From Vicinamibacterales bacterium (GTDB lineage: Bacteria; Acidobacteriota; Vicinamibacteria; Vicinamibacterales; SCN-69-37): DNA of 64,000 nucleotides. Shown one piece after another: positions 1-64,000 of the stretch. Position 1 is the first letter of the stretch, and every line of letters begins with the position of its first letter. The translations under genes were made by a program, and so were the position numbers. Below the pieces are notes generated by a model. It was not told the origin of the DNA, searched no databases, and saw only the letters and a list, made by a program, of their open reading frames with translations. The stretch covers positions 618,368 through 682,367 of the forward strand of contig JAURFE010000001.1 in NCBI GenBank assembly GCA_030827135.1. The letters are read 5' to 3'.

Positions 1-187
1 CCGTGCCGGTGAGCACAGCCCCCTTCTGAGTCAACGTCATCTCGGCGACATCATCACGCTGTTCCCCATTGAAGGTCATGATGAAGGTGCCATTCCACTT
101 GCCTGTCAGGTCCTGGGCAGGGGCAGCATGAAGCGTCGGAATGGCAAGCAGAAGAGCGAACACACACAGCAGAACACGTCGGGTCAT
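1..187 (-). CDS. Secreted small protein, 3' part cut by window edge
   Basis: The reading frame starts at an ATG (complement of 185-187) and runs off the left edge, so only the first 62 residues are visible. They begin MTRRVLLCVFALLLAIPTLH, a clear Sec signal peptide with probable cleavage after the AAPAQ stretch. The mature part (DLTGKWNGTF, then alternating polar and hydrophobic residues, AEMTLTQKGAVLTGT) reads like the start of a small secreted beta-barrel or lipocalin-like protein that is common and uncharacterised in Acidobacteriota. The function is unknown and the family assignment is only an impression from the LTG-KWNGTF pattern. Confidence 0.7.
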   Translation of the reverse strand, partial: MTRRVLLCVFALLLAIPTLHAAPAQDLTGKWNGTFIMTFNGEQRDDVAEMTLTQKGAVLTGT

Positions 188-241
188 CGGAATCTCCAGA
201 AGAGGGCGAAGCGCGCGAAAGCCTACCACCAATACGTCAGA

Positions 242-299
242 CGCCGGCTTCAAGGTCCCTGGACTTCTGGACTCCTGGACTCCTGGACCCCTGGACTAC
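242..299. repeat. Short GGACTCCTGGAC-type simple repeat
   Basis: Four to five imperfect copies of an 8-9 bp unit (variants of TGGACTCC / TGGACTTC / TGGACCCC) fill the space between the first gene and the PHP-domain gene. No inverted arms are seen here. The same unit, in this or the opposite orientation, recurs at 12733-12802 and 32457-32505, so it is one of several dispersed simple-repeat families in the window. Confidence 0.7.
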
Positions 300-301
300 A
301 G

Positions 302-1357
302 CTACTTGACGAACGTCGGCTGGACCCAGGCCGCACGGCCCATGCTGTCGATGACTTTGGCCCGGACGTAGCCCTCCTGCCCGGTGAAGGTGTAGGTGGC
401 CGTCGGCAAGATGGATTCGTGCAGAATGCGCCCCTCCCGTCCGATGAACTGCACCCGGTATTTGAAGTCCCCGCGCGGTCGCACCTCGACGGTCAGGGAC
501 GTCGGCGTGACCCGAATATCGGCAAGTTCGACGCCGGTGGATGCGTAAAAATCCCCGCGCTCCATGGCCTCAAGCACCGCGCGCGCCTCAAGCCGCGCCG
601 CACGGACGGCCACCCAGCCGCGGCCGGGCCCGGCCACATTGGGATTCCCGGGCTGTTTGAAGACATGCGCATCATCCACCGCAATGCCGTAGACCTGCTG
701 TCCCGCCGTGAGCAGCTGATCCCAGACCTGCTCGAGTCCGGGAACGCCACCGCCGCCGTCGTTATGCACGGTGGGATGGCCGTTATAGATCTCCAGCAGC
801 CGGTTGTTCGACACCTTCAGCAGGTCATCGCCAGTCATCGACCAGAGAAAGTTGGGGTGGTTGATGTGCGGAATCCCATTCACCTTCCGGATCGCATCGA
901 CATTCCCCTGGATGGTCGCAACCAATGACGCCGCGTTGCGTGTGGGCTCGACCTGCGACGCCACATCGAGCCCATTCACATGGACGGCCTTCGACTGAAA
1001 CGACGATGTGACTTCTTCGCCCTTGATGACCAGAAACTTCTCGTCCGCGCCGTGGAGCGCGTTCAGCCCATCGACCTTCGTCAGAAAATTGTGATCAGTG
1101 AGGACGACGAACTGATAGCCATGCTCCCGATACCACCGCACGACATCGTCAGGCGTGCTGTCGCCGTCGCTGTTGAGCGTGTGCGTATGCGTGTTGCCCT
1201 TGAACCAGCGCAACGTGCTGCCGGGAATTGCCTGCGTAAACGGCACCTCGGCACCCATGGCCACCACGACACGTTCGATCAGCGGCCAGGACGCCAGGCC
1301 CACCGCAGTGCCGATCACCCATACCAGCACCGCCCCGTCGAGTCGTCGTTTTCGCAT
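302..1357 (-). CDS. PHP-domain metal-dependent phosphoesterase, membrane-anchored
   Basis: This 351-aa protein starts at ATG 1357; the frame is open further upstream but without protein-like sequence. Residues 9-28 form one hydrophobic segment (signal anchor or uncleaved signal). The PHP domain follows with the metal-binding pattern NTHTHT (H57, H59), D64 in LNSDGDS, TDHN (D88, H89), GEEVT and HINHPN. These match trinuclear PHP phosphoesterases. The last third (residues about 290-351) is a beta-rich extension. The substrate is unknown. The gene lies 20 bp downstream of the PhoX-like gene on the same strand, so the two are probably co-transcribed and may both act on exported phosphoesters. Confidence 0.85.
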   Translation of the reverse strand: MRKRRLDGAVLVWVIGTAVGLASWPLIERVVVAMGAEVPFTQAIPGSTLRWFKGNTHTHTLNSDGDSTPDDVVRWYREHGYQFVVLTDHNFLTKVDGLNALHGADEKFLVIKGEEVTSSFQSKAVHVNGLDVASQVEPTRNAASLVATIQGNVDAIRKVNGIPHINHPNFLWSMTGDDLLKVSNNRLLEIYNGHPTVHNDGGGGVPGLEQVWDQLLTAGQQVYGIAVDDAHVFKQPGNPNVAGPGRGWVAVRAARLEARAVLEAMERGDFYASTGVELADIRVTPTSLTVEVRPRGDFKYRVQFIGREGRILHESILPTATYTFTGQEGYVRAKVIDSMGRAAWVQPTFVK

Positions 1358-1377
1358 CGGCGGATCGTACCCCGGTT

Positions 1378-2736
1378 CTACAACACGCCGTTCGCCCAGG
1401 GCCCGGTAACCGCGAACGTGATACCCGGCGTCTGGACGTTGAACAACAGCCACCGTCCATCGGGACTGAAGGTCACGCCGGCGACTTCCATCGATCGGAA
1501 GTCGCCGGTAAACCCGTTGCGTTCCCCCGCGAGCACGACGTTCTGGCGGGCGAAGTCGAAGATCTGTCCATCGAGCGTCAGGCCGCGCACGAAGTTCGCG
1601 CCGCCTCCGCCGTCCTCACACAACACGAGCCCCCCGCGCGGACTCACGCACAGGTTGTCCGGGTAGTCGAGAATGTCCCAGCCCGGGGATTCAAACACCA
1701 GACGCAGCGACTCGGTCGCCGGCGTGTATTCCCACACCTGCCCGCGCTGGCGATCGCCGCCAGACGTCGCCGTGAAGAAGATCGCGCCGTTGCCGTACCA
1801 CGCGCCTTCAAGCCGCGCGAAGGTCGCGCCGCCCTGCACGACCCCCTGCCGGAACACCCCCGCGCCGTCACGCTTTTCCGCGTCGTGATGCGCCCGCTCC
1901 GGCTGTGTGATGGGCACCCATTCGACGGCATAGGTCACACCGTTCTTCTGCCCCTTCCGCGTGTCGAGTTCCGGCGAGCCCTTGATCGCGAGCATCTCAA
2001 GCGTGCCGCCCAAGGTCATCCGGTTACGTTCCTTCGGGATGAAGCGGTAGAAGCCCGCCTCGGTCGCGTCTTCGGTCTCGTAGACATACCCCGTGGCCGG
2101 ATCCACCGCAATGGCCTCGTGGACGAAGCACCCCATCGCCCGCAGCGGTTCGGCCGTCGCACGGCCCTCGACCGGTACTTCAAAAATCCAGCCGTGATCG
2201 CGCGACAACCTCGGATCACTCTGCGGCGTCGCCACCGTCTCCTCACAGGTCAACCACGACCCCCACGGCGTGGGGCCACCCGCGCAGTTTCTGATGGTGC
2301 CGGCGAGGCTCGCCGCACTGCGGATGACCTTCGCATTTACGAGATCCACGTCAATCGTCGTCGTGCCCCCGCCCGCCTGCGGGTCGTAGGCGGGCGACGA
2401 TGCAAACGCGGGCGCGGTGCTGACTTCGTGATTCCGAATCAGGCGGACGATGCCGCCCGGCAACGGGAACGCCGCCATGCCGTCGTGCATCGCCGGTGTC
2501 GGCGAACCGTCGTCAAGCGGGTCTCTGGTCCAGCCAAAGGTGAAATAGGTGAACCCCGGGGGAAGATGCAGCAGGGGCAATCCGGTGGTCGAGTCGTTGA
2601 CGGGCGCCAGTGGGCCGTAGCCCAGCGACCGCCGAATCGGCGCCCCGGTGGCCGCCCGCGCCAACAGGGATTGCAGCGGCATCACGGCACCTGTCGCGAC
2701 CGCTGCCGTCTTCAGCAGGAAGTCTCGTCTGTCCAT
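1378..2736 (-). CDS. PhoX-like DUF839 protein with Tat signal
   Basis: The protein has 452 aa. The N-terminus MDRRDFLLKTAAVATGA is a twin-arginine signal (RRDFLLK, residues 3-9), as expected for PhoX-type alkaline phosphatases that receive their metals in the cytoplasm. Diagnostic stretches are RNHEVS, GSWLTCEET, HEAIAVDPATGYVYETED and LCEDGGGG, the acidic clusters that bind Ca2+ and Fe3+ in PhoX. The length is shorter than classical PhoX (about 600 aa) and closer to the DUF839 secreted subgroup. It probably acts in the periplasm on phosphoesters, but enzyme activity is inferred from the family only. It is first gene of a likely two-gene unit with the PHP protein. Confidence 0.85.
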   Translation of the reverse strand: MDRRDFLLKTAAVATGAVMPLQSLLARAATGAPIRRSLGYGPLAPVNDSTTGLPLLHLPPGFTYFTFGWTRDPLDDGSPTPAMHDGMAAFPLPGGIVRLIRNHEVSTAPAFASSPAYDPQAGGGTTTIDVDLVNAKVIRSAASLAGTIRNCAGGPTPWGSWLTCEETVATPQSDPRLSRDHGWIFEVPVEGRATAEPLRAMGCFVHEAIAVDPATGYVYETEDATEAGFYRFIPKERNRMTLGGTLEMLAIKGSPELDTRKGQKNGVTYAVEWVPITQPERAHHDAEKRDGAGVFRQGVVQGGATFARLEGAWYGNGAIFFTATSGGDRQRGQVWEYTPATESLRLVFESPGWDILDYPDNLCVSPRGGLVLCEDGGGGANFVRGLTLDGQIFDFARQNVVLAGERNGFTGDFRSMEVAGVTFSPDGRWLLFNVQTPGITFAVTGPWANGVL

Positions 2737-2814
2737 CGGGAGGCCCTCACTTTGAAGGTCACCTTACCCCATTGGTGTTTCAGCGGTCTAATTTTCGGCT
2801 ACGCTCTTCGCCTG

Positions 2815-3228
2815 ATGGGCATCGACTGGTCGAGTCTCTGGGTGCGGATTGCCGCCGGCGCCGTAATCGCGCTGGGTCTGCTGGTGTGGTTCATTCTGAG
2901 CAAGGGCCGGAAAATTCCAGGCGCGCATGTCTTCAGAGCCAGCCGCCTGAGCTCCGGTAACCGGTTATTCCCCTCGCAGGTGGCGATCACCGAGTCGAGC
3001 GTGACCCACTTCACGCCGCAGTGGATCGGCAAGCTGGAGAAGTCGATCCACATTTCCCACGTCGCGTCGATCAAGGTCGACACGAACATTCTGTTTTCGG
3101 ACGTGTTCATCGAAACGACCGGCGGACACAATCCGATCGTGTGCCACGGGCACAGCAAGGGTGACGCGCTGGAGATGAAGCGGTTGATCGAGGATCTGCA
3201 GTCGACGTTCTACCGAACGCAGGCGTAA
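2815..3228 (+). CDS. Small membrane protein with PH-like domain
   Basis: This is a 137-aa protein. The ATG at 2815 (MGIDWSSLWVRIAAG) is chosen because upstream sequence in frame is only the antisense of the PhoX gene. Residues 8-29 form one transmembrane helix, followed by a basic stretch (SKGRKIPG). The remaining 100 residues alternate as a beta-sandwich ending in a helix (ALEMKRLIEDLQSTFY), a layout seen in bacterial PH-like (bPH) membrane proteins. The role is unknown. It is transcribed divergently from the PhoX/PHP pair and faces the 118-aa secreted protein across a strong hairpin. Confidence 0.65.
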   Translation: MGIDWSSLWVRIAAGAVIALGLLVWFILSKGRKIPGAHVFRASRLSSGNRLFPSQVAITESSVTHFTPQWIGKLEKSIHISHVASIKVDTNILFSDVFIETTGGHNPIVCHGHSKGDALEMKRLIEDLQSTFYRTQA

Positions 3229-3234
3229 ACACAC

Positions 3235-3270
3235 GACTGGCGGTGACTGCTCGTGCAGCCACCGCCAGTC
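3235..3270. terminator. Bidirectional hairpin between convergent genes
   Basis: GACTGGCGGTG (3235-3245) and CACCGCCAGTC (3260-3270) are perfect inverted arms of 11 bp. Inside them CTGC and GCAG extend the stem around a TCGT tetraloop after one mismatch, giving a stem of about 16 bp. It starts seven bases after the stop codon of the PH-like gene and sits 16 bp beyond the end of the convergent minus-strand gene. It lacks a T tract, so it is a terminator or mRNA 3'-end stabiliser by position and structure. Confidence 0.7.
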
Positions 3271-3286
3271 GCTCTCCGAATCGTTC

Positions 3287-3643
3287 TTACTTCGACGGCA
3301 CGATCGCCGTCGCCAGGATGGTCATCTTGCCGTCCTTGTCCTTGGTCACTTCGCCGGTCACGGTGACCTGCTTGGCCATGAACTCGATCAGCTTGGCGTT
3401 CTTGTTCTCGGTCAGCGGCCCGGTGATGGTGTACATCCCGTCCTTCGAGAACACGGCCACCGGTTCCCCGCGCTTCGCGCAGCTCTCCGCGCACGCCTTG
3501 TGGCTGTCGCCGGCCTTCTTGGTGGCCCCGCACATGACGTCGATCAATTCCCCGGTCACCTTGACGGGATCCGCCTGCACCGCAGGCATCCAGACCGCCG
3601 CCGCCAACACCACCGCCGCCACTGTCAGTCCCATTCGTCGCAT
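3287..3643 (-). CDS. Small secreted Cys-containing OB-fold-like protein
   Basis: The protein has 118 aa. MRRMGLTVAAVVLAAAVWMP is a signal peptide with probable cleavage at AVQA-DP. The mature part carries three cysteines in DVMCGATKKAGDSHKACAESC, then a beta-rich region (MYTITGPLTEN, KQVTVTGEVTKDKDGKMTI). The pattern, with GELIDVMC near the start and VTVTGEV near the end, is that of small exported proteins frequent in Acidobacteriota whose second half resembles a bacterial OB fold. The cysteines could bind a metal or form disulfides. Function unknown. Confidence 0.7.
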   Translation of the reverse strand: MRRMGLTVAAVVLAAAVWMPAVQADPVKVTGELIDVMCGATKKAGDSHKACAESCAKRGEPVAVFSKDGMYTITGPLTENKNAKLIEFMAKQVTVTGEVTKDKDGKMTILATAIVPSK

Positions 3644-3797
3644 TGTGGAATTCCTCCGCGGCCATCTTACCCCGAGGCGACTGCCGGAAAAACACCCACC
3701 TCCCTGGGGGGCGTGCCCTTTTTTGCCCCTGACGCCCGCCTGTCATTCGATACCCGGCGGTCTCGACTGCGGTACGCCATATGCATCGAATGCCCAT

Positions 3798-3802
3798 GGA
3801 GG
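3798..3802 (+). promoter_or_regulatory. Shine-Dalgarno GGAGG deciding the start at 3808
   Basis: GGAGG lies five bases before the ATG at 3808. Three in-frame ATGs further upstream (3781, 3790, 3796) have no such site, and the SD itself would fall inside their coding region. The protein beginning at 3808 starts directly with a signal peptide. Confidence 0.6.
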
Positions 3803-3807
3803 CCCCG

Positions 3808-4659
3808 ATGCACGTGCGACTGACCGCACTCCTGCTGACGCTGGCCGCAGGCGCCACGTTGGCCGCAGCTCCTCCCACGGCCGGTCGTGTTCCGCGCGCC
3901 GTTCTTGATGACCACATTCTGCTGACGTGGTACGGCAACCCGCGCAGCACCCGGATGGGGGCCCTTGGCGAACAGTCCGGCGATGCGCGTGTTGCACGAT
4001 TCGAGGCGCAGGCGAAGGCCTATCGCGCGGTCAGTCCCGCACCTGTCCTGATGGCCTACCACCTGGTGGCCGTCGTCGCGCAGTGCACGGCCGGGGCCGA
4101 CGCGATGTGGCGCCGGCGCGAGACCAGGGATGTCATCGACGCGCTACTGCTTGAGGCCCGCGCACACGACTACAAGGTGGTCCTCGACGTCCAGGTCGGA
4201 CGGTCAACCGTCGCGGCGGAAGTGAAGGCGCTGGAACCGTATCTGAAGGAACCGGACGTCTACCTCGCGCTCGACCCCGAGTTTGCGATGACCGACTGCC
4301 AGGTTCCGGGGCAGCAGGTGGGTCGGCTGTATGCGAGCGACATCAACACCAGTCTCGATGTCCTCGAACGTCTCATCGCCACCCATCGTCTTCCGCCGAA
4401 GATCCTGATCGTCCATCAGTTCAGACTCGACATGCTCCCTGACAAGGCGAACGTCCGGGCGAGCGCGGTCGTGGATACCGTGCTGGTGATGGACGGCTTT
4501 GGCACACAGGCACTCAAACGATCCACTTACCGGGCGGTCATGCGTCAGCCGATGGCGTATGCCGGCATCAAGCTCTTCTACCAGCAGGACCGCAACCTGT
4601 TTACGCCGGCACAGGTCCTCGACCTGTCACCACGCCCGGTGGTCATCGTTTATCAATAA
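3808..4659 (+). CDS. Secreted protein, probable TIM-barrel-like fold
   Basis: This 283-aa protein starts MHVRLTALLLTLAAGATLAA, a signal peptide cleaved near AAA-PP. The mature region shows alternating strands and helices: ILLTWYGNP, PVLMAYHLVAVVA, YKVVLDVQVGRS, PDVYLALDPEFAM, PKILIVHQF, VDTVLVMDGFG, YAGIKLFYQQD. This order of strand-end motifs, with an acidic LDPEF in the middle and a late VMDGFG, suggests a glycosidase-like (beta/alpha) barrel. I cannot name a family, and catalytic activity is not established. It ends 21 bp before the universal stress protein gene, so the two may share a transcript. Confidence 0.7.
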   Translation: MHVRLTALLLTLAAGATLAAAPPTAGRVPRAVLDDHILLTWYGNPRSTRMGALGEQSGDARVARFEAQAKAYRAVSPAPVLMAYHLVAVVAQCTAGADAMWRRRETRDVIDALLLEARAHDYKVVLDVQVGRSTVAAEVKALEPYLKEPDVYLALDPEFAMTDCQVPGQQVGRLYASDINTSLDVLERLIATHRLPPKILIVHQFRLDMLPDKANVRASAVVDTVLVMDGFGTQALKRSTYRAVMRQPMAYAGIKLFYQQDRNLFTPAQVLDLSPRPVVIVYQ

Positions 4660-4680
4660 TCGTCACGCGGGAGGCACATC

Positions 4681-5583
4681 ATGGTCCGATTCACCCACAT
4701 CCTCTATCCGACCGACCTGAGCGATGCCGCCGCGCCCGGACTCGGCTACGCGTTGTCGCTCGCGCGCTGGTACCAGGCGCGACTGACGGTGCTGCACGTG
4801 GTGCCGACCTTTGAGGCCGTGCCGATGCCGCCCGGAGCGATCGGCGAACTGACACACCTGCTCTATCCGCCGCCGAAGGATGCCGTGCTCGCCGAGATCC
4901 GCCGTGCGCTGGACCTTGACGCACTGACCGACATCACACCGGACGTGCAGGTCGTGGAAGGCGACGCGTCGCCCGCGATCCTCGATCGGGCGCTGACGAC
5001 GAAGGCGGACCTTGTCGTCATGGGCACCCATGGCCGCCGCGGGTTCGACCGGCTGCTCCACGGCTCGGTCACCGGCCGTGTCCTGCAGCGGGCGTCATGT
5101 CCGGTGCTGACGGTGCCGCCCCACGCGGTGCCGGCCCCGCACGATCCGATCTTCACGCGCATCCTCTGCCCGATCGACTTCTCCCCCGCCTCGCAGCAGG
5201 CCTATGGGTTTGCGCTCGACCTGGCGAGTCAGTCCAACGGCGCGGTCACCGCGCTGCACGTCGTCGACTGGCTGGCCGAGGGCGATCCCGTGGAAGTCGC
5301 GGCGTACAACGCGGAGGAATACCGGCAGTACGTGCTGTCGGATGCCGAGACACGGCTCCGGACGTTCGCGGAGGCCGAACCACACGACTGGTGTGACGTC
5401 GTCCCGACGGTGCGATCCGGTCGCAGCCACCGCGCCATCCTCCAGGTGGCGACGGACATGTCGGCCAACCTGATCGTCATGGGCGCCCATGGGCGCGGCG
5501 CCCTCGGCACCGCGATCTATGGCTCGACCGCACACGAGGTGATCAGAGCCGCGGCGTGTCCGGTGCTGGTGGTGCGGGGATAG
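4681..5583 (+). CDS. Tandem-domain universal stress protein (UspA family)
   Basis: A 300-aa cytoplasmic protein with two UspA domains (about 1-146 and 155-300). Each carries the nucleotide-binding pattern G-x2-G-x9-G-S/T: GTHGRRGFDRLLHGS in the first and GAHGRGALGTAIYGST in the second. Each domain begins with the usual strand (HILYPTDLSDAA and RILCPIDFSPAS) and ends with CPVLTV or CPVLVV. Both sites look intact, so ATP binding is expected. Proteins of this family act in stress and energy-limitation responses. A GGGAGG site lies 8-9 bases upstream of the ATG. Its stop codon directly abuts the stop codon of the convergent DUF1028 gene. Confidence 0.92.
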   Translation: MVRFTHILYPTDLSDAAAPGLGYALSLARWYQARLTVLHVVPTFEAVPMPPGAIGELTHLLYPPPKDAVLAEIRRALDLDALTDITPDVQVVEGDASPAILDRALTTKADLVVMGTHGRRGFDRLLHGSVTGRVLQRASCPVLTVPPHAVPAPHDPIFTRILCPIDFSPASQQAYGFALDLASQSNGAVTALHVVDWLAEGDPVEVAAYNAEEYRQYVLSDAETRLRTFAEAEPHDWCDVVPTVRSGRSHRAILQVATDMSANLIVMGAHGRGALGTAIYGSTAHEVIRAAACPVLVVRG

Positions 5584-7248
5584 TCATCCGCCCTTGCGCT
5601 TCGCGAAATAGGCCGCCCGGAGCGCCGTAATGAACCGCTCGTCCACCAGTCCCGGCGGATTGCCCTGATAGACGAGTCCCTTGTCTGCCCGGAACTTGTC
5701 CACGGCCGCAATCGCCTCATCGTCATAGAGACCATACTCGCGGGCTGGCGCGTTGGCGGGGAACGTCTCCAGTGTGGGACGCCAGTAGCCGAGCGCGTGC
5801 AACATGCGCTTGAGTTCGATGACATCTGCGCCCTCGATGCGCGAGAAGGATCGATACCCGAGACGACGCGCGGTTGTGTAGTAGATGCGCTTCAATTCAG
5901 CGACCGGTTCGGCGTGTTCGCCCACTTCGATCGCAAGCGCGATGTTGTCGCCACCTCGGCCCGGCGTGTTCGGGTCGGCGATCTTGATCGCGGCAGACTG
6001 GAGCAGTCCCCACCGGCGGTCACCACCCTTCGCCTGCCCCGCTTCCATCGCAAGAATCATGCGCTCGGCAAGCGGCATGCCGGTGCCGGCGGTTGCCTCG
6101 AACGAATTCGCCACGGCCTCGACCACTTCGGGGCCGACCATGATGTTGGCCTGCACGGTGTAATTGAGTCCCTGACGGCTGCCGGCCCATGCGCCGTTCT
6201 GGGTTCCGGTGTGCGCGGCCGTCCGGCCCTGCATGTCGATGAGTCCAACCTGCCGTGACTCCCGCTGCTGATCCGGCGCGAGCAGTTGCGCCAGTGCATC
6301 GGCGGGTGCCACGCCCTTCGCCATCAGGTCGAGCCCTTCGCGTCCGTTCTCGACGCGCGTGGACGCCTGGGTGCACACCGCCCCGACGCCGGCCCGCACA
6401 TGCGGCACCGCGCGCCCGACAAACGGCACGCGTGTGGTCACGGCCGCACCGGACTGCTGCGCGGCCGGGTCCACAGCGCACAACGAGAAGGTCGAATACT
6501 GCGGATTGCCGTCGGCATCGACGGGCACGCCGTCGGAGGCGACTGTGCGAATGGGCAGCTGGACAGATGGGCGGGTGCTCGGGGGCTCCGGTGCGCGTGT
6601 CGCTTCCACGCGTGTCGGGTCGACGCGCCAGATGTCGGTCGGGGTTGCAGCCACCCACACCGATCCGGCGGCAATCACACCGCCCGTGGCGGTGACGCCG
6701 AGCGTGATCGTTGAGGTGACCTTGCTGGTCTTCGGATCGATGCGCGAGACGGTGCCGTCCCCGGCGTTGAGCCGAGTCACGGTCGCCTGAGTGGTGCCCG
6801 CCACCCACACGGCGTCCTCGGCAAACGCCACGGACTGCGCCCCCCCGGGCACAAAAATTTCTGCGACGGCGTGGTTCGTGTCGGGATTCAGGCGAGCCAG
6901 GGCGGGCAGGCTGCACTCGGCCACCCACACACTCTTGAAGGCAACGAGCGAACGGGCACACGGCCGGCTGCCGACCAGCACAGGCTTCCCGGGTGTGTTT
7001 GTCTTGGGGTCCACACGCATCAGCGTGCCGCTGGCACTGTTGATGACCCACACCGCATTCCCACTCCCAGCCAGTCGTCGTGACCCAGCCATGGCGACGG
7101 TGGCATCAGGCACCAGATTTGTCAGCGGCAGTTTCAACGCCGGCGGTCCCGGGGGAGGCGGTGACTGGATTTGCGCGACTGCCGAGGGCCCACCGAACGT
7201 CAGCCAGGCCAGAACCAACGTCGCCGCGAGCTTGCGATGTGACTTCAT
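5584..7248 (-). CDS. Exported beta-propeller / DUF1028 / peptidoglycan-binding fusion
   Basis: This 554-aa protein starts at ATG 7248 with signal peptide [20 protein letters not shown]. Residues about 45-215 hold four propeller-like repeats, each with VWV or IWRVD and a DPKT turn, as in Vgb-like/streptogramin-lyase-type propellers. Residues about 252-445 match DUF1028, an Ntn-hydrolase-like family: [58 protein letters not shown] and GGDRRWG. Residues about 475-548 look like a peptidoglycan-binding helical domain ([29 protein letters not shown]). A DUF1028-PGBD pairing is known. The N-terminal propeller is the unusual part. The role is unknown but likely periplasmic. Confidence 0.8.
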
Positions 7249-7261
7249 GCGGGCATAATAC

Positions 7262-7590
7262 TGGCTCCCGGTGGCTTTGGTCCCTGGTGTTACGACAACG
7301 GCGCCGTCGAGATCTCCCGCGCCGATGAACGGCACGGCCGCGTGGGCGCCGTCAGTCGCGGCTTCCTCGGCATGACGGTGGGCTGCGCCCGGTGCCACGA
7401 CCACGAATACGACCCGATTCCGACGACGGACTACTACGCGATGGCGGGGGGGCCTCAACACCGAGTACCACGAGTATCTGCAGACGTCGCAGTCGATCGT
7501 GCAGGCCTACACGGCCCAGGAGAAGGCGATTCAGAAGAAGCAGGAATTGCTGGGCCAGTATCAGCAGAATGAATCGCAGCACCTCGCGGA
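7262..7590 (+). pseudogene. Fragment of DUF1549 (planctomycete-type cytochrome c) protein
   Basis: The translation [19 protein letters not shown], then [20 protein letters not shown], is the core of the DUF1549 family with its CxxCH heme motif (CARCH). In that family the next residues are ADYYALAG-FASTEYHEY. Here the frame is broken in the G run at 7446-7452, and [20 protein letters not shown] continues in another frame to [10 protein letters not shown]. Both ends are missing: the left end stops in the 5' flank of the DUF1028 gene and the right end stops at the palindrome CGGATCCG around 7587-7594. A real family member is over 700 aa, so this is a remnant of about 110 residues. Confidence 0.8.
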
Positions 7591-7877
7591 TCCGGCGTCG
7601 GCCCGAAGACGGCCGCGCTGCGATCCTCAAATGCCAACCGGCCACCGCGATTGATGTACGCGCCGTTCGGCTCCGGCTTGCCCGGTGTGGAATAGTCGCC
7701 GCCGTTGGCGAAGAGCAGGTCGGGCCGGCCATCGCCGTTCAGATCGGCCCCCTCAACCTTGTTGATCCAGGTGCTCGTCTCCGGCAACGGATTCGGCGTG
7801 GCTTCCACCCACAGCGGTGGAGCCTGCGCTGCCGAAAGCAACAACAGAACGAGAAGGCCGGCAGCGGACTTGGTCAT
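7588..7877 (-). pseudogene. 5' fragment of an FG-GAP/VCBS repeat exported protein
   Basis: ATG 7877 starts MTKSAAGLLVLLLLSAAQA, a signal peptide, followed by INKVEGADLNGDGRPDLLFA, a Ca2+-binding FG-GAP (VCBS) repeat with the DLNGDGRPD loop, and then AFEDRSAAVFGPTPD. After about 95 residues the family similarity stops at the CGGATCCG site near 7590 and the frame continues to 7455 only as antisense of the DUF1549 fragment. Full-length proteins of this type carry several such repeats. The gene is therefore broken, fused head-on to another remnant. It starts 38 bp after the stop of dsbD on the same strand. Confidence 0.75.
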
Positions 7878-7915
7878 GCGCGCGGATTCTACGCGCCTGC
7901 GCCCACAGGTACGTC

Positions 7916-9682
7916 CTATCGGGGCTGCAGGACAACGTAGGCCGGCAGGCCGACCGCGCCGATGCGCTGCATGAGCGCGCTGGTGGCGGGGTTGTCCAGG
8001 TCTTCCGACTGCACTTTGATCTTCACGTAGCCCGCGAGCGCCTGCACCACCGCAGGATCCTTCAGCGTGGTCTGGTCCATCACCAGGCAGTTTTTGCACC
8101 AGGTGGCCCACAGGTCGAGCAACACCGGCTTCTGGTCGCGCTGCGCCTCGCTGAGCCCGGCAGCCAATGACGAGTGCCACCCGCTCTTGAGCATCTCGTC
8201 CACACTCGACGAGACTTCGGTGCCATCCACCATGCGGTTCTCGAAGAGGGTGTAGGCCAGGTAGCCGTAATAAATCGCCGTGCCAATGATCAGCACGCCG
8301 AAGACCTGCTTGACGCGCACCATCCATGCACCCGGCTTCGGCAACGCGGCCATGCCGGCGCCGGCGATCGGCCAGGGAATGGCCATCCCGAGGCCGAGCA
8401 CAAACGGCAGTGCCAGCGCGATCTGCGACCCGCCGGCGTACAGGTCACTCGCGAACAGCACGACCTGAATCACCACGGGTGCCACACAGGCCCCGGCCAG
8501 CAGCGCCGCGACGCCCCCCATCGTGAACGCCAGCGCGACACTGCCCTGCTGCCCCGCCTTCGGCTGGAACAGGGTCGAATACTTCGAAAAATCGATCAGC
8601 AGGACGTCGAACATCGCGAGGCCCAGCACGACGAACACGATGGCGATCGCGAGATTGAACCAGGGCGACGCGTTGATCCCACCGAACGCGCCGGCTGTGA
8701 GAATCACCACCAGACCAATCACGCCGTATACAAGCGTCATCGCCGCGCCGTAACTGGCGCCGAGAAGGAACCCGCGCTGGCGTGAGCCCGCGCGCGCGCC
8801 GGCGCCGATGATCGCGAGATTGATCGGAATCATCGGCAGCACACACGGCGTCAGGTTGAGCGCCAGCCCACCCAGCAACACGATCGCCAGGATGGCCAGC
8901 GGGCCGCGCCCGTCAAACCAGCCGCTCGGCATGACGCCGGCTTCGGCCGCCGCCAGGAATGCGAGAAACTCGTCGCGATCCATGTAGGTGCCGGCCGGCG
9001 ACCGCAGTTCAAAGCCGTCCAACATCGCCACGCCGTCGCCGAGATCGGCCGTATCCACCACCGGCGCCACAGGTTCAGCGTCGGCGGCCGCGCGCACGGG
9101 AGGCGCGCTGCCGGTGCCGAACTTGATGGCCTTGAAGACGTCCTGATATTGCGGCGTCACCGCGGCATCCGCCGCGACCACCTGAAGGGTCCAGCGCGTC
9201 TCGACTGTGAGGGGCAGGAAACACACCGAGTCGTTACACGCCTGATACCGCACCCGCGCGGGAATGGTCACCGTGCCCAGCGGCACCGTCGCCGCGACCG
9301 TCGCCCGTACGCCAATCACAAAGTCGTGGCCGTACACGAGTAATGGCTGGTCAAACCCAGCCACCGCAAACTCGGTTGCCTCCGGGTACACGAGTTCGTT
9401 GATGGTGACGCCCTCTGGGGCATCGAGTGTGAGAACGGTGGGAATCAGCCCCTCCTCGCGCGGCTTGTTGGCCTGCACGTGGAGCGCCGCCGACGGCAAC
9501 ACCACCCGCGCGGCTAGTCGCACCTCCCGCCCACTCCGCGCCGCACTGGCCTCGGCCAGAGGCGTCACGACAGCGGTCGGCCGCGTGATCTGCCGGGCCG
9601 AGACGTCGGCACCGCCGCCCCCTGCCACGGCCGCCACGGTCATGAGGAGCCACGCGGCTCGCGAGGGTCGAAAAGTCACCAT
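7916..9682 (-). CDS. dsbD: Thiol:disulfide interchange protein DsbD
   Basis: This 588-aa inner-membrane protein moves electrons from cytoplasmic thioredoxin to the periplasm. The signal peptide (1-29) is followed by the N-terminal DsbD-alpha domain with the pair C149/C154 in YQACNDSVC. A membrane domain follows with about eight helices and the pair C280 (LNLTPCVLP) and C399 (LAGACVAP). A C-terminal thioredoxin-like domain carries C529/C532 in WATWCKNC and cis-proline P580 (VGLPAY). All six redox cysteines are present. The protein ends at VVLQPR only eight residues after the cis-proline, so the last strand and helix of the thioredoxin fold, usually 25-35 residues, are missing. Confidence 0.93.
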   Translation of the reverse strand: MVTFRPSRAAWLLMTVAAVAGGGGADVSARQITRPTAVVTPLAEASAARSGREVRLAARVVLPSAALHVQANKPREEGLIPTVLTLDAPEGVTINELVYPEATEFAVAGFDQPLLVYGHDFVIGVRATVAATVPLGTVTIPARVRYQACNDSVCFLPLTVETRWTLQVVAADAAVTPQYQDVFKAIKFGTGSAPPVRAAADAEPVAPVVDTADLGDGVAMLDGFELRSPAGTYMDRDEFLAFLAAAEAGVMPSGWFDGRGPLAILAIVLLGGLALNLTPCVLPMIPINLAIIGAGARAGSRQRGFLLGASYGAAMTLVYGVIGLVVILTAGAFGGINASPWFNLAIAIVFVVLGLAMFDVLLIDFSKYSTLFQPKAGQQGSVALAFTMGGVAALLAGACVAPVVIQVVLFASDLYAGGSQIALALPFVLGLGMAIPWPIAGAGMAALPKPGAWMVRVKQVFGVLIIGTAIYYGYLAYTLFENRMVDGTEVSSSVDEMLKSGWHSSLAAGLSEAQRDQKPVLLDLWATWCKNCLVMDQTTLKDPAVVQALAGYVKIKVQSEDLDNPATSALMQRIGAVGLPAYVVLQPR

Positions 9683-9736
9683 GGCTCGATCTTACCCGTT
9701 TCGATCAAGAATCCCTGATGCTCGCTCTTCGGGCTC

Positions 9737-9818
9737 GCAATTGAGGATTAAGGAATGAGGATTGAGGATCGGGATTGGGGGATTGGGGGATTGAGGGCTT
9801 GCGGGATTGCGGACCTGG
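9737..9818. repeat. Partial GGATTGAGGATT heptad repeat, family A
   Basis: The stretch carries imperfect heptads (ATTGAGG, ATTAAGG, AATGAGG, ATTGGGG) and lies between dsbD and the divergent aconitase X gene. It is one-sided: there is no matching inverted arm. The same unit builds the long palindromes at 14697-14874, 18128-18292 and 50663-50840. The Shine-Dalgarno for the aconitase X gene lies at its right edge. Confidence 0.75.
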
Positions 9819-9827
9819 GAGCACGGC

Positions 9828-11090
9828 GTGAGATTCAGTGAACGAGACGCGGCGATGCTGGCCGGAGAGATGGGACCGGCGACGGCGCTGGCGATGAAAA
9901 TTGTGTCGCGGATGGGCGAGATCGCCGGCGCGCCGCGGCTGATTGACATCACGCACGCGCACATCGACAGCACGATCTACGTCGGCGATGCCGGGCTGGA
10001 GTTCGCGGAACGGCTCGCGAGCCTCGGCGCGCGCGTGGCCGTGCCGGCGTCGCTCAACGTGAGCGGCGTGGATGAACACCATTGGGGCGAGTGGCCGGTC
10101 GAGGCGAGATGGGCGTCGCAGGCACACCGGCAGATGGTCGCCTACCGGTCAATGGGTACCACGGAAACCTGGACGTGCGCGCCGTATCAGACACAGGCGC
10201 GACCATCCTTCGGGCAGCAGATCGCGTGGGGCGAATCCAACGCGATCGTCTTTGCCAACTCCGTCATCGGTGCGCGGACCGAGCGGTATCCCGATTTGTA
10301 TGACATCTGCGCGGCGATTACCGGCCGCGTGCCCGAGGTCGGCCTGCACACCGATGCCGGACGCCGCGGGCACGTGCTGATCACGATGACGGGCGTCCCG
10401 CATCGCCTGCAGGAACTCGACGAGTTTTATCCCGTCCTCGGCTTCATCATCGGCCGACTCGCCGACGATCGCATCCCTGTGGTCGAGGGCCTCACCGTGC
10501 GGCCGAACGACGACCAGCTCAAAGCGCTTGGGGCCACCGCAGCCTCTTCCGGATCGGTCGCCCTCTTTCACCTGGTCGGCATCACGCCGGAGGCCCCCAC
10601 CACGGCCGCCGCCTTTGGCGGCCTCACGCCAGAGGTCACACACCGCATCGGCATGCCCGAGTTGCTCGACGCGCGGCGGCAGCTCACGACCAACGCCGAC
10701 GCGCCCGTCGATCTCGTGTTGCTGGGCAGCCCGCACTTCTCCCTCGACGAATTCCGCCAGCTCGCGCCGTTGCTGCGGGGACGACGCAAGAAGGACTCGG
10801 TGGAGTTTCTGGTCACAACCAGTCGCATCATGCGGACGCTGGCTGCCGACACCGGCATGTTGCGCGACCTCGAGGCGTTTGGCGGCCGCATCACCGTGGA
10901 CACCTGTGTGCTCGCGACACCGATGTTGCCGCCGTCGATCACCACCATCATGACCAACTCCGGCAAATACGCGTACTACGTGCCCGGCCTCCTGAGCCGT
11001 CAGGTGGTCTACGGCAGTCTTGAGGATTGTGTGGAGTCGGCCGTGCAGGGTCGCGTGGTGCGTGACGACAGCGCGTGGAGCGTGGCATGA
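9828..11090 (+). CDS. Aconitase X catalytic (large) subunit
   Basis: This 420-aa protein belongs to the aconitase X (DUF521) family; bacterial two-subunit members include cis-3-hydroxy-L-proline dehydratases. GTG 9828 is chosen as start: GGGAG (9817-9821) lies six bases upstream and the family normally begins as here (MRFSERDAAMLAGEMGPATA). An upstream TTG at 9807 is also in frame. Family landmarks are IDITHAHIDSTIYVGDAGLE, WTCAPYQ, WGESNAIVFANSVIGART, PDLYDICAAITGRVP, GSPHFSL, TTSRIM, TVDTCVLATP and MTNSGKYAYY. The cysteines in WTCAPY and VDTCV are candidate Fe-S ligands. The gene overlaps the small subunit by ATGA. The exact substrate cannot be read from sequence. Confidence 0.88.
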   Translation: MRFSERDAAMLAGEMGPATALAMKIVSRMGEIAGAPRLIDITHAHIDSTIYVGDAGLEFAERLASLGARVAVPASLNVSGVDEHHWGEWPVEARWASQAHRQMVAYRSMGTTETWTCAPYQTQARPSFGQQIAWGESNAIVFANSVIGARTERYPDLYDICAAITGRVPEVGLHTDAGRRGHVLITMTGVPHRLQELDEFYPVLGFIIGRLADDRIPVVEGLTVRPNDDQLKALGATAASSGSVALFHLVGITPEAPTTAAAFGGLTPEVTHRIGMPELLDARRQLTTNADAPVDLVLLGSPHFSLDEFRQLAPLLRGRRKKDSVEFLVTTSRIMRTLAADTGMLRDLEAFGGRITVDTCVLATPMLPPSITTIMTNSGKYAYYVPGLLSRQVVYGSLEDCVESAVQGRVVRDDSAWSVA

Positions 11091-11497
11091 CGGTCGTTCC
11101 TGTAATCTCGAGCGTGGTCGCGGGCCCCGCAGAGGGGCGGCTCGTCGTGAGTCCCGCTCCGCTGTCGTTCTGGGGCGGGTATGACGCGGCGACCGGTGAG
11201 GTGATCGACCGGCGCCATCCGCTCAGCGGACAACGCCTGGCCGGGTGCGTGCTGGCGCTGCCGTGGACGCGCGGGTCGAGCACGACCACCGCGATCCTGC
11301 TGGAGGCGGTGCGACTCGGCAACGCGCCGGCAGCCATCCTGCTGCCGAAGGTCGATACGTTTATTGCCCTCGCGTCGGTGGTGGCACACGAACTGTATGG
11401 GCGGGGGTTTCCTGTGCTGGTGGTGGAGCCGGCTGCCCTGGAAGGTCTGGATGGTGCCCTGGTGAGCTGCCGGGCATCCGACGCATCTTCCGATTGA
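11087..11497 (+). CDS. Aconitase X swivel (small) subunit, DUF126
   Basis: The 136-aa protein is the mobile swivel domain that closes over the active site of two-subunit aconitase X. Typical stretches are AGPAEGRLVVSPAPLSFWGG, VIDRRHPLSGQRLAG and WTRGSSTTTAILLEAVRLG, the GSS loop being the phosphate/carboxylate-binding motif, followed by AAILLPKVDTF. The start ATG lies inside the last codons of the large subunit (ATGA overlap), so translation is coupled and the subunits are made in equal amounts. Its last 137 bp overlap, tail to tail, the open frame of the radical SAM gene on the other strand. Confidence 0.88.
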   Translation: MTVVPVISSVVAGPAEGRLVVSPAPLSFWGGYDAATGEVIDRRHPLSGQRLAGCVLALPWTRGSSTTTAILLEAVRLGNAPAAILLPKVDTFIALASVVAHELYGRGFPVLVVEPAALEGLDGALVSCRASDASSD

Positions 11498-12704
11498 AGA
11501 TCTCCAGAAACGCCCGGCGCATCACCGCGAGTTTTGCGCGCTGCCAGCGGAACGGCGTGTCGGACAACGAGGCACATTCCTCGGGCAGCAACACCAGCGA
11601 GACGTGAATGTTCGGCGCACACCCGATCGGCAGCCCCTGCTCCATACACGCGTCGTACAGCCGGCGGAACACCGGCACCATTGCCTCCGTATCCGGCGGC
11701 TCGAGATCCTCGTAGTCGGTGCCTCGCAGGGGACGAAACACACAGACGGTAGGAATGGCCCCCGCCTCGGTGATCCAGTTGATCGCCGCGATCGACGACT
11801 CCGGCGGCTCAAGCCCGGCGACAATTTCCCCGTTGGTCACCCAGGGTTCAGACAGCGATAACCCGCTCTTGCGTCCAAGCTCCGCGCAGTAGCGGATGGC
11901 GTCGAGATAGCGGTCGAGGCCGTATTGCGCATCCTTGCCCGGACACACTTCGCGGAATCGTGCGCGGTCAAAAATCTCGAAGCAGAACGACACACGATTG
12001 ACGCCCATCGCCTTGAGCGCGTCGTACCGAGACAGGTCGTGGTGCGGCGGCGTCTGGATGCCGACAAGCAGCCCGGTCTCGGCCTTGATGCGCCGCACGT
12101 AGGGCTCAAGGATGTCGAGATAGGTGTCGCCCTCGTAGTGGCCGGTGTTGAAGTCCACGTACGTGATCCCGGAGCCCTCACGCGCGGCATGGACAACTTC
12201 GAGCACTTCCTCCACCGACTTCTCCGTCGCGTCATCGACGCCGAGGTTCAGGCCGACCGAGCAGAAGTGACAGTTGGTTTTTTCAGGGGTGACCCAGTAG
12301 TCGCAGACCTTGGCCGGATACACACCGAGATACGTGCCCTGCAGCGTGCCGACACGCATCATCGGTTTGCCCGATGAGGTGACCTGGTCGTACCACGCGG
12401 GTCGTGGCGACAGGCTGACCGTGGTCACGAACTCGCCATCACGCATCAGGCGCAGTCCATCGCCGTCACCCTGGAACTCATACGGAGACCGCTGCGCGAA
12501 GGCCTCCAGCACCGGCACGTTGGTCCAGAGGCCGCCAGGCAGCACCACTTCCAGCCCGGACCCAAGTCCCGCCCGCGTCCGGACCAGCCCACGGCCCGTG
12601 CCGCCACCCCCCAGCGACGCCATATCCAGCCGGGCTCCCTTGCAGTACAGGTCCAGCTTCAACAGCGCGGGATTTTCGCGCACCGCAGCGACACTGATAG
12701 CCAT
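11361..12704 (-). CDS. Radical SAM protein with atypical Cys spacing
   Basis: This 447-aa protein starts at ATG 12704 (MAISVAAVRENPALLKLDLY). The region around residue 134 reads AKVCDYWVTPEKTNCHFCSV, so the cluster ligands would be C134, C145 and C148, spaced CX10CX2C instead of CX3CX2C. Barrel features follow: YVDFNTGHYEGDTYLDILEP, GLLVGIQTPPHHDL, GVNRVSFCFEIFD, LSEPWVTNGEIVAGLEPPE and GAIPTVCVFRPLRG. These support a radical SAM barrel. The substrate is unknown. The C-terminal 45 residues are Pro/Arg-rich and lie over the end of the swivel-subunit gene, so the frame may be longer than the functional protein. No operon partner is on its strand. Confidence 0.75.
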   Translation of the reverse strand: MAISVAAVRENPALLKLDLYCKGARLDMASLGGGGTGRGLVRTRAGLGSGLEVVLPGGLWTNVPVLEAFAQRSPYEFQGDGDGLRLMRDGEFVTTVSLSPRPAWYDQVTSSGKPMMRVGTLQGTYLGVYPAKVCDYWVTPEKTNCHFCSVGLNLGVDDATEKSVEEVLEVVHAAREGSGITYVDFNTGHYEGDTYLDILEPYVRRIKAETGLLVGIQTPPHHDLSRYDALKAMGVNRVSFCFEIFDRARFREVCPGKDAQYGLDRYLDAIRYCAELGRKSGLSLSEPWVTNGEIVAGLEPPESSIAAINWITEAGAIPTVCVFRPLRGTDYEDLEPPDTEAMVPVFRRLYDACMEQGLPIGCAPNIHVSLVLLPEECASLSDTPFRWQRAKLAVMRRAFLEIFNRKMRRMPGSSPGHHPDLPGQPAPPPAQETPAHTVRVPPPTRGQ

Positions 12705-12732
12705 CTCACCGGACAGAAGCACGTATCGTGCC

Positions 12733-12802
12733 GGGACCCAAGGGGTCCACAGGTCGGGGGGCAAGGGTCCAGGGTCCGGGTCCAGGGTCCGGGGGGCGGT
12801 TC
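12733..12802. repeat. GGGTCCAGGGTCC-type simple repeat
   Basis: Overlapping copies of GGTCCAGG / GGGTCCGG lie between the radical SAM gene and the divergent chromate transporter gene. No inverted arms are present. The unit matches the direct-repeat family also found at 242-299 and 32457-32505. Translated upstream frames of both neighbouring genes run through it without protein-like sequence. Confidence 0.65.
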
Positions 12803-12843
12803 GCGGGCGGGATTTCCCCGCGGTGGTGGGAAAATGGGCGCAC

Positions 12844-13980
12844 ATGTGGGAACTGGCGCGACTGTTCGGAACGCTGGGGACAATTGCCTTCGGAGGTCCG
12901 GCGGCCCACGTGGCCATGATGCGGACCGAGGTGGTCACCCGTCGGAAGTGGATGACCGACCAGCAGTTCCTTGACCTCGTGGCCGCCACGCAGCTGATTC
13001 CCGGCCCGAACTCCACCGAACTCGCGATCCATATCGGTCACAGGCGCGCCGGCTGGCCGGGCCTGCTCGTCGCGGGCGCCGCCTTCATTCTGCCGGCCGC
13101 GCTGATCGTGACGATGGTCGCCTGGGGCTACGTGACCTACGGCTCCCTGCCTGATGTGCGTGCCGTGATGGCCGGCATCGCGCCTGTTGTCATCGCCATC
13201 GTCGGCCACGGCCTGTTGGGCATGAGCCACTCGGCCGTGAAATCCCCCTGGCTCGCCGTACTGGGGTTGGGATCGCTCATCGCGGTGCTCGCCGGCGTTC
13301 ACGAACTCGCGGTGCTCGGCGGTGCCACGGTGCTCGCGATCGTGGTGCACCTCGCGTCCACACGCGGCGTTGTCACCACCCTTGCCGGCCTGCTGGCCGG
13401 CGGGAGCGCGGCGTCGGTCGGCGCACAGACCGTCGCCGCCGCAGCCGCACCATTCTCGATCGGCACGATGTTCGCGATGTTTCTCAAGACCGGCGCGGTG
13501 TTGTTTGGCAGCGGCTACGTGCTGCTCGCGTTTCTGCGCGCCGACTTTGTCGAACGCCTCGGATGGCTGACCGAAGGCCAACTGCTCGATGCGATCGCCG
13601 TCGGGCAGATCACGCCGGGCCCGGTATTCACCACCGCGACGTTTATCGGCTACGTGCTCGACGGTCCGCGCGGCGCGCTGCTCGCCACCGTCGGCATCTT
13701 CCTGCCGGCGTTTGTGTTTGTCGCACTCACGGCACCAATTGTCCCGAAGCTGCGCTCGTCTCCCCTGATGGGTGCCGTGCTTGATGGCGTCACGGTCGCG
13801 TCGCTCGGCCTCATGGCGGCCGTCACCTGGCAGCTCGGCCAGGCCGCTCTGTCCGGTGGGCTGACCCTCACCATCGCCATCGTCAGTCTGGCCGTGCTGC
13901 TGCGCACACGCGTGCATTCCGGGTGGCTCATCCTGGCCGGCGCCGCGCTCGGCTGGATCGCCCTGCGAACAAACGTCTGA
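12844..13980 (+). CDS. chrA: Chromate transporter family protein, two-domain (ChrA)
   Basis: A 378-aa inner-membrane protein with two homologous CHR domains, each about 170 residues. Domain 1 shows TIAFGGPAAHVAMM, RRKWMTDQQFLDLVAATQLIPGP and a run of hydrophobic helices. Domain 2 shows LKTGAVLFGSGYVLLAFL, GWLTEGQLLDAIAVGQITPGP and TTATFIGYVLDGPRGAL. The repeated PGP motif and the GxGY/GGP motif are the family signature. The family moves chromate or sulfate-like anions; whether this one confers chromate resistance is not shown. The ATG at 12844 starts directly before the first helix. It stands alone; no chrB-like regulator is next to it. Confidence 0.88.
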   Translation: MWELARLFGTLGTIAFGGPAAHVAMMRTEVVTRRKWMTDQQFLDLVAATQLIPGPNSTELAIHIGHRRAGWPGLLVAGAAFILPAALIVTMVAWGYVTYGSLPDVRAVMAGIAPVVIAIVGHGLLGMSHSAVKSPWLAVLGLGSLIAVLAGVHELAVLGGATVLAIVVHLASTRGVVTTLAGLLAGGSAASVGAQTVAAAAAPFSIGTMFAMFLKTGAVLFGSGYVLLAFLRADFVERLGWLTEGQLLDAIAVGQITPGPVFTTATFIGYVLDGPRGALLATVGIFLPAFVFVALTAPIVPKLRSSPLMGAVLDGVTVASLGLMAAVTWQLGQAALSGGLTLTIAIVSLAVLLRTRVHSGWLILAGAALGWIALRTNV

Positions 13981-14258
13981 GACCGGTGTCTTATGAGACA
14001 GGGAACACAGGAACACCGGAGAGGCCTCTCCTTCGACCGCTGCTGACGCTGTCGCGCCAGCTCCAGGTGATGCTCGCGTCCGCCACCGAACTGCCGGCTG
14101 AACCCGAGGTCGCCCGGTCGGCTGCCGAAACACCGCAGATCAGCGCTGATGCCGCGCCCGTTGTATCACCCGACACCGCGTCGCCTGAGGTCGAGCGGCC
14201 GACGGTGTGCGCCTCAACGGTCAGTCGGTTCCGGTCATCATGACGGTCACGGTGACCT
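13981..14258. other. Gap without a supportable gene
   Basis: This 278-bp stretch lies between the convergent chromate transporter and BlaI-type genes. It is GC-rich and open in frame on both strands (for example 13991-14176 on the minus strand), but neither translation resembles a domain, has a signal peptide, or is preceded by a clear ribosome-binding site. A BlaR1/M56 sensor gene often follows blaI, yet no HExxH or membrane helices are present here. It may be a decayed gene. Confidence 0.5.
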
Positions 14259-14660
14259 TCAGTCTGCGGTGAGCCGTGACCGCCGGGCCCTGATTTTTCT
14301 GGCGAGGCGTTCGAGTTCTGCGGCTGACAGCACCTTTTCGTCCACCAGGCCGGCGAGGAATCGTTCAGCCGAACCGGCCCAAAAGCCGTCGATCATCCGC
14401 TTCACGGCCTTCGCCGCCACCCGGGCTGACGACGTTTCGGCGCGATAGAGGAAGACTTTGCCTTCCTGGATGTGACTGATGAGCCCGCGCGCTTCGAGAC
14501 GACGCAGCAGGGTGCGGATACTGGAGTCCTTGAGCGGATGCGACTTGTAGAGGCCCTCACGGACCTGTTCCGACGTCACCGGCCCTTTGGCCGCCACAAA
14601 ATCCACGATGGCGCGCTGGAGCGCCGTGAGCGGACCGGGGGCGCTGTTACGCAGTGTCAT
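14259..14660 (-). CDS. BlaI/MecI/CopY-family transcriptional repressor
   Basis: This 133-aa cytoplasmic repressor starts at ATG 14660. The N-terminal winged helix-turn-helix is clear: LTALQRAIVDFVAAKGPVTS, then EQVREGLYKS, DSSIRTLLRRLEARGLISHI and the wing EGKVFLYRAE. The C-terminal dimerisation helices follow (AVKRMIDGFW-, LDEKVLSAAELERLARKIR). BlaI-type repressors bind short palindromes as dimers and leave DNA when cleaved by a BlaR1-type protease. No such sensor adjoins it here. The start codon lies within a perfect palindrome (14658-14678), so it probably represses itself. Confidence 0.85.
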   Translation of the reverse strand: MTLRNSAPGPLTALQRAIVDFVAAKGPVTSEQVREGLYKSHPLKDSSIRTLLRRLEARGLISHIQEGKVFLYRAETSSARVAAKAVKRMIDGFWAGSAERFLAGLVDEKVLSAAELERLARKIRARRSRLTAD

Positions 14661-14678
14661 GTTACGCACAGTAACATG
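14658..14678. promoter_or_regulatory. Palindromic operator over the blaI-type start codon
   Basis: CATGTTAC-gcaca-GTAACATG is a perfect 8-bp inverted repeat with a 5-bp spacer, centred at 14668. It covers the start codon of the repressor gene. BlaI/MecI operators are palindromes of similar size centred on TACA/TGTA-like half sites. The direct half-site TTACGCAGTG just downstream (14647-14656) resembles the inner part. The position fits autorepression by blocking transcription or translation initiation. Confidence 0.6.
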
Positions 14679-14696
14679 ATGGTGGAAGGGGCGCAA

Positions 14697-14874
14697 GTTA
14701 TTGAGGATTGAGGATTGAGGAGGGAGGATTGAGGATTGGCAATTGTTACATTGAAGATTCAGGATTAATTGAGGGATTGAAGGATTGAGGGATTGAGGGA
14801 TTGGCGCCCAATCCCACAATCCGACAATTGAACAATTGCCAATCCTCAATCCTCCCTCCTCAATCCTCAATAAC
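14697..14874. repeat. Palindromic heptad-repeat element, family A, copy 1
   Basis: Left arm 14697-14747 (51 bp, starting GTTATTGAGGATTGAGGATT) and right arm 14831-14874 (44 bp, ending AATCCTCAATAAC) are perfect inverted repeats apart from one extra 7-bp unit in the left arm. Between them lie about 80 bp of looser GGGATTGA units. The element fills the gap between the divergent blaI-type and hldD genes; the hldD -10 box begins eight bases after it. Ends (GTTATT... and ...AATAAC) match the copy at 50663-50840. Confidence 0.9.
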
Positions 14875-14881
14875 GCGCCTT

Positions 14882-14887
14882 TATACT
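14882..14887 (+). promoter_or_regulatory. -10 box TATACT close to hldD start
   Basis: TATACT matches the sigma-70 -10 consensus at five of six positions and ends six bases before the ATG of hldD at 14894. No Shine-Dalgarno fits in that gap, so the transcript would begin at or near the start codon (leaderless). The -35 region would fall within the right arm of the family A repeat. Confidence 0.45.
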
Positions 14888-14893
14888 GATCCC

Positions 14894-15868
14894 ATGTTCG
14901 TCGTAACGGGCGCAGCCGGATTCCTGGGCAGTGCGGCGGTCTGGGCGCTGAATGCGCGCGGCGTCACGGAGATCGTGTGCGTCGATACCCGTCCGACGGC
15001 GGAAGGCACGGCGAATCTGGCGCCGCTGACGTATGCGGCCTATGTGCCCCACCACCAGTGGCTCGAGGAGGTGCGCCGGGGCGACTGGAAGACGCGCATG
15101 CGCGCGGTGATTCATCTCGGCGCGTGCAGCAGCACCACCGAACAGAACTGGGACTACCTGCGCGAGAACAATCTGGAGTATTCAAAGACCGTCTGCGAGG
15201 CCGCGCTCGACGCCGGCGCGCGCTTCATCGTGGCCAGCAGTGCCGCCACGTATGGCGACGGGGCCCAGGGGTACTCGGATGACCACGCGGGCCTGGGCGA
15301 CCTGCGGCCGCTCAACCTGTACGGCCGGTCAAAACATGAGTTTGATCTGTGGGCGCGCGATACCGGCCGCCTCGATCAGATCGCCTCCCTGAAATATTTC
15401 AACGTGTACGGCCCGAACGAGTGGCACAAGGGCGACATGCGCTCGATGGTGTGCAAGGGCTACGAGCAGATCCGCGATACCGGCCGCGTGCGGTTGTTCC
15501 GCAGCGACCGGCCCGAATACCCCGATGGCGGCCAGCGCCGCGACTTCATCTATGTGAAAGACGCGATTGCGATGACGCTGTGGCTCCTCGACCATCCGGA
15601 ACACAACGGCGTCTTCAACGTCGGCACCGGTGAGTCCACCGACTGGAACCGTCTGATGCGCGCGATCTTTGCTGCCATGAACCGCGACGCGCGCATCGAA
15701 TACTTCGACATGCCCGCGGAGCTCGCGAAGGCATATCAGTACGACACACGCGCCGACATGACCAAACTCCGAGCCGCAGGGTACGAAGCACCGGTCCTGT
15801 CAGTGGAAAGCGCGGTGCGCGATTACGTGGTCAACTACCTGATGCCACACGCGCACCTGAGGGGCTGA
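14894..15868 (+). CDS. hldD: ADP-L-glycero-D-manno-heptose-6-epimerase
   Basis: This 324-aa SDR enzyme converts ADP-D-glycero- to ADP-L-glycero-beta-D-manno-heptose, the last step in making the LPS core heptose donor. Residues 1-12 form the NAD(P)-binding motif (VTGAAGFLG). HLGACSSTTEQNWDYL, the catalytic ASSAATYGDG, and Y143/K147 in LYGRSKHEF match HldD closely, as do FNVYGPNEWHKGDM, RDFIYVKDA and FNVGTGES. ATG 14894 is fixed by the N-terminal nucleotide-binding strand. It stands apart from any other LPS gene in the window. The presence of hldD indicates a diderm envelope. Confidence 0.93.
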   Translation: MFVVTGAAGFLGSAAVWALNARGVTEIVCVDTRPTAEGTANLAPLTYAAYVPHHQWLEEVRRGDWKTRMRAVIHLGACSSTTEQNWDYLRENNLEYSKTVCEAALDAGARFIVASSAATYGDGAQGYSDDHAGLGDLRPLNLYGRSKHEFDLWARDTGRLDQIASLKYFNVYGPNEWHKGDMRSMVCKGYEQIRDTGRVRLFRSDRPEYPDGGQRRDFIYVKDAIAMTLWLLDHPEHNGVFNVGTGESTDWNRLMRAIFAAMNRDARIEYFDMPAELAKAYQYDTRADMTKLRAAGYEAPVLSVESAVRDYVVNYLMPHAHLRG

Positions 15869-15920
15869 CGCGGTTTCATGGTTCATGGTTCGTGGTTCTG
15901 GAGGCATACGAGTGGATTGG

Positions 15921-16649
15921 ATGAGTGTGACTTGGTTGGTCATGGCATGGGCGCAGTCAGGAGTGACGCAGGCGGCTGCGCCGCCGCCTCCCCCACCGCC
16001 ACCGATCGTCGCGGGCAGCGCGGAGTTGTCGTACGTGGGCACGAGCGGAAACTCGGACACACAAACGCTGGGCGCGGGCAGCACACTGACTTTCCGGCCG
16101 GGCGACTGGACAATCACCAACAAGGCCGCACTGGTGCGCAGTGAGGACCGTGGGCAGGTCCGCGCGCAGTCCACACTCATCGAGACGCAGGTCGGCCGGC
16201 ACCTGGCGCCGACGCTGTCACTGGTCGGCAAACACGGCTACGCGCGCGACCGCTTTGCTGGTATCAACCACCGGAACACGGCCGAAATCGGCCTCAGCTT
16301 CGAGGCGCTCACGACCGCTCGGCAGCAGCTGACATTGGATGCAGGAGCCGGTTACGCCAGCGAGCGGCGCCGGACCGGTGCGAACCTGTCCACCGCCATC
16401 GCCACCATGGGCGTGTTCTACAAACTGGCCGTCTCGGCCACGGCCACGTTGGAGAACACCGCCCGAACGGTGTTCTCGTTGGAGGATGGTCGCGACCGGC
16501 GGGTGACAAACGTCGCGAGCCTGTCGGCCAGGCTGAACGCGCTCCTGTCGATGAAAGTGACGCACACCACCCGCTGGGTGAAGTCGCCCGTGCCCGGCTT
16601 CATGAAGACAGACACGATCACCGGCGTCGCGCTCGTCGCGAAGTTCTGA
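15921..16649 (+). CDS. DUF481 (YdiY-like) outer-membrane barrel protein
   Basis: A protein of about 242 aa starting MSVTWLVMAWAQSGVTQAAA, a short signal peptide, then a proline run (PPPPPPPP). The mature part reads as antiparallel strands of a barrel: AELSYVGTSGNSDTQTLGAG, the DUF481 hallmark, then TLTFRPGDWTI, EIGLSFEALTTARQQLTLDA, and a terminal FVAKF-like aromatic end (GVALVAKF) typical of BAM substrates. It probably forms a salt-stress-induced outer-membrane protein of the YdiY type; its function is unknown. An upstream in-frame ATG at 15885 lies in a CATGGTTC simple repeat (15876-15898) and seems less likely. Its stop codon lies 1 bp from that of the convergent helicase. Confidence 0.8.
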   Translation: MSVTWLVMAWAQSGVTQAAAPPPPPPPPIVAGSAELSYVGTSGNSDTQTLGAGSTLTFRPGDWTITNKAALVRSEDRGQVRAQSTLIETQVGRHLAPTLSLVGKHGYARDRFAGINHRNTAEIGLSFEALTTARQQLTLDAGAGYASERRRTGANLSTAIATMGVFYKLAVSATATLENTARTVFSLEDGRDRRVTNVASLSARLNALLSMKVTHTTRWVKSPVPGFMKTDTITGVALVAKF

Positions 16650-16650
16650 G

Positions 16651-18018
<1,368 letters not shown>

Positions 18019-18127
18019 GAACAGATCCTGACTTCCCTAAGGACTTCCATCAATGAATTCGAGGGAATCACTCACCAACCGGGGAACCGGCGGGAGCAGG
18101 GAGAGAAGCTTAGTGTAACAGAACCCT

Positions 18128-18292
18128 GTTATTGAGGATTTGGGATTGAGGATTGAGGATTGGCAATTGCGGGATTGCAGATTGTGGGATTTATTGAGGG
18201 ATTGGAGGATTGGGGGATTGGAGGATTCAATCCCCCAATCCCCAATCCTACAATTGCCAATCCTCAATCCTAAATCCTCAATCCTCAATGAC
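18128..18292. repeat. Palindromic heptad-repeat element, family A, copy 2
   Basis: The element lies in the 303-bp gap between the helicase gene start and the end of the DUF2911 gene. The left arm begins GTTATTGAGGATTTGGGATT and runs to GGCAATTG; the right arm begins CAATTGCCAATCCTC and ends CAATCCTCAATGAC. The arms pair over about 40 bp with a few mismatches because the order of 6- and 7-bp units differs. The middle holds looser GGATTGGG units, themselves partly inverted. Nothing else is seen in the gap. Confidence 0.88.
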
Positions 18293-18321
18293 GAAGATGG
18301 GACTGTCGTTCACCGTGATGT

Positions 18322-18861
18322 TTACATCACGGTGAACGGCACGATCATCTTCGTCTTGTCCCAGGTCATGACGATCTGTCCGCCCTTGCCGGCGGGTTCG
18401 ATGGCGATCGTGAACTGTTCCACCGCGGTGTCCAGCGTCTCGACCTTCATGTCCACGCGGCCGAGGTCGTTCTCCGCCTTGTAGGCCGTGCCCCACTGGC
18501 CGGTTTCCTTGTTGATGACGAACTTCCACGGAGCCTGCTCGGACGCGAGTGTCCAGAGGGTCACCGAACCGGCACTCACGTGCAGGTTGCCGAACATCAA
18601 CATTTTGTCGGTGGTGAGGGTCGTGGCCTCGTCGGCACCGGTGCGCCAGACGCGGTCGTACGGAATCAGCCCGCCGACGACCTGACGCCCCTTCATATAG
18701 GGGCGGCCGTAGGTGATGCTGACCTTCGCACCCGCCACTTCGGCGGACACGGTTTCATGGGGACTGGCGCGCTGCTGCTGAGCTTCAGGAACCGCCACCA
18801 GGGCCAGACCGAGAACCACCGCAGAGACCACGCCACGACGAAGCAGGGAGAAATGTGCCAT
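18322..18861 (-). CDS. DUF2911 exported protein
   Basis: The protein has 179 aa from ATG 18861. MAHFSLLRRGVVSAVVLGLA is a signal peptide cleaved near AQQQ. The mature region matches DUF2911: SPHETVSAEVAGAKVSITYG, RPYMKGRQVVGGLIPYDRVW, RTGADEATTLTTDKMLMFGN, LHVSAGSVTLWTL, and a C-terminal MTWDKTKMIVPF. Family members are periplasmic or surface proteins of unknown function, common in Bacteroidota and Acidobacteriota. The gene starts 14 bp after the 2-oxoglutarate oxygenase gene on the same strand, so they probably form one transcript. Confidence 0.88.
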   Translation of the reverse strand: MAHFSLLRRGVVSAVVLGLALVAVPEAQQQRASPHETVSAEVAGAKVSITYGRPYMKGRQVVGGLIPYDRVWRTGADEATTLTTDKMLMFGNLHVSAGSVTLWTLASEQAPWKFVINKETGQWGTAYKAENDLGRVDMKVETLDTAVEQFTIAIEPAGKGGQIVMTWDKTKMIVPFTVM

Positions 18862-18875
18862 AGCCCCTGATTCTA

Positions 18876-19508
18876 CTATTCGCGAAACCACCCGGCCAAC
18901 GCGACCCGCGGCGCGGCTCCGACCACAGGTAGTACTTGATGTTCGAGGTCGTCCCCCAGGCCAAAAATGACCGCGTCCCCTGGACCGGTGTTCCTGACGT
19001 CGTTCAACAACGTCTCAGCGTCCCGATGCCTGATCTGCAGGTTGCCGCCGTCAAAATAGTCCTCGGACAGGTTGACGCTGAGTCCCAGCCGGCGTCCGTC
19101 AGAGTAATCGTCGTGCCAGTCATGCCGGTGCCCGGTGTTCGGGAGGAACCGGTAAACCCGGAGTTGGCACTTCCGGAGCGCCCGCACCCCGGTGATTGAT
19201 TCTACGGCCCGCAGGACGTCGCCCGTGCCGATGAGAAACCTCAACAGCCAGATCACGTCCCGGTGCTCCATCACGTCCTCGACACCGGACGCCGGATGGA
19301 CAAACTCGCTGAACTCCCCCCGGCGCACCTGCTCCTGCACCTGCTGCAACAGGGTCGGCGCCAGAAAGCCGCGCAGGACGACCGCCGAGGTCTTCGCAAA
19401 TCGCCCGCGCGCCTCCGCCAGCACACGCGCATCGGTCGTAATGCGCGTCTGTTCCCGAGACAACACGATCACATCATCCAACGCCTGAGGGTCGCTGGGC
19501 ATCGCCAT
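18876..19508 (-). CDS. 2-oxoglutarate/Fe(II)-dependent oxygenase
   Basis: This 210-aa enzyme has the double-stranded beta-helix iron site: H132 and D134 in HDWHDDYSDG, distal H190 in LEHQVL, and R201 in RVALAG for the 2-oxoglutarate carboxylate. The preceding CQLRVYRFLPNTGH and following LGLSVNLSEDYFDGGNLQI are typical of prolyl-4-hydroxylase-like members. The N-terminus includes VLRGFLAPTLLQQVQEQVRR. No signal peptide, so it is cytoplasmic. The substrate could be a protein residue or a small molecule. Start at the ATG 19508 (another in-frame ATG is at 19502). It shares a 41-bp divergent promoter region with the DUF4159 gene. Confidence 0.85.
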   Translation of the reverse strand: MAMPSDPQALDDVIVLSREQTRITTDARVLAEARGRFAKTSAVVLRGFLAPTLLQQVQEQVRRGEFSEFVHPASGVEDVMEHRDVIWLLRFLIGTGDVLRAVESITGVRALRKCQLRVYRFLPNTGHRHDWHDDYSDGRRLGLSVNLSEDYFDGGNLQIRHRDAETLLNDVRNTGPGDAVIFGLGDDLEHQVLPVVGAAPRVALAGWFRE

Positions 19509-19517
19509 GACTGAGGC

Positions 19518-19523
19518 ATTATC
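19518..19523 (-). promoter_or_regulatory. -10 box GATAAT for the oxygenase gene
   Basis: On the minus strand GATAAT (complement of 19518-19523) ends nine bases before the start codon at 19508. Only 41 bp separate this gene from the divergent DUF4159 gene, so the promoters of both must lie in or near this space. A clear Shine-Dalgarno is not visible. Confidence 0.4.
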
Positions 19524-19537
19524 GCGGATCCGGCGTA

Positions 19538-19543
19538 TACAAT
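19538..19543 (+). promoter_or_regulatory. -10 box TACAAT for the DUF4159 gene
   Basis: TACAAT, within TATACAAT, matches the -10 consensus at five of six positions and ends six bases before ATG 19550. The spacing equals that at hldD (14882-14887) and leaves no room for a Shine-Dalgarno, suggesting a leaderless transcript. Confidence 0.45.
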
Positions 19544-19549
19544 TCCTGC

Positions 19550-20242
19550 ATGTTGCAGCAGGCGCCGCCCGCGCCGCGGATCACCGGGCCCCGCAGCGGG
19601 GAGTTTGTGTTCGCGCGCGTGCGCTACGACTCGGGCGACTGGGACTACAACCCGAAGGTCGCTGCCAACGTCCTCAACAGCCTTGTCGAATACACGACCA
19701 TGCCGGTCTACCCGCAGGAAGTCGTCATCACACTCGACTCCGAGGACCTGTTCGCATTCCCGTTCCTCTTCATGACCGGCCACAAACTCGTGCGCTTCAA
19801 CGCTCGTGAACGCGCGAACCTCGCCCACTTCACACGCACCGGCGGCCTGCTCTTCTCCGACGACTGCAATCACGATGTTGACGGGCTGTATGCCAGGTCG
19901 TTTGAAGAGGAAATGCGGCGCACGTACGCGGATGTCTCGTCGGAAGCGGCGATGCCGAAAATTCCGAACACACACGCGCTCTATTCAGCGTTTTTCAGTT
20001 TCCCGGAAGGCCCGCCCCAGACCTCACACGAACTCAACGGCTGGGGCGACGACATGGTGCACGACTACCTGCGCGCCGTGGAACACGTCCCCGGCCCCGG
20101 CCGCCCAGGCCGCCTCGGTGTCGTCTACTCCAACAAGGACTACGGCTGCGAGTGGGACTACGACTGGCGCAATAAACGCTTTCGCAAGGAAGACAATACG
20201 CGCTTCGCCGTCAATATCGTCGTCTACGCGATGACAGCCTGA
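19550..20242 (+). CDS. DUF4159 domain protein
   Basis: The 230-aa protein matches DUF4159: FVFARVRYDSGDWDYNPKVA, ANVLNSLVEYTTMPV, DLFAFPFLFMTGHKLVRF, TRTGGLLFSDDCNHDVDGLY, then SFPEGPPQTSHELNGWGDD and a C-terminal FAVNIVVYAMT. The fold is glutamine-amidotransferase-like (the GG-LLFSDDC strand-turn) but a catalytic triad is not obvious. In many genomes DUF4159 genes belong to MoxR/DUF58/BatA clusters; here such a cluster lies 3 kb away on the other strand, separated by the TldD/TldE genes. No signal peptide is visible in this start choice; other start codons further upstream are lacking. Confidence 0.85.
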   Translation: MLQQAPPAPRITGPRSGEFVFARVRYDSGDWDYNPKVAANVLNSLVEYTTMPVYPQEVVITLDSEDLFAFPFLFMTGHKLVRFNARERANLAHFTRTGGLLFSDDCNHDVDGLYARSFEEEMRRTYADVSSEAAMPKIPNTHALYSAFFSFPEGPPQTSHELNGWGDDMVHDYLRAVEHVPGPGRPGRLGVVYSNKDYGCEWDYDWRNKRFRKEDNTRFAVNIVVYAMTA

Positions 20243-20252
20243 GGAACCTTCG

Positions 20253-20364
20253 CCTCAATCCCTCAATCCCTCAATCCCTCAATCCCTCAATCCCTCAATC
20301 AATCCCACAATCAGCAATCAAACAATTGCCAATCCTCAATCCTCATTCCTCAATCCTCAATAAC
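20253..20364. repeat. One-armed CAATCCCT/CAATCCTC repeat, family A
   Basis: Seven tandem CTCAATCC units are followed by the right arm of the family A element (CAATTGCCAATCCTCAATCC, ending CCTCAATAAC). The left arm is absent, so the copy is half-sized. It fills the space between the convergent DUF4159 and TldD genes. Confidence 0.88.
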
Positions 20365-20372
20365 AACGCCCT

Positions 20373-22061
20373 TTAGGAGAACGCTGCTCCAACCAGAATC
20401 TTGCTAATCCGCATCCACGGCGATCCGTGCGAGATCGAATTCGTCTGCGTCGGCTGGCCCTTGGCGTCACCGCCGGTGCCGAACATCTGCCAGGTGGACT
20501 GATTGCCCACCGCGTCGAGGTTGGCCCAGAAGTCGGTGGTGATTGCCTGATACGCGACGTTGGTCGCCATCCGGGTGACCTTCCCGTTCTTGATCTCCCA
20601 GAACGCGTTGCCGCCGAACTGGCCGTTGTACCGCTGCTGATCGATCGAGTAGCTGCCGCGGCCGTCGATCATGACCCCGTCCTTCGTGTCGGCGATGATC
20701 TCCTCGAGCGACGGCCCCTTCGGGTCGTAGTCCACGTGCACGTTGGGCATGCGGAGGAACGGGTAGTCGCGCCATGACAACGCGCCCGTGCACCCGCGGC
20801 TCTCGGTCTCGCCCATGTAGTGCGCCGTTTCCCGGTTGGTCTGCAGGCCAACGAGAATGCCGTCGCGCACGATTGGCCAGCTCTGCGTCTTCACGCCGTC
20901 ATCGTCATACCCGACCGTGCCCATCGCGCCGGGCATGTTGCGATCGGCGGTCACGTTGAACAGTTTGGAGCCGTACTTCAGCTTGCCGACATCCCCGACC
21001 TTGATGAAGCTCGTGCCGGCGTAGTTGGCCTCGTAGCCCATCACGCGGTCGAGTTCCGTCGGATGGCCGATGATTTCGTGAATCGTCAGCATCGCGTGTG
21101 ACGGCGAGAGGATCAGATCCTTCACGCCCATGCCCAACGGCTTCGCCGTGCAGTACTCCACCGCTTCATTGGCGATGCGCTCGGCGTTTTCGATCATGCC
21201 GGATTCTTCCGCCGTCTCCCACCCGGCCGTCTTCGGCACGGCGGTGAACTGGCGCGACCGGGTGACATCACCCACACGCGCGGTGACATTGAACTGGGGT
21301 TGCGTGTCGTAGATCTCCTGTTCGATGTACGACCCTTCCGACGAGGCGAAGTACCGCCAGTCGTAGCCCATGCTCACGCTCGAGTTGACGGAGACGACGT
21401 TGGGCACCTTCATCACGATGTCTACGACCCGCTGCACGTAGTTCTGCATGTCGGTCTGCGGCACCGTGGTCGGATCCTTGCGCATCGGCGACTTCCAGTG
21501 CGCAGTGAACGCCGGCACCGGAGCCAGGCGCACGTCGAATGTCTTGGCGATGGCACTCGCCTTCGCGACGTCGATGGCCACCGCCGTGACGCGCCGGATT
21601 TCGTCTTCGGTCACGATCGGGCTCGACGAGAAGCCCCACACGCCGCTGTGAATCACACGCACGCCGAAGCCGGCCGGTCCCTGCGTGCCAGGGCCGTTGC
21701 CGAATGCCGCGAAGCCCTGCGGCCCGCCGAGGTTGCCGCCGCCCCCGCGGCCACCACCCCCGCCGCGGCCGCCGCCCCCGCCGCCACGCCCGGCAAAGGC
21801 GCCAGCCAACTGCCCGTCGCGGCCGCTGCTGCCGTTGGCATTGATGTTCATGGACGCCGAACGCGTGAACCGGATGTCGGCATAGGTACAGCCGGCCGCC
21901 TTCGCCTGCGCCAGCACCTGATCGGCCAGCCCCTTGAATCTGGACTGCAGGGGGTTGCCGGCGGGCGTCTGCGCCAGCAGATCCGCGATGATGTCGTGGG
22001 ACGCGAGCACAACGCCCGACGCGCCGACGGTCTTGATGAAGTTTCTGCGTGTGAAGTTCAT
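20373..22061 (-). CDS. TldD-like metallopeptidase with Tat signal
   Basis: A 562-aa member of the TldD/PmbA family. Residues 5-6 belong to a Tat motif (TRRNFIK), so this TldD-type enzyme is exported, unlike cytoplasmic E. coli TldD. The metal site HEIIGH (H328, E329, H333) is the HExxxH of TldD. Other landmarks are GVRVIHSGVWGFSSSP, GYEANYAGTSF, GSKLFNVTADRNMPGAMGTVGYDDDG and ETESRGCTGALSWRDYPFLRMPNV. Residues 88-112 form a Gly/Arg insert (GRGGGGGGRG repeated). Catalytic TldD works as a heterodimer with TldE, here encoded 16 bp upstream on the same strand. Probably degrades or matures exported peptides; the substrate is unknown. Confidence 0.88.
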   Translation of the reverse strand: MNFTRRNFIKTVGASGVVLASHDIIADLLAQTPAGNPLQSRFKGLADQVLAQAKAAGCTYADIRFTRSASMNINANGSSGRDGQLAGAFAGRGGGGGGRGGGGGRGGGGNLGGPQGFAAFGNGPGTQGPAGFGVRVIHSGVWGFSSSPIVTEDEIRRVTAVAIDVAKASAIAKTFDVRLAPVPAFTAHWKSPMRKDPTTVPQTDMQNYVQRVVDIVMKVPNVVSVNSSVSMGYDWRYFASSEGSYIEQEIYDTQPQFNVTARVGDVTRSRQFTAVPKTAGWETAEESGMIENAERIANEAVEYCTAKPLGMGVKDLILSPSHAMLTIHEIIGHPTELDRVMGYEANYAGTSFIKVGDVGKLKYGSKLFNVTADRNMPGAMGTVGYDDDGVKTQSWPIVRDGILVGLQTNRETAHYMGETESRGCTGALSWRDYPFLRMPNVHVDYDPKGPSLEEIIADTKDGVMIDGRGSYSIDQQRYNGQFGGNAFWEIKNGKVTRMATNVAYQAITTDFWANLDAVGNQSTWQMFGTGGDAKGQPTQTNSISHGSPWMRISKILVGAAFS

Positions 22062-22077
22062 GATCTGCTGTCCTTGA

Positions 22078-23382
22078 CTAAACCGCCGGCGAAAGCGACG
22101 TCATGTAAAAGTCTTCCATCCGCACAGGGGGAATCAAGGCGGAGTTGCCGCCGTCGTACGACTCACCCATGTGCATCGGCACGGGTTTCCCGACCAGCGA
22201 GATGTTGTTGTAGCCGACCAGCGGCGACATGTTCCACCGGAAGTTCTGCACCGGCATCGTGATCTCCCCGTTCTCGATGAGAAAGAGACCGTCACGCGTC
22301 ATGCCCGTGTTGAGCAGCGTGTCGTTGTCCACGCCGCGGATGTACCAGAAGAACGTGACCAGCAGTCCGCGCTTGGTCTGCTTGATCATGTCGGCTGTCG
22401 ACAAGTCGGAACCTTCCATCACCAGGCTCTGGTTGATGCCCGCGCCGGGATTCGTATTGTTCGGCCCACCCGAGAGGCTGCGCAGCACGCCCTTGTCCAG
22501 CCAGGTCACCGGCGCCGCGGGCGTATTGTTGCCAAGGATGGTGGACTGGCGCAGGATGGGATTGCCGATGTCACTCTTGAGGGTGACCAGGTCGCTGAAG
22601 ATCTTGTCCCCGGGCTTCTTCCCTTCCATAAACGCGCCGCCACCGCCGCCAAAAATGCCGGTCATCAGCGAGAGGAACCGGGCGTTTGCGCGGGGCTCAA
22701 GAATCACCGTGTACCGTCCGGGCTCCAGCGCACGGGCATTCCGGCTGTCGAGCGCCTTCTTTGATGCGACCTCGGTGATCTCCACCGGATCGATCATGCT
22801 GAGGTCCTTAATCCCGGTGGTGCCGGCCCACCCGGACCCGCTGCCATCGGGCATGCGGCACGTCAGGATGAAGCTGGCTTCGGCGACTTCGTAGAACGCA
22901 AACAGGCCCTTCGAGTTCGCCTGACACGTCGCCTGGTGCATCTTCGGGATGTACCCGGAGCCGACCGTCCCCATCTTCTTGCTGATGTCGATACTGGTCC
23001 GCACCATCCGCGCGCGCTCGGCCGGACCGAACGCCTTCATGTTCGGCAGCGCCGCATCCACGGGAATGTAATTCTGCGGTCCGAGCAGACTCGGCACATT
23101 CGGCCGGTCGGGACCGGCCTTCGCGGCGGTCTCCGTCTCGGCCACCAGCTGCTTCAGCGACGCATCGGAGAAGTCGCGCGTCGACTGACTCGCCGACTTC
23201 GACCCGAAATAGGTCGTCACCGTCAGCGACTGGTCGAACTGGACCAGATTCGCCGAGATCGACGAGTTCGCAAACCGGGTGCCCGACCGCTCGGACGAAT
23301 TGAAGCTGACCTCCACCGCGTCGGCGGTGGCCATGTTGAAGATCTTGTCGGTGATGGCCTTGACTTGCTCGCGTGAGTGCAT
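22078..23382 (-). CDS. PmbA/TldE-like partner of TldD
   Basis: The 434-aa protein belongs to the TldE (PmbA) branch: MHSREQVKAITDKIFNMATA at the start, NSSISANLVQFDQSLTVTTY, GRYTVILEPRANARFLSLMT, MEGKKPGDKIFSDLVTLKSD and a C-terminal VGKPVPMHMGESYDGGNSAL. It lacks the HExxxH motif, as expected for the non-catalytic subunit. It has no evident signal peptide although its presumed partner TldD carries a Tat signal; co-export of the folded complex through Tat (hitchhiking) would explain this. Start ATG 23382; 42 bp downstream of the membrane-protein gene of the MoxR operon. Confidence 0.88.
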   Translation of the reverse strand: MHSREQVKAITDKIFNMATADAVEVSFNSSERSGTRFANSSISANLVQFDQSLTVTTYFGSKSASQSTRDFSDASLKQLVAETETAAKAGPDRPNVPSLLGPQNYIPVDAALPNMKAFGPAERARMVRTSIDISKKMGTVGSGYIPKMHQATCQANSKGLFAFYEVAEASFILTCRMPDGSGSGWAGTTGIKDLSMIDPVEITEVASKKALDSRNARALEPGRYTVILEPRANARFLSLMTGIFGGGGGAFMEGKKPGDKIFSDLVTLKSDIGNPILRQSTILGNNTPAAPVTWLDKGVLRSLSGGPNNTNPGAGINQSLVMEGSDLSTADMIKQTKRGLLVTFFWYIRGVDNDTLLNTGMTRDGLFLIENGEITMPVQNFRWNMSPLVGYNNISLVGKPVPMHMGESYDGGNSALIPPVRMEDFYMTSLSPAV

Positions 23383-23424
23383 GGTGCCCGAAGGTTAGAA
23401 GCCGCAGCCAATCGTGTCAAGCAT

Positions 23425-25161
23425 CTATCGTGCGCCACGATGCCGGCGCGACCACCACTCGACCGACAGCAGCCCGGCGAACGGCACGATCCACCATGGA
23501 GAGCGCATCGGATGTGTCGGAGTCGCCACTGGTGCCGCTGATACCGCGGTCGTGATACGAGCCGCCAACGTGCCGACATCCGCGATCGGGATCGCGTCGC
23601 CGCCGCGCGACGTGGCGAAAGCCGAGAGTAACGCGTGGTCGCCGGCTACGGGCCGATGGACACTGCCGGAATCCACGACGAGGAATTCCGCGACGTCGGG
23701 TTGCGGTGCAGGGCTGCCCGGGACGACCACGCTCAGCCGATACCTGCCAGGCACGTCAGGGGCGCGGAATTCGGCCCGGTAACGCCCGGCGCCATCCGGC
23801 CAGAGACGCACGGGTGTCACCGCACCTTCGGTGCTCTGCCACTCGGCCTGCGGAGTCGCGGTTTGCCCTGTCAGGTGCACACTCGCCGCGACGAACGTAC
23901 CCGGCTCGACCAGACGATCGCTGAGCCCCACCTCCACCGGTCGCGGGGTCGCCGCCGCTTCATCGCCGATCACCGATCGCCAGAACGCCGCAAACGCCGA
24001 TCCTTCGGCCGTGCGCGTGCGCCATCCGTCAATCGCGCTGTTCACCACCACACGACCGCCGCCCACCGGTGTCCGCCACACCGCACAGCGCCGTGCCGCG
24101 CCCATCGGCGAGAGACAACTGGTCATGGCCTCGGCGCCCGCCGGCCACCCGGCCGGCCAGAGGAACTCGCTCGCAGTCCATGAACCGACCGGCGACTCGA
24201 TGCGCTCGAGGGCCGGACGCCGTTCGTCGGTCCACGCGGAGACGCCCGTGAGCCGTGACAACCATGGCGCCCCTCCGGCGTCCGGCAGCACAACAACCGC
24301 GCCTTCGCGTGCACGCAGGTACGCCTCAAGCGCCTCGGCGGCGCGATCACCGACTGCGTCGGGCGCCGATACCAGCACGACATCAAACCCCGACAGGTCG
24401 TCAGCCCGGTCAAGCGTCGCGGGTGGCACGCCCGCCTCCGTCGTCACCCCGCGCGAGGTCACCGAGCGGACGACGACCTCGAAGCGGGGGTCCTCCTCGA
24501 GGACGCGCCGCACAAACGTGGCCGACCACGACGGTCGCGCTTCGTACGACAGGATGCGCCGGGTGGTTCTGACCACCTCAGTGGCCGCCTCCGCATACGC
24601 CTCAGGGCCGCCACCAATGCGGGCCGCGACCCGAATCCGCGCAAGGCCTTCACGCGAGGGCACAAACGTCAGGGCCGCCGTCGCCGTTCTCGCGCCGGCG
24701 GCGACTGTGACCTCCTGCGCATCCACCGGCACGTCGTCGGAAAACAAGGTGAACCGAACCGCCGCGGGCGCAGATGTCGCGCCCGGCGGCAGAGCGGCGT
24801 CAACCGTCAGGCGGCTGACCGCATCCAGCGGCACCCGGTCTCCGAGACGCAGGCGGCGAATTTCCGGCGCGTCTGCCGGCGCATCAGGGACCACGACGAA
24901 CGTCAGACCGTCCGGGGGGCGCCCCGGCGCCCGGCGGCCCACCAGCACGCGGGCCGCCGTGGCCGGCACCTCGTCCGTGTCGATCGTGACATCCGGTGCC
25001 AGCGCGTCCCTCACGCGCGCGACATCTGCCGGCGTCGCCCCAGCCCCCCGCAACACGACCGCGCGTGCGGGGGCGGGGCGGGCCGCCATCCACGCGGGAT
25101 CGATCACCGCGACGATGGCGATCACGAGGGCGGCCATGCGACAGACGCGATCGAGGATCAC
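23425..25161 (-). CDS. Membrane-anchored protein of the MoxR operon, glutamine-amidotransferase-like
   Basis: A 578-aa protein with one N-terminal hydrophobic segment (MAALVIAIVAVIDPAWMA) and one near the C-terminus (SPWWIVPFAGLLSVEWWSRR), so most of it lies outside the cytoplasm. The middle (about 205-330) has alternating strands such as ILSYEARPSWSATFVRRVLE, FDVVLVSAPDAVGDRAAEAL and EGAVVVLPDAGGAPWLSRLT, a class I amidotransferase-like Rossmann pattern without an obvious catalytic Cys. The C-terminal part has a beta-sandwich (RYRAEFRAPDVPGRYRLSVV). Such proteins are regular members of MoxR/DUF58/BatA clusters. GTG 25161 overlaps the DUF4175 stop by GTGA. Function unknown. Confidence 0.75.
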   Translation of the reverse strand: MILDRVCRMAALVIAIVAVIDPAWMAARPAPARAVVLRGAGATPADVARVRDALAPDVTIDTDEVPATAARVLVGRRAPGRPPDGLTFVVVPDAPADAPEIRRLRLGDRVPLDAVSRLTVDAALPPGATSAPAAVRFTLFSDDVPVDAQEVTVAAGARTATAALTFVPSREGLARIRVAARIGGGPEAYAEAATEVVRTTRRILSYEARPSWSATFVRRVLEEDPRFEVVVRSVTSRGVTTEAGVPPATLDRADDLSGFDVVLVSAPDAVGDRAAEALEAYLRAREGAVVVLPDAGGAPWLSRLTGVSAWTDERRPALERIESPVGSWTASEFLWPAGWPAGAEAMTSCLSPMGAARRCAVWRTPVGGGRVVVNSAIDGWRTRTAEGSAFAAFWRSVIGDEAAATPRPVEVGLSDRLVEPGTFVAASVHLTGQTATPQAEWQSTEGAVTPVRLWPDGAGRYRAEFRAPDVPGRYRLSVVVPGSPAPQPDVAEFLVVDSGSVHRPVAGDHALLSAFATSRGGDAIPIADVGTLAARITTAVSAAPVATPTHPMRSPWWIVPFAGLLSVEWWSRRHRGAR

Positions 25162-27224
25162 CGGCCACCTCCCCGTCGCTGCGCATCAGACAGTGCGCCC
25201 TTCAGCCGTTGCGCGTCCGCATCAGGTCCGGCAGACGATGACGGAGCGGCGATGCGCAGGATGGCGGTGATGCGCGCGGCGACGTCACCGAGCGCCGCGC
25301 GTCCGTCACGCTCACGCCGGCCGGTGATGGCTTCATTGGCCTGCGACAACAGCGCCACGATATCGACGACCGCGCGATCACCAGGGGCCGCTTTCAGCAG
25401 CGACTCGGTGACGGCCCCGATCGTCGCCGCGTCCGACTCGGCGAGCATGGCCCTGGACGCCAGCCCGCCAAGCGCGACCAATGCGCCCCGCAGGGCGACG
25501 ACGTGCGGGGGCACCGCCGGATCCGCGACTGCGCGCCGTGACCGGGCCAGGTCGGACATCGTGCCTGTGAGGCGGCGGCTGTCGTCGATGGATTCCCGCT
25601 GTGTGAGGGTGCGCAGAATAAAGCGGCGGCGGGACAACGCACGCTGCATGGCCTCGAGCGCGGACTTCTCCGCTTCGAGGGCCGGCCTGAGGTTGCCGTC
25701 GGTGAGTTCCGCAGCGGCACGACTCATGTCGCGAATGGCCCGGCCGAGGTCCGCCCGACCGGAGTTGTCGAGCCGGCCGTCGGAGATCTCGTGTTCGTGC
25801 GCCGCTTCGACGAACTCGTCTTCGAAGTGCCCGCCGGTCATGAAGACCAGTTCGGCCCGCACGGATCGTTGTTCGGCCGCAAGCCTCAGCGACTCTTCAT
25901 ATATCGCCTCCGTCGATGGCGCAGGACGCGCGGCGGCCTTCGCGATCAGGCGCTCGGTCTTGAGGATCACCATCTGCTGGCTGAGCGCGTACTTGTCCTG
26001 GGTGTCGTCGATCGCAAACCCTTCGGCCATGGCCTCGCTGTTGGACACGATCTCGACGATGAACGCGTCCGACTCGACGGGAGTGCTGCCGGGACGATGG
26101 TCGGTGGCGACGGCGCGATAGACGACCATGTCACCGACCTCGAGTGTGAGCGCCGGAAGCGACAAGGTGCCGGTACCGCGCCACTGGCGGCCGTCGGGCC
26201 GGGTCAGCGTCAGCGGCACCTCGCCTTCGGTGAACGTGAACGACTCCCCGACGCCTGCGACTTTCGTGTAGGCGAGTTGCAGCGTGCGCAGGCCCAGATC
26301 GTCGGTGGCCTCGACGGTGAGATCGAGTGTGGTGGTCGCTTCGCGAAGAAAGATGTCCTTGCCTGGCACGGTCACCCGCGGCACCGGCGGACGGTCCTGG
26401 GTGGCCGTCACACCCATCAGCCGCCGCGGGCCCGCGGCGGCGTCTGCGCCGAAGGGCGTGACCGCGATGAATCCGTCTGCGGCGATCGTGACGGTGGACG
26501 CAAAATGCCCGTCGTCGGCGCGGGCGGCGTCAGTCGCGCCATCGGCGGTGTCGATCCGCATGCGTGCGGCGCTGCCCGAGACCACCACGTCGACGCGGCT
26601 GCCCGCCAGCGCGGTGATCCGCGCTGGATCGTTCATCGTCTGCGGCGGTTGCGCGGCGTAGGCGGGTGGTGTGATGGTGACGCGCACGCCGGAGACGACG
26701 GGCGTGGAGGAAGCCTCGGTCGCCAGATCAGGGAGCAGCCGTTCGACGGCGGGAACCGTGACGAGAAATGCCGCACCGCACACCGCGGCGGCGCCGACAC
26801 ACCGCGCGGCGGGACCTGCCCACGGCCAGAGTGAGGAGATGTCCACACGCTGCGCGGCCCGAGCGGCATCGTGTTGCACCACCCGACAAATCGTCACCGG
26901 CGTCGGGCCGGCGTCTTTCAGCAGTGCCGTAGCCGTCACCAGCAGGTTCCTGCACTCGGGGAATCGCGCTTCCACAGCGGCGGCCGAAGCCCGCTCTGAT
27001 GCGTCGAATCGGAACATCGCAGTCAGTGCGCCGGTGAGTGCGAGGGTCACGGCCGCGAGCGCTGCGGTCATCGTCGCGACGCCGTTGAGCAGGAGCGCGA
27101 GTACGGCGAGGGTGGCGACGCCGAGCCCCACTGTCGCGCCGGCGATCAGCGCCTGCGCCCGACGCACGCGGGTCACGCGCGCGAGGAAGGCCACGACCGT
27201 CCGGGACTCAGGCCACTCGCGCAT
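25158..27224 (-). CDS. DUF4175-like membrane protein
   Basis: The 688-aa protein has two early hydrophobic segments (ALIAGATVGLGVATLAVLAL with MTAALAAVTLALTGALTAMF) and another around 150-165. The following region has a beta-rich part ending MVVYRAVATDHRPGSTPVES, which matches DUF4175 proteins, and then a long helical region (about 400-688) with heptad-like charged helices. The assigned family is found next to MoxR, DUF58 and BatA genes and is thought to scaffold a cell-envelope complex. ATG 27224 overlaps the upstream stop by 17 bases; the next gene overlaps by 4 bases. Confidence 0.8.
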   Translation of the reverse strand: MREWPESRTVVAFLARVTRVRRAQALIAGATVGLGVATLAVLALLLNGVATMTAALAAVTLALTGALTAMFRFDASERASAAAVEARFPECRNLLVTATALLKDAGPTPVTICRVVQHDAARAAQRVDISSLWPWAGPAARCVGAAAVCGAAFLVTVPAVERLLPDLATEASSTPVVSGVRVTITPPAYAAQPPQTMNDPARITALAGSRVDVVVSGSAARMRIDTADGATDAARADDGHFASTVTIAADGFIAVTPFGADAAAGPRRLMGVTATQDRPPVPRVTVPGKDIFLREATTTLDLTVEATDDLGLRTLQLAYTKVAGVGESFTFTEGEVPLTLTRPDGRQWRGTGTLSLPALTLEVGDMVVYRAVATDHRPGSTPVESDAFIVEIVSNSEAMAEGFAIDDTQDKYALSQQMVILKTERLIAKAAARPAPSTEAIYEESLRLAAEQRSVRAELVFMTGGHFEDEFVEAAHEHEISDGRLDNSGRADLGRAIRDMSRAAAELTDGNLRPALEAEKSALEAMQRALSRRRFILRTLTQRESIDDSRRLTGTMSDLARSRRAVADPAVPPHVVALRGALVALGGLASRAMLAESDAATIGAVTESLLKAAPGDRAVVDIVALLSQANEAITGRRERDGRAALGDVAARITAILRIAAPSSSAGPDADAQRLKGALSDAQRRGGGR

Positions 27225-28404
27225 GAGGCCCTCCTGCGCTGTCTGCCGGCGCGGCCACCTGAACCGGTGGCCGCGCGCGCCTGACTCCTGTCTCGACGGC
27301 CAACAGGATCAGGACAAGCGCCCAGATCCAGCGACCGAGGGGCTGGGGTTGCCCGCTGCCTGGCGCCAGGTCAGCGCGCGGCTCGCGCTGCCAGGCATTT
27401 ACGACTTCGTCGGGCAGGACGTCGGGCTCGCGTTCCGCGAGTGTGACGGCGGGCGCCGCCGCCGCGCGCAGCGCCCGCGCGATCAGCGCGGCGGCCTCAA
27501 CGGAATCGGGGGGAAGGGTGGAGAGGACAAGGAGACCGGAAAAGACGTCGGGAGGCCTTTTTTCGTTGGACAAGAAGAAAAAGCCTCCCGACGCCTTTTC
27601 CGGGGTCATTTCATTCCCGACGATCTGGGCCGCAAGGTCGTACATCGCGGGCGTATCGATCGGTTGTGCGGTGTCCTTGAGCGCGGCGTATTCGGGGGCG
27701 CCTTCAAACGCGATCACGATCCCGGCGGCGATTTCCGGCGAAATCGCCGCCGCGCTCGTGTCGCCCACCACGGACCGCGCCGCGGCTTCCGCCGCGGCGG
27801 CGCCATGCACCCGCACCGTTCCCGCGCCTGCCGGCGCGGGCACGGCGCCCGTCACCCCCACGCGCACAAACCGCCGGCCTGCCGACGCCGGCAGCGTGTC
27901 CAGGTCGGCCTCCGACATCGCGCCGACCTGGAAGTCCGAGATCACGACGACGTCCCCGGCGCCTGGCTGCGTCCGCAGCCAGGCACCGGCCTGCGCGAGT
28001 CCCGCGCGCAGATCCCCCGCGCGGATGACGACGTGCGCGTCCACGTCGGCGTCCGCGCGCGCCGTCTCGACCGCCGCGTCGACGACGCCGGCGGACGCGC
28101 GCGCCATGCTCGCGGACGTGTCGACGACGACCGCCCGCGGCGGGCGACCGCCCGGCGCGGGCGGGGTCACGAGCGCCGGTTGCGCCAGCGCCGCCGCGGC
28201 CGCGGCGACGATGGCGCAGCGGAGCGCGAGCAGGGCGACATCGGTCAGGCGGTGACGCCGGACCGATGTCGGGGGGGTGCGCGGCAGGAAGCGGACCGTC
28301 GGGAACACCCGGCGGTCTGCTTCGTGCCGCGCGAGCCAGTGCACCAGCACGGGCAGCGCCACTGACACCCCACCGATGAGCGCCAGCGGCGCGAGCCACG
28401 TCAC
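27208..28404 (-). CDS. BatA-like membrane protein with degenerate von Willebrand A domain
   Basis: A 398-aa protein. Residues 1-75 match the BatA N-terminal module: MTWLAPLALIGGVSVALPVL, VLVHWLARHEADRRVFPTVR and LTDVALLALRCAIVAAAAAA, two membrane helices. A VWA-like domain begins at PPRAVVVDTSASMARAS (DxSxS of the MIDAS motif), with DVVVISDFQVG later. A C-terminal helix is at about 365-383 (GRWIWALVLILLAVE). Residues about 267-290 (KASGGFFFLSNEKRPPDVFS) are encoded by a long inverted repeat and look like an in-frame insertion. Start GTG 28404 overlaps the DUF58 stop by GTGA. Confidence 0.85.
   Translation of the reverse strand: MTWLAPLALIGGVSVALPVLVHWLARHEADRRVFPTVRFLPRTPPTSVRRHRLTDVALLALRCAIVAAAAAALAQPALVTPPAPGGRPPRAVVVDTSASMARASAGVVDAAVETARADADVDAHVVIRAGDLRAGLAQAGAWLRTQPGAGDVVVISDFQVGAMSEADLDTLPASAGRRFVRVGVTGAVPAPAGAGTVRVHGAAAAEAAARSVVGDTSAAAISPEIAAGIVIAFEGAPEYAALKDTAQPIDTPAMYDLAAQIVGNEMTPEKASGGFFFLSNEKRPPDVFSGLLVLSTLPPDSVEAAALIARALRAAAAPAVTLAEREPDVLPDEVVNAWQREPRADLAPGSGQPQPLGRWIWALVLILLAVETGVRRARPPVQVAAPADSAGGPHARVA
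27537..27604. repeat. In-frame palindrome inside the BatA-like gene
   Basis: The left arm (27537-27557, CCGGAAAAGACGTCGGGAGG-C) and right arm (27584-27604, GCCTCCCGACGCCTTTTCC-GG) are inverted repeats of 21 bp with one mismatch. Inside, CTTTTTT and AAAAA tracts lengthen the stem, and a 14-base spacer forms the loop. On either strand it resembles a factor-independent terminator stem with flanking T runs, yet it lies inside an open reading frame and keeps it open. It encodes a loop of about 23 residues in the VWA-containing protein. Confidence 0.75.
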
Positions 28405-29288
28405 GACGGCTGCCCTCGCTTCAACAGATACGCGCGCAACGCGTCCGACGGCTTCTCATCGGTCGTCACCAAGGCGTAGTCGAGACCATCACGACGGGCA
28501 CCCGTCCGCCAGCGCTCCAGAAACGCGGCCATGTGATCGCGATACGCGCCGCGCGCGGCCCGCGCATCCACCACGACGCGCGCCCCCGACTCCAGATCCT
28601 CGAACTCCACATCGGACGTAAACGGCAGGTCCACTTCATCACGCGACACCACCTGCAGCACCGCGACGTCATGTCCACGCCGCGCCACGCGACGCAGTTC
28701 CACACGCGTCGCGTCTTCCTCGTCATAAAAATCGGAGATGGCCAGGATGACGCCGCGCCGGCGCAACAAGTCAGCCGCGCGCGTGAGCACCCTGGCGGGA
28801 TCCCACGTGGCCGACGGCGTCAGGCGTTCGAGCTGCGCCAGCAACAACCGCAAGTGCCCTCGCCCACCGCGCGCCGGCACCCACACCAGTTTCTCCCCCT
28901 GCATCGTCATCAACCCGACCGCGTCGCCGCCGCCGATGATCAGATGTGCGAGCGCGGCCGCCATCAGAACGGCATACCGAAACTTCGAGAGACCACTGCC
29001 GGATGCATAGTCCATCGACGCACTGGTATCCACCACGAGCACAACGGACATGTTGGTGGTCTCGCGGAACTGGCGCGTGTAGAGCCGGTCGGTGCGCGCG
29101 AGCACCTTCCAGTCGAGATACTTGAGGTCGTCGCCGGGCCGGTAGGCGCGGTACTGGCTGAACTCGTTGCTGAAGCCGTGGAACGGGCTGCGGTGTTGGC
29201 CGCTGCGTGCGCCTTCGACAATCAGGCGCGCGGCAAGTTCGAGGTCGTCGATCGCTGCAACGACGGCAGGATCGAGCAGGACGGTCAC
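28401..29288 (-). CDS. DUF58 protein (VWA-like)
   Basis: The 295-aa cytoplasmic protein matches DUF58: SPFHGFSNEFSQYRAYRPGD, DDLKYLDWKVLARTDRLYTR and RQFRETTNMSVVLVVDTSAS, followed by MDYA. The last contains the DxSxS metal-binding motif of a VWA domain, and IISDF-like LAISDFYDEEDA supplies the later acidic site. DUF58 proteins work with MoxR ATPases as chaperone-type pairs for cofactor or complex assembly. The gene starts at GTG 29288, which overlaps the moxR stop by GTGA, and ends overlapping the next gene by the same 4 bases, so translation is coupled along the operon. Confidence 0.9.
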   Translation of the reverse strand: MTVLLDPAVVAAIDDLELAARLIVEGARSGQHRSPFHGFSNEFSQYRAYRPGDDLKYLDWKVLARTDRLYTRQFRETTNMSVVLVVDTSASMDYASGSGLSKFRYAVLMAAALAHLIIGGGDAVGLMTMQGEKLVWVPARGGRGHLRLLLAQLERLTPSATWDPARVLTRAADLLRRRGVILAISDFYDEEDATRVELRRVARRGHDVAVLQVVSRDEVDLPFTSDVEFEDLESGARVVVDARAARGAYRDHMAAFLERWRTGARRDGLDYALVTTDEKPSDALRAYLLKRGQPS

Positions 29289-30271
29289 GGCCTGACAGAT
29301 TCCAACAGGCGGCTGATGACCTGATCCGGATCAATGCCGTCAGCTTCAGCCTGGAAGTTCAGCAGCAGCCGATGACGCAGCACCGGGGCCGCCACCGCGC
29401 GAATGTCGTCGAGCGCCGGCACACTGCGCCCGTCGATCAATGCCAGCGCCTTCGCGCCCAGAAGTAGCGACTGCCCCGCGCGCGGACCTGCGCCCCACTT
29501 CACCCACTCGCGGATGACGGGTGGCGCGGTGTCATCGGCGGGCCGCGTCGCGCGCACCAGCCGCAGAGCGTATGACACGACGTTGTCTGCCGCCGGCAGG
29601 TCGCGCACCAGCGCACGCGTCGCTTCGAGTTCGGCACCCGTCGCCACGGGCGCGATAATCGCCGCCGCACCGCTCGTCGTTTCCGACAGAATGCGGCGCT
29701 CTTCGTCGAGGCCCGGGTAGTCGATCACAACATTAAACATGAAGCGATCGAGCTGGGCTTCAGGCAGTGGATGTGTGCCTTCCTGCTCGATCGGGTTCTG
29801 GGTCGCGAGCACGAACAGCGGGCGCGCGAGGGGATACCGGGTGCCGCCGACCGTGACCTGGAATTCCTGCATGGCTTCGAGCAAGGCGGCCTGGGTCTTG
29901 GGCGGTGTACGGTTGATTTCGTCGGCGAGGATGATGTTCGCGAAGATCGGGCCGGGGATGAACCGAATCTCCCGTTTGCCCGTGCTGACGTCTTCTTCGA
30001 TCACGTCGGTGCCCAGAATGTCGGACGGCATCAGATCCGGCGTGAACTGGATGCGGCTGAACTTGAGGTCGACCGCCTGCGCCAGCGTCTTGATCAGCAG
30101 CGTCTTGGCAAGCCCCGGCACGCCCCGCAGCAGCACGTGACCGCCGGCGAGCAGGCAGATGAGCACTTCGCGCAGGACCTGCCGCTGGCCGATGATCACG
30201 CGCGAGACTTCCTGCTCCAGGCGCCCGACCAGCGCGGCGGACTCTTCAAACGGCTGACGTACGCTCGACAT
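29285..30271 (-). CDS. MoxR-family AAA+ ATPase
   Basis: The 328-aa ATPase shows Walker A GVPGLAKTLL, Walker B IILADEINR, sensor 1 VLATQNP, the arginine finger region LPEAQLDRFMFNV and a C-terminal lid. It is preceded by the N-terminal helix VGRLEQEVSRVIIGQRQVLR. These are the AAA_3 (MoxR) hallmarks. MoxR proteins remodel or activate partner complexes, usually through the VWA proteins encoded next to them, as here. It is first in the operon; GATAAT on the minus strand lies eight bases upstream of ATG 30271 and may be a -10 box. The downstream DUF58 gene overlaps by GTGA. Confidence 0.93.
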   Translation of the reverse strand: MSSVRQPFEESAALVGRLEQEVSRVIIGQRQVLREVLICLLAGGHVLLRGVPGLAKTLLIKTLAQAVDLKFSRIQFTPDLMPSDILGTDVIEEDVSTGKREIRFIPGPIFANIILADEINRTPPKTQAALLEAMQEFQVTVGGTRYPLARPLFVLATQNPIEQEGTHPLPEAQLDRFMFNVVIDYPGLDEERRILSETTSGAAAIIAPVATGAELEATRALVRDLPAADNVVSYALRLVRATRPADDTAPPVIREWVKWGAGPRAGQSLLLGAKALALIDGRSVPALDDIRAVAAPVLRHRLLLNFQAEADGIDPDQVISRLLESVRP

Positions 30272-30297
30272 GCGACCACATTATCTCCGCATCGCCT

Positions 30298-30352
30298 TCT
30301 CCCCCATCGGCCCATCTGCCCATCTGCCCATCCGCCCATCCCCAGCCGCCCA
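30298..30352. repeat. GCCCATCTGCCCATC simple repeat
   Basis: Six imperfect copies of an 8-bp unit (GCCCATCT/GCCCATCC/GGCCCATC) lie in the 124-bp gap between moxR and the small plus-strand gene. No inverted arms. A related stretch (CCCATCCGGCCAGCCGCCCA and following) lies inside the PptH-like gene around 33623-33660, and a shorter one in the DUF1028 gene near 6550. Confidence 0.7.
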
Positions 30353-30395
30353 CCCTGTGTCCTTCCCTGTCAGACCCGCCGATAACACTGGGGCC

Positions 30396-30584
30396 ATGGA
30401 GACTCGGACCAACGTCGTGGACTTCGCCACCTACCGATTTGCCCGGGATTTGCGTCTCGGCAAGGCCAAAGAGGCCAGCTTCGTCCCCTACCGGCCGCCC
30501 GTGGAGACGCTGACCCCATCGGCGGCCGCCCACCGTGAACGTATGCTGCGTCACCTGTCGGAGCGCACCCAGCATCCGCACTAA
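30396..30584 (+). CDS. Small cytoplasmic protein of unknown function
   Basis: A 62-aa protein from ATG 30396: METRTNVVDFATYRFARDLR, followed by LGKAKEASFVPYRPPVETLT and a C-terminal charged helix (AAHRERMLRHLSERTQHPH). The VVDFATYRFARDL start is amphipathic. Codon usage follows the high-GC third position of the neighbours. No family is recognised. GGGG four bases upstream is only a weak ribosome-binding site. It stands divergent from moxR. Confidence 0.5.
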   Translation: METRTNVVDFATYRFARDLRLGKAKEASFVPYRPPVETLTPSAAAHRERMLRHLSERTQHPH

Positions 30585-30633
30585 GCACCCGGCACTACTA
30601 TTGGTGCATACCAGCGCCTGGTCATGTGGCGTA

Positions 30634-30658
30634 CGCTCCACCTCAAATTGGTGGAGCG
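30634..30658. other. Hairpin upstream of the DUF4097 gene
   Basis: CGCTCCACC (30634-30642) and GGTGGAGCG (30650-30658) form a 9-bp perfect stem with a 7-base loop. It lies 51 bases past the small gene and 142 bases before the DUF4097 start. It could terminate the small gene or act in the leader of the next; no T tract follows. A 50-codon frame (30624-30776) spans it but has no recognisable sequence. Confidence 0.4.
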
Positions 30659-30799
30659 CGTCATCGGCGGCGGGGTGATCGGCACCCAGGGCACGCCGGT
30701 TGAGGTGCTCGGGCGCCGCCTGGACGTCCGGAACGGCCTGACGGCCGAAGCCGGCACCAGTCCACGGAACCCCTGAGGCTGCGCGCCGTCCAATCGGCC

Positions 30800-31579
30800 A
30801 TGCCCCGATTCCGCACAACATCCGCCGCCCTCCTGCTTCTGGCCGCCGCGCTCTCGACCGCCTGCAACCTGCAGATTGGGACCGGTGTCGAGGCCAGGGA
30901 CACCTGGACTCGCAGCTACCCCATCACCGCCACCGGGTCGTTCTCGATCATCAATGACAACGGGCGAATCACCATCGATGCGGCCGACATCCAGACCATC
31001 GAAGTCACCGCTGAGCGGATCGTCAAGGCCGGCACCGAGGAAGCGGCCAATGAACAGTTGAAGTTGTGGGAGATTCAGGAACAGGTCGGCGTCGACAGCG
31101 TCTCGCTCGACAGTTCGACACGCGGTCTCACCATCAACGTGTCGCGCAACGCCCACTACACCGTGCGGGTGCCCCGCGGTGTGGCGGTCACGCTGACGTC
31201 GTCAAACGGCGACATCGCCGTGACCGGACTCACCGGCGCGTTCAGCGCGTCGGCCTCCAACGGCAGAATCGTCGGCACTGAACTGCATGGCAGCGCGAAG
31301 GCGTCCACGACCAACGGCGTGATTCACCTCACGATGGCCGCGATTGGCGCTGACGGTGTGTCCGCCGAAACCACCAACGGGCAGGTGATCGTGACGTTGC
31401 CGCGCTCGGCCAACGCCAACCTCACGGCCCGCGTCACCAACGGCGCCATCTCACACGAAAATCTGGATGTGCAGATCGTCGAATCATCACGCCGGCGTCT
31501 CGACGGCCGCATCGGTACGGGTGGCCCCACCGTCCGCGTCGAAACCACCAACGGTGAGGTTCGGCTCATCGGACGTTAG
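30800..31579 (+). CDS. DUF4097 beta-helix lipoprotein
   Basis: A 259-aa protein starting MPRFRTTSAALLLLAAALST, with lipobox LSTAC (C22), so it is probably lipid-anchored. The body is a repetitive right-handed beta fold of the DUF4097/adhesin type: GSFSIINDNGRITIDAADIQ, VTLTSSNGDIAVTGLTG, SASASNGRIVGTELHG, KASTTNGVIHLTMA, SAETTNGQVIVTLP, ARVTNGAISHEN and VETTNGEVRLIG. Each rung carries an SNG or TNG turn. The function is unknown; family members often accompany stress or anti-sigma systems. Its TAG overlaps the TAA of the convergent acyltransferase gene by bases 31576-31579. Confidence 0.88.
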   Translation: MPRFRTTSAALLLLAAALSTACNLQIGTGVEARDTWTRSYPITATGSFSIINDNGRITIDAADIQTIEVTAERIVKAGTEEAANEQLKLWEIQEQVGVDSVSLDSSTRGLTINVSRNAHYTVRVPRGVAVTLTSSNGDIAVTGLTGAFSASASNGRIVGTELHGSAKASTTNGVIHLTMAAIGADGVSAETTNGQVIVTLPRSANANLTARVTNGAISHENLDVQIVESSRRRLDGRIGTGGPTVRVETTNGEVRLIGR

Positions 31580-32433
31580 CGTCGTCGTTTCTTGATCTGC
31601 GCGAGCAGCTTTGTCAGCACGGACCCGGGCCCGACTTCTTCGAACTCGGGCTCGGCCTGGTCCAGCAGGAACACCATCGACTCCAGCCAGCGCACGGAAT
31701 TGCCGATCTGCTCCGACAACGTCTGCCGCACGAGATCGCCCTCGTAGGGCTTGCCGCTCACGTTTGAAATGACCGGAATCGCCGGCGCATTGAAGTCGAT
31801 GTCCTTCAGGAACGCCGCAAACGTGGCCTGCGCGTCGCGCATGTAGCGCGAGTGGAAAGGCGCGCTCACGTTCAGCGGAATGTAGGCGCGCACACCGGCC
31901 GCCTCGAACTGCTCCTTGACGATGGCGAGGTCGTCCTTCGGGCCGGCAATGACGGTCTGGTCGTAGGAGTTGAAGTTGGCGACATCAATCCGGCGGCCGG
32001 CTTCGGTGCTGCTGAGCACTTCCTGGATTCTGATGGGTTCCAGTCCGATGACCGCGGCCATGCCGCCGCCAGTGACCTTCCCCATCATGTCGCCGCGGCG
32101 CTGCACCATCCGCAGGCCGGTCGCAAAGTCGAAGACCCCTGCCGCCTGAAGCGCGTTGTATTCGCCCAGACTGTGCCCGGCGACAAAATCAGGCGCGGAG
32201 GCGCCCCCGTCCTGCCGCGCGCGATACGTCAACGCGTTCACCGTATACAGCGCCGGCTGGGTGAACTGCGTCAGCCCAAGTTCTCCGCGCGGGTCGTCCA
32301 CGCACAATTCACGAATCGAGTACCCCAGCACCGCGTCCGCCTGTGTCGTCCAATCGGCGTACCGATCGAACAAGTCCGCGCCCATGCCTTTTGACTGCGA
32401 GCCCTGACCGGGGAACAAACAGATCTTCGTCAT
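31576..32433 (-). CDS. Malonyl-CoA:ACP acyltransferase, trans-AT-like
   Basis: This 285-aa enzyme starts MTKICLFPGQGSQSKGMG. The nucleophile motif GHSLG (S88), R113 (VQRRG) and H194 in VSAPFHSRYM are present. FabD from fatty acid synthesis has VSVPSH at the His motif. The form found here (VSAPFHSRYM, preceded by VRAYIPLN) resembles stand-alone trans-acyltransferases of polyketide systems. It would load malonyl or a similar unit on an acyl carrier protein. No ketosynthase or carrier gene is in the window. The divergent neighbour is a Sfp-type phosphopantetheinyl transferase, which supports an acyl-carrier role. ATG 32433 is preferred over an ATG nine bases upstream. Confidence 0.85.
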   Translation of the reverse strand: MTKICLFPGQGSQSKGMGADLFDRYADWTTQADAVLGYSIRELCVDDPRGELGLTQFTQPALYTVNALTYRARQDGGASAPDFVAGHSLGEYNALQAAGVFDFATGLRMVQRRGDMMGKVTGGGMAAVIGLEPIRIQEVLSSTEAGRRIDVANFNSYDQTVIAGPKDDLAIVKEQFEAAGVRAYIPLNVSAPFHSRYMRDAQATFAAFLKDIDFNAPAIPVISNVSGKPYEGDLVRQTLSEQIGNSVRWLESMVFLLDQAEPEFEEVGPGSVLTKLLAQIKKRRR

Positions 32434-32456
32434 GCACGACATGGTACTTACGCTGG

Positions 32457-32505
32457 TGGTCCAGGGTCCAGGGGTCCAGGAGTCCAGGGGTCCAGGAGTC
32501 GAGGG
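32457..32505. repeat. GGTCCAGG/GGAGTCCA simple repeat
   Basis: Six copies of an 8-bp unit (GGTCCAGG, GGAGTCCA, GGGGTCCA) occupy the space between the acyltransferase gene and the transferase gene. The unit is shared with 242-299 and 12733-12802. If translation of the transferase began at ATG 32432 or 32441, the repeat would be read as VQGPGVQESRGPGVEGPDG, which is why the GTG at 32531 is preferred. Confidence 0.7.
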
Positions 32506-32530
32506 GCCTGACGGGATACCATGCTCTGGC

Positions 32531-33271
32531 GTGTTGCCTGCTCCCTCCTTCGGTCACCTCGTCATCGCCTGGACGGATGTCCGTCTGCTTCCGGGGGACA
32601 CGGCAGCCGAGTGGGTGCGGTCGCTGCCTGACGATGAACAGGCGCGATTCGCGAAGTACCGGCATGCGCCAAGTGCACACGAGTTCCTTGTGGGCCGGTT
32701 GCTGGCGCGGCGATGGCTTGCCGCGCTGACCGGCACGGCTGCCGCCGGGATTGCGCTGGTGGAGGGGCCGCGCGGCCGGCCGGCGATTGCGGCGCCGGCC
32801 ACGTCACTCCAGTTCAACCTCGCGCATTCAGGCGGCGTGGTGGCCTGCATCCTGTCCGACGGACGGGAGGCCGGCGTGGATGTCGAGTATCTCGACCGAA
32901 GGCCTGTGCCGGCCGACCTGTGGCACCGGTTCTGCGCCCCCTCCGAGATCGCGGATATCGAGGCGCAGCCCCTCGACGCGCGGCAGCATCGGTTCCTCAC
33001 GTACTGGACATTAAAAGAGGCCTATCTGAAGGCCCGGGGCCTCGGCATCGCCGTCGAGTTGGCCGACGTGGCGTTTTCCGTGACCGGCCTTCATCCGACA
33101 GTGGCGTTTCGGGAGTCACTCGACGGCACTCCTGCCGACTGGGCATTCGGAATGTTCGAGGCCGGGCCCCGCCACCTCATCTCCTGGGCGACGCCACAGG
33201 CTCCGGGCACCCCGCGCCCGGCGGTAGACATCCACTTCGTCGCCGTGGACACCCTGGATCCAGCGTCCTGA
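32531..33271 (+). CDS. Sfp-type 4'-phosphopantetheinyl transferase
   Basis: The protein has 246 aa from GTG 32531. It transfers phosphopantetheine from CoA to a serine of acyl or peptidyl carrier proteins. Motifs: FNLAHS (residues 95-100), GVDVE (115-119, Mg2+ ligands) and TYWTLKEAYLKARG (about 158-170, the WxxKEA motif). The N-terminal half includes SLPDDEQARFAKYRHAPSAH and HEFLVGRLLARRWL, as in Sfp/Gsp-type enzymes. The length fits the two-domain Sfp group. The stop TGA overlaps the ATG of the next gene by one base (TGATG), so it is coupled to the PptH-like phosphoesterase. Confidence 0.9.
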   Translation: MLPAPSFGHLVIAWTDVRLLPGDTAAEWVRSLPDDEQARFAKYRHAPSAHEFLVGRLLARRWLAALTGTAAAGIALVEGPRGRPAIAAPATSLQFNLAHSGGVVACILSDGREAGVDVEYLDRRPVPADLWHRFCAPSEIADIEAQPLDARQHRFLTYWTLKEAYLKARGLGIAVELADVAFSVTGLHPTVAFRESLDGTPADWAFGMFEAGPRHLISWATPQAPGTPRPAVDIHFVAVDTLDPAS

Positions 33272-34185
33272 TGCGTCTCCTCGCAGTCAGCGACCTCCAC
33301 CTCGGACACGCGCGCAATCGCGAGGCCCTGACCGGGATGCGGTCCCATCCGGACGACTGGCTCATTCTGGCAGGGGACATCGGCGAGAAGCCCGCGCATC
33401 TCGTGTTCGCGCTCGAACAACTCGCTCCGCGATTCGCACAACTCATCTGGGTCCCGGGCAACCACGACCTGTGGTGCCCACCCGATGCCGCCGATCGCAC
33501 ACGCGGCCAGGCACGCTACGAGGAACTCGTCGCCATCTGCCGCACCTTCGGCGCGCTCACGCCGGAGGATCCGTACGCACAGTTTGGCGCGATCTACCCC
33601 AGCGCGCCCTACAAGGGCGGCGCCCATCCGGCCAGCCGCCCACCCGCCCCACCACCCATCTACGTGTGCCCGTTGTTCTGCCTCTACGACTACACGTTTC
33701 ATCCGCGCGGCATCACCGATCCGGTCGCGTGGGCAAAAGAGACCGGCGTCGTGTGTGGTGACGAATGGATGTTGTCGCCCGCCCCGTGGCCGTCACGCAC
33801 GGCGTGGTGTCACGCGCGCGTGGATGCGACCGAAGCGCGGCTCCGCGCGCTCCCGGGTGACGCGTCGACGATCCTGATCAGCCATTGGCCGCTTCGTTAC
33901 GATCTCGCCCGGCCACCACGCGTCCCCCGCTTTTCTGTGTGGTGCGGCACGACACGCACCGAACACTGGCCCACGCAGTTTCGCGCGCGCGCCGTGGTCA
34001 GCGGCCATCTGCACATGCGCACGTCGTTGATGCGCGACGATGTGCCTCATCTTGAAGTGTCGCTGGGCTATCCGCGCGACTGGACACACCATCGCGGCGT
34101 TGATTTTTACCTGCGCGAGATCCTGCCGAACACGGACGCACGTTTTGTTCCTGCGCGGGATCCGTTTATGATTCCGTATTCATGA
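33271..34185 (+). CDS. Metallophosphoesterase resembling PptH (ACP hydrolase)
   Basis: A 304-aa cytoplasmic calcineurin-like phosphoesterase. Metal ligands: D8 and H10 (SDLHLGH), D36 (AGDIGE), N64/H65 (PGNHD), H205 (ISHWPL), H246 and H248 (GHLHMR). Stretches DDWLILAGDIGEKPAH, QLIWVPGNHDLW, LYDYTFHPRGITDP, AWCHARVDATEARL and FSVWCGTTRTEHWPTQF fit, from memory, mycobacterial PptH, which removes phosphopantetheine from carrier proteins and shares an operon with PptT. Here the upstream overlapping gene is a phosphopantetheinyl transferase. Residues about 110-130 are a Pro-rich insert encoded by simple-repeat-like DNA. The hydrolase activity is inferred from this similarity and gene order. Confidence 0.85.
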   Translation: MRLLAVSDLHLGHARNREALTGMRSHPDDWLILAGDIGEKPAHLVFALEQLAPRFAQLIWVPGNHDLWCPPDAADRTRGQARYEELVAICRTFGALTPEDPYAQFGAIYPSAPYKGGAHPASRPPAPPPIYVCPLFCLYDYTFHPRGITDPVAWAKETGVVCGDEWMLSPAPWPSRTAWCHARVDATEARLRALPGDASTILISHWPLRYDLARPPRVPRFSVWCGTTRTEHWPTQFRARAVVSGHLHMRTSLMRDDVPHLEVSLGYPRDWTHHRGVDFYLREILPNTDARFVPARDPFMIPYS

Positions 34186-35210
34186 GGCGACTGCGCGTCC
34201 TACTCCTCATCCATCACTACCTGGTCCCGCCCGACGATGTGTCGGGAGTTGACACCTCCACACAAACGTGGCGGACCGAGTACGACGTGTTGAAAACGCT
34301 GCGTGACGACCTGAAGCACGACGTGCGGGTGCTCGGCGTCGCCGACGAACTCACGCCGATCAAACAGGCGGCCGAAGACTTCAAGCCGCACATCGTCTTC
34401 AATTTGCTGGAAGCCTTCCACGAAGTCGGCACGTACGACCAGAACGTCGTGTCCTACCTTGAGCTGTTGCGGCTGCCGTATACCGGCTGCAACCCCAGAG
34501 GCATGATCCTCGCGCGCGACAAGGCGCTGTCGAAAAAGCTGCTGCAGTACCACCGCATCTCGGTGCCGGAGTTCGCGGTCGCAAAACGCGGACGCAAATT
34601 CAAGCTCCCGAAACGCATGGACTACCCGCTGATCGTCAAGTCGCTCACCGAAGAGGCCTCGATTGGCATTTCGCAGGCATCCGTCGTCGAGGACGAACGG
34701 CGGCTGATGGAACGTATCCAGTTCATCCACGACTCCATCGCCACCGACGCCATCATCGAGCAGTACATCGAAGGCCGCGAGCTCTACTGCTGCATCGTCG
34801 GCAACGAACGTCTGCAGGTGTATCCGATCTGGGAAATGTTCTTCGAGAAAATGACGGACCGGCAGCACCGGATCGCCACCTCCCGCGTGAAGTGGAGCAG
34901 CAAGTATCAGGACAAGGCCGGCATCATGACCGGCGCAGCCGAACCGTTGCCGGACGGGGTCATGGAACGGCTGCCCGCGATGTGCAAACGCGTCTACCGG
35001 TCATTGATGCTCAGTGGATACGCCCGCATCGACATGCGTCTCGACGGTGCCGGCCGCGTGTGGGTGATCGAAGCCAATCCGAATCCCCAGATCGCCAACG
35101 GCGAAGACTTCGCCCGCGCCGCCGACATGGCGGACATCAGTTACCCGCAGCTCATTCAGCGGATTCTGACGGCAGGCCTTCGGTGGGAGCCGGAGCGAAT
35201 GGGGCAATGA
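34182..35210 (+). CDS. ATP-grasp ligase, D-Ala-D-Ala ligase-like
   Basis: The 342-aa cytoplasmic protein has an ATP-grasp fold: an N-terminal Rossmann-like part (MRRLRVLLLIHHYLVPPDD, HIVFNLLEAFHEVGTYDQNV), ATP-binding DYPLIVKSLTEEASIGISQA and IIEQYIEGRELYCCIVGNER, and the metal site YARIDMRLDGAGRVWVIEAN with PNPQIANGEDF. This layout is close to Ddl and to uncharacterised ligases that form peptide-like bonds on small substrates. A Ddl role in cell-wall synthesis is not supported by neighbours. ATGA overlaps the phosphoesterase stop, so it is the third gene of a coupled operon. Its true product is unknown. Confidence 0.85.
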   Translation: MRRLRVLLLIHHYLVPPDDVSGVDTSTQTWRTEYDVLKTLRDDLKHDVRVLGVADELTPIKQAAEDFKPHIVFNLLEAFHEVGTYDQNVVSYLELLRLPYTGCNPRGMILARDKALSKKLLQYHRISVPEFAVAKRGRKFKLPKRMDYPLIVKSLTEEASIGISQASVVEDERRLMERIQFIHDSIATDAIIEQYIEGRELYCCIVGNERLQVYPIWEMFFEKMTDRQHRIATSRVKWSSKYQDKAGIMTGAAEPLPDGVMERLPAMCKRVYRSLMLSGYARIDMRLDGAGRVWVIEANPNPQIANGEDFARAADMADISYPQLIQRILTAGLRWEPERMGQ

Positions 35211-35463
35211 TGATTTCCCAGTGCTTGGGCTGCAGCGACAGCGGCCAGTACTTCTTGCGCAGCAGCACCACCTCCACTTTGTAATCGACCCGTTCGAACT
35301 CGCCGTTGAGCAGACGCTGGCGCAGGCACCGGATCTCGTACCGATACAAGTCGTTGAGCGCATCGCGCACCAGTAAGGGGGGCGTGTGCGGTGTCGGCGC
35401 CAGGCCAAACGCCGGCAACGCGGCGAGGAACTCTGGCGGATAGGTCCACTTCTGGTCGGTCAT
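35152..35463 (-). CDS. Conserved-looking small protein of unknown function
   Basis: The 103-aa protein starts at ATG 35463 (MTDQKWTYPPEFLAALPAFG). It includes TPPLLVRDALNDLYRYEIRC, LRQRLLNGEFERVDYKVEVV and LLRKKYWPLSLQPKHWEIIIAP. The composition is that of a real, compact protein with helices and strands. I do not recognise the family. The last 59 bases overlap the end of the convergent ATP-grasp gene. Its start is 30 bp from the divergent M28 peptidase start. Confidence 0.7.
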   Translation of the reverse strand: MTDQKWTYPPEFLAALPAFGLAPTPHTPPLLVRDALNDLYRYEIRCLRQRLLNGEFERVDYKVEVVLLRKKYWPLSLQPKHWEIIIAPFAPAPTEGLPSESAE

Positions 35464-35493
35464 GTACAATCCGGCTACTTCAAGGAGTTTGCC

Positions 35494-37260
35494 ATGTTCC
35501 GCAGAACGCTACTTCCCCTTCTGATTCTGGGACTCGTCGTCGCCTACCCGATGGCGCAGGGTCAGCAGGACGCCATCGACAAGACTATCAACGCGCGCAT
35601 CCGGGCTGAGGGCATGGACAACTCTCAGATCATGAAGACCATGCACTACCTGACGGATGTGTACGGGCCGCGCCTGACCGGATCCCCCAACCACGAGAAC
35701 GCGGCCAAGTGGGCCGTGCAGCAGATGGAGAAGTGGGGCATGACCAACGGCAAGTTGGAGCCGTTTGAGTTTCGCACGACGGCCGGGATTGTCCCCAACG
35801 GCGGCTGGCTGAACGAGAAGGCCGCCGGCCACATCCTGGCGCCTGTCAAAGACAATCTGGTGTTCGAAGTGATGGCGTGGACGCCCTCCACGAAGGGCAC
35901 GGTCACAGCCGAAGCGGTGCATTTGGTGACGCCACTGGGGCCAGTGGCCGAAGCGCCGGTCTCGGCCAATGTGCAGGGCGGCGGCGGCGCGGGACGCGGT
36001 TCCGCCGTGCAGCGCCTCGGGCCGACCGAAGATGAACTGAACGCCTACTTCAAGTCCATCGAAGCGAAGGTCCGCGGCGGCATCGTGCTTGTCGGCGCGC
36101 ACACGCAGGTGCCGTTCCAGGAGACGCCGCCCGCCAAGCGGCGTGACGACGAACAGATCAAGGCGCAGTTTAATCCCGATCCGAACGCGGCCCCCGGCGC
36201 CGCCGGGCGTGGTGGCCGGGGCGGCGCGGCGGCGGGACGTGGCGGCGCAGCTCGTGGCGGTGCCCCTACGGCACCCGCAGGCCCGCCACGCCTCTCGGCG
36301 GGTGAAGTGACGGCGCGCGTGAACGACTTCCTGGTCGCGGCCGGCGCGGGCCTCCGCATCAACGATGCCGGCCGTATGCACGGCATCATCTCGACGTTTG
36401 CCTTCTCTGGCTACGACCACACCAAGACGGTGCCGACGGTGGTCCTCCGCAACGAAGACTACGGCCGCATCACGCGCATCATGGCCGACGGCACGCCCGT
36501 GCGCCTTGAGTTCAACATCGTCAACAACCACTATCCGGCCGGGAAGACGTCCTACAACGCCGTCGCAGAAATCCGCGGCACGGACAAGGCGGATGAAGTG
36601 ATCATGCTGGGCGGCCACCTCGACTCATGGCACTCGGCCACGGGTGCCACGGACAACGCCATTGGCAGCGCGATCATGATGGAAGCCGCGCGCATTCTGC
36701 AGGCGCTCAATCTCAAGCCGCGTCGTACGATTCGAGTGGCACTCTGGGGTGGTGAGGAACAGGGCTTGATTGGTTCGCGCGCGTACGTCGCGCAGCACTT
36801 CGGCAGTTTCGAAGATCCGCTGCCGGAGTATGCGAAGTTCAACGGCTACTTCAACATCGACTCGGGCACCGGTCGCGTGCGCGGCATGTCGGTATTTGGA
36901 TCACCCGAGACGGCGCGCATCCTCGCGCAGTACCTGAAGGAATTCGAGGACTACGGCATCTATGGCGCGACGCCGACGACGAGCCGCGCGACGGGAGGCA
37001 CTGACAGCACGTCATTCAACGCGGCAGGCCTGCCCGGCATCGGCGCCAGCCAGGACCCCATTGAATACAACAGCCACACCTGGCACACCAACCTCGACAC
37101 CTACGAACGGATCGTCGAGGACGATGTGAAGAAATCGGCAATCATCGTCGCCTCGGCGATGTATCACCTCGCCATGCGCGACCAGATGTTGCCGCGCCTC
37201 GACAAGGCCTCGATGCCCGCGCCACCCGGAGGCAGGGGCGGCGGCCAGTCGCAGCAATAA
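35494..37260 (+). CDS. Exported M28 zinc peptidase with PA-like insert
   Basis: This 588-aa aminopeptidase-like enzyme begins MFRRTLLPLLILGLVVAYPM, a signal peptide. AAGGAG lies six bases upstream of ATG 35494. The M28 dizinc site is complete: H375 and D377 (GGHLDSWHS), D387 (GATDNA), E421/E422 (GGEEQGL), a later Asp in FNIDSGTG and a His in HTWHTNLDTYE. Residues about 120-300 resemble a PA-domain insertion, expanded by an Ala/Gly/Arg-rich tract near 233-262 (GRGGRGGAAAGRGG). A Gly-rich tail ends the protein. Probably degrades extracellular peptides in the periplasm or outside. Confidence 0.9.
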   Translation: MFRRTLLPLLILGLVVAYPMAQGQQDAIDKTINARIRAEGMDNSQIMKTMHYLTDVYGPRLTGSPNHENAAKWAVQQMEKWGMTNGKLEPFEFRTTAGIVPNGGWLNEKAAGHILAPVKDNLVFEVMAWTPSTKGTVTAEAVHLVTPLGPVAEAPVSANVQGGGGAGRGSAVQRLGPTEDELNAYFKSIEAKVRGGIVLVGAHTQVPFQETPPAKRRDDEQIKAQFNPDPNAAPGAAGRGGRGGAAAGRGGAARGGAPTAPAGPPRLSAGEVTARVNDFLVAAGAGLRINDAGRMHGIISTFAFSGYDHTKTVPTVVLRNEDYGRITRIMADGTPVRLEFNIVNNHYPAGKTSYNAVAEIRGTDKADEVIMLGGHLDSWHSATGATDNAIGSAIMMEAARILQALNLKPRRTIRVALWGGEEQGLIGSRAYVAQHFGSFEDPLPEYAKFNGYFNIDSGTGRVRGMSVFGSPETARILAQYLKEFEDYGIYGATPTTSRATGGTDSTSFNAAGLPGIGASQDPIEYNSHTWHTNLDTYERIVEDDVKKSAIIVASAMYHLAMRDQMLPRLDKASMPAPPGGRGGGQSQQ

Positions 37261-37290
37261 CGCGGCTGGAAAACAGTTGGGTGAGAGTTA

Positions 37291-37349
37291 GGTTGGGTTA
37301 GGTTGGGTCAGGTTGGGTAGCACCCAACCCGACCCAACCCGACCCAACC
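37291..37349. terminator. GGTTGGGT inverted-repeat hairpin between convergent genes
   Basis: Four GGTTGGGT-like units (37291-37318) face three to four ACCCAACC units (37322-37349) as 28-bp inverted arms with three mismatches and only a 3-base loop. The element is flanked by the stop codons of the M28 gene (37260) and the convergent M14 gene (37356). It can act as a bidirectional terminator. The sequence differs from the A and B families but has the same build: short simple units arranged as a palindrome. Confidence 0.75.
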
Positions 37350-37355
37350 GCCGGC

Positions 37356-40217
37356 TCAGCGAAGCCCCTCGGTTGCGCTGAGCAGTATTCCGTTGAACAG
37401 GAACTTGAAGGTGCCGTGTGGCTGGGACCGGAACGCGATCTCCGGTCCGAACACGTAGAGCTTGCCCTTCCCCACTTCGGCTTCAAACGCCGCGATCCCG
37501 TCCTTCAGATACCCCTGCCCCCAGGCCCAGCCGCTCCGGAGCGGCGTCGCCGAATCGAAGTAGGCGATTGTCTTTACTCCGCGTGACGCGGCCGTCGGAC
37601 CGAACTTGAAGGTGGGGCTGTTGTCGAAGAACACGTTGATCTCGGCCGCCAGGCCGTGCGCGATCGCCGCCGTCGGATCGACGGCCGCACGCAGGACCGA
37701 GCCAGGCACGTAGAACTTGGTCCCCGGCAGCGGTGCATCCGCGCCGTCTTCCCCGCGCTCGACCAGGTGATTCTGCACCGGCAGATCAAAGTGCGCCGCG
37801 ATGTTCGTGGACGCGCTGCCGATCGTCATGACCGTGCCGCCACCTTCCACAAACTCCTTGATCTTCGCCATCGTCGCCGCCGTGACCGAGCCCTGACGCG
37901 CGCGGAGTTCCGCGGGAATCTCCGGCTCGGCACCGGCGCCGGCCGAACCGCCGCCACCACCCCGGCCGCCGCCTCCGGCCCGGCCCGCTCCCGCACCGGC
38001 GCCCGTGGCCATCTGCGGAATACCGCCGTCGTTGAAGATCAGGATGTCGAACTTCTCACGCAGGTTGCCCGCGTCGAGCATCGGGGGATACACGACGGTG
38101 TAGGGAAACTCGAAGTTTTCGAAGACCAGCCGCGTCCAGCCGGACGGCATCATGCCGCCGTACTGGTCGAACAGGCCGATGCGTGGCGCCCGCAGCACCG
38201 TCATGCGGCCGGAGGGAGCCGACGTCGCCACCGTGAACGACACCCCGAGCTCGGCGGCCATCTTTTCGATCACCGCGCGGGTGGTCGGTTTGGCCTGGAC
38301 GTAGAACGTGCCATGCCCGAGCGGGCCTTCCGCGAGCCAGGACACGGTGTCGCCATTTTTCAGCAGCCGATTCACGGCCATGTACGAATCGTTCGCCCCG
38401 TGATTGAAGTAGTAGCCTGCGGCCTGTTGGCCACCAATGATGCGACCGGCGGGATTTGTGGCCATGCCGACCACCTTTTCGAAGGGGCCCTTCACCGGTT
38501 CGAGCGACCGATCAAACTGCACACCCATCTGCATCGCGAGTGTGTAGCCGGCGCTGTCGTAAGGCCGATTCGGCGGTCCGCCCGGATACGGAAAATCGTC
38601 TGGATGATCCTGCGGTTCGAACATGTCGAGCACATGGGCGCGGAAGGCCTGCGACGCCTGCACGACGTACGAGTTCGCGGGGTACTGCTTGCCGTTCGCC
38701 GAGAACGGCGCCGTCGCTCGATGCACGGTGACACCGGTCTTGATCAGCGCGTTCATGAACTTGGTCGCGGTGCCGAAGTCGGGCTGATCCGCCGTGAGGA
38801 TGAACGCCTTCGGATCGCGGAAGGCCGGATCCCGTAGTTCATTCCAGTAGGGGCTGGCGACGTCTGCGCCACCCGCCGCACCGCCACCGCGTCCCCCGCC
38901 GCCGGCGCCACCGCGCCCTGTGCCGCCGGCCGCCGCCATCTTCGCCTGCACGGCGCCGACACGACGCGGGCTCGGCGTCCACGTGTCCGTGGTGCCGTTG
39001 CGAATCTGATCGCGACCCATCTGGTAGATGTTGTAGAGGAACGTCTCGCGATACCGCGAGGCCAGATCGAGAATCGCGTAGTTCGCCGTCACCGAGTAGT
39101 CCACCGACTGCCGGAAATGCCACCGCTGCGGCGCAATCGGCGACCAGAGACTCGACGTCGGCAGCTGCCGGCCGATGACAAACGGAATGCTCGTCGGATT
39201 CGGCCCGCCAATGGTCTCGGTCAGGATGCCGATGATGTTGTGGAAGTAGGCGGTCGTGCGGAGGCCGCCGTTCCACCAGGTGGAGTAATTCGCGCCCTGC
39301 CGCGAGGTCACGCCCGGCTTGTTCTCCGCCAGGAAACGCGTCGCCATCGCCGAGCCCACCAGGTCGATACCGGCGGGAATCAGCGGATGAAAGTTGTAGT
39401 TGAACGGATCGCGGAACGGCGGCGCAAACATCACCGTGCCGGCGGGGCCGGTCTGATGATGGTTGTACATGATCTGCGGAATCCATTCCTTGTAGAGGAT
39501 CCGGTTCATGTTGGTCGACTCATCGAGCGCGGACATGTAGAAGTCGCGGTTGTTGTCGTGGCCCGCGTACTTCTGGTAGAGCGACGGGATGCCGCCGGTG
39601 CTGCGCTGTTCCGGCACCGGATTCCGCATGTACCAGTTCGAGACCAGCTCCATGCCGTCCGGATTCGCGTGCGCGGCCAGAATCACCACGTCGTTCAGAA
39701 TGCGGACCGTTTCATCGTCGGTGCGGCTCGCCAGCTGGTACACCGTTTCGAGGAGCTGCTGCGCGCCCAGCACCTCGGTCGCATGCAGGCCGCCGTCGAT
39801 CCAGACGACCGCCTTCCCTTCCCTGGCCAGCGCGCGTGCCTGTTCGTCGGTCAGGCCCTCGGCGGTCGCCAGCCGCGTGGAGATCTCGCGGAAGCGTTCC
39901 AGCCGCCGGTGGTTCTCCGGCGATGTGATGATCATCATCAGCTGCGACCGGCCTTCGGCCGTCTTGCCGATTTCGGTGAGCTTCAGCCGCGGCGACTCTT
40001 TCTCAATCTTTCGCCAGTACGCCTCGAACTGCGTGTAGTTCGGCAGCACGTAGTCGGCGCCAATGTCGTGCCCAAAATGCGCCTTCGGCGTCGTCACCGC
40101 CCCGAGCGGCGCCGGTGCCTGCCGCTGCTGGGCGGCCAGCGGCGCGAGTTGTGACGTGGCGACCGCAAACACCAGCGCGGCGCCAAGAAGCATGGACTGT
40201 CGGAATCGATGATGCAT
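37356..40217 (-). CDS. Exported M14-family zinc carboxypeptidase, large
   Basis: The 953-aa protein starts at ATG 40217 after a strong GGAGGG site. A signal peptide is followed by the M14 core: H145 and E148 in GGLHATEVLG (HxxE zinc motif), HANPDGMELV, AGHDNNRDFYM, QIMYNHHQTGP and LTETIGGPNP. Residues beyond about 470 form a large C-terminal region including an amidotransferase-like part (FDILIFNDGGIPQM, EFVEGGGTVMTIGSASTNIA). Two Gly/Arg tracts are present (near 425-445 and 745-770; GGGRGGGG). Members of this group are large exported peptidases of Acidobacteriota and Bacteroidota. It faces the M28 gene across a hairpin. Confidence 0.88.
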   Translation of the reverse strand: MHHRFRQSMLLGAALVFAVATSQLAPLAAQQRQAPAPLGAVTTPKAHFGHDIGADYVLPNYTQFEAYWRKIEKESPRLKLTEIGKTAEGRSQLMMIITSPENHRRLERFREISTRLATAEGLTDEQARALAREGKAVVWIDGGLHATEVLGAQQLLETVYQLASRTDDETVRILNDVVILAAHANPDGMELVSNWYMRNPVPEQRSTGGIPSLYQKYAGHDNNRDFYMSALDESTNMNRILYKEWIPQIMYNHHQTGPAGTVMFAPPFRDPFNYNFHPLIPAGIDLVGSAMATRFLAENKPGVTSRQGANYSTWWNGGLRTTAYFHNIIGILTETIGGPNPTSIPFVIGRQLPTSSLWSPIAPQRWHFRQSVDYSVTANYAILDLASRYRETFLYNIYQMGRDQIRNGTTDTWTPSPRRVGAVQAKMAAAGGTGRGGAGGGGRGGGAAGGADVASPYWNELRDPAFRDPKAFILTADQPDFGTATKFMNALIKTGVTVHRATAPFSANGKQYPANSYVVQASQAFRAHVLDMFEPQDHPDDFPYPGGPPNRPYDSAGYTLAMQMGVQFDRSLEPVKGPFEKVVGMATNPAGRIIGGQQAAGYYFNHGANDSYMAVNRLLKNGDTVSWLAEGPLGHGTFYVQAKPTTRAVIEKMAAELGVSFTVATSAPSGRMTVLRAPRIGLFDQYGGMMPSGWTRLVFENFEFPYTVVYPPMLDAGNLREKFDILIFNDGGIPQMATGAGAGAGRAGGGGRGGGGGSAGAGAEPEIPAELRARQGSVTAATMAKIKEFVEGGGTVMTIGSASTNIAAHFDLPVQNHLVERGEDGADAPLPGTKFYVPGSVLRAAVDPTAAIAHGLAAEINVFFDNSPTFKFGPTAASRGVKTIAYFDSATPLRSGWAWGQGYLKDGIAAFEAEVGKGKLYVFGPEIAFRSQPHGTFKFLFNGILLSATEGLR

Positions 40218-40267
40218 GGAAGGTCCCTCCGGGGACGCGCCTACCTTACCAGATGTGCACGTGGGCA

Positions 40268-40302
40268 GATGAACTACGGAACTCCGGAACTCCGGAACTT
40301 CG
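40268..40302. repeat. GGAACTCC simple repeat at the TRAP gene end
   Basis: GAACTACGGAACTCCGGAAC and following GGAACTTC carry four imperfect copies of an 8-bp unit. They overlap the last codons and stop of the TRAP permease gene (encoding its final SKFRSSGVP). The repeat thus supplies the gene end. Confidence 0.6.
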
Positions 40303-42244
40303 AGACGCGCGCGACGAGGAGCGCCACGATACCCGCGGCGTCCGCCCAGAGCGCAGGATGAAACAACAGCAGGCCTCCAATGCCGAGCAGCACGCGCACA
40401 GGGGGGGCGCCGAATCCCCAGGCGCCGGTCAGCGCGGCCGCCAGCGCCGCCGTTCCGGCCAGTGCGGTCACCGAGCTCACCACGACGTCGTACGGACTGC
40501 CCTGGAACAGCAGCCCGAGGCCCGCGGGGTCCATCGTGAACGCCACCGGCACAAGGAAGGCCGGCAGCGCATACTTCCACGTGAGCATCATCGTGCGGAA
40601 TGGCTGCCCGCCAGTCAGCGCGGCAGCGGCAAAGGGGGCCAGCGCCGTGGGTGGGCTCACCTCCGATAACACCGCGTAGTAGAAGACAAACATGTGGGCG
40701 GCAGCCGGCGCGACGCCCACCGATGTCAGCGCGGGCACCACCATCACCGCCGCGATGATGTACGACGCGGTCACCGGCACGGCGAGGCCCAGGATCCACA
40801 CCGCAATCGCACTCCACAGCACCGTGAGCACCAGCGACCCGCCAGCCATCGCCACAATCAGTCCCGCCGCCTTCAACCCCAGCCCCGTCAGGGTCACGAT
40901 GCCGACGATGATGCCGGCAACGGCCGTGGTTGACAGCACCGACAACGCATCAGTGCCACCGGCGCTGAACGCCCCCGCCAACCGCCGCGGCCCCAGCGGC
41001 TGTCGCACCACAACACTGACCCCCACGGCCGCCACAATCGCCCAGAACACCGCACGGAACGGCGTGAAGCCAAGGGCCATCAGGGCGGCGACGAGGATCA
41101 GGGAGGAGAAGTGGAGATAATTCGTTCTTGAGGATTGAGGATTGAGGATTGAGGATTGGCGATTGTCGGATTGCGGAGTGCCAGATTGCAGACCACGAGA
41201 TTCAGATTGCCGATTCCCCGATTCCCCGCTTACCGATGACCGATTACCGCTTTCCGCTTCCCGATTCCCCGATTCACGAATCGCCTCCGCATCTCCCTCG
41301 ATCATCAGCGTAATCGACGCGTAGTACAGCATCGTCGGGATCGTGGCCATGACGAGCACCTGCAGATACGAGATGCGCAGGTATTCGGCGATGAGAAACG
41401 CGGCGGCACCGAGAGTGGGCGGTGACAGGAGCGCGCCGATGCCGGACGCCGCGAGCATCGCGCCGGCGGTGTTGGCCGCGAACCCTGCGCGCCTGAGGAG
41501 CGGCCACGCCATCGACCCGAGCGTGACCGTGGTGGCGACACCGGATCCGGAGACCGTGCCCAGCAAGAAGCCTGCAAGCGAAACCGAGCGCCCGGTGGAC
41601 GCCGCCGATCGCGCGCCGCCGGCCATCGCCAGCGACCAGCTGAGAAAAAACGTTCCGGCGCCGGACGCCTCCAGCACCGCACCATACAGGCTGAACAGCG
41701 TGATGTACGTGACCGCCACATCAAGCGGCACGCCATAGATCCCTTCAAGCGACATGTACAGACTGCCGATGAGCCGCGACAGGTCGTAGCCCCGGTGCGC
41801 GATTCCCGTCAGCCCGAGTGAGACCAGTGACGGTCCCGCCACCGCATACAGCAGAAATCCCGCGGTGACGATCGGGAGCGCCCACCCGGTGGTGCGGCGT
41901 GTGGCTTCGATCACCACGAGCAGCGCGAAGACCCCGGCCAGCAGATCGCCACCGGTGGGCGTCGTGGCGCGATACCAGAACGCGTCGCCCTGCGCGAGCG
42001 GCCACCCCAGCCCGACCAACGCGGCGACGACCCACAGCAGGTCGAGCGCCCCACCCCATCGACCCGCCAGAGGCTTCGCCCGCAGGCTGGCCCACACGCC
42101 CACCAGCAACATCAGAGGACGGTAGGTCTGTGGACTGATGGTGATCAGCACCCACACGACGGAGAGTGCGGACAGCAGGCACGCGAGCCACGTCGCGGAG
42201 GAGATCGACCGCCAGCGGCCTGCGGCGGTCACGTCAGAAGGCAA
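40274..42244 (-). CDS. TRAP transporter fused permease (TAXI type, DctQM-like)
   Basis: A 656-aa inner-membrane protein with some 15-18 hydrophobic helices. The N-terminal part is the small-subunit-like region. From about 150 the DctM-like core shows ITLFSLYGAVLEASGAGTFF, GGARSAASTGRSVSLAGFLL, GTVSGSGVATTVTLGSMAWP and PALTSVGVAPAAAHMFVFYY, with AVLSEVSPPTALAPFAAAAL, typical of fused TRAP permeases (4TM/12TM). These work with TAXI binding proteins; one is encoded three genes upstream in the same run. Residues about 321-374 (ESGNREAESGNRSSVSGESG region) are a hydrophilic insertion encoded by a family A repeat. A TTG start at 42244 or a GTG at 42232 are both possible. Confidence 0.87.
   Translation of the reverse strand: MPSDVTAAGRWRSISSATWLACLLSALSVVWVLITISPQTYRPLMLLVGVWASLRAKPLAGRWGGALDLLWVVAALVGLGWPLAQGDAFWYRATTPTGGDLLAGVFALLVVIEATRRTTGWALPIVTAGFLLYAVAGPSLVSLGLTGIAHRGYDLSRLIGSLYMSLEGIYGVPLDVAVTYITLFSLYGAVLEASGAGTFFLSWSLAMAGGARSAASTGRSVSLAGFLLGTVSGSGVATTVTLGSMAWPLLRRAGFAANTAGAMLAASGIGALLSPPTLGAAAFLIAEYLRISYLQVLVMATIPTMLYYASITLMIEGDAEAIRESGNREAESGNRSSVSGESGNRQSESRGLQSGTPQSDNRQSSILNPQSSRTNYLHFSSLILVAALMALGFTPFRAVFWAIVAAVGVSVVVRQPLGPRRLAGAFSAGGTDALSVLSTTAVAGIIVGIVTLTGLGLKAAGLIVAMAGGSLVLTVLWSAIAVWILGLAVPVTASYIIAAVMVVPALTSVGVAPAAAHMFVFYYAVLSEVSPPTALAPFAAAALTGGQPFRTMMLTWKYALPAFLVPVAFTMDPAGLGLLFQGSPYDVVVSSVTALAGTAALAAALTGAWGFGAPPVRVLLGIGGLLLFHPALWADAAGIVALLVARVSKFRSSGVP
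41125..41282. repeat. Family A repeat inserted in frame in the TRAP permease gene
   Basis: Four GGATTGA heptads (from GTTCTTGAGGATTGAGGATT) are followed by degenerate GATTCC and CCGATTCC units over 158 bp. The sequence matches the left arm of the intergenic palindromes, including GGATTGGCGATTG, but the right half is a different, CCGATT-based pattern. It keeps the frame open and adds about 53 residues rich in Ser, Asn and Gly between two membrane helices. Confidence 0.85.
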
Positions 42245-43070
42245 TCTTCAGGGCAAGGCCGACGCCGTTCTGGTAGTACGTCGCCGATCGATCGCTGGTC
42301 GAGTGAGTCCCGGTCACGCCGAGCGTGCCGCGGCCATACGTGCCGGAACGGAAAATGGTCTTCGACACTTCCCAGTCAAACACCGCGTGCGCAAAGGGCA
42401 CCACGCCGCCGCGCGAGCGGCCGGCGCCGATCACGCGCAGGCGGCCGTCACCGGCCAGGCCCCAGAAGAGCGGCTTGGACATCGTGACCCCCAGCATGCC
42501 GACAGGAGCGGCCGTCTTGAGAATCAGCACGGGCTCGTCGTTGAGCGCGGTGCTGCCGACCCGGCCCGCCACCATGTTGCGGATGACCATCCGGCCCGCA
42601 CCGACCTCCACCCCGTCAATCAGACCGAACCACTTGCGACGCGACGCGCGCGCAGACACCACGCCCAGCGACACGTATCGGCGATCGTGTCCCTCGAACT
42701 GGAAGCCCCCCGTGCGGTAGAGACGACGGGCCGACCACACATGGGAATGCTCCACATCTGCGGCCACCGTCCATGTCGCGGTCGATCGCAGGCGGAATCC
42801 GAGCGTGCCATGCATGAACCCCAGCGCCGTCGTTTCAGAGGGCTGGTACCGCAATCCGGCGCGATACGCCCCAGACCGGCCGACGCCGATCGCAATCCCC
42901 ACATGCTGCGGATCGGTCGTCGTCATCGGCCCCGTCACCCGCATGGCGAGTTGCCAGCTCGCCCCGGCGTTCGCCTGTTCGGGCTGTGCGATGAGCGCCG
43001 GATCCGGCAGCACGACAGGCACCGGCAGCGACGGCACGAGGAACAGCGCGGCAGCCAAGGTCCAGCTCAT
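42234..43070 (-). CDS. Exported barrel-like protein of the TRAP operon
   Basis: The 278-aa protein starts MSWTLAAALFLVPSLPVPVV, a signal peptide, and continues with many short amphipathic strands: GASWQLAMRVTGPM, HVGIAIGVGRSGAYRAGLRY, TALGFMHGTLGFRLRSTATW, GGFQFEGHDRRYVSLGVVSA and a terminal NGVGLALKIAF. The closing aromatic F and the alternating pattern suggest an outer-membrane beta-barrel, perhaps a porin for the transported acid. No family is recognised. It overlaps the TRAP permease start by 11 bases and follows the lipoprotein gene by 4 bases. Confidence 0.65.
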   Translation of the reverse strand: MSWTLAAALFLVPSLPVPVVLPDPALIAQPEQANAGASWQLAMRVTGPMTTTDPQHVGIAIGVGRSGAYRAGLRYQPSETTALGFMHGTLGFRLRSTATWTVAADVEHSHVWSARRLYRTGGFQFEGHDRRYVSLGVVSARASRRKWFGLIDGVEVGAGRMVIRNMVAGRVGSTALNDEPVLILKTAAPVGMLGVTMSKPLFWGLAGDGRLRVIGAGRSRGGVVPFAHAVFDWEVSKTIFRSGTYGRGTLGVTGTHSTSDRSATYYQNGVGLALKIAF

Positions 43071-43074
43071 GGTC

Positions 43075-44076
43075 TCACCTGAAGACGCCCAGGCCGTTGT
43101 TGAGCAGCCAGGTCAGCGACCCGACCTGGGTCTCCGGCAGGTTCTGCGCCGACGACCCAAGCCCGAGGCGATCGGACGACCAATCCTGAAACACGACGGA
43201 ATGTGGACGGCCGATAATGCCGCTGACTTCGTAGGCCAGTGCCATCGCAGAGGCCACCGACGCGGCATCGGTGCGCCCGTCATACCCGGTCACGATGACT
43301 TCGAACTCAATCCGGCGCTCGGCCAGAAAATCGCGGAGCCGCCGGAGGTCGACCTTGGTGTTCGTGTCGGCGTTGTACCGATGGCGCACGTCGAAGTCCA
43401 GGCGGAAAAACGCGACATCGACGCCTTCGTTGTCTTCGAGGGCCCGGATGAACGTGGTGAGTTCGTCGATGGTGAAATAGGGATACGGCTCAATCAACCC
43501 AATGCGCACATCGGGATAGGTCGCGCGGAACGACCGCATGAAGGCGGCGACCTGCACAATCGTGTCGTCGATTGACAGATTGCAGCGGCCGAACGGACTG
43601 ACGCCCCGCGCGGGCAGACCGGCGGTGAAGGGTTCATCCATGGCCACAAACGTCAGGTGCGCGCCTGTGGCATAAATCGGCTGCACATCTTCAATCAGCA
43701 CGCGGGCATTTTCGCGGCCGTCACAGGTGTGCTCCTTGACGGAACCCGCCTCGACCCCAATCTGAATGTCGTGGTCTTGGAGGTACCGGAACGCCCCGCT
43801 GGGCACCGCATTGAGCAGACGCCCGACGGTGTTCGGTCCGCAGTTCATGCACACCGGACGAAGACTCTGCTGGTAGAACTGGAACCCCCGCAGCCGGGAC
43901 CGGGCCTGGCTCCACTGCGACTGCCCGCCGGGCTCGAACATGGTGGCCAGATCGGTCGACGCTGACGCCGGGGCCAGGATCGCAAAACGGTCCGCCGGGG
44001 CGCCACCGGGACTCGTGGGGCGGCCACACCCGACGACCGTCGCGGCAACGAGCAGGATCAGGAACTGGGACTTCAT
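43075..44076 (-). CDS. Lipoprotein with TIM-barrel-like (glycosidase-like) domain
   Basis: A 333-aa protein: MKSQFLILLVAATVVGCGRP carries a lipobox (VVGC, C17). The domain begins FQFYQQSLRPVCMNCGPNTV, with strands HDIQIGVEAGSVKEHTCDG, HLTFVAMDEPFTAGL, DVRIGLIEPYPYFTIDELTT, VAFFRLDFDVRHRYN, FEVIVTGYDGRTD and HSVVFQDWSS. Acidic residues at strand ends (E in GVEAG, D/E in AMDEP, E in LIEPYP) suggest a glycoside-hydrolase-like barrel, but no family is named. The role in a TRAP/UbiD operon is unclear. It starts 42 bp after the TAXI gene. Confidence 0.7.
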   Translation of the reverse strand: MKSQFLILLVAATVVGCGRPTSPGGAPADRFAILAPASASTDLATMFEPGGQSQWSQARSRLRGFQFYQQSLRPVCMNCGPNTVGRLLNAVPSGAFRYLQDHDIQIGVEAGSVKEHTCDGRENARVLIEDVQPIYATGAHLTFVAMDEPFTAGLPARGVSPFGRCNLSIDDTIVQVAAFMRSFRATYPDVRIGLIEPYPYFTIDELTTFIRALEDNEGVDVAFFRLDFDVRHRYNADTNTKVDLRRLRDFLAERRIEFEVIVTGYDGRTDAASVASAMALAYEVSGIIGRPHSVVFQDWSSDRLGLGSSAQNLPETQVGSLTWLLNNGLGVFR

Positions 44077-44118
44077 CGGGCTCTCGCACTATCGGCCAAT
44101 AGAGAACGGCCCATGAGT

Positions 44119-45126
44119 CTAATTCTTCCACCCCCGCGAGTGGTAGTAGCGCCGCGCTCCCTCATGGAAGGGCGCCGGAGCTGCCCCTGGGCCGGTTGGC
44201 ACCGCCAGGTGGCGAGCCTCCGGATGGGCGGCTTCCAACCCGGCTTTCGACGCAAACATCGTCCGTGTCAGCATTTCGACCAGATCCGCGTCAAGACGAC
44301 CGGAGGCCACAAGCACGTTTTCGACCCCGATCACGGGCACCGCGTGGTCGAGGCCCCGATAGCTGCCACCCGGAATGACGACCTCACGATACAGGCCCTG
44401 GCCATGAGTGGCGACCAGCGCGGACAGCAGGTCGGCCTGCGGCACAAACGTCAGCGCCATGCCGGGTGTGGCCACGAGGTCCTGGATCGCCGGCGTCGGC
44501 AGGCCCCCACTCCAGAACAAGGCGTCCAGCTTGCCGTCCTTGATCGCCCCGGCGCCTTCGCTCGCCCCCAGCGCATGGCGGGTGATATCCGCGCGCGGAT
44601 CCAGGCCTGCGGCGCGCAGCAGGCGATCGGCGATGAGTTCCGTGCCGCTGCCGGGAGCCCCCGTGCCGACCACCTTGCCCTTGAGATCCGCGACACGCGA
44701 GATGCCGCTGCCCTGTCGCGCCACCAGATGCGTCACGTTCGTATACAGCAGCGCGACAGCCCGCACATCGACGGGCCCCGCTTCAGCAAAAGGCCCCGTA
44801 CCGGCCACCGCCTCGGCCAGCGTGTCCGCGAGCGTGAACGCCAGATCCGCCCGCCCCTGCTGGATCAGCTTCAGGTTATCCACCGACGCGCCGGTGACTT
44901 CCGCCGTCACCTGCAGCCCGGGGACCTGCTCGGTGTAGATGCGCGCCAGCGCTCCGCCATACGGGTAATACACACCGCCCGTGCCACCCGTCGCAATCGA
45001 CAGGAAGCGCACGTCACCGCTCTGGCCGCCGCAGGCGGCCGCCCCCAGTACCAGCCACACCGCACCGAGCACCCGCCTTCGCCAAGGCCTGGGCGGGCAC
45101 GCTCCGCTCCGAACACGCAGCGCCAT
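44119..45126 (-). CDS. TAXI-family TRAP transporter solute-binding lipoprotein
   Basis: The 335-aa protein starts at ATG 45126, one base overlapping the ubiD-like stop (TGATG). Lipobox AAAC at C32. The binding fold of TAXI proteins is clear: FLSIATGGTGGVYYPYGGAL, TEVTGASVDNLKLIQQGRAD, LAFTLADTLAEAV, RVADLKGKVVGTGAPGSGTE, KDGKLDALFWSGGLPTPAIQ and GGSYRGLDHAVPVIGVENVL. These bind carboxylates in the periplasm and deliver them to a fused TRAP permease, as is encoded 1.9 kb downstream. The Cys-anchored form is unusual; a long basic N-terminal region (RPWRRR) precedes the hydrophobic stretch. Linked with a decarboxylase. Confidence 0.9.
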   Translation of the reverse strand: MALRVRSGACPPRPWRRRVLGAVWLVLGAAACGGQSGDVRFLSIATGGTGGVYYPYGGALARIYTEQVPGLQVTAEVTGASVDNLKLIQQGRADLAFTLADTLAEAVAGTGPFAEAGPVDVRAVALLYTNVTHLVARQGSGISRVADLKGKVVGTGAPGSGTELIADRLLRAAGLDPRADITRHALGASEGAGAIKDGKLDALFWSGGLPTPAIQDLVATPGMALTFVPQADLLSALVATHGQGLYREVVIPGGSYRGLDHAVPVIGVENVLVASGRLDADLVEMLTRTMFASKAGLEAAHPEARHLAVPTGPGAAPAPFHEGARRYYHSRGWKN

Positions 45127-46931
45127 CAATCCAAATGTCCTTTTTCTGAATCGCCCATGCGAATGTCGCGCTCGGGGAAATACTCGCGCCAGCGGCGCGA
45201 CACCGTGGCCGCGACTTCGGGACGACAGGTCACTTCCTTCGGATACCACGGCTTCATGCGCGCATCGATGCACACCGGGCCGCCGTAGGCGACATGGTTG
45301 CGAACGATCCGGGCGGAGGCCGCATGGATATCTGCCGCCGGCTCAAACCGCGTGAACGTCGTCCACAGGAAATTCATCGCGCTGCGGGTGGCGCGCTCCG
45401 CTTCATCACTGAGGACCACGAGCGGCCACCCGGCAAACGCCGGATGCGCGGCGATGCGCGACGGGGCGTCGCGGTCCTCCGCAAACGCGGGACCGGTGAC
45501 GACGAGACAGCCGCCGCAGAACACGCGGACGTCGGTCACATCCGACGGGGGCGGCACCGGCGGCCGGAATTCGCGCGGCAGATCGCGCACCGGGTCGCCC
45601 AACCCGAGCCACACGCCCTTGGATCCTTCGTTGACCCTGGGCCCGCTGTAGTCGAGCGTGTCCATCGCCAGATTCGAGAACACGTAGAGATCGGTTTCGG
45701 GATTGGTGCGGGCCAGCACATGCTCGAGCGTGGCGCGGAAGTCGCGCAAATCCACCGGCTGATCCGTCACCAGCAGGAACTTCTGGAGCGACAGCTGCCC
45801 TTCACCAAGAATGCGGAACGCGCTGGCCATCGCTTCGCGCCGATACCGCTGCTTCACGATGGCACCGGCCAGCGAGTGATAACCCGTCTCGCCGTACGAC
45901 CAGAGGTCCACCACGCCGGGCATCACGAGCGGGAACAGCGGCGACAGCAGGTCCTGCAGCAGGTCGCCGATAAAAAAGTCTTCCTGGCGCGGTTTGCCGA
46001 CGACCGTCGCGGGATAGATGGCGTCGCGCCGATGCGCCAGTTGCGTCACCTGGAACACCGGATAGTCGTGTTTCAGCGAGTAGTAGCCGTAGTGGTCTCC
46101 GAAGGGGCCTTCCGGTCTGCGTACGTGCGGCGCGACCTGCCCCATCAGCGCGAACTCGGCATTGGCCACGAGCGGATGCGGGTGGCCATTCGGCCCAGGC
46201 ACCTGCGTGATCTTCTCGCCGGCGACCAGTGAGGCGAGCAGCAGTTCAGGGATGTTCTCAGGCAGTGGCGCAATGGCAGACAGGATCAGTGCGGGCGGAC
46301 CACCGAGAAACACGGTGGCCGGCAGCGCCTGGCCCTTCGCTTCCGCGATCTGATAGTGGAAGCCGCCGCCCTTGCCGATCTGCCAGTGCATGCCGGTCGA
46401 CGCCGCGTCATGCACATGCAGGCGGTACATGCCGAGGTTCGGGCCGCCCTTCTCCGGATGCTGGGTGTAGACCAGCGGCAACGTGACAAAGGGACCGCCG
46501 TCTTCGGGCCAGCACGTGAGCGCCGGCAGCCGATCGAGACGCACGTCCCGCGTGACGACCTCGGTGACCGGGCCCTCGCTGCGGCGCTTCATCCCGATCT
46601 TCGCAGCGGCCAACGCGACGTCACGCGCCTCCCACAACTTCGCAGGCGTTGGCGGCAGCATCGTCTCCGCCAGATGGACGAGCCGTTTGATGAACGCGAG
46701 TGGCCGCTGGCCGAAGGCGAGTTCGGCACGGCGGGGTGTGCCGAACAAGTTCGTGACCAGTGGAAAGTCCGCGCCCTTCACGTTCGTGAAGAGGAGCGCA
46801 GGTCCACCGCCGGCGATCACCCGCCGATGAATCTCGGCCACCTCCTCGACCGGATCCACCTGCGTACGGACCTCGACCACATCGCGGTCCCGACGCAGGT
46901 GCTCGACGTAGGAGCGAAGGTCAGTAAACAA
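45126..46931 (-). CDS. UbiD-family prFMN-dependent (de)carboxylase
   Basis: The 601-aa protein starts at TTG 46931 (AGGAG at 46938-46942, six bases away). The UbiD fold is seen as LFTDLRSYVEHLRRDRDVVE at the start, KGGGFHYQIAEAKGQALPAT, GGPPALILSAIAPLPENIPE, LMGQVAPHVRRPEGPFGDHY (with the E-GPFGDH prFMN/catalytic segment), and SLHSLAGAIVKQRY-like stretches. The substrates in the family are aromatic or alpha,beta-unsaturated acids. It needs prenylated FMN, made by UbiX, which is not in the window. It is the first gene of a run with a TAXI/TRAP uptake system, so it may process the imported acid. A ubiquinone role is less likely given these neighbours. Confidence 0.85.
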   Translation of the reverse strand: MFTDLRSYVEHLRRDRDVVEVRTQVDPVEEVAEIHRRVIAGGGPALLFTNVKGADFPLVTNLFGTPRRAELAFGQRPLAFIKRLVHLAETMLPPTPAKLWEARDVALAAAKIGMKRRSEGPVTEVVTRDVRLDRLPALTCWPEDGGPFVTLPLVYTQHPEKGGPNLGMYRLHVHDAASTGMHWQIGKGGGFHYQIAEAKGQALPATVFLGGPPALILSAIAPLPENIPELLLASLVAGEKITQVPGPNGHPHPLVANAEFALMGQVAPHVRRPEGPFGDHYGYYSLKHDYPVFQVTQLAHRRDAIYPATVVGKPRQEDFFIGDLLQDLLSPLFPLVMPGVVDLWSYGETGYHSLAGAIVKQRYRREAMASAFRILGEGQLSLQKFLLVTDQPVDLRDFRATLEHVLARTNPETDLYVFSNLAMDTLDYSGPRVNEGSKGVWLGLGDPVRDLPREFRPPVPPPSDVTDVRVFCGGCLVVTGPAFAEDRDAPSRIAAHPAFAGWPLVVLSDEAERATRSAMNFLWTTFTRFEPAADIHAASARIVRNHVAYGGPVCIDARMKPWYPKEVTCRPEVAATVSRRWREYFPERDIRMGDSEKGHLD

Positions 46932-46937
46932 CGCTCG

Positions 46938-46942
46938 CTCCT
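46938..46942 (-). promoter_or_regulatory. Shine-Dalgarno AGGAG deciding the TTG start of the ubiD-like gene
   Basis: On the minus strand AGGAG is followed by six bases (CGAGCG) and TTG at 46931. The ATGs further upstream (47030 and 47006) lie within the palindromic repeat and would add a low-complexity N-terminus. The family-typical start LFTDLRSY begins at this TTG. Confidence 0.6.
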
Positions 46943-47069
46943 GAATGGGGCCATGAGGCACTGGGGCACTGAGGCAATGGAATTTCGGCAATTCTGGGAA
47001 TGGCATTGCCCCATTGGCACATTGCCTCATTCCATTGCCTCGTTGCCTCAGTGCCCCAGTGCCTCATTT
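46943..47069. repeat. GGCACTGAGGCAATGG palindromic repeat, family B, copy 1
   Basis: Left part 46953-46980 (ATGAGGCACTGGGGCACTGA...) pairs with right part 47031-47067 (CCATTGCCTCGTTGCCTCAG...TGCCTCAT). The arms match over about 28 bp with an extra unit on the right. The middle holds AATTTCGGCAATTCTGGGAA, also partly inverted. It occupies the gap between ettA and the UbiD-like gene. Other family B copies are at 54237-54347 and 55713-55884. Confidence 0.85.
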
Positions 47070-47073
47070 ATCT

Positions 47074-48747
47074 CTATCTCGTCAGCTTTCGATACTTAAT
47101 GCGATGTGGCTGGTCGGCATCCGCGCCGAGGCGGCGTTTTTTGTCGTCCTCGTATTCCTGGTAGTTCCCCTCGAACCACTCGACGCGGCTGTCGCCTTCG
47201 AAGGCGAGCATGTGCGTCGCGATGCGGTCGAGGAACCAGCGGTCGTGGGAGATGACAACCGCGCAGCCGGCGAACTCGTCGAGCGCCAGTTCGAGGGCAC
47301 GCAACGTGTCGACGTCGAGGTCGTTGGTCGGTTCGTCGAGCAGCAGCAGGTTGCACCCCTTCTTGAGCAGCTTCGCGAGGTGCAGGCGGTTGCGTTCGCC
47401 GCCTGAGAGGCTGCCGACCTTGCGCTGCTGATCGCGGCCGCGGAAGTTGAACCACGAACAGTACGCACGGGAGTTGACCGTGCGTTTGCCCAGTTCCACT
47501 TCATCGTTGCCGTCGGAGATTTCGTCGTAGACCGTCTTGTCGGCCACAAGCGCGTCGCGCGACTGGTCGACGTAGCCGATCTGCACGGTCTCGCCGAGCC
47601 TGAGGATGCCGCTGTCCGGCTGTTCCTGGCCGACCAGCATCCTGAACAACGTGGTCTTGCCGGCCCCGTTCGGCCCAATGACGCCGACGATGCCGCCGCG
47701 AGGGAGCGTGAAGTTGACGCCGTCCATCAACAGGACGTCGCCGTACCCCTTCTTCAGATCGCGGGCCTCGACGACCACGTCGCCAAGGCGCGGCCCGGGC
47801 GGAATGTAGATTTCCACCCGTTCGAGCTTCTCGGTGGTGTCCTCGTTGAGCAACTGCTCATAGGCGTTGAGGCGCGCCTTGCCCTTCGCATGTCGGGCCT
47901 TCGGGGACATGCGAATCCAGTCGAGCTCGCGCTGGAGCGTCCGCTGCCGCTTGGATTCCTGCTTCTCCTCCTGGGCGAGCCGCTGCTGCTTCTGCTCAAG
48001 CCATCCCGAATAGTTGCCTTCCCACGGATACGCCTTGCCTCGATCGAGTTCGAGAATCCAGCCGGCCACGTTGTCGAGAAAATACCGGTCGTGTGTGATC
48101 GCGACGACCGTGCCTGGGTAGGTGTGCAGGAAATGCTCGAGCCACGCCACCGATTCGGCATCGAGGTGGTTCGTGGGTTCGTCGAGCAGCAGCAGGTCCG
48201 GCGCCTGCAGCAGCAGACGGCACAGCGCCACGCGGCGACGTTCGCCGCCGGACAGTTTCGTGACGTCGGCGTCGGCGGGCGGCAACCGGAGCGCGTCCAT
48301 CGCCTGTTCGACCCGCGCGTCGAGGTCCCACGCGTTGGCGGCCTCGATGGCATCCTGCACACGCGCCTGTTCCTCGAGCAACTTGTCCATCGCGTCGGCG
48401 GACATCTCCTCGCCGAACTTCGCATTGATCTCGTCGAAGCGCGTCAGGAGGGCCCGCGTCGGCGCCACGCCCTCCTCGACGTTGCCAAGCACCGTCTTGG
48501 ACGCATCCAGCTGCGGTTCCTGCTGGAGGAACCCGACCGTCGTGCCTTCGGCGCGGAACGCCTCGCCCAGATAATGGGGATCGAGCCCCGCCATGATCTT
48601 GAGCAACGTGGACTTGCCGGACCCGTTTGTGCCGATGACGCCGATCTTCGCGCCAGGCAGAAACGACAGCCAGATGTCCTTGAACACCACCTGGTCGGGC
48701 GGATGAACCTTGCCCAACCCCTTCATCGTGTAGATAAACTGCGCCAT
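47074..48747 (-). CDS. ettA: EttA, energy-dependent translational throttle ABC-F protein
   Basis: The 557-aa ABC-F protein matches EttA in length and motifs. It starts at ATG 48747 ([20 protein letters not shown]). Two ATPase domains: Walker [10 protein letters not shown] and GPNGAGKTT, signature [11 protein letters not shown] and [12 protein letters not shown], Walker [13 protein letters not shown] and [12 protein letters not shown]. The EttA arm between them has the [18 protein letters not shown] motif. EttA binds the E site of ribosomes and gates first-peptide-bond formation by the ATP/ADP ratio. It follows the ABC exporter by 16 bp on the same strand. Confidence 0.95.
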
Positions 48748-48763
48748 ATAAAAACGGTCTATT

Positions 48764-50620
48764 TTACTCTGCGCGGAATCCGCGCGACCGCGGGGGCGTC
48801 GGGATGGCGGCCTTGGGAGGTTCGGGCGTGAAATCCTCGCCAGGATTGATGAACCGGTCCTTTTCGAAGCCGTACTGCTTGTCGTACAGCTGCCGGTAGC
48901 GACCTCCCGTATCCAGGAGTTCGTGGTGGGTCCCCCGTTCGACGACCACGCCGCCCTCCAGCACCAGAATCTGATCGGCGGACTGGATGGTCGACAGCCG
49001 GTGGGCAATCACGAATGTGGTCCGCCCCTTGCGCAGGGCCCGGAGGCCGTCCTGAATCAGGGCCTCACTCTCGCTGTCGAGACTGGACGTCGCCTCATCA
49101 AGCAACAGGATCTTCGGATTCGCCAGAATCGCGCGGGCAATCGCGACACGCTGTCGCTGGCCACCCGACAACCGGACGCCGCGCTCACCAACCACCGTCT
49201 GGTACTTCTGCTCAAAGCCCTCGATGAATTCGTCTGCGTGCGCCACCTGGCTCGCCTTTTTGATGTCGTCGTCGGTGGCCTCAGGGATGCCATAGGCGAT
49301 GTTGGCGCCGACGGGGCCATCAAACAGGAAGTTGTCCTGCAGCACCACACCGAGGTGGCGACGGTACTCGCCCAGCCGCAGCCCGGCGAGGTCGCAGCCG
49401 TCAACCAGCACGCGCCCGCGGGTCGGATGATTAAACGCCATCACCAGACTCAGCAACGTGCTCTTGCCCGATCCGGACGACCCCACCAGTGCCGTCGTGC
49501 TGCCTGCCGGCGCATGGAGCGACACGCCCTTGATGACCGGCGTGCCGGCGGTGTATTCGAACCACACGTCCTCAAACCTCACGTCGCCGCGGAGGTCGGC
49601 CACCGCGCTGTGTGACGCATCATCCGCATCTTCCCGCGCGGTATCGAGAATCTCGCGAATCCGGTCGAGACCGGCAAACGCCTCCGTGATCTGTGTGCCG
49701 ACCGACGCGATCGACACGATCGGCGCCGCCATCAGGCCCGTGAAGAAGATGTAGCTGATCAGGTCGCCGAGCGTCATCGTGCCGGCCGAGATCGCATTCC
49801 CGCCGATGGTGATGATCACGACCCCGATGGCGCCGACCACCACGGAGGAGAACGCGGTCGTCACGGACACGCCGGTCATCGACTTGGAGACGTTGCGGAA
49901 CAGCTTGTGTACGCCGCGCGTGAACACCAGGTCCTCGCGCCGCTCTGCGGTGTAGGTCTTGACGACCCGAATGCCGCCAAGGGCCTCGTTGAGCCGGCCC
50001 GTGACGTCGGCGGAAATCTTGCCGCGCTCCCGGAACAGCGGGCGCAGGGACTTGAACGCATAGCCGAGTGCCCCGCCGAACAGCGCGAGCACGGTCAGCG
50101 TCACCGCCGTCAGGAACCAGTTCACATAAAAGAGATAGCCCAGCGCGATCACGGCGGTCACCAGGCTGCCGGTCAACTGCGCCAGTCCCGTGCCCACAAG
50201 ATTGCGGATCCCTTCCGCGTCGTTCATCACGCGCGCCAGCACCTGCCCTGTCTGGTTCTTGTCGAAGTAACTCACCGGCAGCCGCATGACGTGTTCTTCC
50301 ACACGACGCCGCATTTCGGTGATGGCATATTGCGCGGCGACGCCCAGCACCTGCGACAGGGCAAACGACGTCATCGCCTGCACCACGGTCGCGGCGCCCA
50401 CGATCCACGCCAGGGTCGGGAGCATCTCCACCTTGCCCTGCGTCAACACGTCGTCGATCAGATACTTCGAGAGGTACGGCAGAACCATACCCGCCAGCCG
50501 GCTGATCAGCATGAGCCCGAGGCCCAGCAGCAAGCGGCCGCGGCGGGCCCATATCAGGTCCCGGGCTTCACTCCAGGCGGCGGGCCAGCGGATTTGCTTT
50601 TTCTTGGGAGGTTCGGACAC
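48764..50620 (-). CDS. ABC-type exporter, MsbA-like half transporter
   Basis: A 618-aa fusion of a six-helix transmembrane domain (about 28-320) and an ATPase domain (about 350-585). Motifs: Walker [12 protein letters not shown]-loop VVLQDNFLF, signature [12 protein letters not shown], Walker [13 protein letters not shown] and H-loop IAHRLSTI. The N-terminal [20 protein letters not shown] is charged; a Pro-rich C-terminal tail follows. It probably forms a homodimer that exports a lipid or hydrophobic compound (MsbA/LmrA type). Start GTG 50620. It precedes ettA and may share its transcript. Which substrate it carries is unknown. Confidence 0.9.
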
Positions 50621-50662
50621 GGCCCGACAAGCTTACCGCGCTCGGGCGGTTGGGCGCGGCGT

Positions 50663-50840
50663 GTTATTGAGGATTGAGGATTTGGGATTGAGGATTGGCA
50701 ATTGCTGGATTTCGGATTGAGGGATTGACTCTAATCCCTCAATCCCTCAATCCCTCAATCCCTCAATCCCTCAATCAATCCCACAATCGGCAATTGGACA
50801 ATTGCCAATCCTCAATCCTCGATCCTCAATCCTCAATAAC
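50663..50840. repeat. Palindromic heptad-repeat element, family A, copy 3
   Basis: Left arm 50663-50704 (42 bp, starting GTTATTGAGGATTGAGGATT) and right arm 50799-50840 (ending CAATCCTCAATAAC) pair with two or three mismatches. Between them six CTCAATCC units run in tandem. The element fills the gap between the TonB receptor stop and the ABC exporter start, both on the minus strand. Terminal sequences and size (178 bp) equal copy 1 at 14697-14874. Confidence 0.9.
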
Positions 50841-50846
50841 GCAGCT

Positions 50847-53072
50847 CTATTTAAGATTGACTCTCAGTTCACCGACGACCTGTCGGCGCATCACGTCGCC
50901 GAAGACGTGCGACTGATACTGCTTGTCGGTCAGATTGACGACCTTGACCGTCCCCGTGTACCGCCCCCCGCCCCACTTCACGCCGAGGCTGGCATTGGTC
51001 GTCAGGTAGGAGTCCGTCCGGCCGTTGTAACGGGCGTCCAGGATGTCCTGCCAGAACGCATCGTCGGTGTAGCTCATCGACGCGCTGCCGAAGAACCGCG
51101 CGCCGGAGTAGTTCAGACCGGTGCTGAAGCGGTTGGTCGGCGGCAGGTTCAGTTCACGAATGTCGAAGTTGGGGTCCGGCATGCCCTGCCACGAGTAGTT
51201 GGCGTAGAAGCTCGTGGTGGCATTCAGCGATGCGTCCATGCCGAGTTCCAGGCCCTTGTTCTTCACGGTGCCGAGGTTCAGATACGTGAAGCTCTTCGGG
51301 AAGCGGATGCCGGCCGCATACACACCGCCCCAGATCTGCGCACCGGTGAACGGTCCGAGTCCCGGGAACCCGGGTGGCGGGTCGGTCGGCCCCCAAGTCG
51401 CATTCTGCGTGAAGAAGATCTGCTGCGTGAAGTTGTTGTAGTACCACGCCGCCGACAGTGTCAGCCGATCGTTGAACGTGCCCGTATAGCTGATCTCGAA
51501 CGCGTCCATCCGTTCCTCGGTCAGGTCCGGATTGCCCGCCACCATCGTCGGCACGCGGTAAATCGCGGAGCCAAACGCCGGGTTGACGGCCCCGAGCGGC
51601 AACACGTTCGACACGGTGACGGCGAGGTGGTTGTTGATCATCGACGGCGCGCGGAACGCGCGGTTGAACGAGACCCGGAATGTCTGGTCGGCGTTGGGTT
51701 TGAGGAGCAGGGCCACGCGCGGCGAGAAGACCGGGTTCTCAATCGATGAGAACTTGTCGAGACGGGCGCCGGCGACGAAGCGCACGTGGTCGTTCATGAA
51801 GATCTCGTCCTGCACGTAGACGCCGCCCTCGGTGCGCGACGTTTCCCCCGGCGCCAGCGACAACGCGAACTTGTTGTAGCGCAGGTTGCCGCCGTAGGTC
51901 AGCACGTGCCGGCCGCCGAACGTCTTCGTGTCGCTCATTTCCAGGTCGAAGGTCTTGGTGTCGAACAGCAGGCCGACCCGGTTGCCGAGGGGGTCCACCG
52001 AGACGAGGTTGTCGGCCTCGCCTTCGAGCATGTTCACGAAGGCCTGCGCCCGGAAGGTCCCCTTCGAGTAGTTCGTCTTGCCGTAGATGTATTCGGTGCC
52101 TTCCTTGATGTCGAACGGCCCGATGCCGCTGTGCATGATGCCGTCGGTCTGGGCATACCCGCCGGAGAACGACCACCGCTGGCCGCCGTCGCCGTCGTAA
52201 TCAAACCGGACGTCCACCTTCGGCTGCGACGTCCCGGTGTTCTTGAACGCGGGATACGCGATCGTGCCGCCGGGAATCGCGCCCGACGGACGGCCAAACG
52301 GCTCCGACTGATAGGTGCCGAGCGACAGCTTGTAGGCCCATTTGTCGTTGATGGCCTGGGCGTGTGTGATGTTGCCGTAGACGAGCGACCCGTTGCGCAC
52401 GCCGTTGCCGTAGAACTGACGCCCGAACGAGCCGGCACCCATCGTGAAGCTGGTGCCCGCAAGTTCGCGCGGCGTCTTCGTGATGATGTTCACCACGCCG
52501 GAGAGGGCGTTGGCGCCCCAGACGGCCGAGGCCGGTCCGCGGATGACTTCAATCTGCCGGATTTCGTTCGCATTGGCGGGCATGAAGTCCCACATGACGA
52601 ACCCGAAGAAGTCCTGATAGATGCTGCGGCCGTCGAGCACGGCCAGCTGCGACGTCGCCAGGGAGCTGGTCGCGCTGCGGCTGGTGATGTTGATGTCACG
52701 CGCCGAGATCTGCGTGATGTTCACGCCCGGCACGGTGCGCAGCAGGTCCGCGTAGTTGTTCGAGGGCGCCACTTCAAGGGCGCGCCCACCGATGACCGTC
52801 ATCGTGGCCGGTGCGTTCACCAGCTTCTCTTCGGTCTTCGAGGCCGAGACGACGACCGTCTCCTTGTACGTCGGATCATCCGGCTTCACCGGGGGCTGCG
52901 GTGGCGTGGGCGGTGTGGGCGGGGGGGGTGGCTGCTGTACCGTGCCGGCCTGGGGTCCCGACGACGGTGTGGGGGCGACTCCGGCGGGGGTCGCTCCTAC
53001 CTGGGCGAATGCTGACACACTGGTCACACCCGCGATTGCGATACCGGCCACAAACGTACGAAACGCCTGCAT
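50847..53072 (-). CDS. TonB-dependent outer-membrane receptor
   Basis: The 741-aa protein starts MQAFRTFVAGIAIAGVTSVS, a signal peptide, followed by a Pro-rich linker (QQPPPPPTPPTPPQPP). The plug domain includes ETVVVSASKTEEKLVNAPAT, YADLLRTVPGVNITQISARD, VLDGRSIYQDFFGF and IEVIRGPASAVWGANALSGV with NIITKTP. The 22-strand barrel follows, ending GDVMRRQVVGELRVNLK. A GGAGGAGA ribosome-binding site precedes the ATG. The plug resembles siderophore- or vitamin B12-type receptors (BtuB/FepA-like) rather than SusC-like proteins with carboxypeptidase-type N-domain. The substrate cannot be inferred; no TonB/ExbB gene is nearby. Confidence 0.92.
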   Translation of the reverse strand: MQAFRTFVAGIAIAGVTSVSAFAQVGATPAGVAPTPSSGPQAGTVQQPPPPPTPPTPPQPPVKPDDPTYKETVVVSASKTEEKLVNAPATMTVIGGRALEVAPSNNYADLLRTVPGVNITQISARDINITSRSATSSLATSQLAVLDGRSIYQDFFGFVMWDFMPANANEIRQIEVIRGPASAVWGANALSGVVNIITKTPRELAGTSFTMGAGSFGRQFYGNGVRNGSLVYGNITHAQAINDKWAYKLSLGTYQSEPFGRPSGAIPGGTIAYPAFKNTGTSQPKVDVRFDYDGDGGQRWSFSGGYAQTDGIMHSGIGPFDIKEGTEYIYGKTNYSKGTFRAQAFVNMLEGEADNLVSVDPLGNRVGLLFDTKTFDLEMSDTKTFGGRHVLTYGGNLRYNKFALSLAPGETSRTEGGVYVQDEIFMNDHVRFVAGARLDKFSSIENPVFSPRVALLLKPNADQTFRVSFNRAFRAPSMINNHLAVTVSNVLPLGAVNPAFGSAIYRVPTMVAGNPDLTEERMDAFEISYTGTFNDRLTLSAAWYYNNFTQQIFFTQNATWGPTDPPPGFPGLGPFTGAQIWGGVYAAGIRFPKSFTYLNLGTVKNKGLELGMDASLNATTSFYANYSWQGMPDPNFDIRELNLPPTNRFSTGLNYSGARFFGSASMSYTDDAFWQDILDARYNGRTDSYLTTNASLGVKWGGGRYTGTVKVVNLTDKQYQSHVFGDVMRRQVVGELRVNLK

Positions 53073-53109
53073 ATGTTTTCTCCTCCGACTCCACCCGACA
53101 CGGGGGGAG

Positions 53110-53139
53110 TTGTTACCTTGAACTGGCGGCGCCTATGAT
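53110..53139 (+). promoter_or_regulatory. Candidate promoter for the zincin gene
   Basis: TTGTTA (53110-53115) and TATGAT (53134-53139) are separated by 18 bases and resemble sigma-70 -35 and -10 boxes. The GTG start at 53161 lies 21 bases further. The 88-bp gap between two divergent genes must hold promoters for both. No good -10 box is seen for the TonB receptor side. Confidence 0.35.
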
Positions 53140-53160
53140 AAGCGATCCCTTTACCCTGTT

Positions 53161-54228
53161 GTGACCTCACCCCCAGATCCCCCCCCGGCGCCCCTGCCCC
53201 GCCCGGCCCCCGTGGTCCGGACCGACTGGCCGGACCTGCCCGACGAGCAGTTGCTCGACCTGCGGTTCTCGGAACTGGGGCTGACGATCGCGGGCACGGC
53301 CCTGGAACCGAGGCTGGCCCAACTCAACGATGAATTGTCGGCGCGGGGCCTGCGCTTCCATCCGCACTACTGGCTCTCCACCGAGTGGTTCTGTCCGGAC
53401 GGCGTCCCTGGGGTGGCCATCCCGTTTTATCTCGCGCACCCCCGGCTGGCCCGGCTCGAAAAGGCGCAAATGCTTGAGGTGGAGGGCGGAACCCCCGAGT
53501 GGTGCATGAAGATCCTGCGGCACGAGGCCGGCCATGCGCTCGATAACGCCTACGACCTGCGAAAACGGCGGCGACGCATCAAGTTGTTCGGCAAGCCGTC
53601 GGAGGCCTACCCCGAGGTCTACCTCCCCAAGCCCTATTCAAAGAGTTTTGTGCTGCACCTCGATTCCTGGTACGCCCAGAGTCATCCGGACGAGGACTTT
53701 GCGGAGACCTTTGCCGTCTGGTTGAATCCGGACAGCGACTGGCGGGGCCGCTACGTCGAATGGCCGGCGCTCAAGAAGCTTGAATACATGGACGCGCTGA
53801 TGCGCGAGGTGGCCGGCGCGACGCCCAAGGTGGCCACGCGCCGCAAGGTGGAGCCCGTGTCCTCGCTGCGCACCACGCTGCGCAGCCACTACAAGAAGAA
53901 GCGGCAGCACTACGGACTCGAATATCCCGACTTCTACGACCGCGACCTGCGACGCCTCTTCTCGAACGCGCCGGACTACCACCAGAATTTGAAGGCCTCG
54001 CGGTTCATCCAGCGCATCCGCCGCGAAGTGCGGCGGCTGGTCGCCGCGTGGGCCGGGTCCTACCAGTACACGATCGACCAGGTGCTCGAGAACATGAGAA
54101 AACGCGCCGACGAACTCGACCTGCGCCTCATGTATCCCGAGGAACGCACCAAGGTCGACTTCACCATCATGCTCACGGTGCAGACCATGAACTATCTCCA
54201 CTCGGGACGCCACAGGGTGGCGTTGTGA
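53161..54228 (+). CDS. Putative zinc-binding metallopeptidase (HEAGH)
   Basis: A 355-aa protein starting at GTG 53161 with a Pro-rich N-terminus (MTSPPDPPPAPLPRPAPVVR). The zinc motif HEAGH is at residues 121-125 (LRHEAGHALDNAYDLRKRR), and a likely third ligand lies in HPDEDFAETFAVW about 65 residues later, the gluzincin-like HExxH...E pattern. This matches a family annotated as putative zinc-binding metallopeptidase, widespread in soil bacteria and of unknown substrate. The C-terminal half is basic and helical (RTTLRSHYKKKRQHYGLEYP). It has no signal peptide. A family B repeat follows its stop codon. Confidence 0.82.
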   Translation: MTSPPDPPPAPLPRPAPVVRTDWPDLPDEQLLDLRFSELGLTIAGTALEPRLAQLNDELSARGLRFHPHYWLSTEWFCPDGVPGVAIPFYLAHPRLARLEKAQMLEVEGGTPEWCMKILRHEAGHALDNAYDLRKRRRRIKLFGKPSEAYPEVYLPKPYSKSFVLHLDSWYAQSHPDEDFAETFAVWLNPDSDWRGRYVEWPALKKLEYMDALMREVAGATPKVATRRKVEPVSSLRTTLRSHYKKKRQHYGLEYPDFYDRDLRRLFSNAPDYHQNLKASRFIQRIRREVRRLVAAWAGSYQYTIDQVLENMRKRADELDLRLMYPEERTKVDFTIMLTVQTMNYLHSGRHRVAL

Positions 54229-54236
54229 GAATGGGG

Positions 54237-54347
54237 CAATGAGGCAATGGGGCAATGGGGCAATGGAATTCCCGGAATTCCTGGAATTGCATTGCCCAAA
54301 TGCCTCATTGCCTCATTCCATTGCCCCATTGCCCCATTGCCTCATTG
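54237..54347. repeat. CAATGGGG palindromic repeat, family B, copy 2
   Basis: Arms 54237-54269 and 54315-54347 are a perfect 33-bp inverted repeat (CAATGAGGCAATGGGGCAAT and onward). The 45-bp centre contains GGAATTCCCGGAATTCC and CTGGAATTGCATTGCCC. The element begins eight bases past the zincin stop and ends 14 bases before the M28 start. Sequence units are CAATGGGG and CAATGAGG, unrelated to family A. Confidence 0.92.
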
Positions 54348-54361
54348 ACAGGGTTTTCGAC

Positions 54362-55708
54362 ATGCGAATAGTCCCCCTCCTCGTCACCGTCTCGCTTTTC
54401 GCGCAGTCCCCCACCTGGATTGAGCAGTACCGCCCTGCGGCTGATCGCCTCATCGCCGAGTCGCAGTCCTCCGACTTCGCCTGGCAGCGCCTGGCGGAAG
54501 TGACCGACACCTACGGGCCCCGATTGTCAGGGTCGCTGGGGTTGGAGCGCGCCATCGAGTGGGCCGTGGAGACGATGCAGAAGGACGGGCTCGACAACGT
54601 CCGCAAGGAACGCGTCATGGTGCCCAGGTGGGTACGCGGGCGCGAGAGCCTCACGCTCATCGATCCGATCGCGCAGCCGCTGCCGATGCTCGGCCTCGGC
54701 AATTCGGTCGGCACCAGCATGAACGGTCTGATTGCCGACGTCATCGTGGTCGGGTCGTTCGACGAGCTCGACGCGAAGGCCGCCCAGGTCAAGGATCGCA
54801 TCGTCCTCTTCAACGTCCCGTATACGAACTACGGGCAGACGGTGCAGTACCGGACGACGGGCCCCTCGCGCGCGGCGCGGCATGGTGCGCTCGCAGTCCT
54901 GGTCCGCTCGGTGGGCCCCATCGGATTGCGCACGCCGCACACCGGCAGCACCAACTACGCAGAGGACGCGCCGAAGATTCCGGCCGCGGCCATTCCCGTC
55001 GAGGATGCCGAACGCTTCCAGCGCCTGCAGAATCGCGGCGTGCGCATCCGTGTGCGCCTGCAGATGGACGCGCGCTTCGAAGCCGATGCCGAGTCCTTCA
55101 ACGTCATCGGCGAGTTGACCGGCCGCGAATTCCCCCAGGAACTCGTGGTCATCGGCTGCCACTTCGACTCCTGGGACGTCGGCAGCGGCGCGAGTGACGA
55201 TGCGGGCGGATGCATTGTGACGTGGGAGGCGCTGCGCCTGATGAAGAAGCTCAACCTCCGGCCGCGGCGCACGGTGCGCGTCGTGTTGTGGACCAACGAG
55301 GAAAACGGCATGCGCGGCGGCAATGCGTACCGCGATCAGCACCTGGCCGAACTCAAGAACCACGTGTTGTTGATGGAATCGGACGGCGGCGTGTTTGACC
55401 CGGCAGGGTTCGGCTTCACCGGCCCCGACGCGGCACGCGCGCAGGTGACGGCGATTGCGAGTCTGCTGAAATCACTGGGGGCCGACAGCATCGCGGCGTC
55501 CGGTGGCGGCGCCGACATCGGCCCGGCCGGCACCGCAGGCAACATCCCGATGATGTCGCATCTGGTGAAGGGGGACTACTTCCTCATCCATCACACGCCG
55601 GCCGACACCATCGACCGCATCACACCGAAGCAGATGTCGGACAACGCGGCCGCAATCGCGGTGATGACGTATGTGATTGCCGAACTGCCCCAGAGGCTCG
55701 GCAGGTGA
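54362..55708 (+). CDS. Exported M28 peptidase, carboxypeptidase Q-like
   Basis: The 448-aa protein starts at ATG 54362 (MRIVPLLVTVSLFAQSPTWI), a short signal peptide. The M28 dizinc site is complete: GCHFDSWDVGSGASDDAGG (H, D and D), TNEENGMRGG (E/E), LLMESDGGVF (D) and IHHTPADTIDRI (H). The region about 105-230 resembles a PA-type insert (NVPYTNYGQTVQYRTTGPSR, ALAVLVRSVGPIG). The architecture fits carboxypeptidase Q/plasma glutamate carboxypeptidase-like enzymes that release amino acids from dipeptides. Family B repeats flank the gene on both sides (54237-54347 and 55713-55884). Confidence 0.9.
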   Translation: MRIVPLLVTVSLFAQSPTWIEQYRPAADRLIAESQSSDFAWQRLAEVTDTYGPRLSGSLGLERAIEWAVETMQKDGLDNVRKERVMVPRWVRGRESLTLIDPIAQPLPMLGLGNSVGTSMNGLIADVIVVGSFDELDAKAAQVKDRIVLFNVPYTNYGQTVQYRTTGPSRAARHGALAVLVRSVGPIGLRTPHTGSTNYAEDAPKIPAAAIPVEDAERFQRLQNRGVRIRVRLQMDARFEADAESFNVIGELTGREFPQELVVIGCHFDSWDVGSGASDDAGGCIVTWEALRLMKKLNLRPRRTVRVVLWTNEENGMRGGNAYRDQHLAELKNHVLLMESDGGVFDPAGFGFTGPDAARAQVTAIASLLKSLGADSIAASGGGADIGPAGTAGNIPMMSHLVKGDYFLIHHTPADTIDRITPKQMSDNAAAIAVMTYVIAELPQRLGR

Positions 55709-55712
55709 AGAA

Positions 55713-55884
55713 TGACGCAATGGGGCAATGGGGCAATGGGGCAATGGGGCAATGGAATTTTCGTAATGCCTCAATGACTCAATGGAATTCTCAGAATTTC
55801 AGGAATTGCATTGAACCATTGAGGCATTGCGGGCATTCCATTGCCTCATTGCCTCATTGCCTCATTGCCCCATTGCCTCATTGA
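55713..55884. repeat. CAATGGGG/CATTGCCT palindromic repeat, family B, copy 3
   Basis: Left part has four GGGGCAAT units (from 55717), the right part five CATTGCCT or CATTGCCC units (55833-55884). The arms pair over about 33 bp with several T/C exchanges. The centre contains GGAATTCTCAGAATTTCAGG, like the centre of copy 2. The right edge supplies the stop codon of the ChaN-like gene (CAATGA on the minus strand). Confidence 0.88.
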
Positions 55885-56777
55885 CGAGTGGTAAAGACCA
55901 AATACCTCGCCCGCTTCAGGTCTTCCCCCTCGGGCTTGACCGCACTGAGTTCGGCGACGTCCTTGAGCGGCATCATCGTGATCACCACGACCTTGGCGTC
56001 CGGCAGGCGACGCTGTGTGCGTGAGGCGGTGCCGAGGCCGAAGTCGCTGTGAAACGCGCCGTTGTAGTGGGCCACAAGCGGGCGCTTTGACGCGTCAGCC
56101 GCGGCGGCCGTCGTCCATGCCCGCGCGATCGACTCGGCCATCGTCTCGTCCTTGACGCACTGCGCGTCGTAAAACCGCTGCAGGGCGTCCATCGTCGGAT
56201 GCGATCCCATCGCCGCCTTGAAGCGGACGTAGTACTCGTCCTCGCCAACCGGGCACTGCCGATCGGCGGCAAACCAGGCACGTTCGGCGTCCGGCTTGGC
56301 GTCCAGAACGCCGACGCCGGCTTTGGAGATTTCGGAGGCGATTGGCCGGGGGACGTTGGCGGCCAGCACGGGCCATCCCCGCCCGATCGCATAATCCACC
56401 AGCGGCTTGTAGTCGGTGGCGTACCGGGGCCAGGGCCGGGAGACTCGCAGGAATCCGGGCTCGGACAGGTAGCCGGCCTGAAATTCGTCCAACTTGCCCT
56501 GAACATCCCGTTCAAACATTTCCAGGGAGAGAGTCATCCCTCCCCGCCGGGCCGCGAGGGCCTCGAGCAGGAGCCGCTCCAGCCGGTGGGTATTGGGGTC
56601 GTCGTGCTGCTCCCCGACGAAGACCACGTCGGCAGTGGCCAGATCTGACGCCATGACCTCAAAATCGGTAAACTGTCCAGCGGCCGTATCGAAGACCCGG
56701 TATGGCACATACCCCTGCGCCGCCAGGCCGATCGTGAGGCCAGCCGCCAGGGTCGCGATGAGGGCGACGTGTTTCAT
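55878..56777 (-). CDS. ChaN-like exported protein (PF04187 type)
   Basis: The 299-aa protein starts at ATG 56777 (MKHVALIATLAAGLTIGLAA), a signal peptide cleaved near AAQG. The ChaN/haem-binding uptake fold is seen in VVFVGEQHDDPNTHRLERLL, MTLSLEMFERDVQGKLDEFQ, YLSEPGFLRVSRPWPRYATD, YKPLVDYAIGRGWPVLAANV, PRPIASEISKAG and KRPLVAHYNGAFHSDFGLG. E. coli-type and Campylobacter ChaN bind haem at a Tyr/His pair; GEQHD and HYNGAFH could serve. It stands divergent from hppA (46-bp gap). Its stop codon is the first part of the adjoining family B repeat. Confidence 0.85.
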   Translation of the reverse strand: MKHVALIATLAAGLTIGLAAQGYVPYRVFDTAAGQFTDFEVMASDLATADVVFVGEQHDDPNTHRLERLLLEALAARRGGMTLSLEMFERDVQGKLDEFQAGYLSEPGFLRVSRPWPRYATDYKPLVDYAIGRGWPVLAANVPRPIASEISKAGVGVLDAKPDAERAWFAADRQCPVGEDEYYVRFKAAMGSHPTMDALQRFYDAQCVKDETMAESIARAWTTAAAADASKRPLVAHYNGAFHSDFGLGTASRTQRRLPDAKVVVITMMPLKDVAELSAVKPEGEDLKRARYLVFTTRQ

Positions 56778-56823
56778 GGCGGCAATTGTAGCCGCCAACT
56801 TGGTTTCAAAGAGGAGCGAGTAG

Positions 56824-59241
56824 ATGGCAGGAACGTTTACTGGGCGCTGGAGGACTGTGTTGACGGTCGCGGCGCTGGCAATTCTGGCGGGCACGGGCGT
56901 GATGTGGGCCCAGGAGCCGTTCGTGGAGTCACAGTTGGCCCCCGAGGCGGCCGCCACGCCGGTAACCGACACGTTCTGGCAGATGCTGGGGCTCGGACTG
57001 GTCGCGGGCCTCGGGGCCCTGTTGATGGCCGTGAAGTACCGCGCGGATGTCATGAAGGCGTCGCCCGGCAACGACCGGATGCAGGAAATCGCCGGCTATG
57101 TGCGATCCGGTGCGATGGCCTACCTGAACCGCCAGTTCAAAGTGGTCGTGCCGGTGCTGCTCGGTGTCGGCGTGCTGGTGGCGTTCGGCGCCAACTATGA
57201 GCTCCTGCAGCTCGAGAACGGCCTGATGCTGGCCGGCTTCATCTTTATCGGCTTCGTCACGGGCGGCCTCGGCAGCTTCTACACCGGCTGGGCCGGCATG
57301 AATATCGCCACACACGCGTCGAGCCGCACGGCGTGGGCCTGCACCGACGCGAGGAACGGCCTCAACGCCGGCCTGCAGGTCGCGTTCAAGGCCGGCTCGG
57401 TCATGGGCCTGTCGGTCGTCGGCATCGGCCTGCTGTTCACCGTCATCTGGCTCGCGATCTTCGCGATGCTCACCCCCGACTCCCCCGCGCTGGTGGGCCA
57501 GGTCATGGTCAGCTTCGGCATGGGCGCCTCGATGGTGGCGCTCTTCGCACGTGTCGGCGGCGGCATCTACACGAAGGCGGCGGACGTCGGCGCGGACCTG
57601 GTCGGCAAGGTCGAAGCGGGCATTCCCGAAGACGACCCGCGCAACCCTGCGACGATCGCCGACAACGTCGGCGACAACGTCGGCGACGTGGCCGGCATGG
57701 GCGCCGACCTGTACGAGTCCTACCTCGGGTCGATTCTCGCGGCCATCGCGCTCGCGGCGGCGGCGGCCATCAGCCTGAAGCACTCTGACGCGGCATGGAC
57801 GATGATCATTGCGCCGGTGGCCATTGCCGCGGTCGGCATCTTCCTGTCCATTCTGGGCAGCCAGCTTGTGCGCACCCAGGAAAACGCAACGCTGAAGGAG
57901 CTGCTCGGCGCACTGCACCGGGGCGTGAATGTGGCGTCGATCGGCGTCGCCGCCGCGGCCGGCGTCATCTGCTACATCTGCTTCGCGGACGTCTACAACA
58001 TGATCCCCGGCGCAACCTGGTGGGGCGTGTGGCTGGCGACCTGCGTGGGCCTGCTCTCGGGCCTGATCATCGGTAAGGGCTCCGAGCACTACACGGCGTA
58101 TGACTATGCGCCGACGCAGGAAGTGGCCAAGTCGAGCGCGACGGGCGCCGCGACGGTCATCATCAGCGGCATCGCGGTCGGCATGATGTCCACCTGGGTC
58201 CCAATCGTGACCATCGCGGTCGCCACCGCCCTCGCGTACGGTTTCGCGGGCGGATTTGCGGACGCTTCGCTCGGCCTCTACGGCATCGCGCTTGCGGCCG
58301 TGGGCATGCTCTCGACCCTCGGCGTGACACTCGCGACTGACGCCTACGGCCCCATCGCCGACAACGCCGGCGGCAACGCCGAGATGAGCCACCTGGGTGA
58401 TGACGTCCGTGTGCGCACCGACGCCCTCGACTCGCTGGGCAACACCACGGCGGCCATCGGCAAGGGCTTCGCGATTGGTTCGGCGGCCCTGACGGCCCTC
58501 GCGCTCATCGCGACGTTTGCGACGCTTGCGAAAGGCGCGCAGTCGGATGTGGTGTTCTTCCAGAGCATCTCGTTGACCGACCCGATGGTCATCTCGGGCA
58601 TCTTCATCGGCGCCCTGCTCGTCTTCGTGTTCGCGGCGATGACGATGACGGCGGTGGGCCGCGCGGCGCTGGTCATGGTCGAGGAAGTGCGGCGCCAGTT
58701 CCGCGAAATCCCAGGCATCATGGAAGGCACGGCGACGCCGGACTACGCGCGCTGCGTGGACATCTCGACCGACGGCGCCCTCAAGAAGATGGTCGTCCCC
58801 TCGATGATGGCCGTCATCGTACCGGTCATCGTAGGCATCGTGTTCGGCGTCGGCGGCGTGATTGGCATGCTGGCCGGCGGCCTCGGCACCGGCTTCGCGG
58901 TCGCGATCTTCATGGCGAACGCGGGCGGCAGCTGGGACAACGCCAAGAAGTGGATCGAGTCGGGCGAACTCGGCGGCAAGTACCTGAAGAACGCCGCGGG
59001 TGACTACGTGGACGCGAACGGCAACAAGGTGGCGCGCAAGGAAGACTCGAAGAACCCGCGCCACGGCGCGACGGTCATCGGCGACACGGTCGGCGACCCG
59101 TTCAAGGACACGTCAGGTCCCTCGCTCAACATTCTCATCAAGCTCATCAGCATGGTGTCGGTTGCCACCATCGGGATCACGATGGCGATCAACAACGGCC
59201 AGGGGCTGGTGAAGATGGTGATGGAGTTCCTGCTTCGCTGA
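56824..59241 (+). CDS. hppA: Membrane-bound pyrophosphatase, K+-dependent type
   Basis: An 805-aa integral membrane ion pump that couples pyrophosphate hydrolysis to H+ or Na+ export. Substrate-site motifs are complete: [60 protein letters not shown] and [10 protein letters not shown] with [39 protein letters not shown] (about 539-558) has Ala where K+-independent enzymes have Lys, so it is of the K+-dependent class; that class includes Na+ pumps. The loop [20 protein letters not shown] is a short insertion. A GAGGAG site precedes ATG 56824. Confidence 0.95.
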
Positions 59242-59264
59242 GCCCTTGTCGGGCGGGGGCGGTG

Positions 59265-60920
59265 ATGCTTGCCTTCCTCTCGCGGTCCGCGGGCTGGAGC
59301 GTCCTTGTCGCCGGGGCACTGACAACCGCCTTTGCTTCGGCGGCCGCCTGGAATCAGGTGTCAGCCCGGTGGGCGTTGGGCGCCACGGCAGTGTTCGCTG
59401 CAGCGGTCTTCCCGGTCATCGTCGGCTTCGGCATGATTGGCATCTGGAGGAGCCGCCGGCAGCCGTGGACCGACCGCCGGCGTTACGTGGACGCATGGAT
59501 CGTCGGTGGTCTTGTCGTCTGGACGTTCATCGTTCGCCTTGAACCGGCGCATCAACCCGTCGGACCGACAAGTCACCTCGGGTTGTTGGGCGCCATCGAC
59601 CTGCTGGTGCTGGCTGTCGCCGGTCTGGTCGTCATTCGCGCCTGGGAACGCCGCGGCTCCGGCGGGGTCCTCGTGCGGTTCGCCGTTGTGGGCCTCGCCT
59701 CCCTTGTGTTGCTGGCCGTGGCCGCGGTCCAGGACCCTCAGCTCGACCGGTCAGCCGCAGCCGCGGCATTTCGAGGGGTCTCGCCGAACCCGGAGCCCGT
59801 GTCGCCGGCTGCCGGCACTCAGCGAGTCCTGGTAGTTGGTGTTGACGGCCTTGATTGGGAGATGTTGTCTGCGGTCGCCGCGCATCAACCGCTACCGGTC
59901 CTCGATCGGATCATGGCCGGTGGGCGCCGATGGTCGCTCGAGACGGCCGGACTGCAGCGGTCACCCGAGATCTGGACGACCATCCATACCGGCGTGGCGC
60001 CGGCCGCCCACGGCGTCTGGGGCTTTACCGATTGGCACCTCTGGAACGGCGCCACGGAACTACGGGCGCGACCCTACTTCGGACCACATCTGCCGTTGTT
60101 TATCGACCACTTGCTGGCCCGCCTTCCAAAGGCGATCGCCGAGCCCCGATTGGCGACGGCGGAAGGTATCGCGCCACCCGCCTTTTGGGAGGTGGCTGCT
60201 GGCCGTGGAGTCCCGTCGGTGGTGGTCTCGCCATTTCCAATTACGTCGCCGTTGATGGCACTTGAAGGGGCGATGGCTGTGCGCGACTACACCGATGGGG
60301 CCTGGCATGTCAGTCGCACTCACGACGGCCGATCATCGGTCAGCAGGGTGCCCGAATCCGAGGTCGCGACCGTACCATCGATGGAAGAGGACGACGGCGA
60401 CCTCGTGGTCCTCCATGCACAGCGTGTGGCGATGGCGGAGCGTTTGTTTCGCGAGGTTACGCCGCGTCTTGGGGTGTTCTACACCTCGTTCATTGACGAC
60501 ACACTCCACCGGCATTGGCGGGCGGGCTGCGGCCCACTGGGGGCGTGCCCGTTGTCAATTGGTGACGACCGCGCCTGGCGTGTCCGCGAGGCATTCGCGC
60601 GGCTGGACGCTGACATCGGACGCCTGATGACCGCGTTCGGACCGGACTCGACCCTCATGCTCGTCTCCGACCATGGCTGGGAGACAGGCGGGGACGAGCA
60701 TGTGTTTGGACCTGACGGAGTGATGGCCGTGAGCCCGTCGCCGAAGCCGGGGTTTGGCGGGCGGGTCGACGTGTATCACGTCGCGCCAACCATCCTTGGC
60801 GCACTGGGAGTGCCTGGTGGGGTCGGAACGCCGGTCGCGCGGACGCAACTGCGGAAGGCAGCGCAGCCGTCGGTCGACCGGCTCCAGTTGCTCAAGTCTG
60901 TCGGGTACATTGCGAGGTAG
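59265..60920 (+). CDS. Alkaline-phosphatase-superfamily membrane enzyme
   Basis: The protein has 551 aa; start ATG 59265 (GTG at 59262 is also possible). Four to five hydrophobic segments fill residues 1-150. The enzymatic domain begins VLVVGVDGLDWEMLSAVAAH. Metal ligands and nucleophile of the type I phosphodiesterase/nucleotide pyrophosphatase group are visible: VDGLD (D), SPEIWTTIHTGVAP (catalytic Thr), FIDDTLHRHW (D, H), VSDHGWE (D, H) and VYHVAPTIL (H). The active site would face the periplasm. It may act on phospho- or sulfo-esters; the substrate is unknown. It begins 23 bp after hppA and may be co-transcribed. Confidence 0.88.
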   Translation: MLAFLSRSAGWSVLVAGALTTAFASAAAWNQVSARWALGATAVFAAAVFPVIVGFGMIGIWRSRRQPWTDRRRYVDAWIVGGLVVWTFIVRLEPAHQPVGPTSHLGLLGAIDLLVLAVAGLVVIRAWERRGSGGVLVRFAVVGLASLVLLAVAAVQDPQLDRSAAAAAFRGVSPNPEPVSPAAGTQRVLVVGVDGLDWEMLSAVAAHQPLPVLDRIMAGGRRWSLETAGLQRSPEIWTTIHTGVAPAAHGVWGFTDWHLWNGATELRARPYFGPHLPLFIDHLLARLPKAIAEPRLATAEGIAPPAFWEVAAGRGVPSVVVSPFPITSPLMALEGAMAVRDYTDGAWHVSRTHDGRSSVSRVPESEVATVPSMEEDDGDLVVLHAQRVAMAERLFREVTPRLGVFYTSFIDDTLHRHWRAGCGPLGACPLSIGDDRAWRVREAFARLDADIGRLMTAFGPDSTLMLVSDHGWETGGDEHVFGPDGVMAVSPSPKPGFGGRVDVYHVAPTILGALGVPGGVGTPVARTQLRKAAQPSVDRLQLLKSVGYIAR

Positions 60921-60970
60921 CTGACGGCAGGATCGATGCCCGTCGCGCCGCAGACGCCAGTTTTACTTTT

Positions 60971-61006
60971 GGGGTCCCGGGCCGGTCTGTCATATTCCAG
61001 GACCCC
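60971..61006 (+). promoter_or_regulatory. Hairpin immediately upstream of the peroxidase start
   Basis: GGGGTCC (60971-60977) and GGACCCC (61000-61006) are 7-bp inverted arms around 22 bases that include CATATT, a weak -10-like box. The right arm ends two bases before ATG 61009. If transcribed as a unit it would fold next to the start codon and could limit translation. Alternatively it is an operator. Confidence 0.35.
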
Positions 61007-61008
61007 TA

Positions 61009-62175
61009 ATGGTCGATCGATCACGGTGTGCCACACTCTCGACCCTTGCCCTTCTTACCGCGCTGACGCACGGACTGGCCGGCTGTGGATCCAGCGGCAG
61101 TTCGCCGACGGCACCCACGACCGTGCTGCCCACCACGTCGGCCGTCGCCCGTGTGACCACGATCGACGTGAACCTGCTGGCCAACTACGCGCGCCCGGTG
61201 CTGCCGGTCCATTACGACGGCGCGGTGAACGCCCTCGACAACCAGAATGGCAATCCGGCGATCACCGACGCGGTCGCCACACTCGGCCGGGTGTTGTTCT
61301 ACGACCGTGAACTGAGCACCACGCGCACGATTGCCTGCGCCAGCTGTCACAAGCAGGCGGCGGGGTTCGGCGACACCGACCAGTTCAGCAGCGGCGTCGC
61401 CGGCCGGACGTCGGCCCACTCGATGCGGCTCGGCAACGTCCGCTACTTCGGCCCGGGCAACATGTTCTGGAACCGCCGGGCGGCCTCGATCGAGGCGCAG
61501 GCCACCGAGCCGGTGCTCGACGCAGCCGAAATGGGCTGGAGGGCCGCGGGCGGCCTGCCGGCGCTTGTGGCCCGGCTGCAGGCACTCGACTACTACCAGG
61601 AGCTCTTCACGCTGGCCTACGGCAGCCCGACCGTCACCGAGGATCGCCTGCGGCAGTCGATCGCCCAGTTCGAGCGCGCGATGATTTCATCCAGCAGCCG
61701 GTGGGATTCGGCCTACGCGCTGGTCTTCAGCCCCGGCGCCCCGAATCGCGGCCTCAACCTCGACCTGCCCGGATTCAGCGACTCCGAGAACCGTGGCCGC
61801 CAGATCTTCATGGGCAACGCCGACTGCTCGCAGTGCCACGTGCCGCCAACCTTCGCGCTCGCCCCCAACGCCCAGGGTATCGGCCTTGACGCCGGTGAAA
61901 CCACCGCGTTCAAGGCGCCCTCACTTAAGAACGTGGCCCGGTCGGGCCGCTTCATGCACGACGGCCGGTTCGCCAGCCTCGAACAGGTGATCGATCACTA
62001 CAGCGGCGGCATCCAGCTCGGCCCCGCACTCGACAACCGGCTGCGCCGCAACGGCGGGCCACGCCGGCTGAACTTCACGGCCGCCGAGCGGGCGGACCTG
62101 GTGGCGTTCCTGCGGACGCTCACCGACGACAGCCTGGTGAACGACGCGCGGTTCAGCAACCCGTTCCGGCAGTAA
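61009..62175 (+). CDS. Diheme cytochrome c peroxidase / MauG-family lipoprotein
   Basis: A 388-aa protein starting MVDRSRCATLSTLALLTALT, with lipobox LAGC (C26). Two CxxCH heme motifs: CASCH (C110-H114) and CSQCH (C273-H277). Further markers are LGRVLFYDRELSTTRTIACA, GFGDTDQFSSG, MFWNRRAASIEAQATEPVLD, RFMHDGRFASLEQVIDHYSG and LVAFLRTLTD. The family reduces peroxide or oxidises protein side chains in the periplasm. The small hairpin GGGGTCC/GGACCCC (60971-61006) ends two bases before the ATG, and no Shine-Dalgarno is visible. It is probably transcribed alone. Confidence 0.9.
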   Translation: MVDRSRCATLSTLALLTALTHGLAGCGSSGSSPTAPTTVLPTTSAVARVTTIDVNLLANYARPVLPVHYDGAVNALDNQNGNPAITDAVATLGRVLFYDRELSTTRTIACASCHKQAAGFGDTDQFSSGVAGRTSAHSMRLGNVRYFGPGNMFWNRRAASIEAQATEPVLDAAEMGWRAAGGLPALVARLQALDYYQELFTLAYGSPTVTEDRLRQSIAQFERAMISSSSRWDSAYALVFSPGAPNRGLNLDLPGFSDSENRGRQIFMGNADCSQCHVPPTFALAPNAQGIGLDAGETTAFKAPSLKNVARSGRFMHDGRFASLEQVIDHYSGGIQLGPALDNRLRRNGGPRRLNFTAAERADLVAFLRTLTDDSLVNDARFSNPFRQ

Positions 62176-62250
62176 GCCGATGCCCAACATCATGGAGCGG
62201 GCTCAAAGCGCAGCCGTCCGTGCGCCTGATCCACGGTGAGCACGAACTGC

Positions 62251-63057
62251 CTACTGGCTGAACAGTGCCAGCGCGCGGTCGACGGCCCTGCGGAAGTAGG
62301 TCATGTCGTCGGCGTCCGGGCACGACAGCTCGAGCATGATCCAGCCGTCAAACGCCGTCGCGTCCAGCGAGTCACGCACGACCGTCCAGTTGATGTGTCC
62401 GTCGCCTAGAATGAGGTGGTCGTCCCATTGCCCGCGATTGTCGTGGGCGTGCACGTGGATCAGCCTGCGGCCGGCCACTTCCACGAAGCGTGTCCACTGG
62501 CCGCCAAGCGCGATGTGCCCCGTGTCGAGGCAGACCCGCACCGACGCGTCGAGCGGAGCGAGGATGGCCGCAAACTCGTCCGCGTGGCCCCCGATCAGGT
62601 GCGGGAGCGGCGACTCGACCGCCAGCACGAGTCCCTGGGCTCTGCAATTGGCCGCGAGGATGCCCAGGCTGTGCGAACAGTCGGCCAGGCGCGCGCGCAC
62701 ATCATGCCGGTGCCGCTCCAGATCGCTGGGGTGAACAACGATCAGCCGCCCGCCCAGCCGCTGGACGACCGCCGCCGCGGTCAGAATCGCCCCAATCGCA
62801 GCCGCGCGATGATGTGGATTGGGATCGGCCAGGTCGAGCAGCCCTCCAAACGGCGCGTGGATGGACACGACCTCCATCGGTACGGACTCCAGCGCGTGAT
62901 CGAGCGCGTCAATCTGGCCTGTGTGCCACGTATCGAAGTGCCGCGGGGGCGTCGAAATCTCGAGGCCCGTGGCACCGCTGGCCACCAGGGCCGGCAACAT
63001 GTCGAGAATCGGCCGGTTTGTGCAGGCACCGGTCGACAGGCCGATTCGGGGCGTCAT
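62251..63057 (-). CDS. TIM-barrel sugar isomerase/epimerase-like protein (AP-endonuclease-2 superfamily)
   Basis: The 268-aa protein starts MTPRIGLSTGACTNRPILDM and shows the metal-binding pattern of xylose-isomerase-like TIM barrels: VSIHAPFG, RLIVVHPSD, LVLAVESP (E), RVCLDTGH (D, H), RLIHVHAHDNRGQWDDH (H, H, D), LGDGHINW (H) and WIMLELS (E). Residues for two or three metal ions are present. In this superfamily AP endonuclease IV and sugar isomerases share the fold, so either is possible. The short length favours an isomerase/epimerase-like role. It overlaps the upstream partial gene by ATGA (63054-63057), so they are translated together. Confidence 0.82.
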   Translation of the reverse strand: MTPRIGLSTGACTNRPILDMLPALVASGATGLEISTPPRHFDTWHTGQIDALDHALESVPMEVVSIHAPFGGLLDLADPNPHHRAAAIGAILTAAAVVQRLGGRLIVVHPSDLERHRHDVRARLADCSHSLGILAANCRAQGLVLAVESPLPHLIGGHADEFAAILAPLDASVRVCLDTGHIALGGQWTRFVEVAGRRLIHVHAHDNRGQWDDHLILGDGHINWTVVRDSLDATAFDGWIMLELSCPDADDMTYFRRAVDRALALFSQ

Positions 63058-64000
63058 GGCCGGAGTAGCTCAAGGCGGGCGCGATCGCGACGCAGGTCGT
63101 GCGTGCACGTCGCGCGTGGACAAAGTCCCTTCTCCTGCGCGGACACACAGTTGAAGTCGACCAGGCTGTCGGTCCCGGTGGCCACGCGCCCGGCAAACAC
63201 CCGCACGTCGAACTGTGCGCGTTGCGCCGGGTTCATCCGCCGCGTCCACCGATCGCCCCAGTGGTGGTCGGCGTCATAGGTCTGCTGGAGCAGGCGGGCG
63301 ATGCGTGCCGCCGGCCATCCCCGGGCCAGCAGCATACGGGTCAGGTGCTGAATGTGCTCGGGCTTCAGCAGCAGATCATTCGGCGTCGAGAGGCCCGCCA
63401 TGACGCACGGCGGCAGGTCGACGGGCAGGGGACCCGGAACGGCCACACGCAGCCCGGCGTGGAAGTGTCGATGAAACTGCGCCAGCTGCGAATCGCGATA
63501 GTCCGCGAACAGCCGCGTGATCCCGGGGCTCACGTCGGGCAGCCCCCCGGAGCTTTCGTGCGCCAGCTGCCGCCCGGCCTCAAGCGTCCGTCCCCGCTCC
63601 AACACGGCCGCAAGCGGGTGCGCGCCTCTCGGGAGTGCGACGAGCGGCGGCAGTCGCGCCGCGGCGCCGCCGAACAGGTCGGGTCTCAGCCGATGCCACT
63701 GGTAGGCGCTGAACGCCGTGCGCACGAAGCGAACGTCAATCGGATCGCCGACGTAGGAAAAATCGAGCGAGGCGCATTCCCGCCCCTCTCCCCCCCTGCC
63801 GACCACCGTGCCGTTAAACACAAGCGGCAGGTCCGTGCGATCCCATGACTGCATCACCCGATGGGCGGCGTATTCAATCAGGCAGCCGAGGCCCATCCAT
63901 GGCGTCCAGCCGGGAAGGGACTCCCCAATCGTGGCCAGATCCTCGATAACGGGGTGCCCGAGGGGAATACGACCCGTGAAGTGATACCCCCGCCCGGTCA
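63054..64000 (-). CDS. Unknown protein, 5' part cut by window edge
   Basis: The frame is open from the right edge (YHFTGRIPLGHPVIEDLATI) to the stop at 63054, so at least 314 codons are present and the start lies outside the window. It includes CASLDFSYVGDPIDVRFVRT, LVALPRGAHPLAAVLERGRT, LLLKPEHIQHLTRMLLARGW, DADHHWGDRWTRRM and a cysteine-containing end, FNCVSAQEKGLCPRATC-THD. The C-terminal cysteines may bind a metal. I do not recognise the family. The stop overlaps the start of the TIM-barrel gene by ATGA. Possible nucleic-acid or cofactor role is open. Confidence 0.6.
   Translation of the reverse strand, partial: TGRGYHFTGRIPLGHPVIEDLATIGESLPGWTPWMGLGCLIEYAAHRVMQSWDRTDLPLVFNGTVVGRGGEGRECASLDFSYVGDPIDVRFVRTAFSAYQWHRLRPDLFGGAAARLPPLVALPRGAHPLAAVLERGRTLEAGRQLAHESSGGLPDVSPGITRLFADYRDSQLAQFHRHFHAGLRVAVPGPLPVDLPPCVMAGLSTPNDLLLKPEHIQHLTRMLLARGWPAARIARLLQQTYDADHHWGDRWTRRMNPAQRAQFDVRVFAGRVATGTDSLVDFNCVSAQEKGLCPRATCTHDLRRDRARLELLRP

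Follow-up and report, generated by a model that had tools for sequence, protein, structure and literature searches.

Organization of the locus

The window, i.e., the whole stretch of 64,000 nucleotides that was analysed, comes from an acidobacterium of the order Vicinamibacterales and contains three consecutive genes, each overlapping the next, for a 4'-phosphopantetheinyl transferase (PPTase, P0002), a calcineurin-like phosphoesterase (P0001) and an ATP-grasp ligase (P0003) (Table 1). The stop codon of the PPTase gene (TGA, 33269–33271) and the start codon of the phosphoesterase gene (ATG, 33271–33273) have base A33271 in common in the sequence TGATG, just as the original prediction had described. 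Likewise, the stop codon of the phosphoesterase gene (TGA, 34183–34185) and the ATG of the ATP-grasp gene overlap by four bases (ATGA). The fabD gene is divergent from the PPTase gene, an arrangement that is kept in the family to which the window belongs. An in-frame ATG is present at 32432, upstream of the GTG of the PPTase gene; since the extension that it would produce passes through the GGTCCAGG repeat, translation of the PPTase probably starts at GTG 32531 and not at this ATG.

Table 1. Features of the window, with positions counted from its first base.
Feature	Position	Strand	Remarks
MoxR-type ATPase, DUF58-like and BatA-like membrane proteins	25158..30271	-	consecutive genes
FabD (malonyl-CoA:ACP transacylase)	31576..32442	-	TIGR00128, 330 bits (cut-off 261)
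Short tandem repeat GGTCCAGG	32458..32506		about 6 copies; FabD-PPTase intergenic region
Sfp-type 4'-phosphopantetheinyl transferase (PPTase, P0002)	32531..33271	+	GTG start, 246 aa
PptH-family phosphopantetheinyl hydrolase homologue (P0001, predicted)	33271..34185	+	304 aa
ATP-grasp ligase (P0003), relative of D-Ala-D-Ala ligases	34182..35210	+	Dala_Dala_lig_C
Arrays of 7-8 base units	18131..18289, 20253..20361, 50666..50837, 54230..54347, 55717..55883		

Other features were seen elsewhere in the window. Units of 7-8 bases (ATTGAGG, CAATCCT, AATGGGGC, CATTGCCC) form short arrays, often two inverted ones that face each other with a few tens of bases between them. The MoxR/DUF58/BatA-like genes, recognised from the translations of the reading frames, form a common type of cluster.

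The transferase belongs to the Sfp type

P0002 carries the ACPS domain (PF01648, 63.6 bits) and an AASDHPPT_N domain (34 bits, above its cut-off), and its match to 4PPT_N (15.7 bits) falls below the cut-off of 27. It has the two-lobed length and the GVDxE and WxxKEA motifs that characterise Sfp-type enzymes (FNLAHSGG, GVDVE and WTLKEA in this protein), and its best matches in the PDB are Sfp and human AASDHPPT. By these sequence features P0002 is an Sfp-type PPTase. It was also considered as an orthologue of the mycobacterial PptT; this was rejected in view of the 4PPT_N score and of the PDB matches. The original prediction had proposed a comparison with PptT (Rv2794c), and a relationship to PptT was not borne out: no PptT or PptAb chain appeared among the PDB matches of P0002 at E<=0.01, and its N-terminal domain is that of Sfp/AASDHPPT.

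Full-length homology of the phosphoesterase to PptH

The only Pfam matches of P0001 are to Metallophos families, with PF00149 as its domain. A phmmer search of the PDB aligned residues 3-288 with 6unc_A, the crystal structure of M. tuberculosis PptH (E=8e-65, 222 bits), and the next match had an E value of 0.84. In a common sequence alignment the two proteins are 44.7% identical. An AlphaFold2 model built on P0001 together with 46 homologues (mean pLDDT 94) superimposes on 6unc with a Z score of 37.1 and an rmsd of 2.2 Å over 270 residues (44% identity); the second-best structural match is Rv0805, with Z 16.3. The comparison with Rv2795c thus revealed a full-length homologue, and the stretches that the original prediction had listed as shared with mycobacterial PptH turned out to be real: the window protein has WVPGNHDLW and FSVWCGTT where M. 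tuberculosis PptH has WVPGNHELW and FSLWCGTT. Four PptH-specific blocks (DWLIxAGD, WVPGNHxLW, FSxWCGT and EVSxGYP) are common to both proteins.

Residues D8, H10, D36, N64, H205, H246 and H248 of P0001 are invariant across 47 homologues and are the same in 6unc. From general knowledge of the superfamily, we take these seven residues to be the ligands of a binuclear metal centre. The histidines of the GHLH motif are residues 249 and 251 in the chain numbering of 6unc, and their match to the H246N mutation of inactive M. tuberculosis PptH is uncertain.

Membership of P0001 in the PptH family, with hydrolase activity as the predicted function, is therefore well supported by its sequence and its modelled fold. 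A closer relationship to some other phosphoesterase family was looked for and none was found, Rv0805 being the next structural match. A generic metallophosphoesterase is unlikely in view of the 6unc match and of the distance in Z score to the next structure. An ACP hydrolase of the AcpH type fails, given that the Pfam matches are restricted to Metallophos families and that the PF04336 domain is absent, and a class III phosphodiesterase such as Rv0805 or GpdQ fails at Z values of about 16 versus 37 for PptH.

Homologues of PptH in at least eight phyla

PptH has been described as restricted to mycobacteria (PMC8557913). A scan of species genomes yielded at least 583 confirmed relatives, and the best 80 of these include Alpha- and Gammaproteobacteria, records titled as other Pseudomonadota, Myxococcota, Chloroflexota and Actinomycetota, as well as Acidobacteriota, Gemmatimonadota, Planctomycetota and Latescibacterota. 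Because homologues are present in at least eight phyla, the view of PptH as a mycobacterial protein fails, as judged from sequence. Strong matches were found in approx. 17 of 297 sampled genomes of Acidobacteriota, 18 of 296 of Actinomycetota and 3 of 299 of Pseudomonadota. In the samples of the last two phyla, members of the PptH family score above 300 bits and other metallophosphoesterases below 45 bits.

Some individual records deserve a comment. L051, titled Comamonas sp. KCTC 72670, comes from a 9 Mb genome and its PptH falls inside the Myxococcaceae, so that the name of the organism looks wrong. In one genome (G001, contig C81) the homologue is broken into two reading frames (L018/L019), by a frameshift or an assembly error. 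Two genomes of Actinomycetota (G505, L193/L206; G538, L188/L205) have two copies of PptH each, one beside a PptT-type PPTase and the other unpaired.

Recurrent pairing of PptH with a PPTase

Among the 40 nearest relatives of the window's genome, the two genes are adjacent in 18 of the 18 genomes that bear PptH, and hence the pairing is not due to chance. For the wider comparison, a set of 121 non-redundant PptH loci was used, and PptH was counted as paired when a PPTase gene was located within 400 bases. A PPTase gene lies beside PptH at 68 of these loci; three gene orders and two subfamilies of PPTase are represented. With Sfp-type enzymes, the PPTase gene precedes PptH on the same strand at 24 loci, as in the window, follows it at 12 and is convergent with it at 13; with PptT-type enzymes, the PPTase gene follows PptH at 17 loci, M. 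tuberculosis itself not counted, and two other arrangements were found at a single locus each. By our own estimate, based on the one to six PPTase genes present per genome, adjacency by chance would be expected at approx. 0.1% per locus.

The PF01648 domain was detected in 59 of the 60 partners scanned, with an N-terminal domain that is Sfp-like in 40 and PptT-like in 19; our best guess is that the negative partner is L080, which is truncated at a contig end. In a tree of PptH proteins the pair arrangements are spread over several separate clades, and the pair was probably assembled anew on several occasions. At the four loci closest to M. tuberculosis PptH in this tree (L178-L181), a PptT-type gene comes after PptH. 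The pairing is not obligatory, since 53 of the 121 loci have no adjacent PPTase. At these unpaired loci no other recurring neighbour was seen, the most frequent being aminotransferase and FAD-oxidoreductase families (each 4 of 75 neighbours). AcpS was found at 0 of the 121 loci with its profile, which does detect AcpS elsewhere in distant phyla. The original prediction had anticipated such a pair in a Gram-negative, non-actinobacterial genome; the host is a member of the Acidobacteriota, and the scan of bacterial genomes that it called for placed the pair in many phyla.

A single PPTase and the absence of AcpS

The genome of the window (completeness 100) has one gene with a PF01648 domain, i.e., that of P0002; neither AcpS (TIGR00516) nor AcpH (PF04336) was found in it. 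It also has one discrete FAS-type ACP (L117, 1477-1863, - strand), encoded inside a fabG-acp-fabF block. As P0002 is the sole PPTase found and AcpS is absent, P0002 must load the fatty-acid ACP. A second carrier domain (L118) is found in a protein that combines it with an AMP-dependent acyl ligase and a region resembling an acyltransferase, and by the same logic it is also a candidate substrate of the pair. In Synechocystis, a lone Sfp-type PPTase serves fatty-acid synthesis, and attempts to delete it failed (PMC5605751).

Within the order of the window, AcpS is present in 0 of 11 genomes that bear PptH versus 16 of 20 that do not (Fisher p=1.6e-5, not corrected for ancestry); four PptH-free genomes of the order thus also have no AcpS. 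Within families f2 and f9 the contrasts point the same way. In a set of 17 named genomes, the non-actinobacterial ones fall into two groups: AcpS is absent from all six in which PptH is paired with a PPTase (Stappia, Roseibium, Fulvimarina, Tahibacter, Polyangium and Roseospira) and present in all seven in which PptH is unpaired (p=6e-4, again not corrected for ancestry). The cultured Stappia and Roseibium have one PPTase each, and it adjoins PptH. The pair and AcpS occur in the same genome in the acidobacterial family f33 and in two Actinomycetota, and these cases indicate that loss of AcpS is not required. In another genome (G007, contig C10), an AcpS-like PPTase domain (L263) is fused behind an apparent carrier-protein domain (weak profile match).

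Proposed function of the pair

It is likely that the overlapping genes encode two enzymes that oppose each other on ACP, the PPTase loading 4'-phosphopantetheine (Ppt) and the PptH homologue stripping it. The basis of this explanation is the homology, the fold, the conservation of the metal site, the recurrent pairing, and the absence of another PPTase and of AcpH. According to the proposed mechanism, P0002 would transfer Ppt from CoA to a serine of the fatty-acid ACP and of one other carrier domain, and P0001, as a binuclear metallophosphodiesterase, would cut the serine-Ppt phosphodiester to give apo-ACP and free Ppt. The overlapping reading frames would yield both products in a fixed proportion, and the net effect would be a controllable holo/apo ratio. 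Most likely, the two enzymes together determine whether ACP is in its holo or its apo form, through a hydrolase activity and a physiological role that we infer for P0001; this enzyme would presumably release Ppt with ACP as its substrate, in control or in repair. Against this explanation, M. tuberculosis that has lost PptH shows no phenotype in mice, and PptH was not found to take part in CoA salvage there (PMC8557913); the 53 unpaired loci also count against it.

We favour the version in which P0001 would act in repair, clearing ACP to which a promiscuous Sfp-type PPTase has wrongly attached Ppt arms that carry an acyl group or are blocked in some other way. Sfp-type PPTases accept acyl-CoAs, and for this reason repair of mis-primed ACP is preferred, regulation of the holo/apo ratio being also possible. 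M. tuberculosis PptH releases Ppt from AcpM, from PKS13-ACP and from the ACPs of E. coli, K. pneumoniae and P. aeruginosa, and it removes an arm with a thiol-linked biotin tag (PMC8557913); this last result indicates that cargo on the thiol is no block, and supports the repair version. By extension, PptH could be a widespread carrier-protein repair enzyme that counteracts the promiscuity of Sfp/PptT-type transferases, coupled to an Sfp-type PPTase especially where this transferase has taken the place of AcpS as sole activator of fatty-acid synthesis, a generalization that we consider possible but less likely than not.

The same enzyme could also serve to turn down fatty-acid synthesis globally, or to release Ppt for CoA, during starvation. 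That fabD and the sole PPTase that loads ACP lie back to back agrees with this idea, as does the increased turnover of Ppt from holo-ACP at low CoA, as far as the work of Jackowski and Rock is cited in PMC8557913. In M. tuberculosis, however, PptH was not seen to contribute to CoA salvage, and the freed Ppt is reported to be excreted and not recoverable (PMC8557913). A starvation role is quite possible, short of probable. It is improbable that P0001 has drifted to another substrate, such as CoA or dephospho-CoA, nucleotides or glycerophosphodiesters, with its adjacency to the PPTase reflecting a wider link to CoA/Ppt metabolism. The calcineurin-like superfamily covers many different functions, Rv0805 and GpdQ come next among the structural neighbours of P0001, and M. 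tuberculosis PptH binds the generic substrate bis-pNPP poorly (PMC8557913), from which it follows that specificity is not readable from the fold; nevertheless, the PptH-specific blocks are kept as in the mycobacterial enzyme, the gap in scores in Pseudomonadota and Actinomycetota (>300 versus <45 bits) is wide, and the recurring partner is a PPTase and not a gene of the CoA pathway.

The ATP-grasp gene had been proposed as a possible third member of the system, and its ligase would in that case also modify the carrier protein or Ppt. Its four-base overlap with the PptH homologue and the PPTase-PptH-ATP-grasp order, shared by most genomes in the family of the window, would be in keeping with this proposal, but the linkage is limited to that family: in the set of 40 nearest relatives, the pairs of other families showed no ATP-grasp gene as a partner, and in five genomes that bear PptH (G007, G015, G021, G027 and G037) the gene is located elsewhere. 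Moreover, it is present in 33 of the 40 relatives (E<=1e-20), many of them without PptH, which marks it as a bystander, and its product is similar to D-Ala-D-Ala ligases. A three-gene system is thus very improbable, and the ATP-grasp gene is probably a transcriptional neighbour of the pair that stands outside the system.

Removal of Ppt from carrier proteins was discovered in 1967 and its physiological role has been unexplained since (PMC8557913). Across phyla, PptH recurs next to a PPTase in independent arrangements, and its non-actinobacterial pairs are found mostly in genomes that have no second PPTase or that lack AcpS; together this is a strong clue to the function of Ppt hydrolases. If the widespread repair role were true, it would answer what these hydrolases are for; Stappia and Roseibium, for example, offer tractable, non-pathogenic systems for the study of PptH function.

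Comparison with known systems

In the literature searched, which covered few subscription papers, we found neither PptH homologues nor the pair described for Gram-negative bacteria, and likewise no mention of a link between the pair and the absence of AcpS. The same reaction that is predicted for P0001, i.e., removal of Ppt from holo-ACP with divalent metals, is carried out by AcpH of E. coli (ACP_PD, PF04336), an enzyme with an HD-type fold that is unrelated to P0001. Conversely, Rv0805 and GpdQ share with P0001 the calcineurin-like fold and the binuclear metal motif, but they match its model far more weakly (Z about 16, 15-22% identity). In the nystatin P1 cluster of Pseudonocardia, the metallophosphoesterase NypZ and the PPTase NypF belong to one antibiotic gene cluster (PMC2942817), and they serve as a lead to a possible further pair.

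In the Actinomycetota the pair is already partly known, from PptT/PptH of M. tuberculosis and from Streptomyces. It was reported in 2014 that, in most Streptomyces genomes, the gene for a SCO6673-like PPTase is overlapped by an upstream gene for a calcineurin-like phosphoesterase "of unknown function" (PMC3909215). As in the window, a PPTase gene and a PF00149 gene overlap in one probable transcription unit (PMC3909215); the gene order is the reverse. Homologues of PptH were found in Streptomyces (L110, L112), and the phosphoesterase of S. ambofaciens is a candidate member of the same family.

The closest parallel is the PptH (Rv2795c)/PptT (Rv2794c) pair of M. tuberculosis, with a homologous full-length hydrolase that has the same fold and metal-site residues, encoded adjacent to a PPTase gene on the same strand. 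The idea of a PptT/PptH-like pair at the present locus therefore holds for the hydrolase half, whereas the transferase is of the Sfp type and not of the PptT/EntD type, and its gene is placed first, in the reversed order. M. tuberculosis also differs in that it has AcpS as well (PMC8557913), while in the window's genome, that of a Gram-negative acidobacterium, the PPTase of the pair is the only one found.
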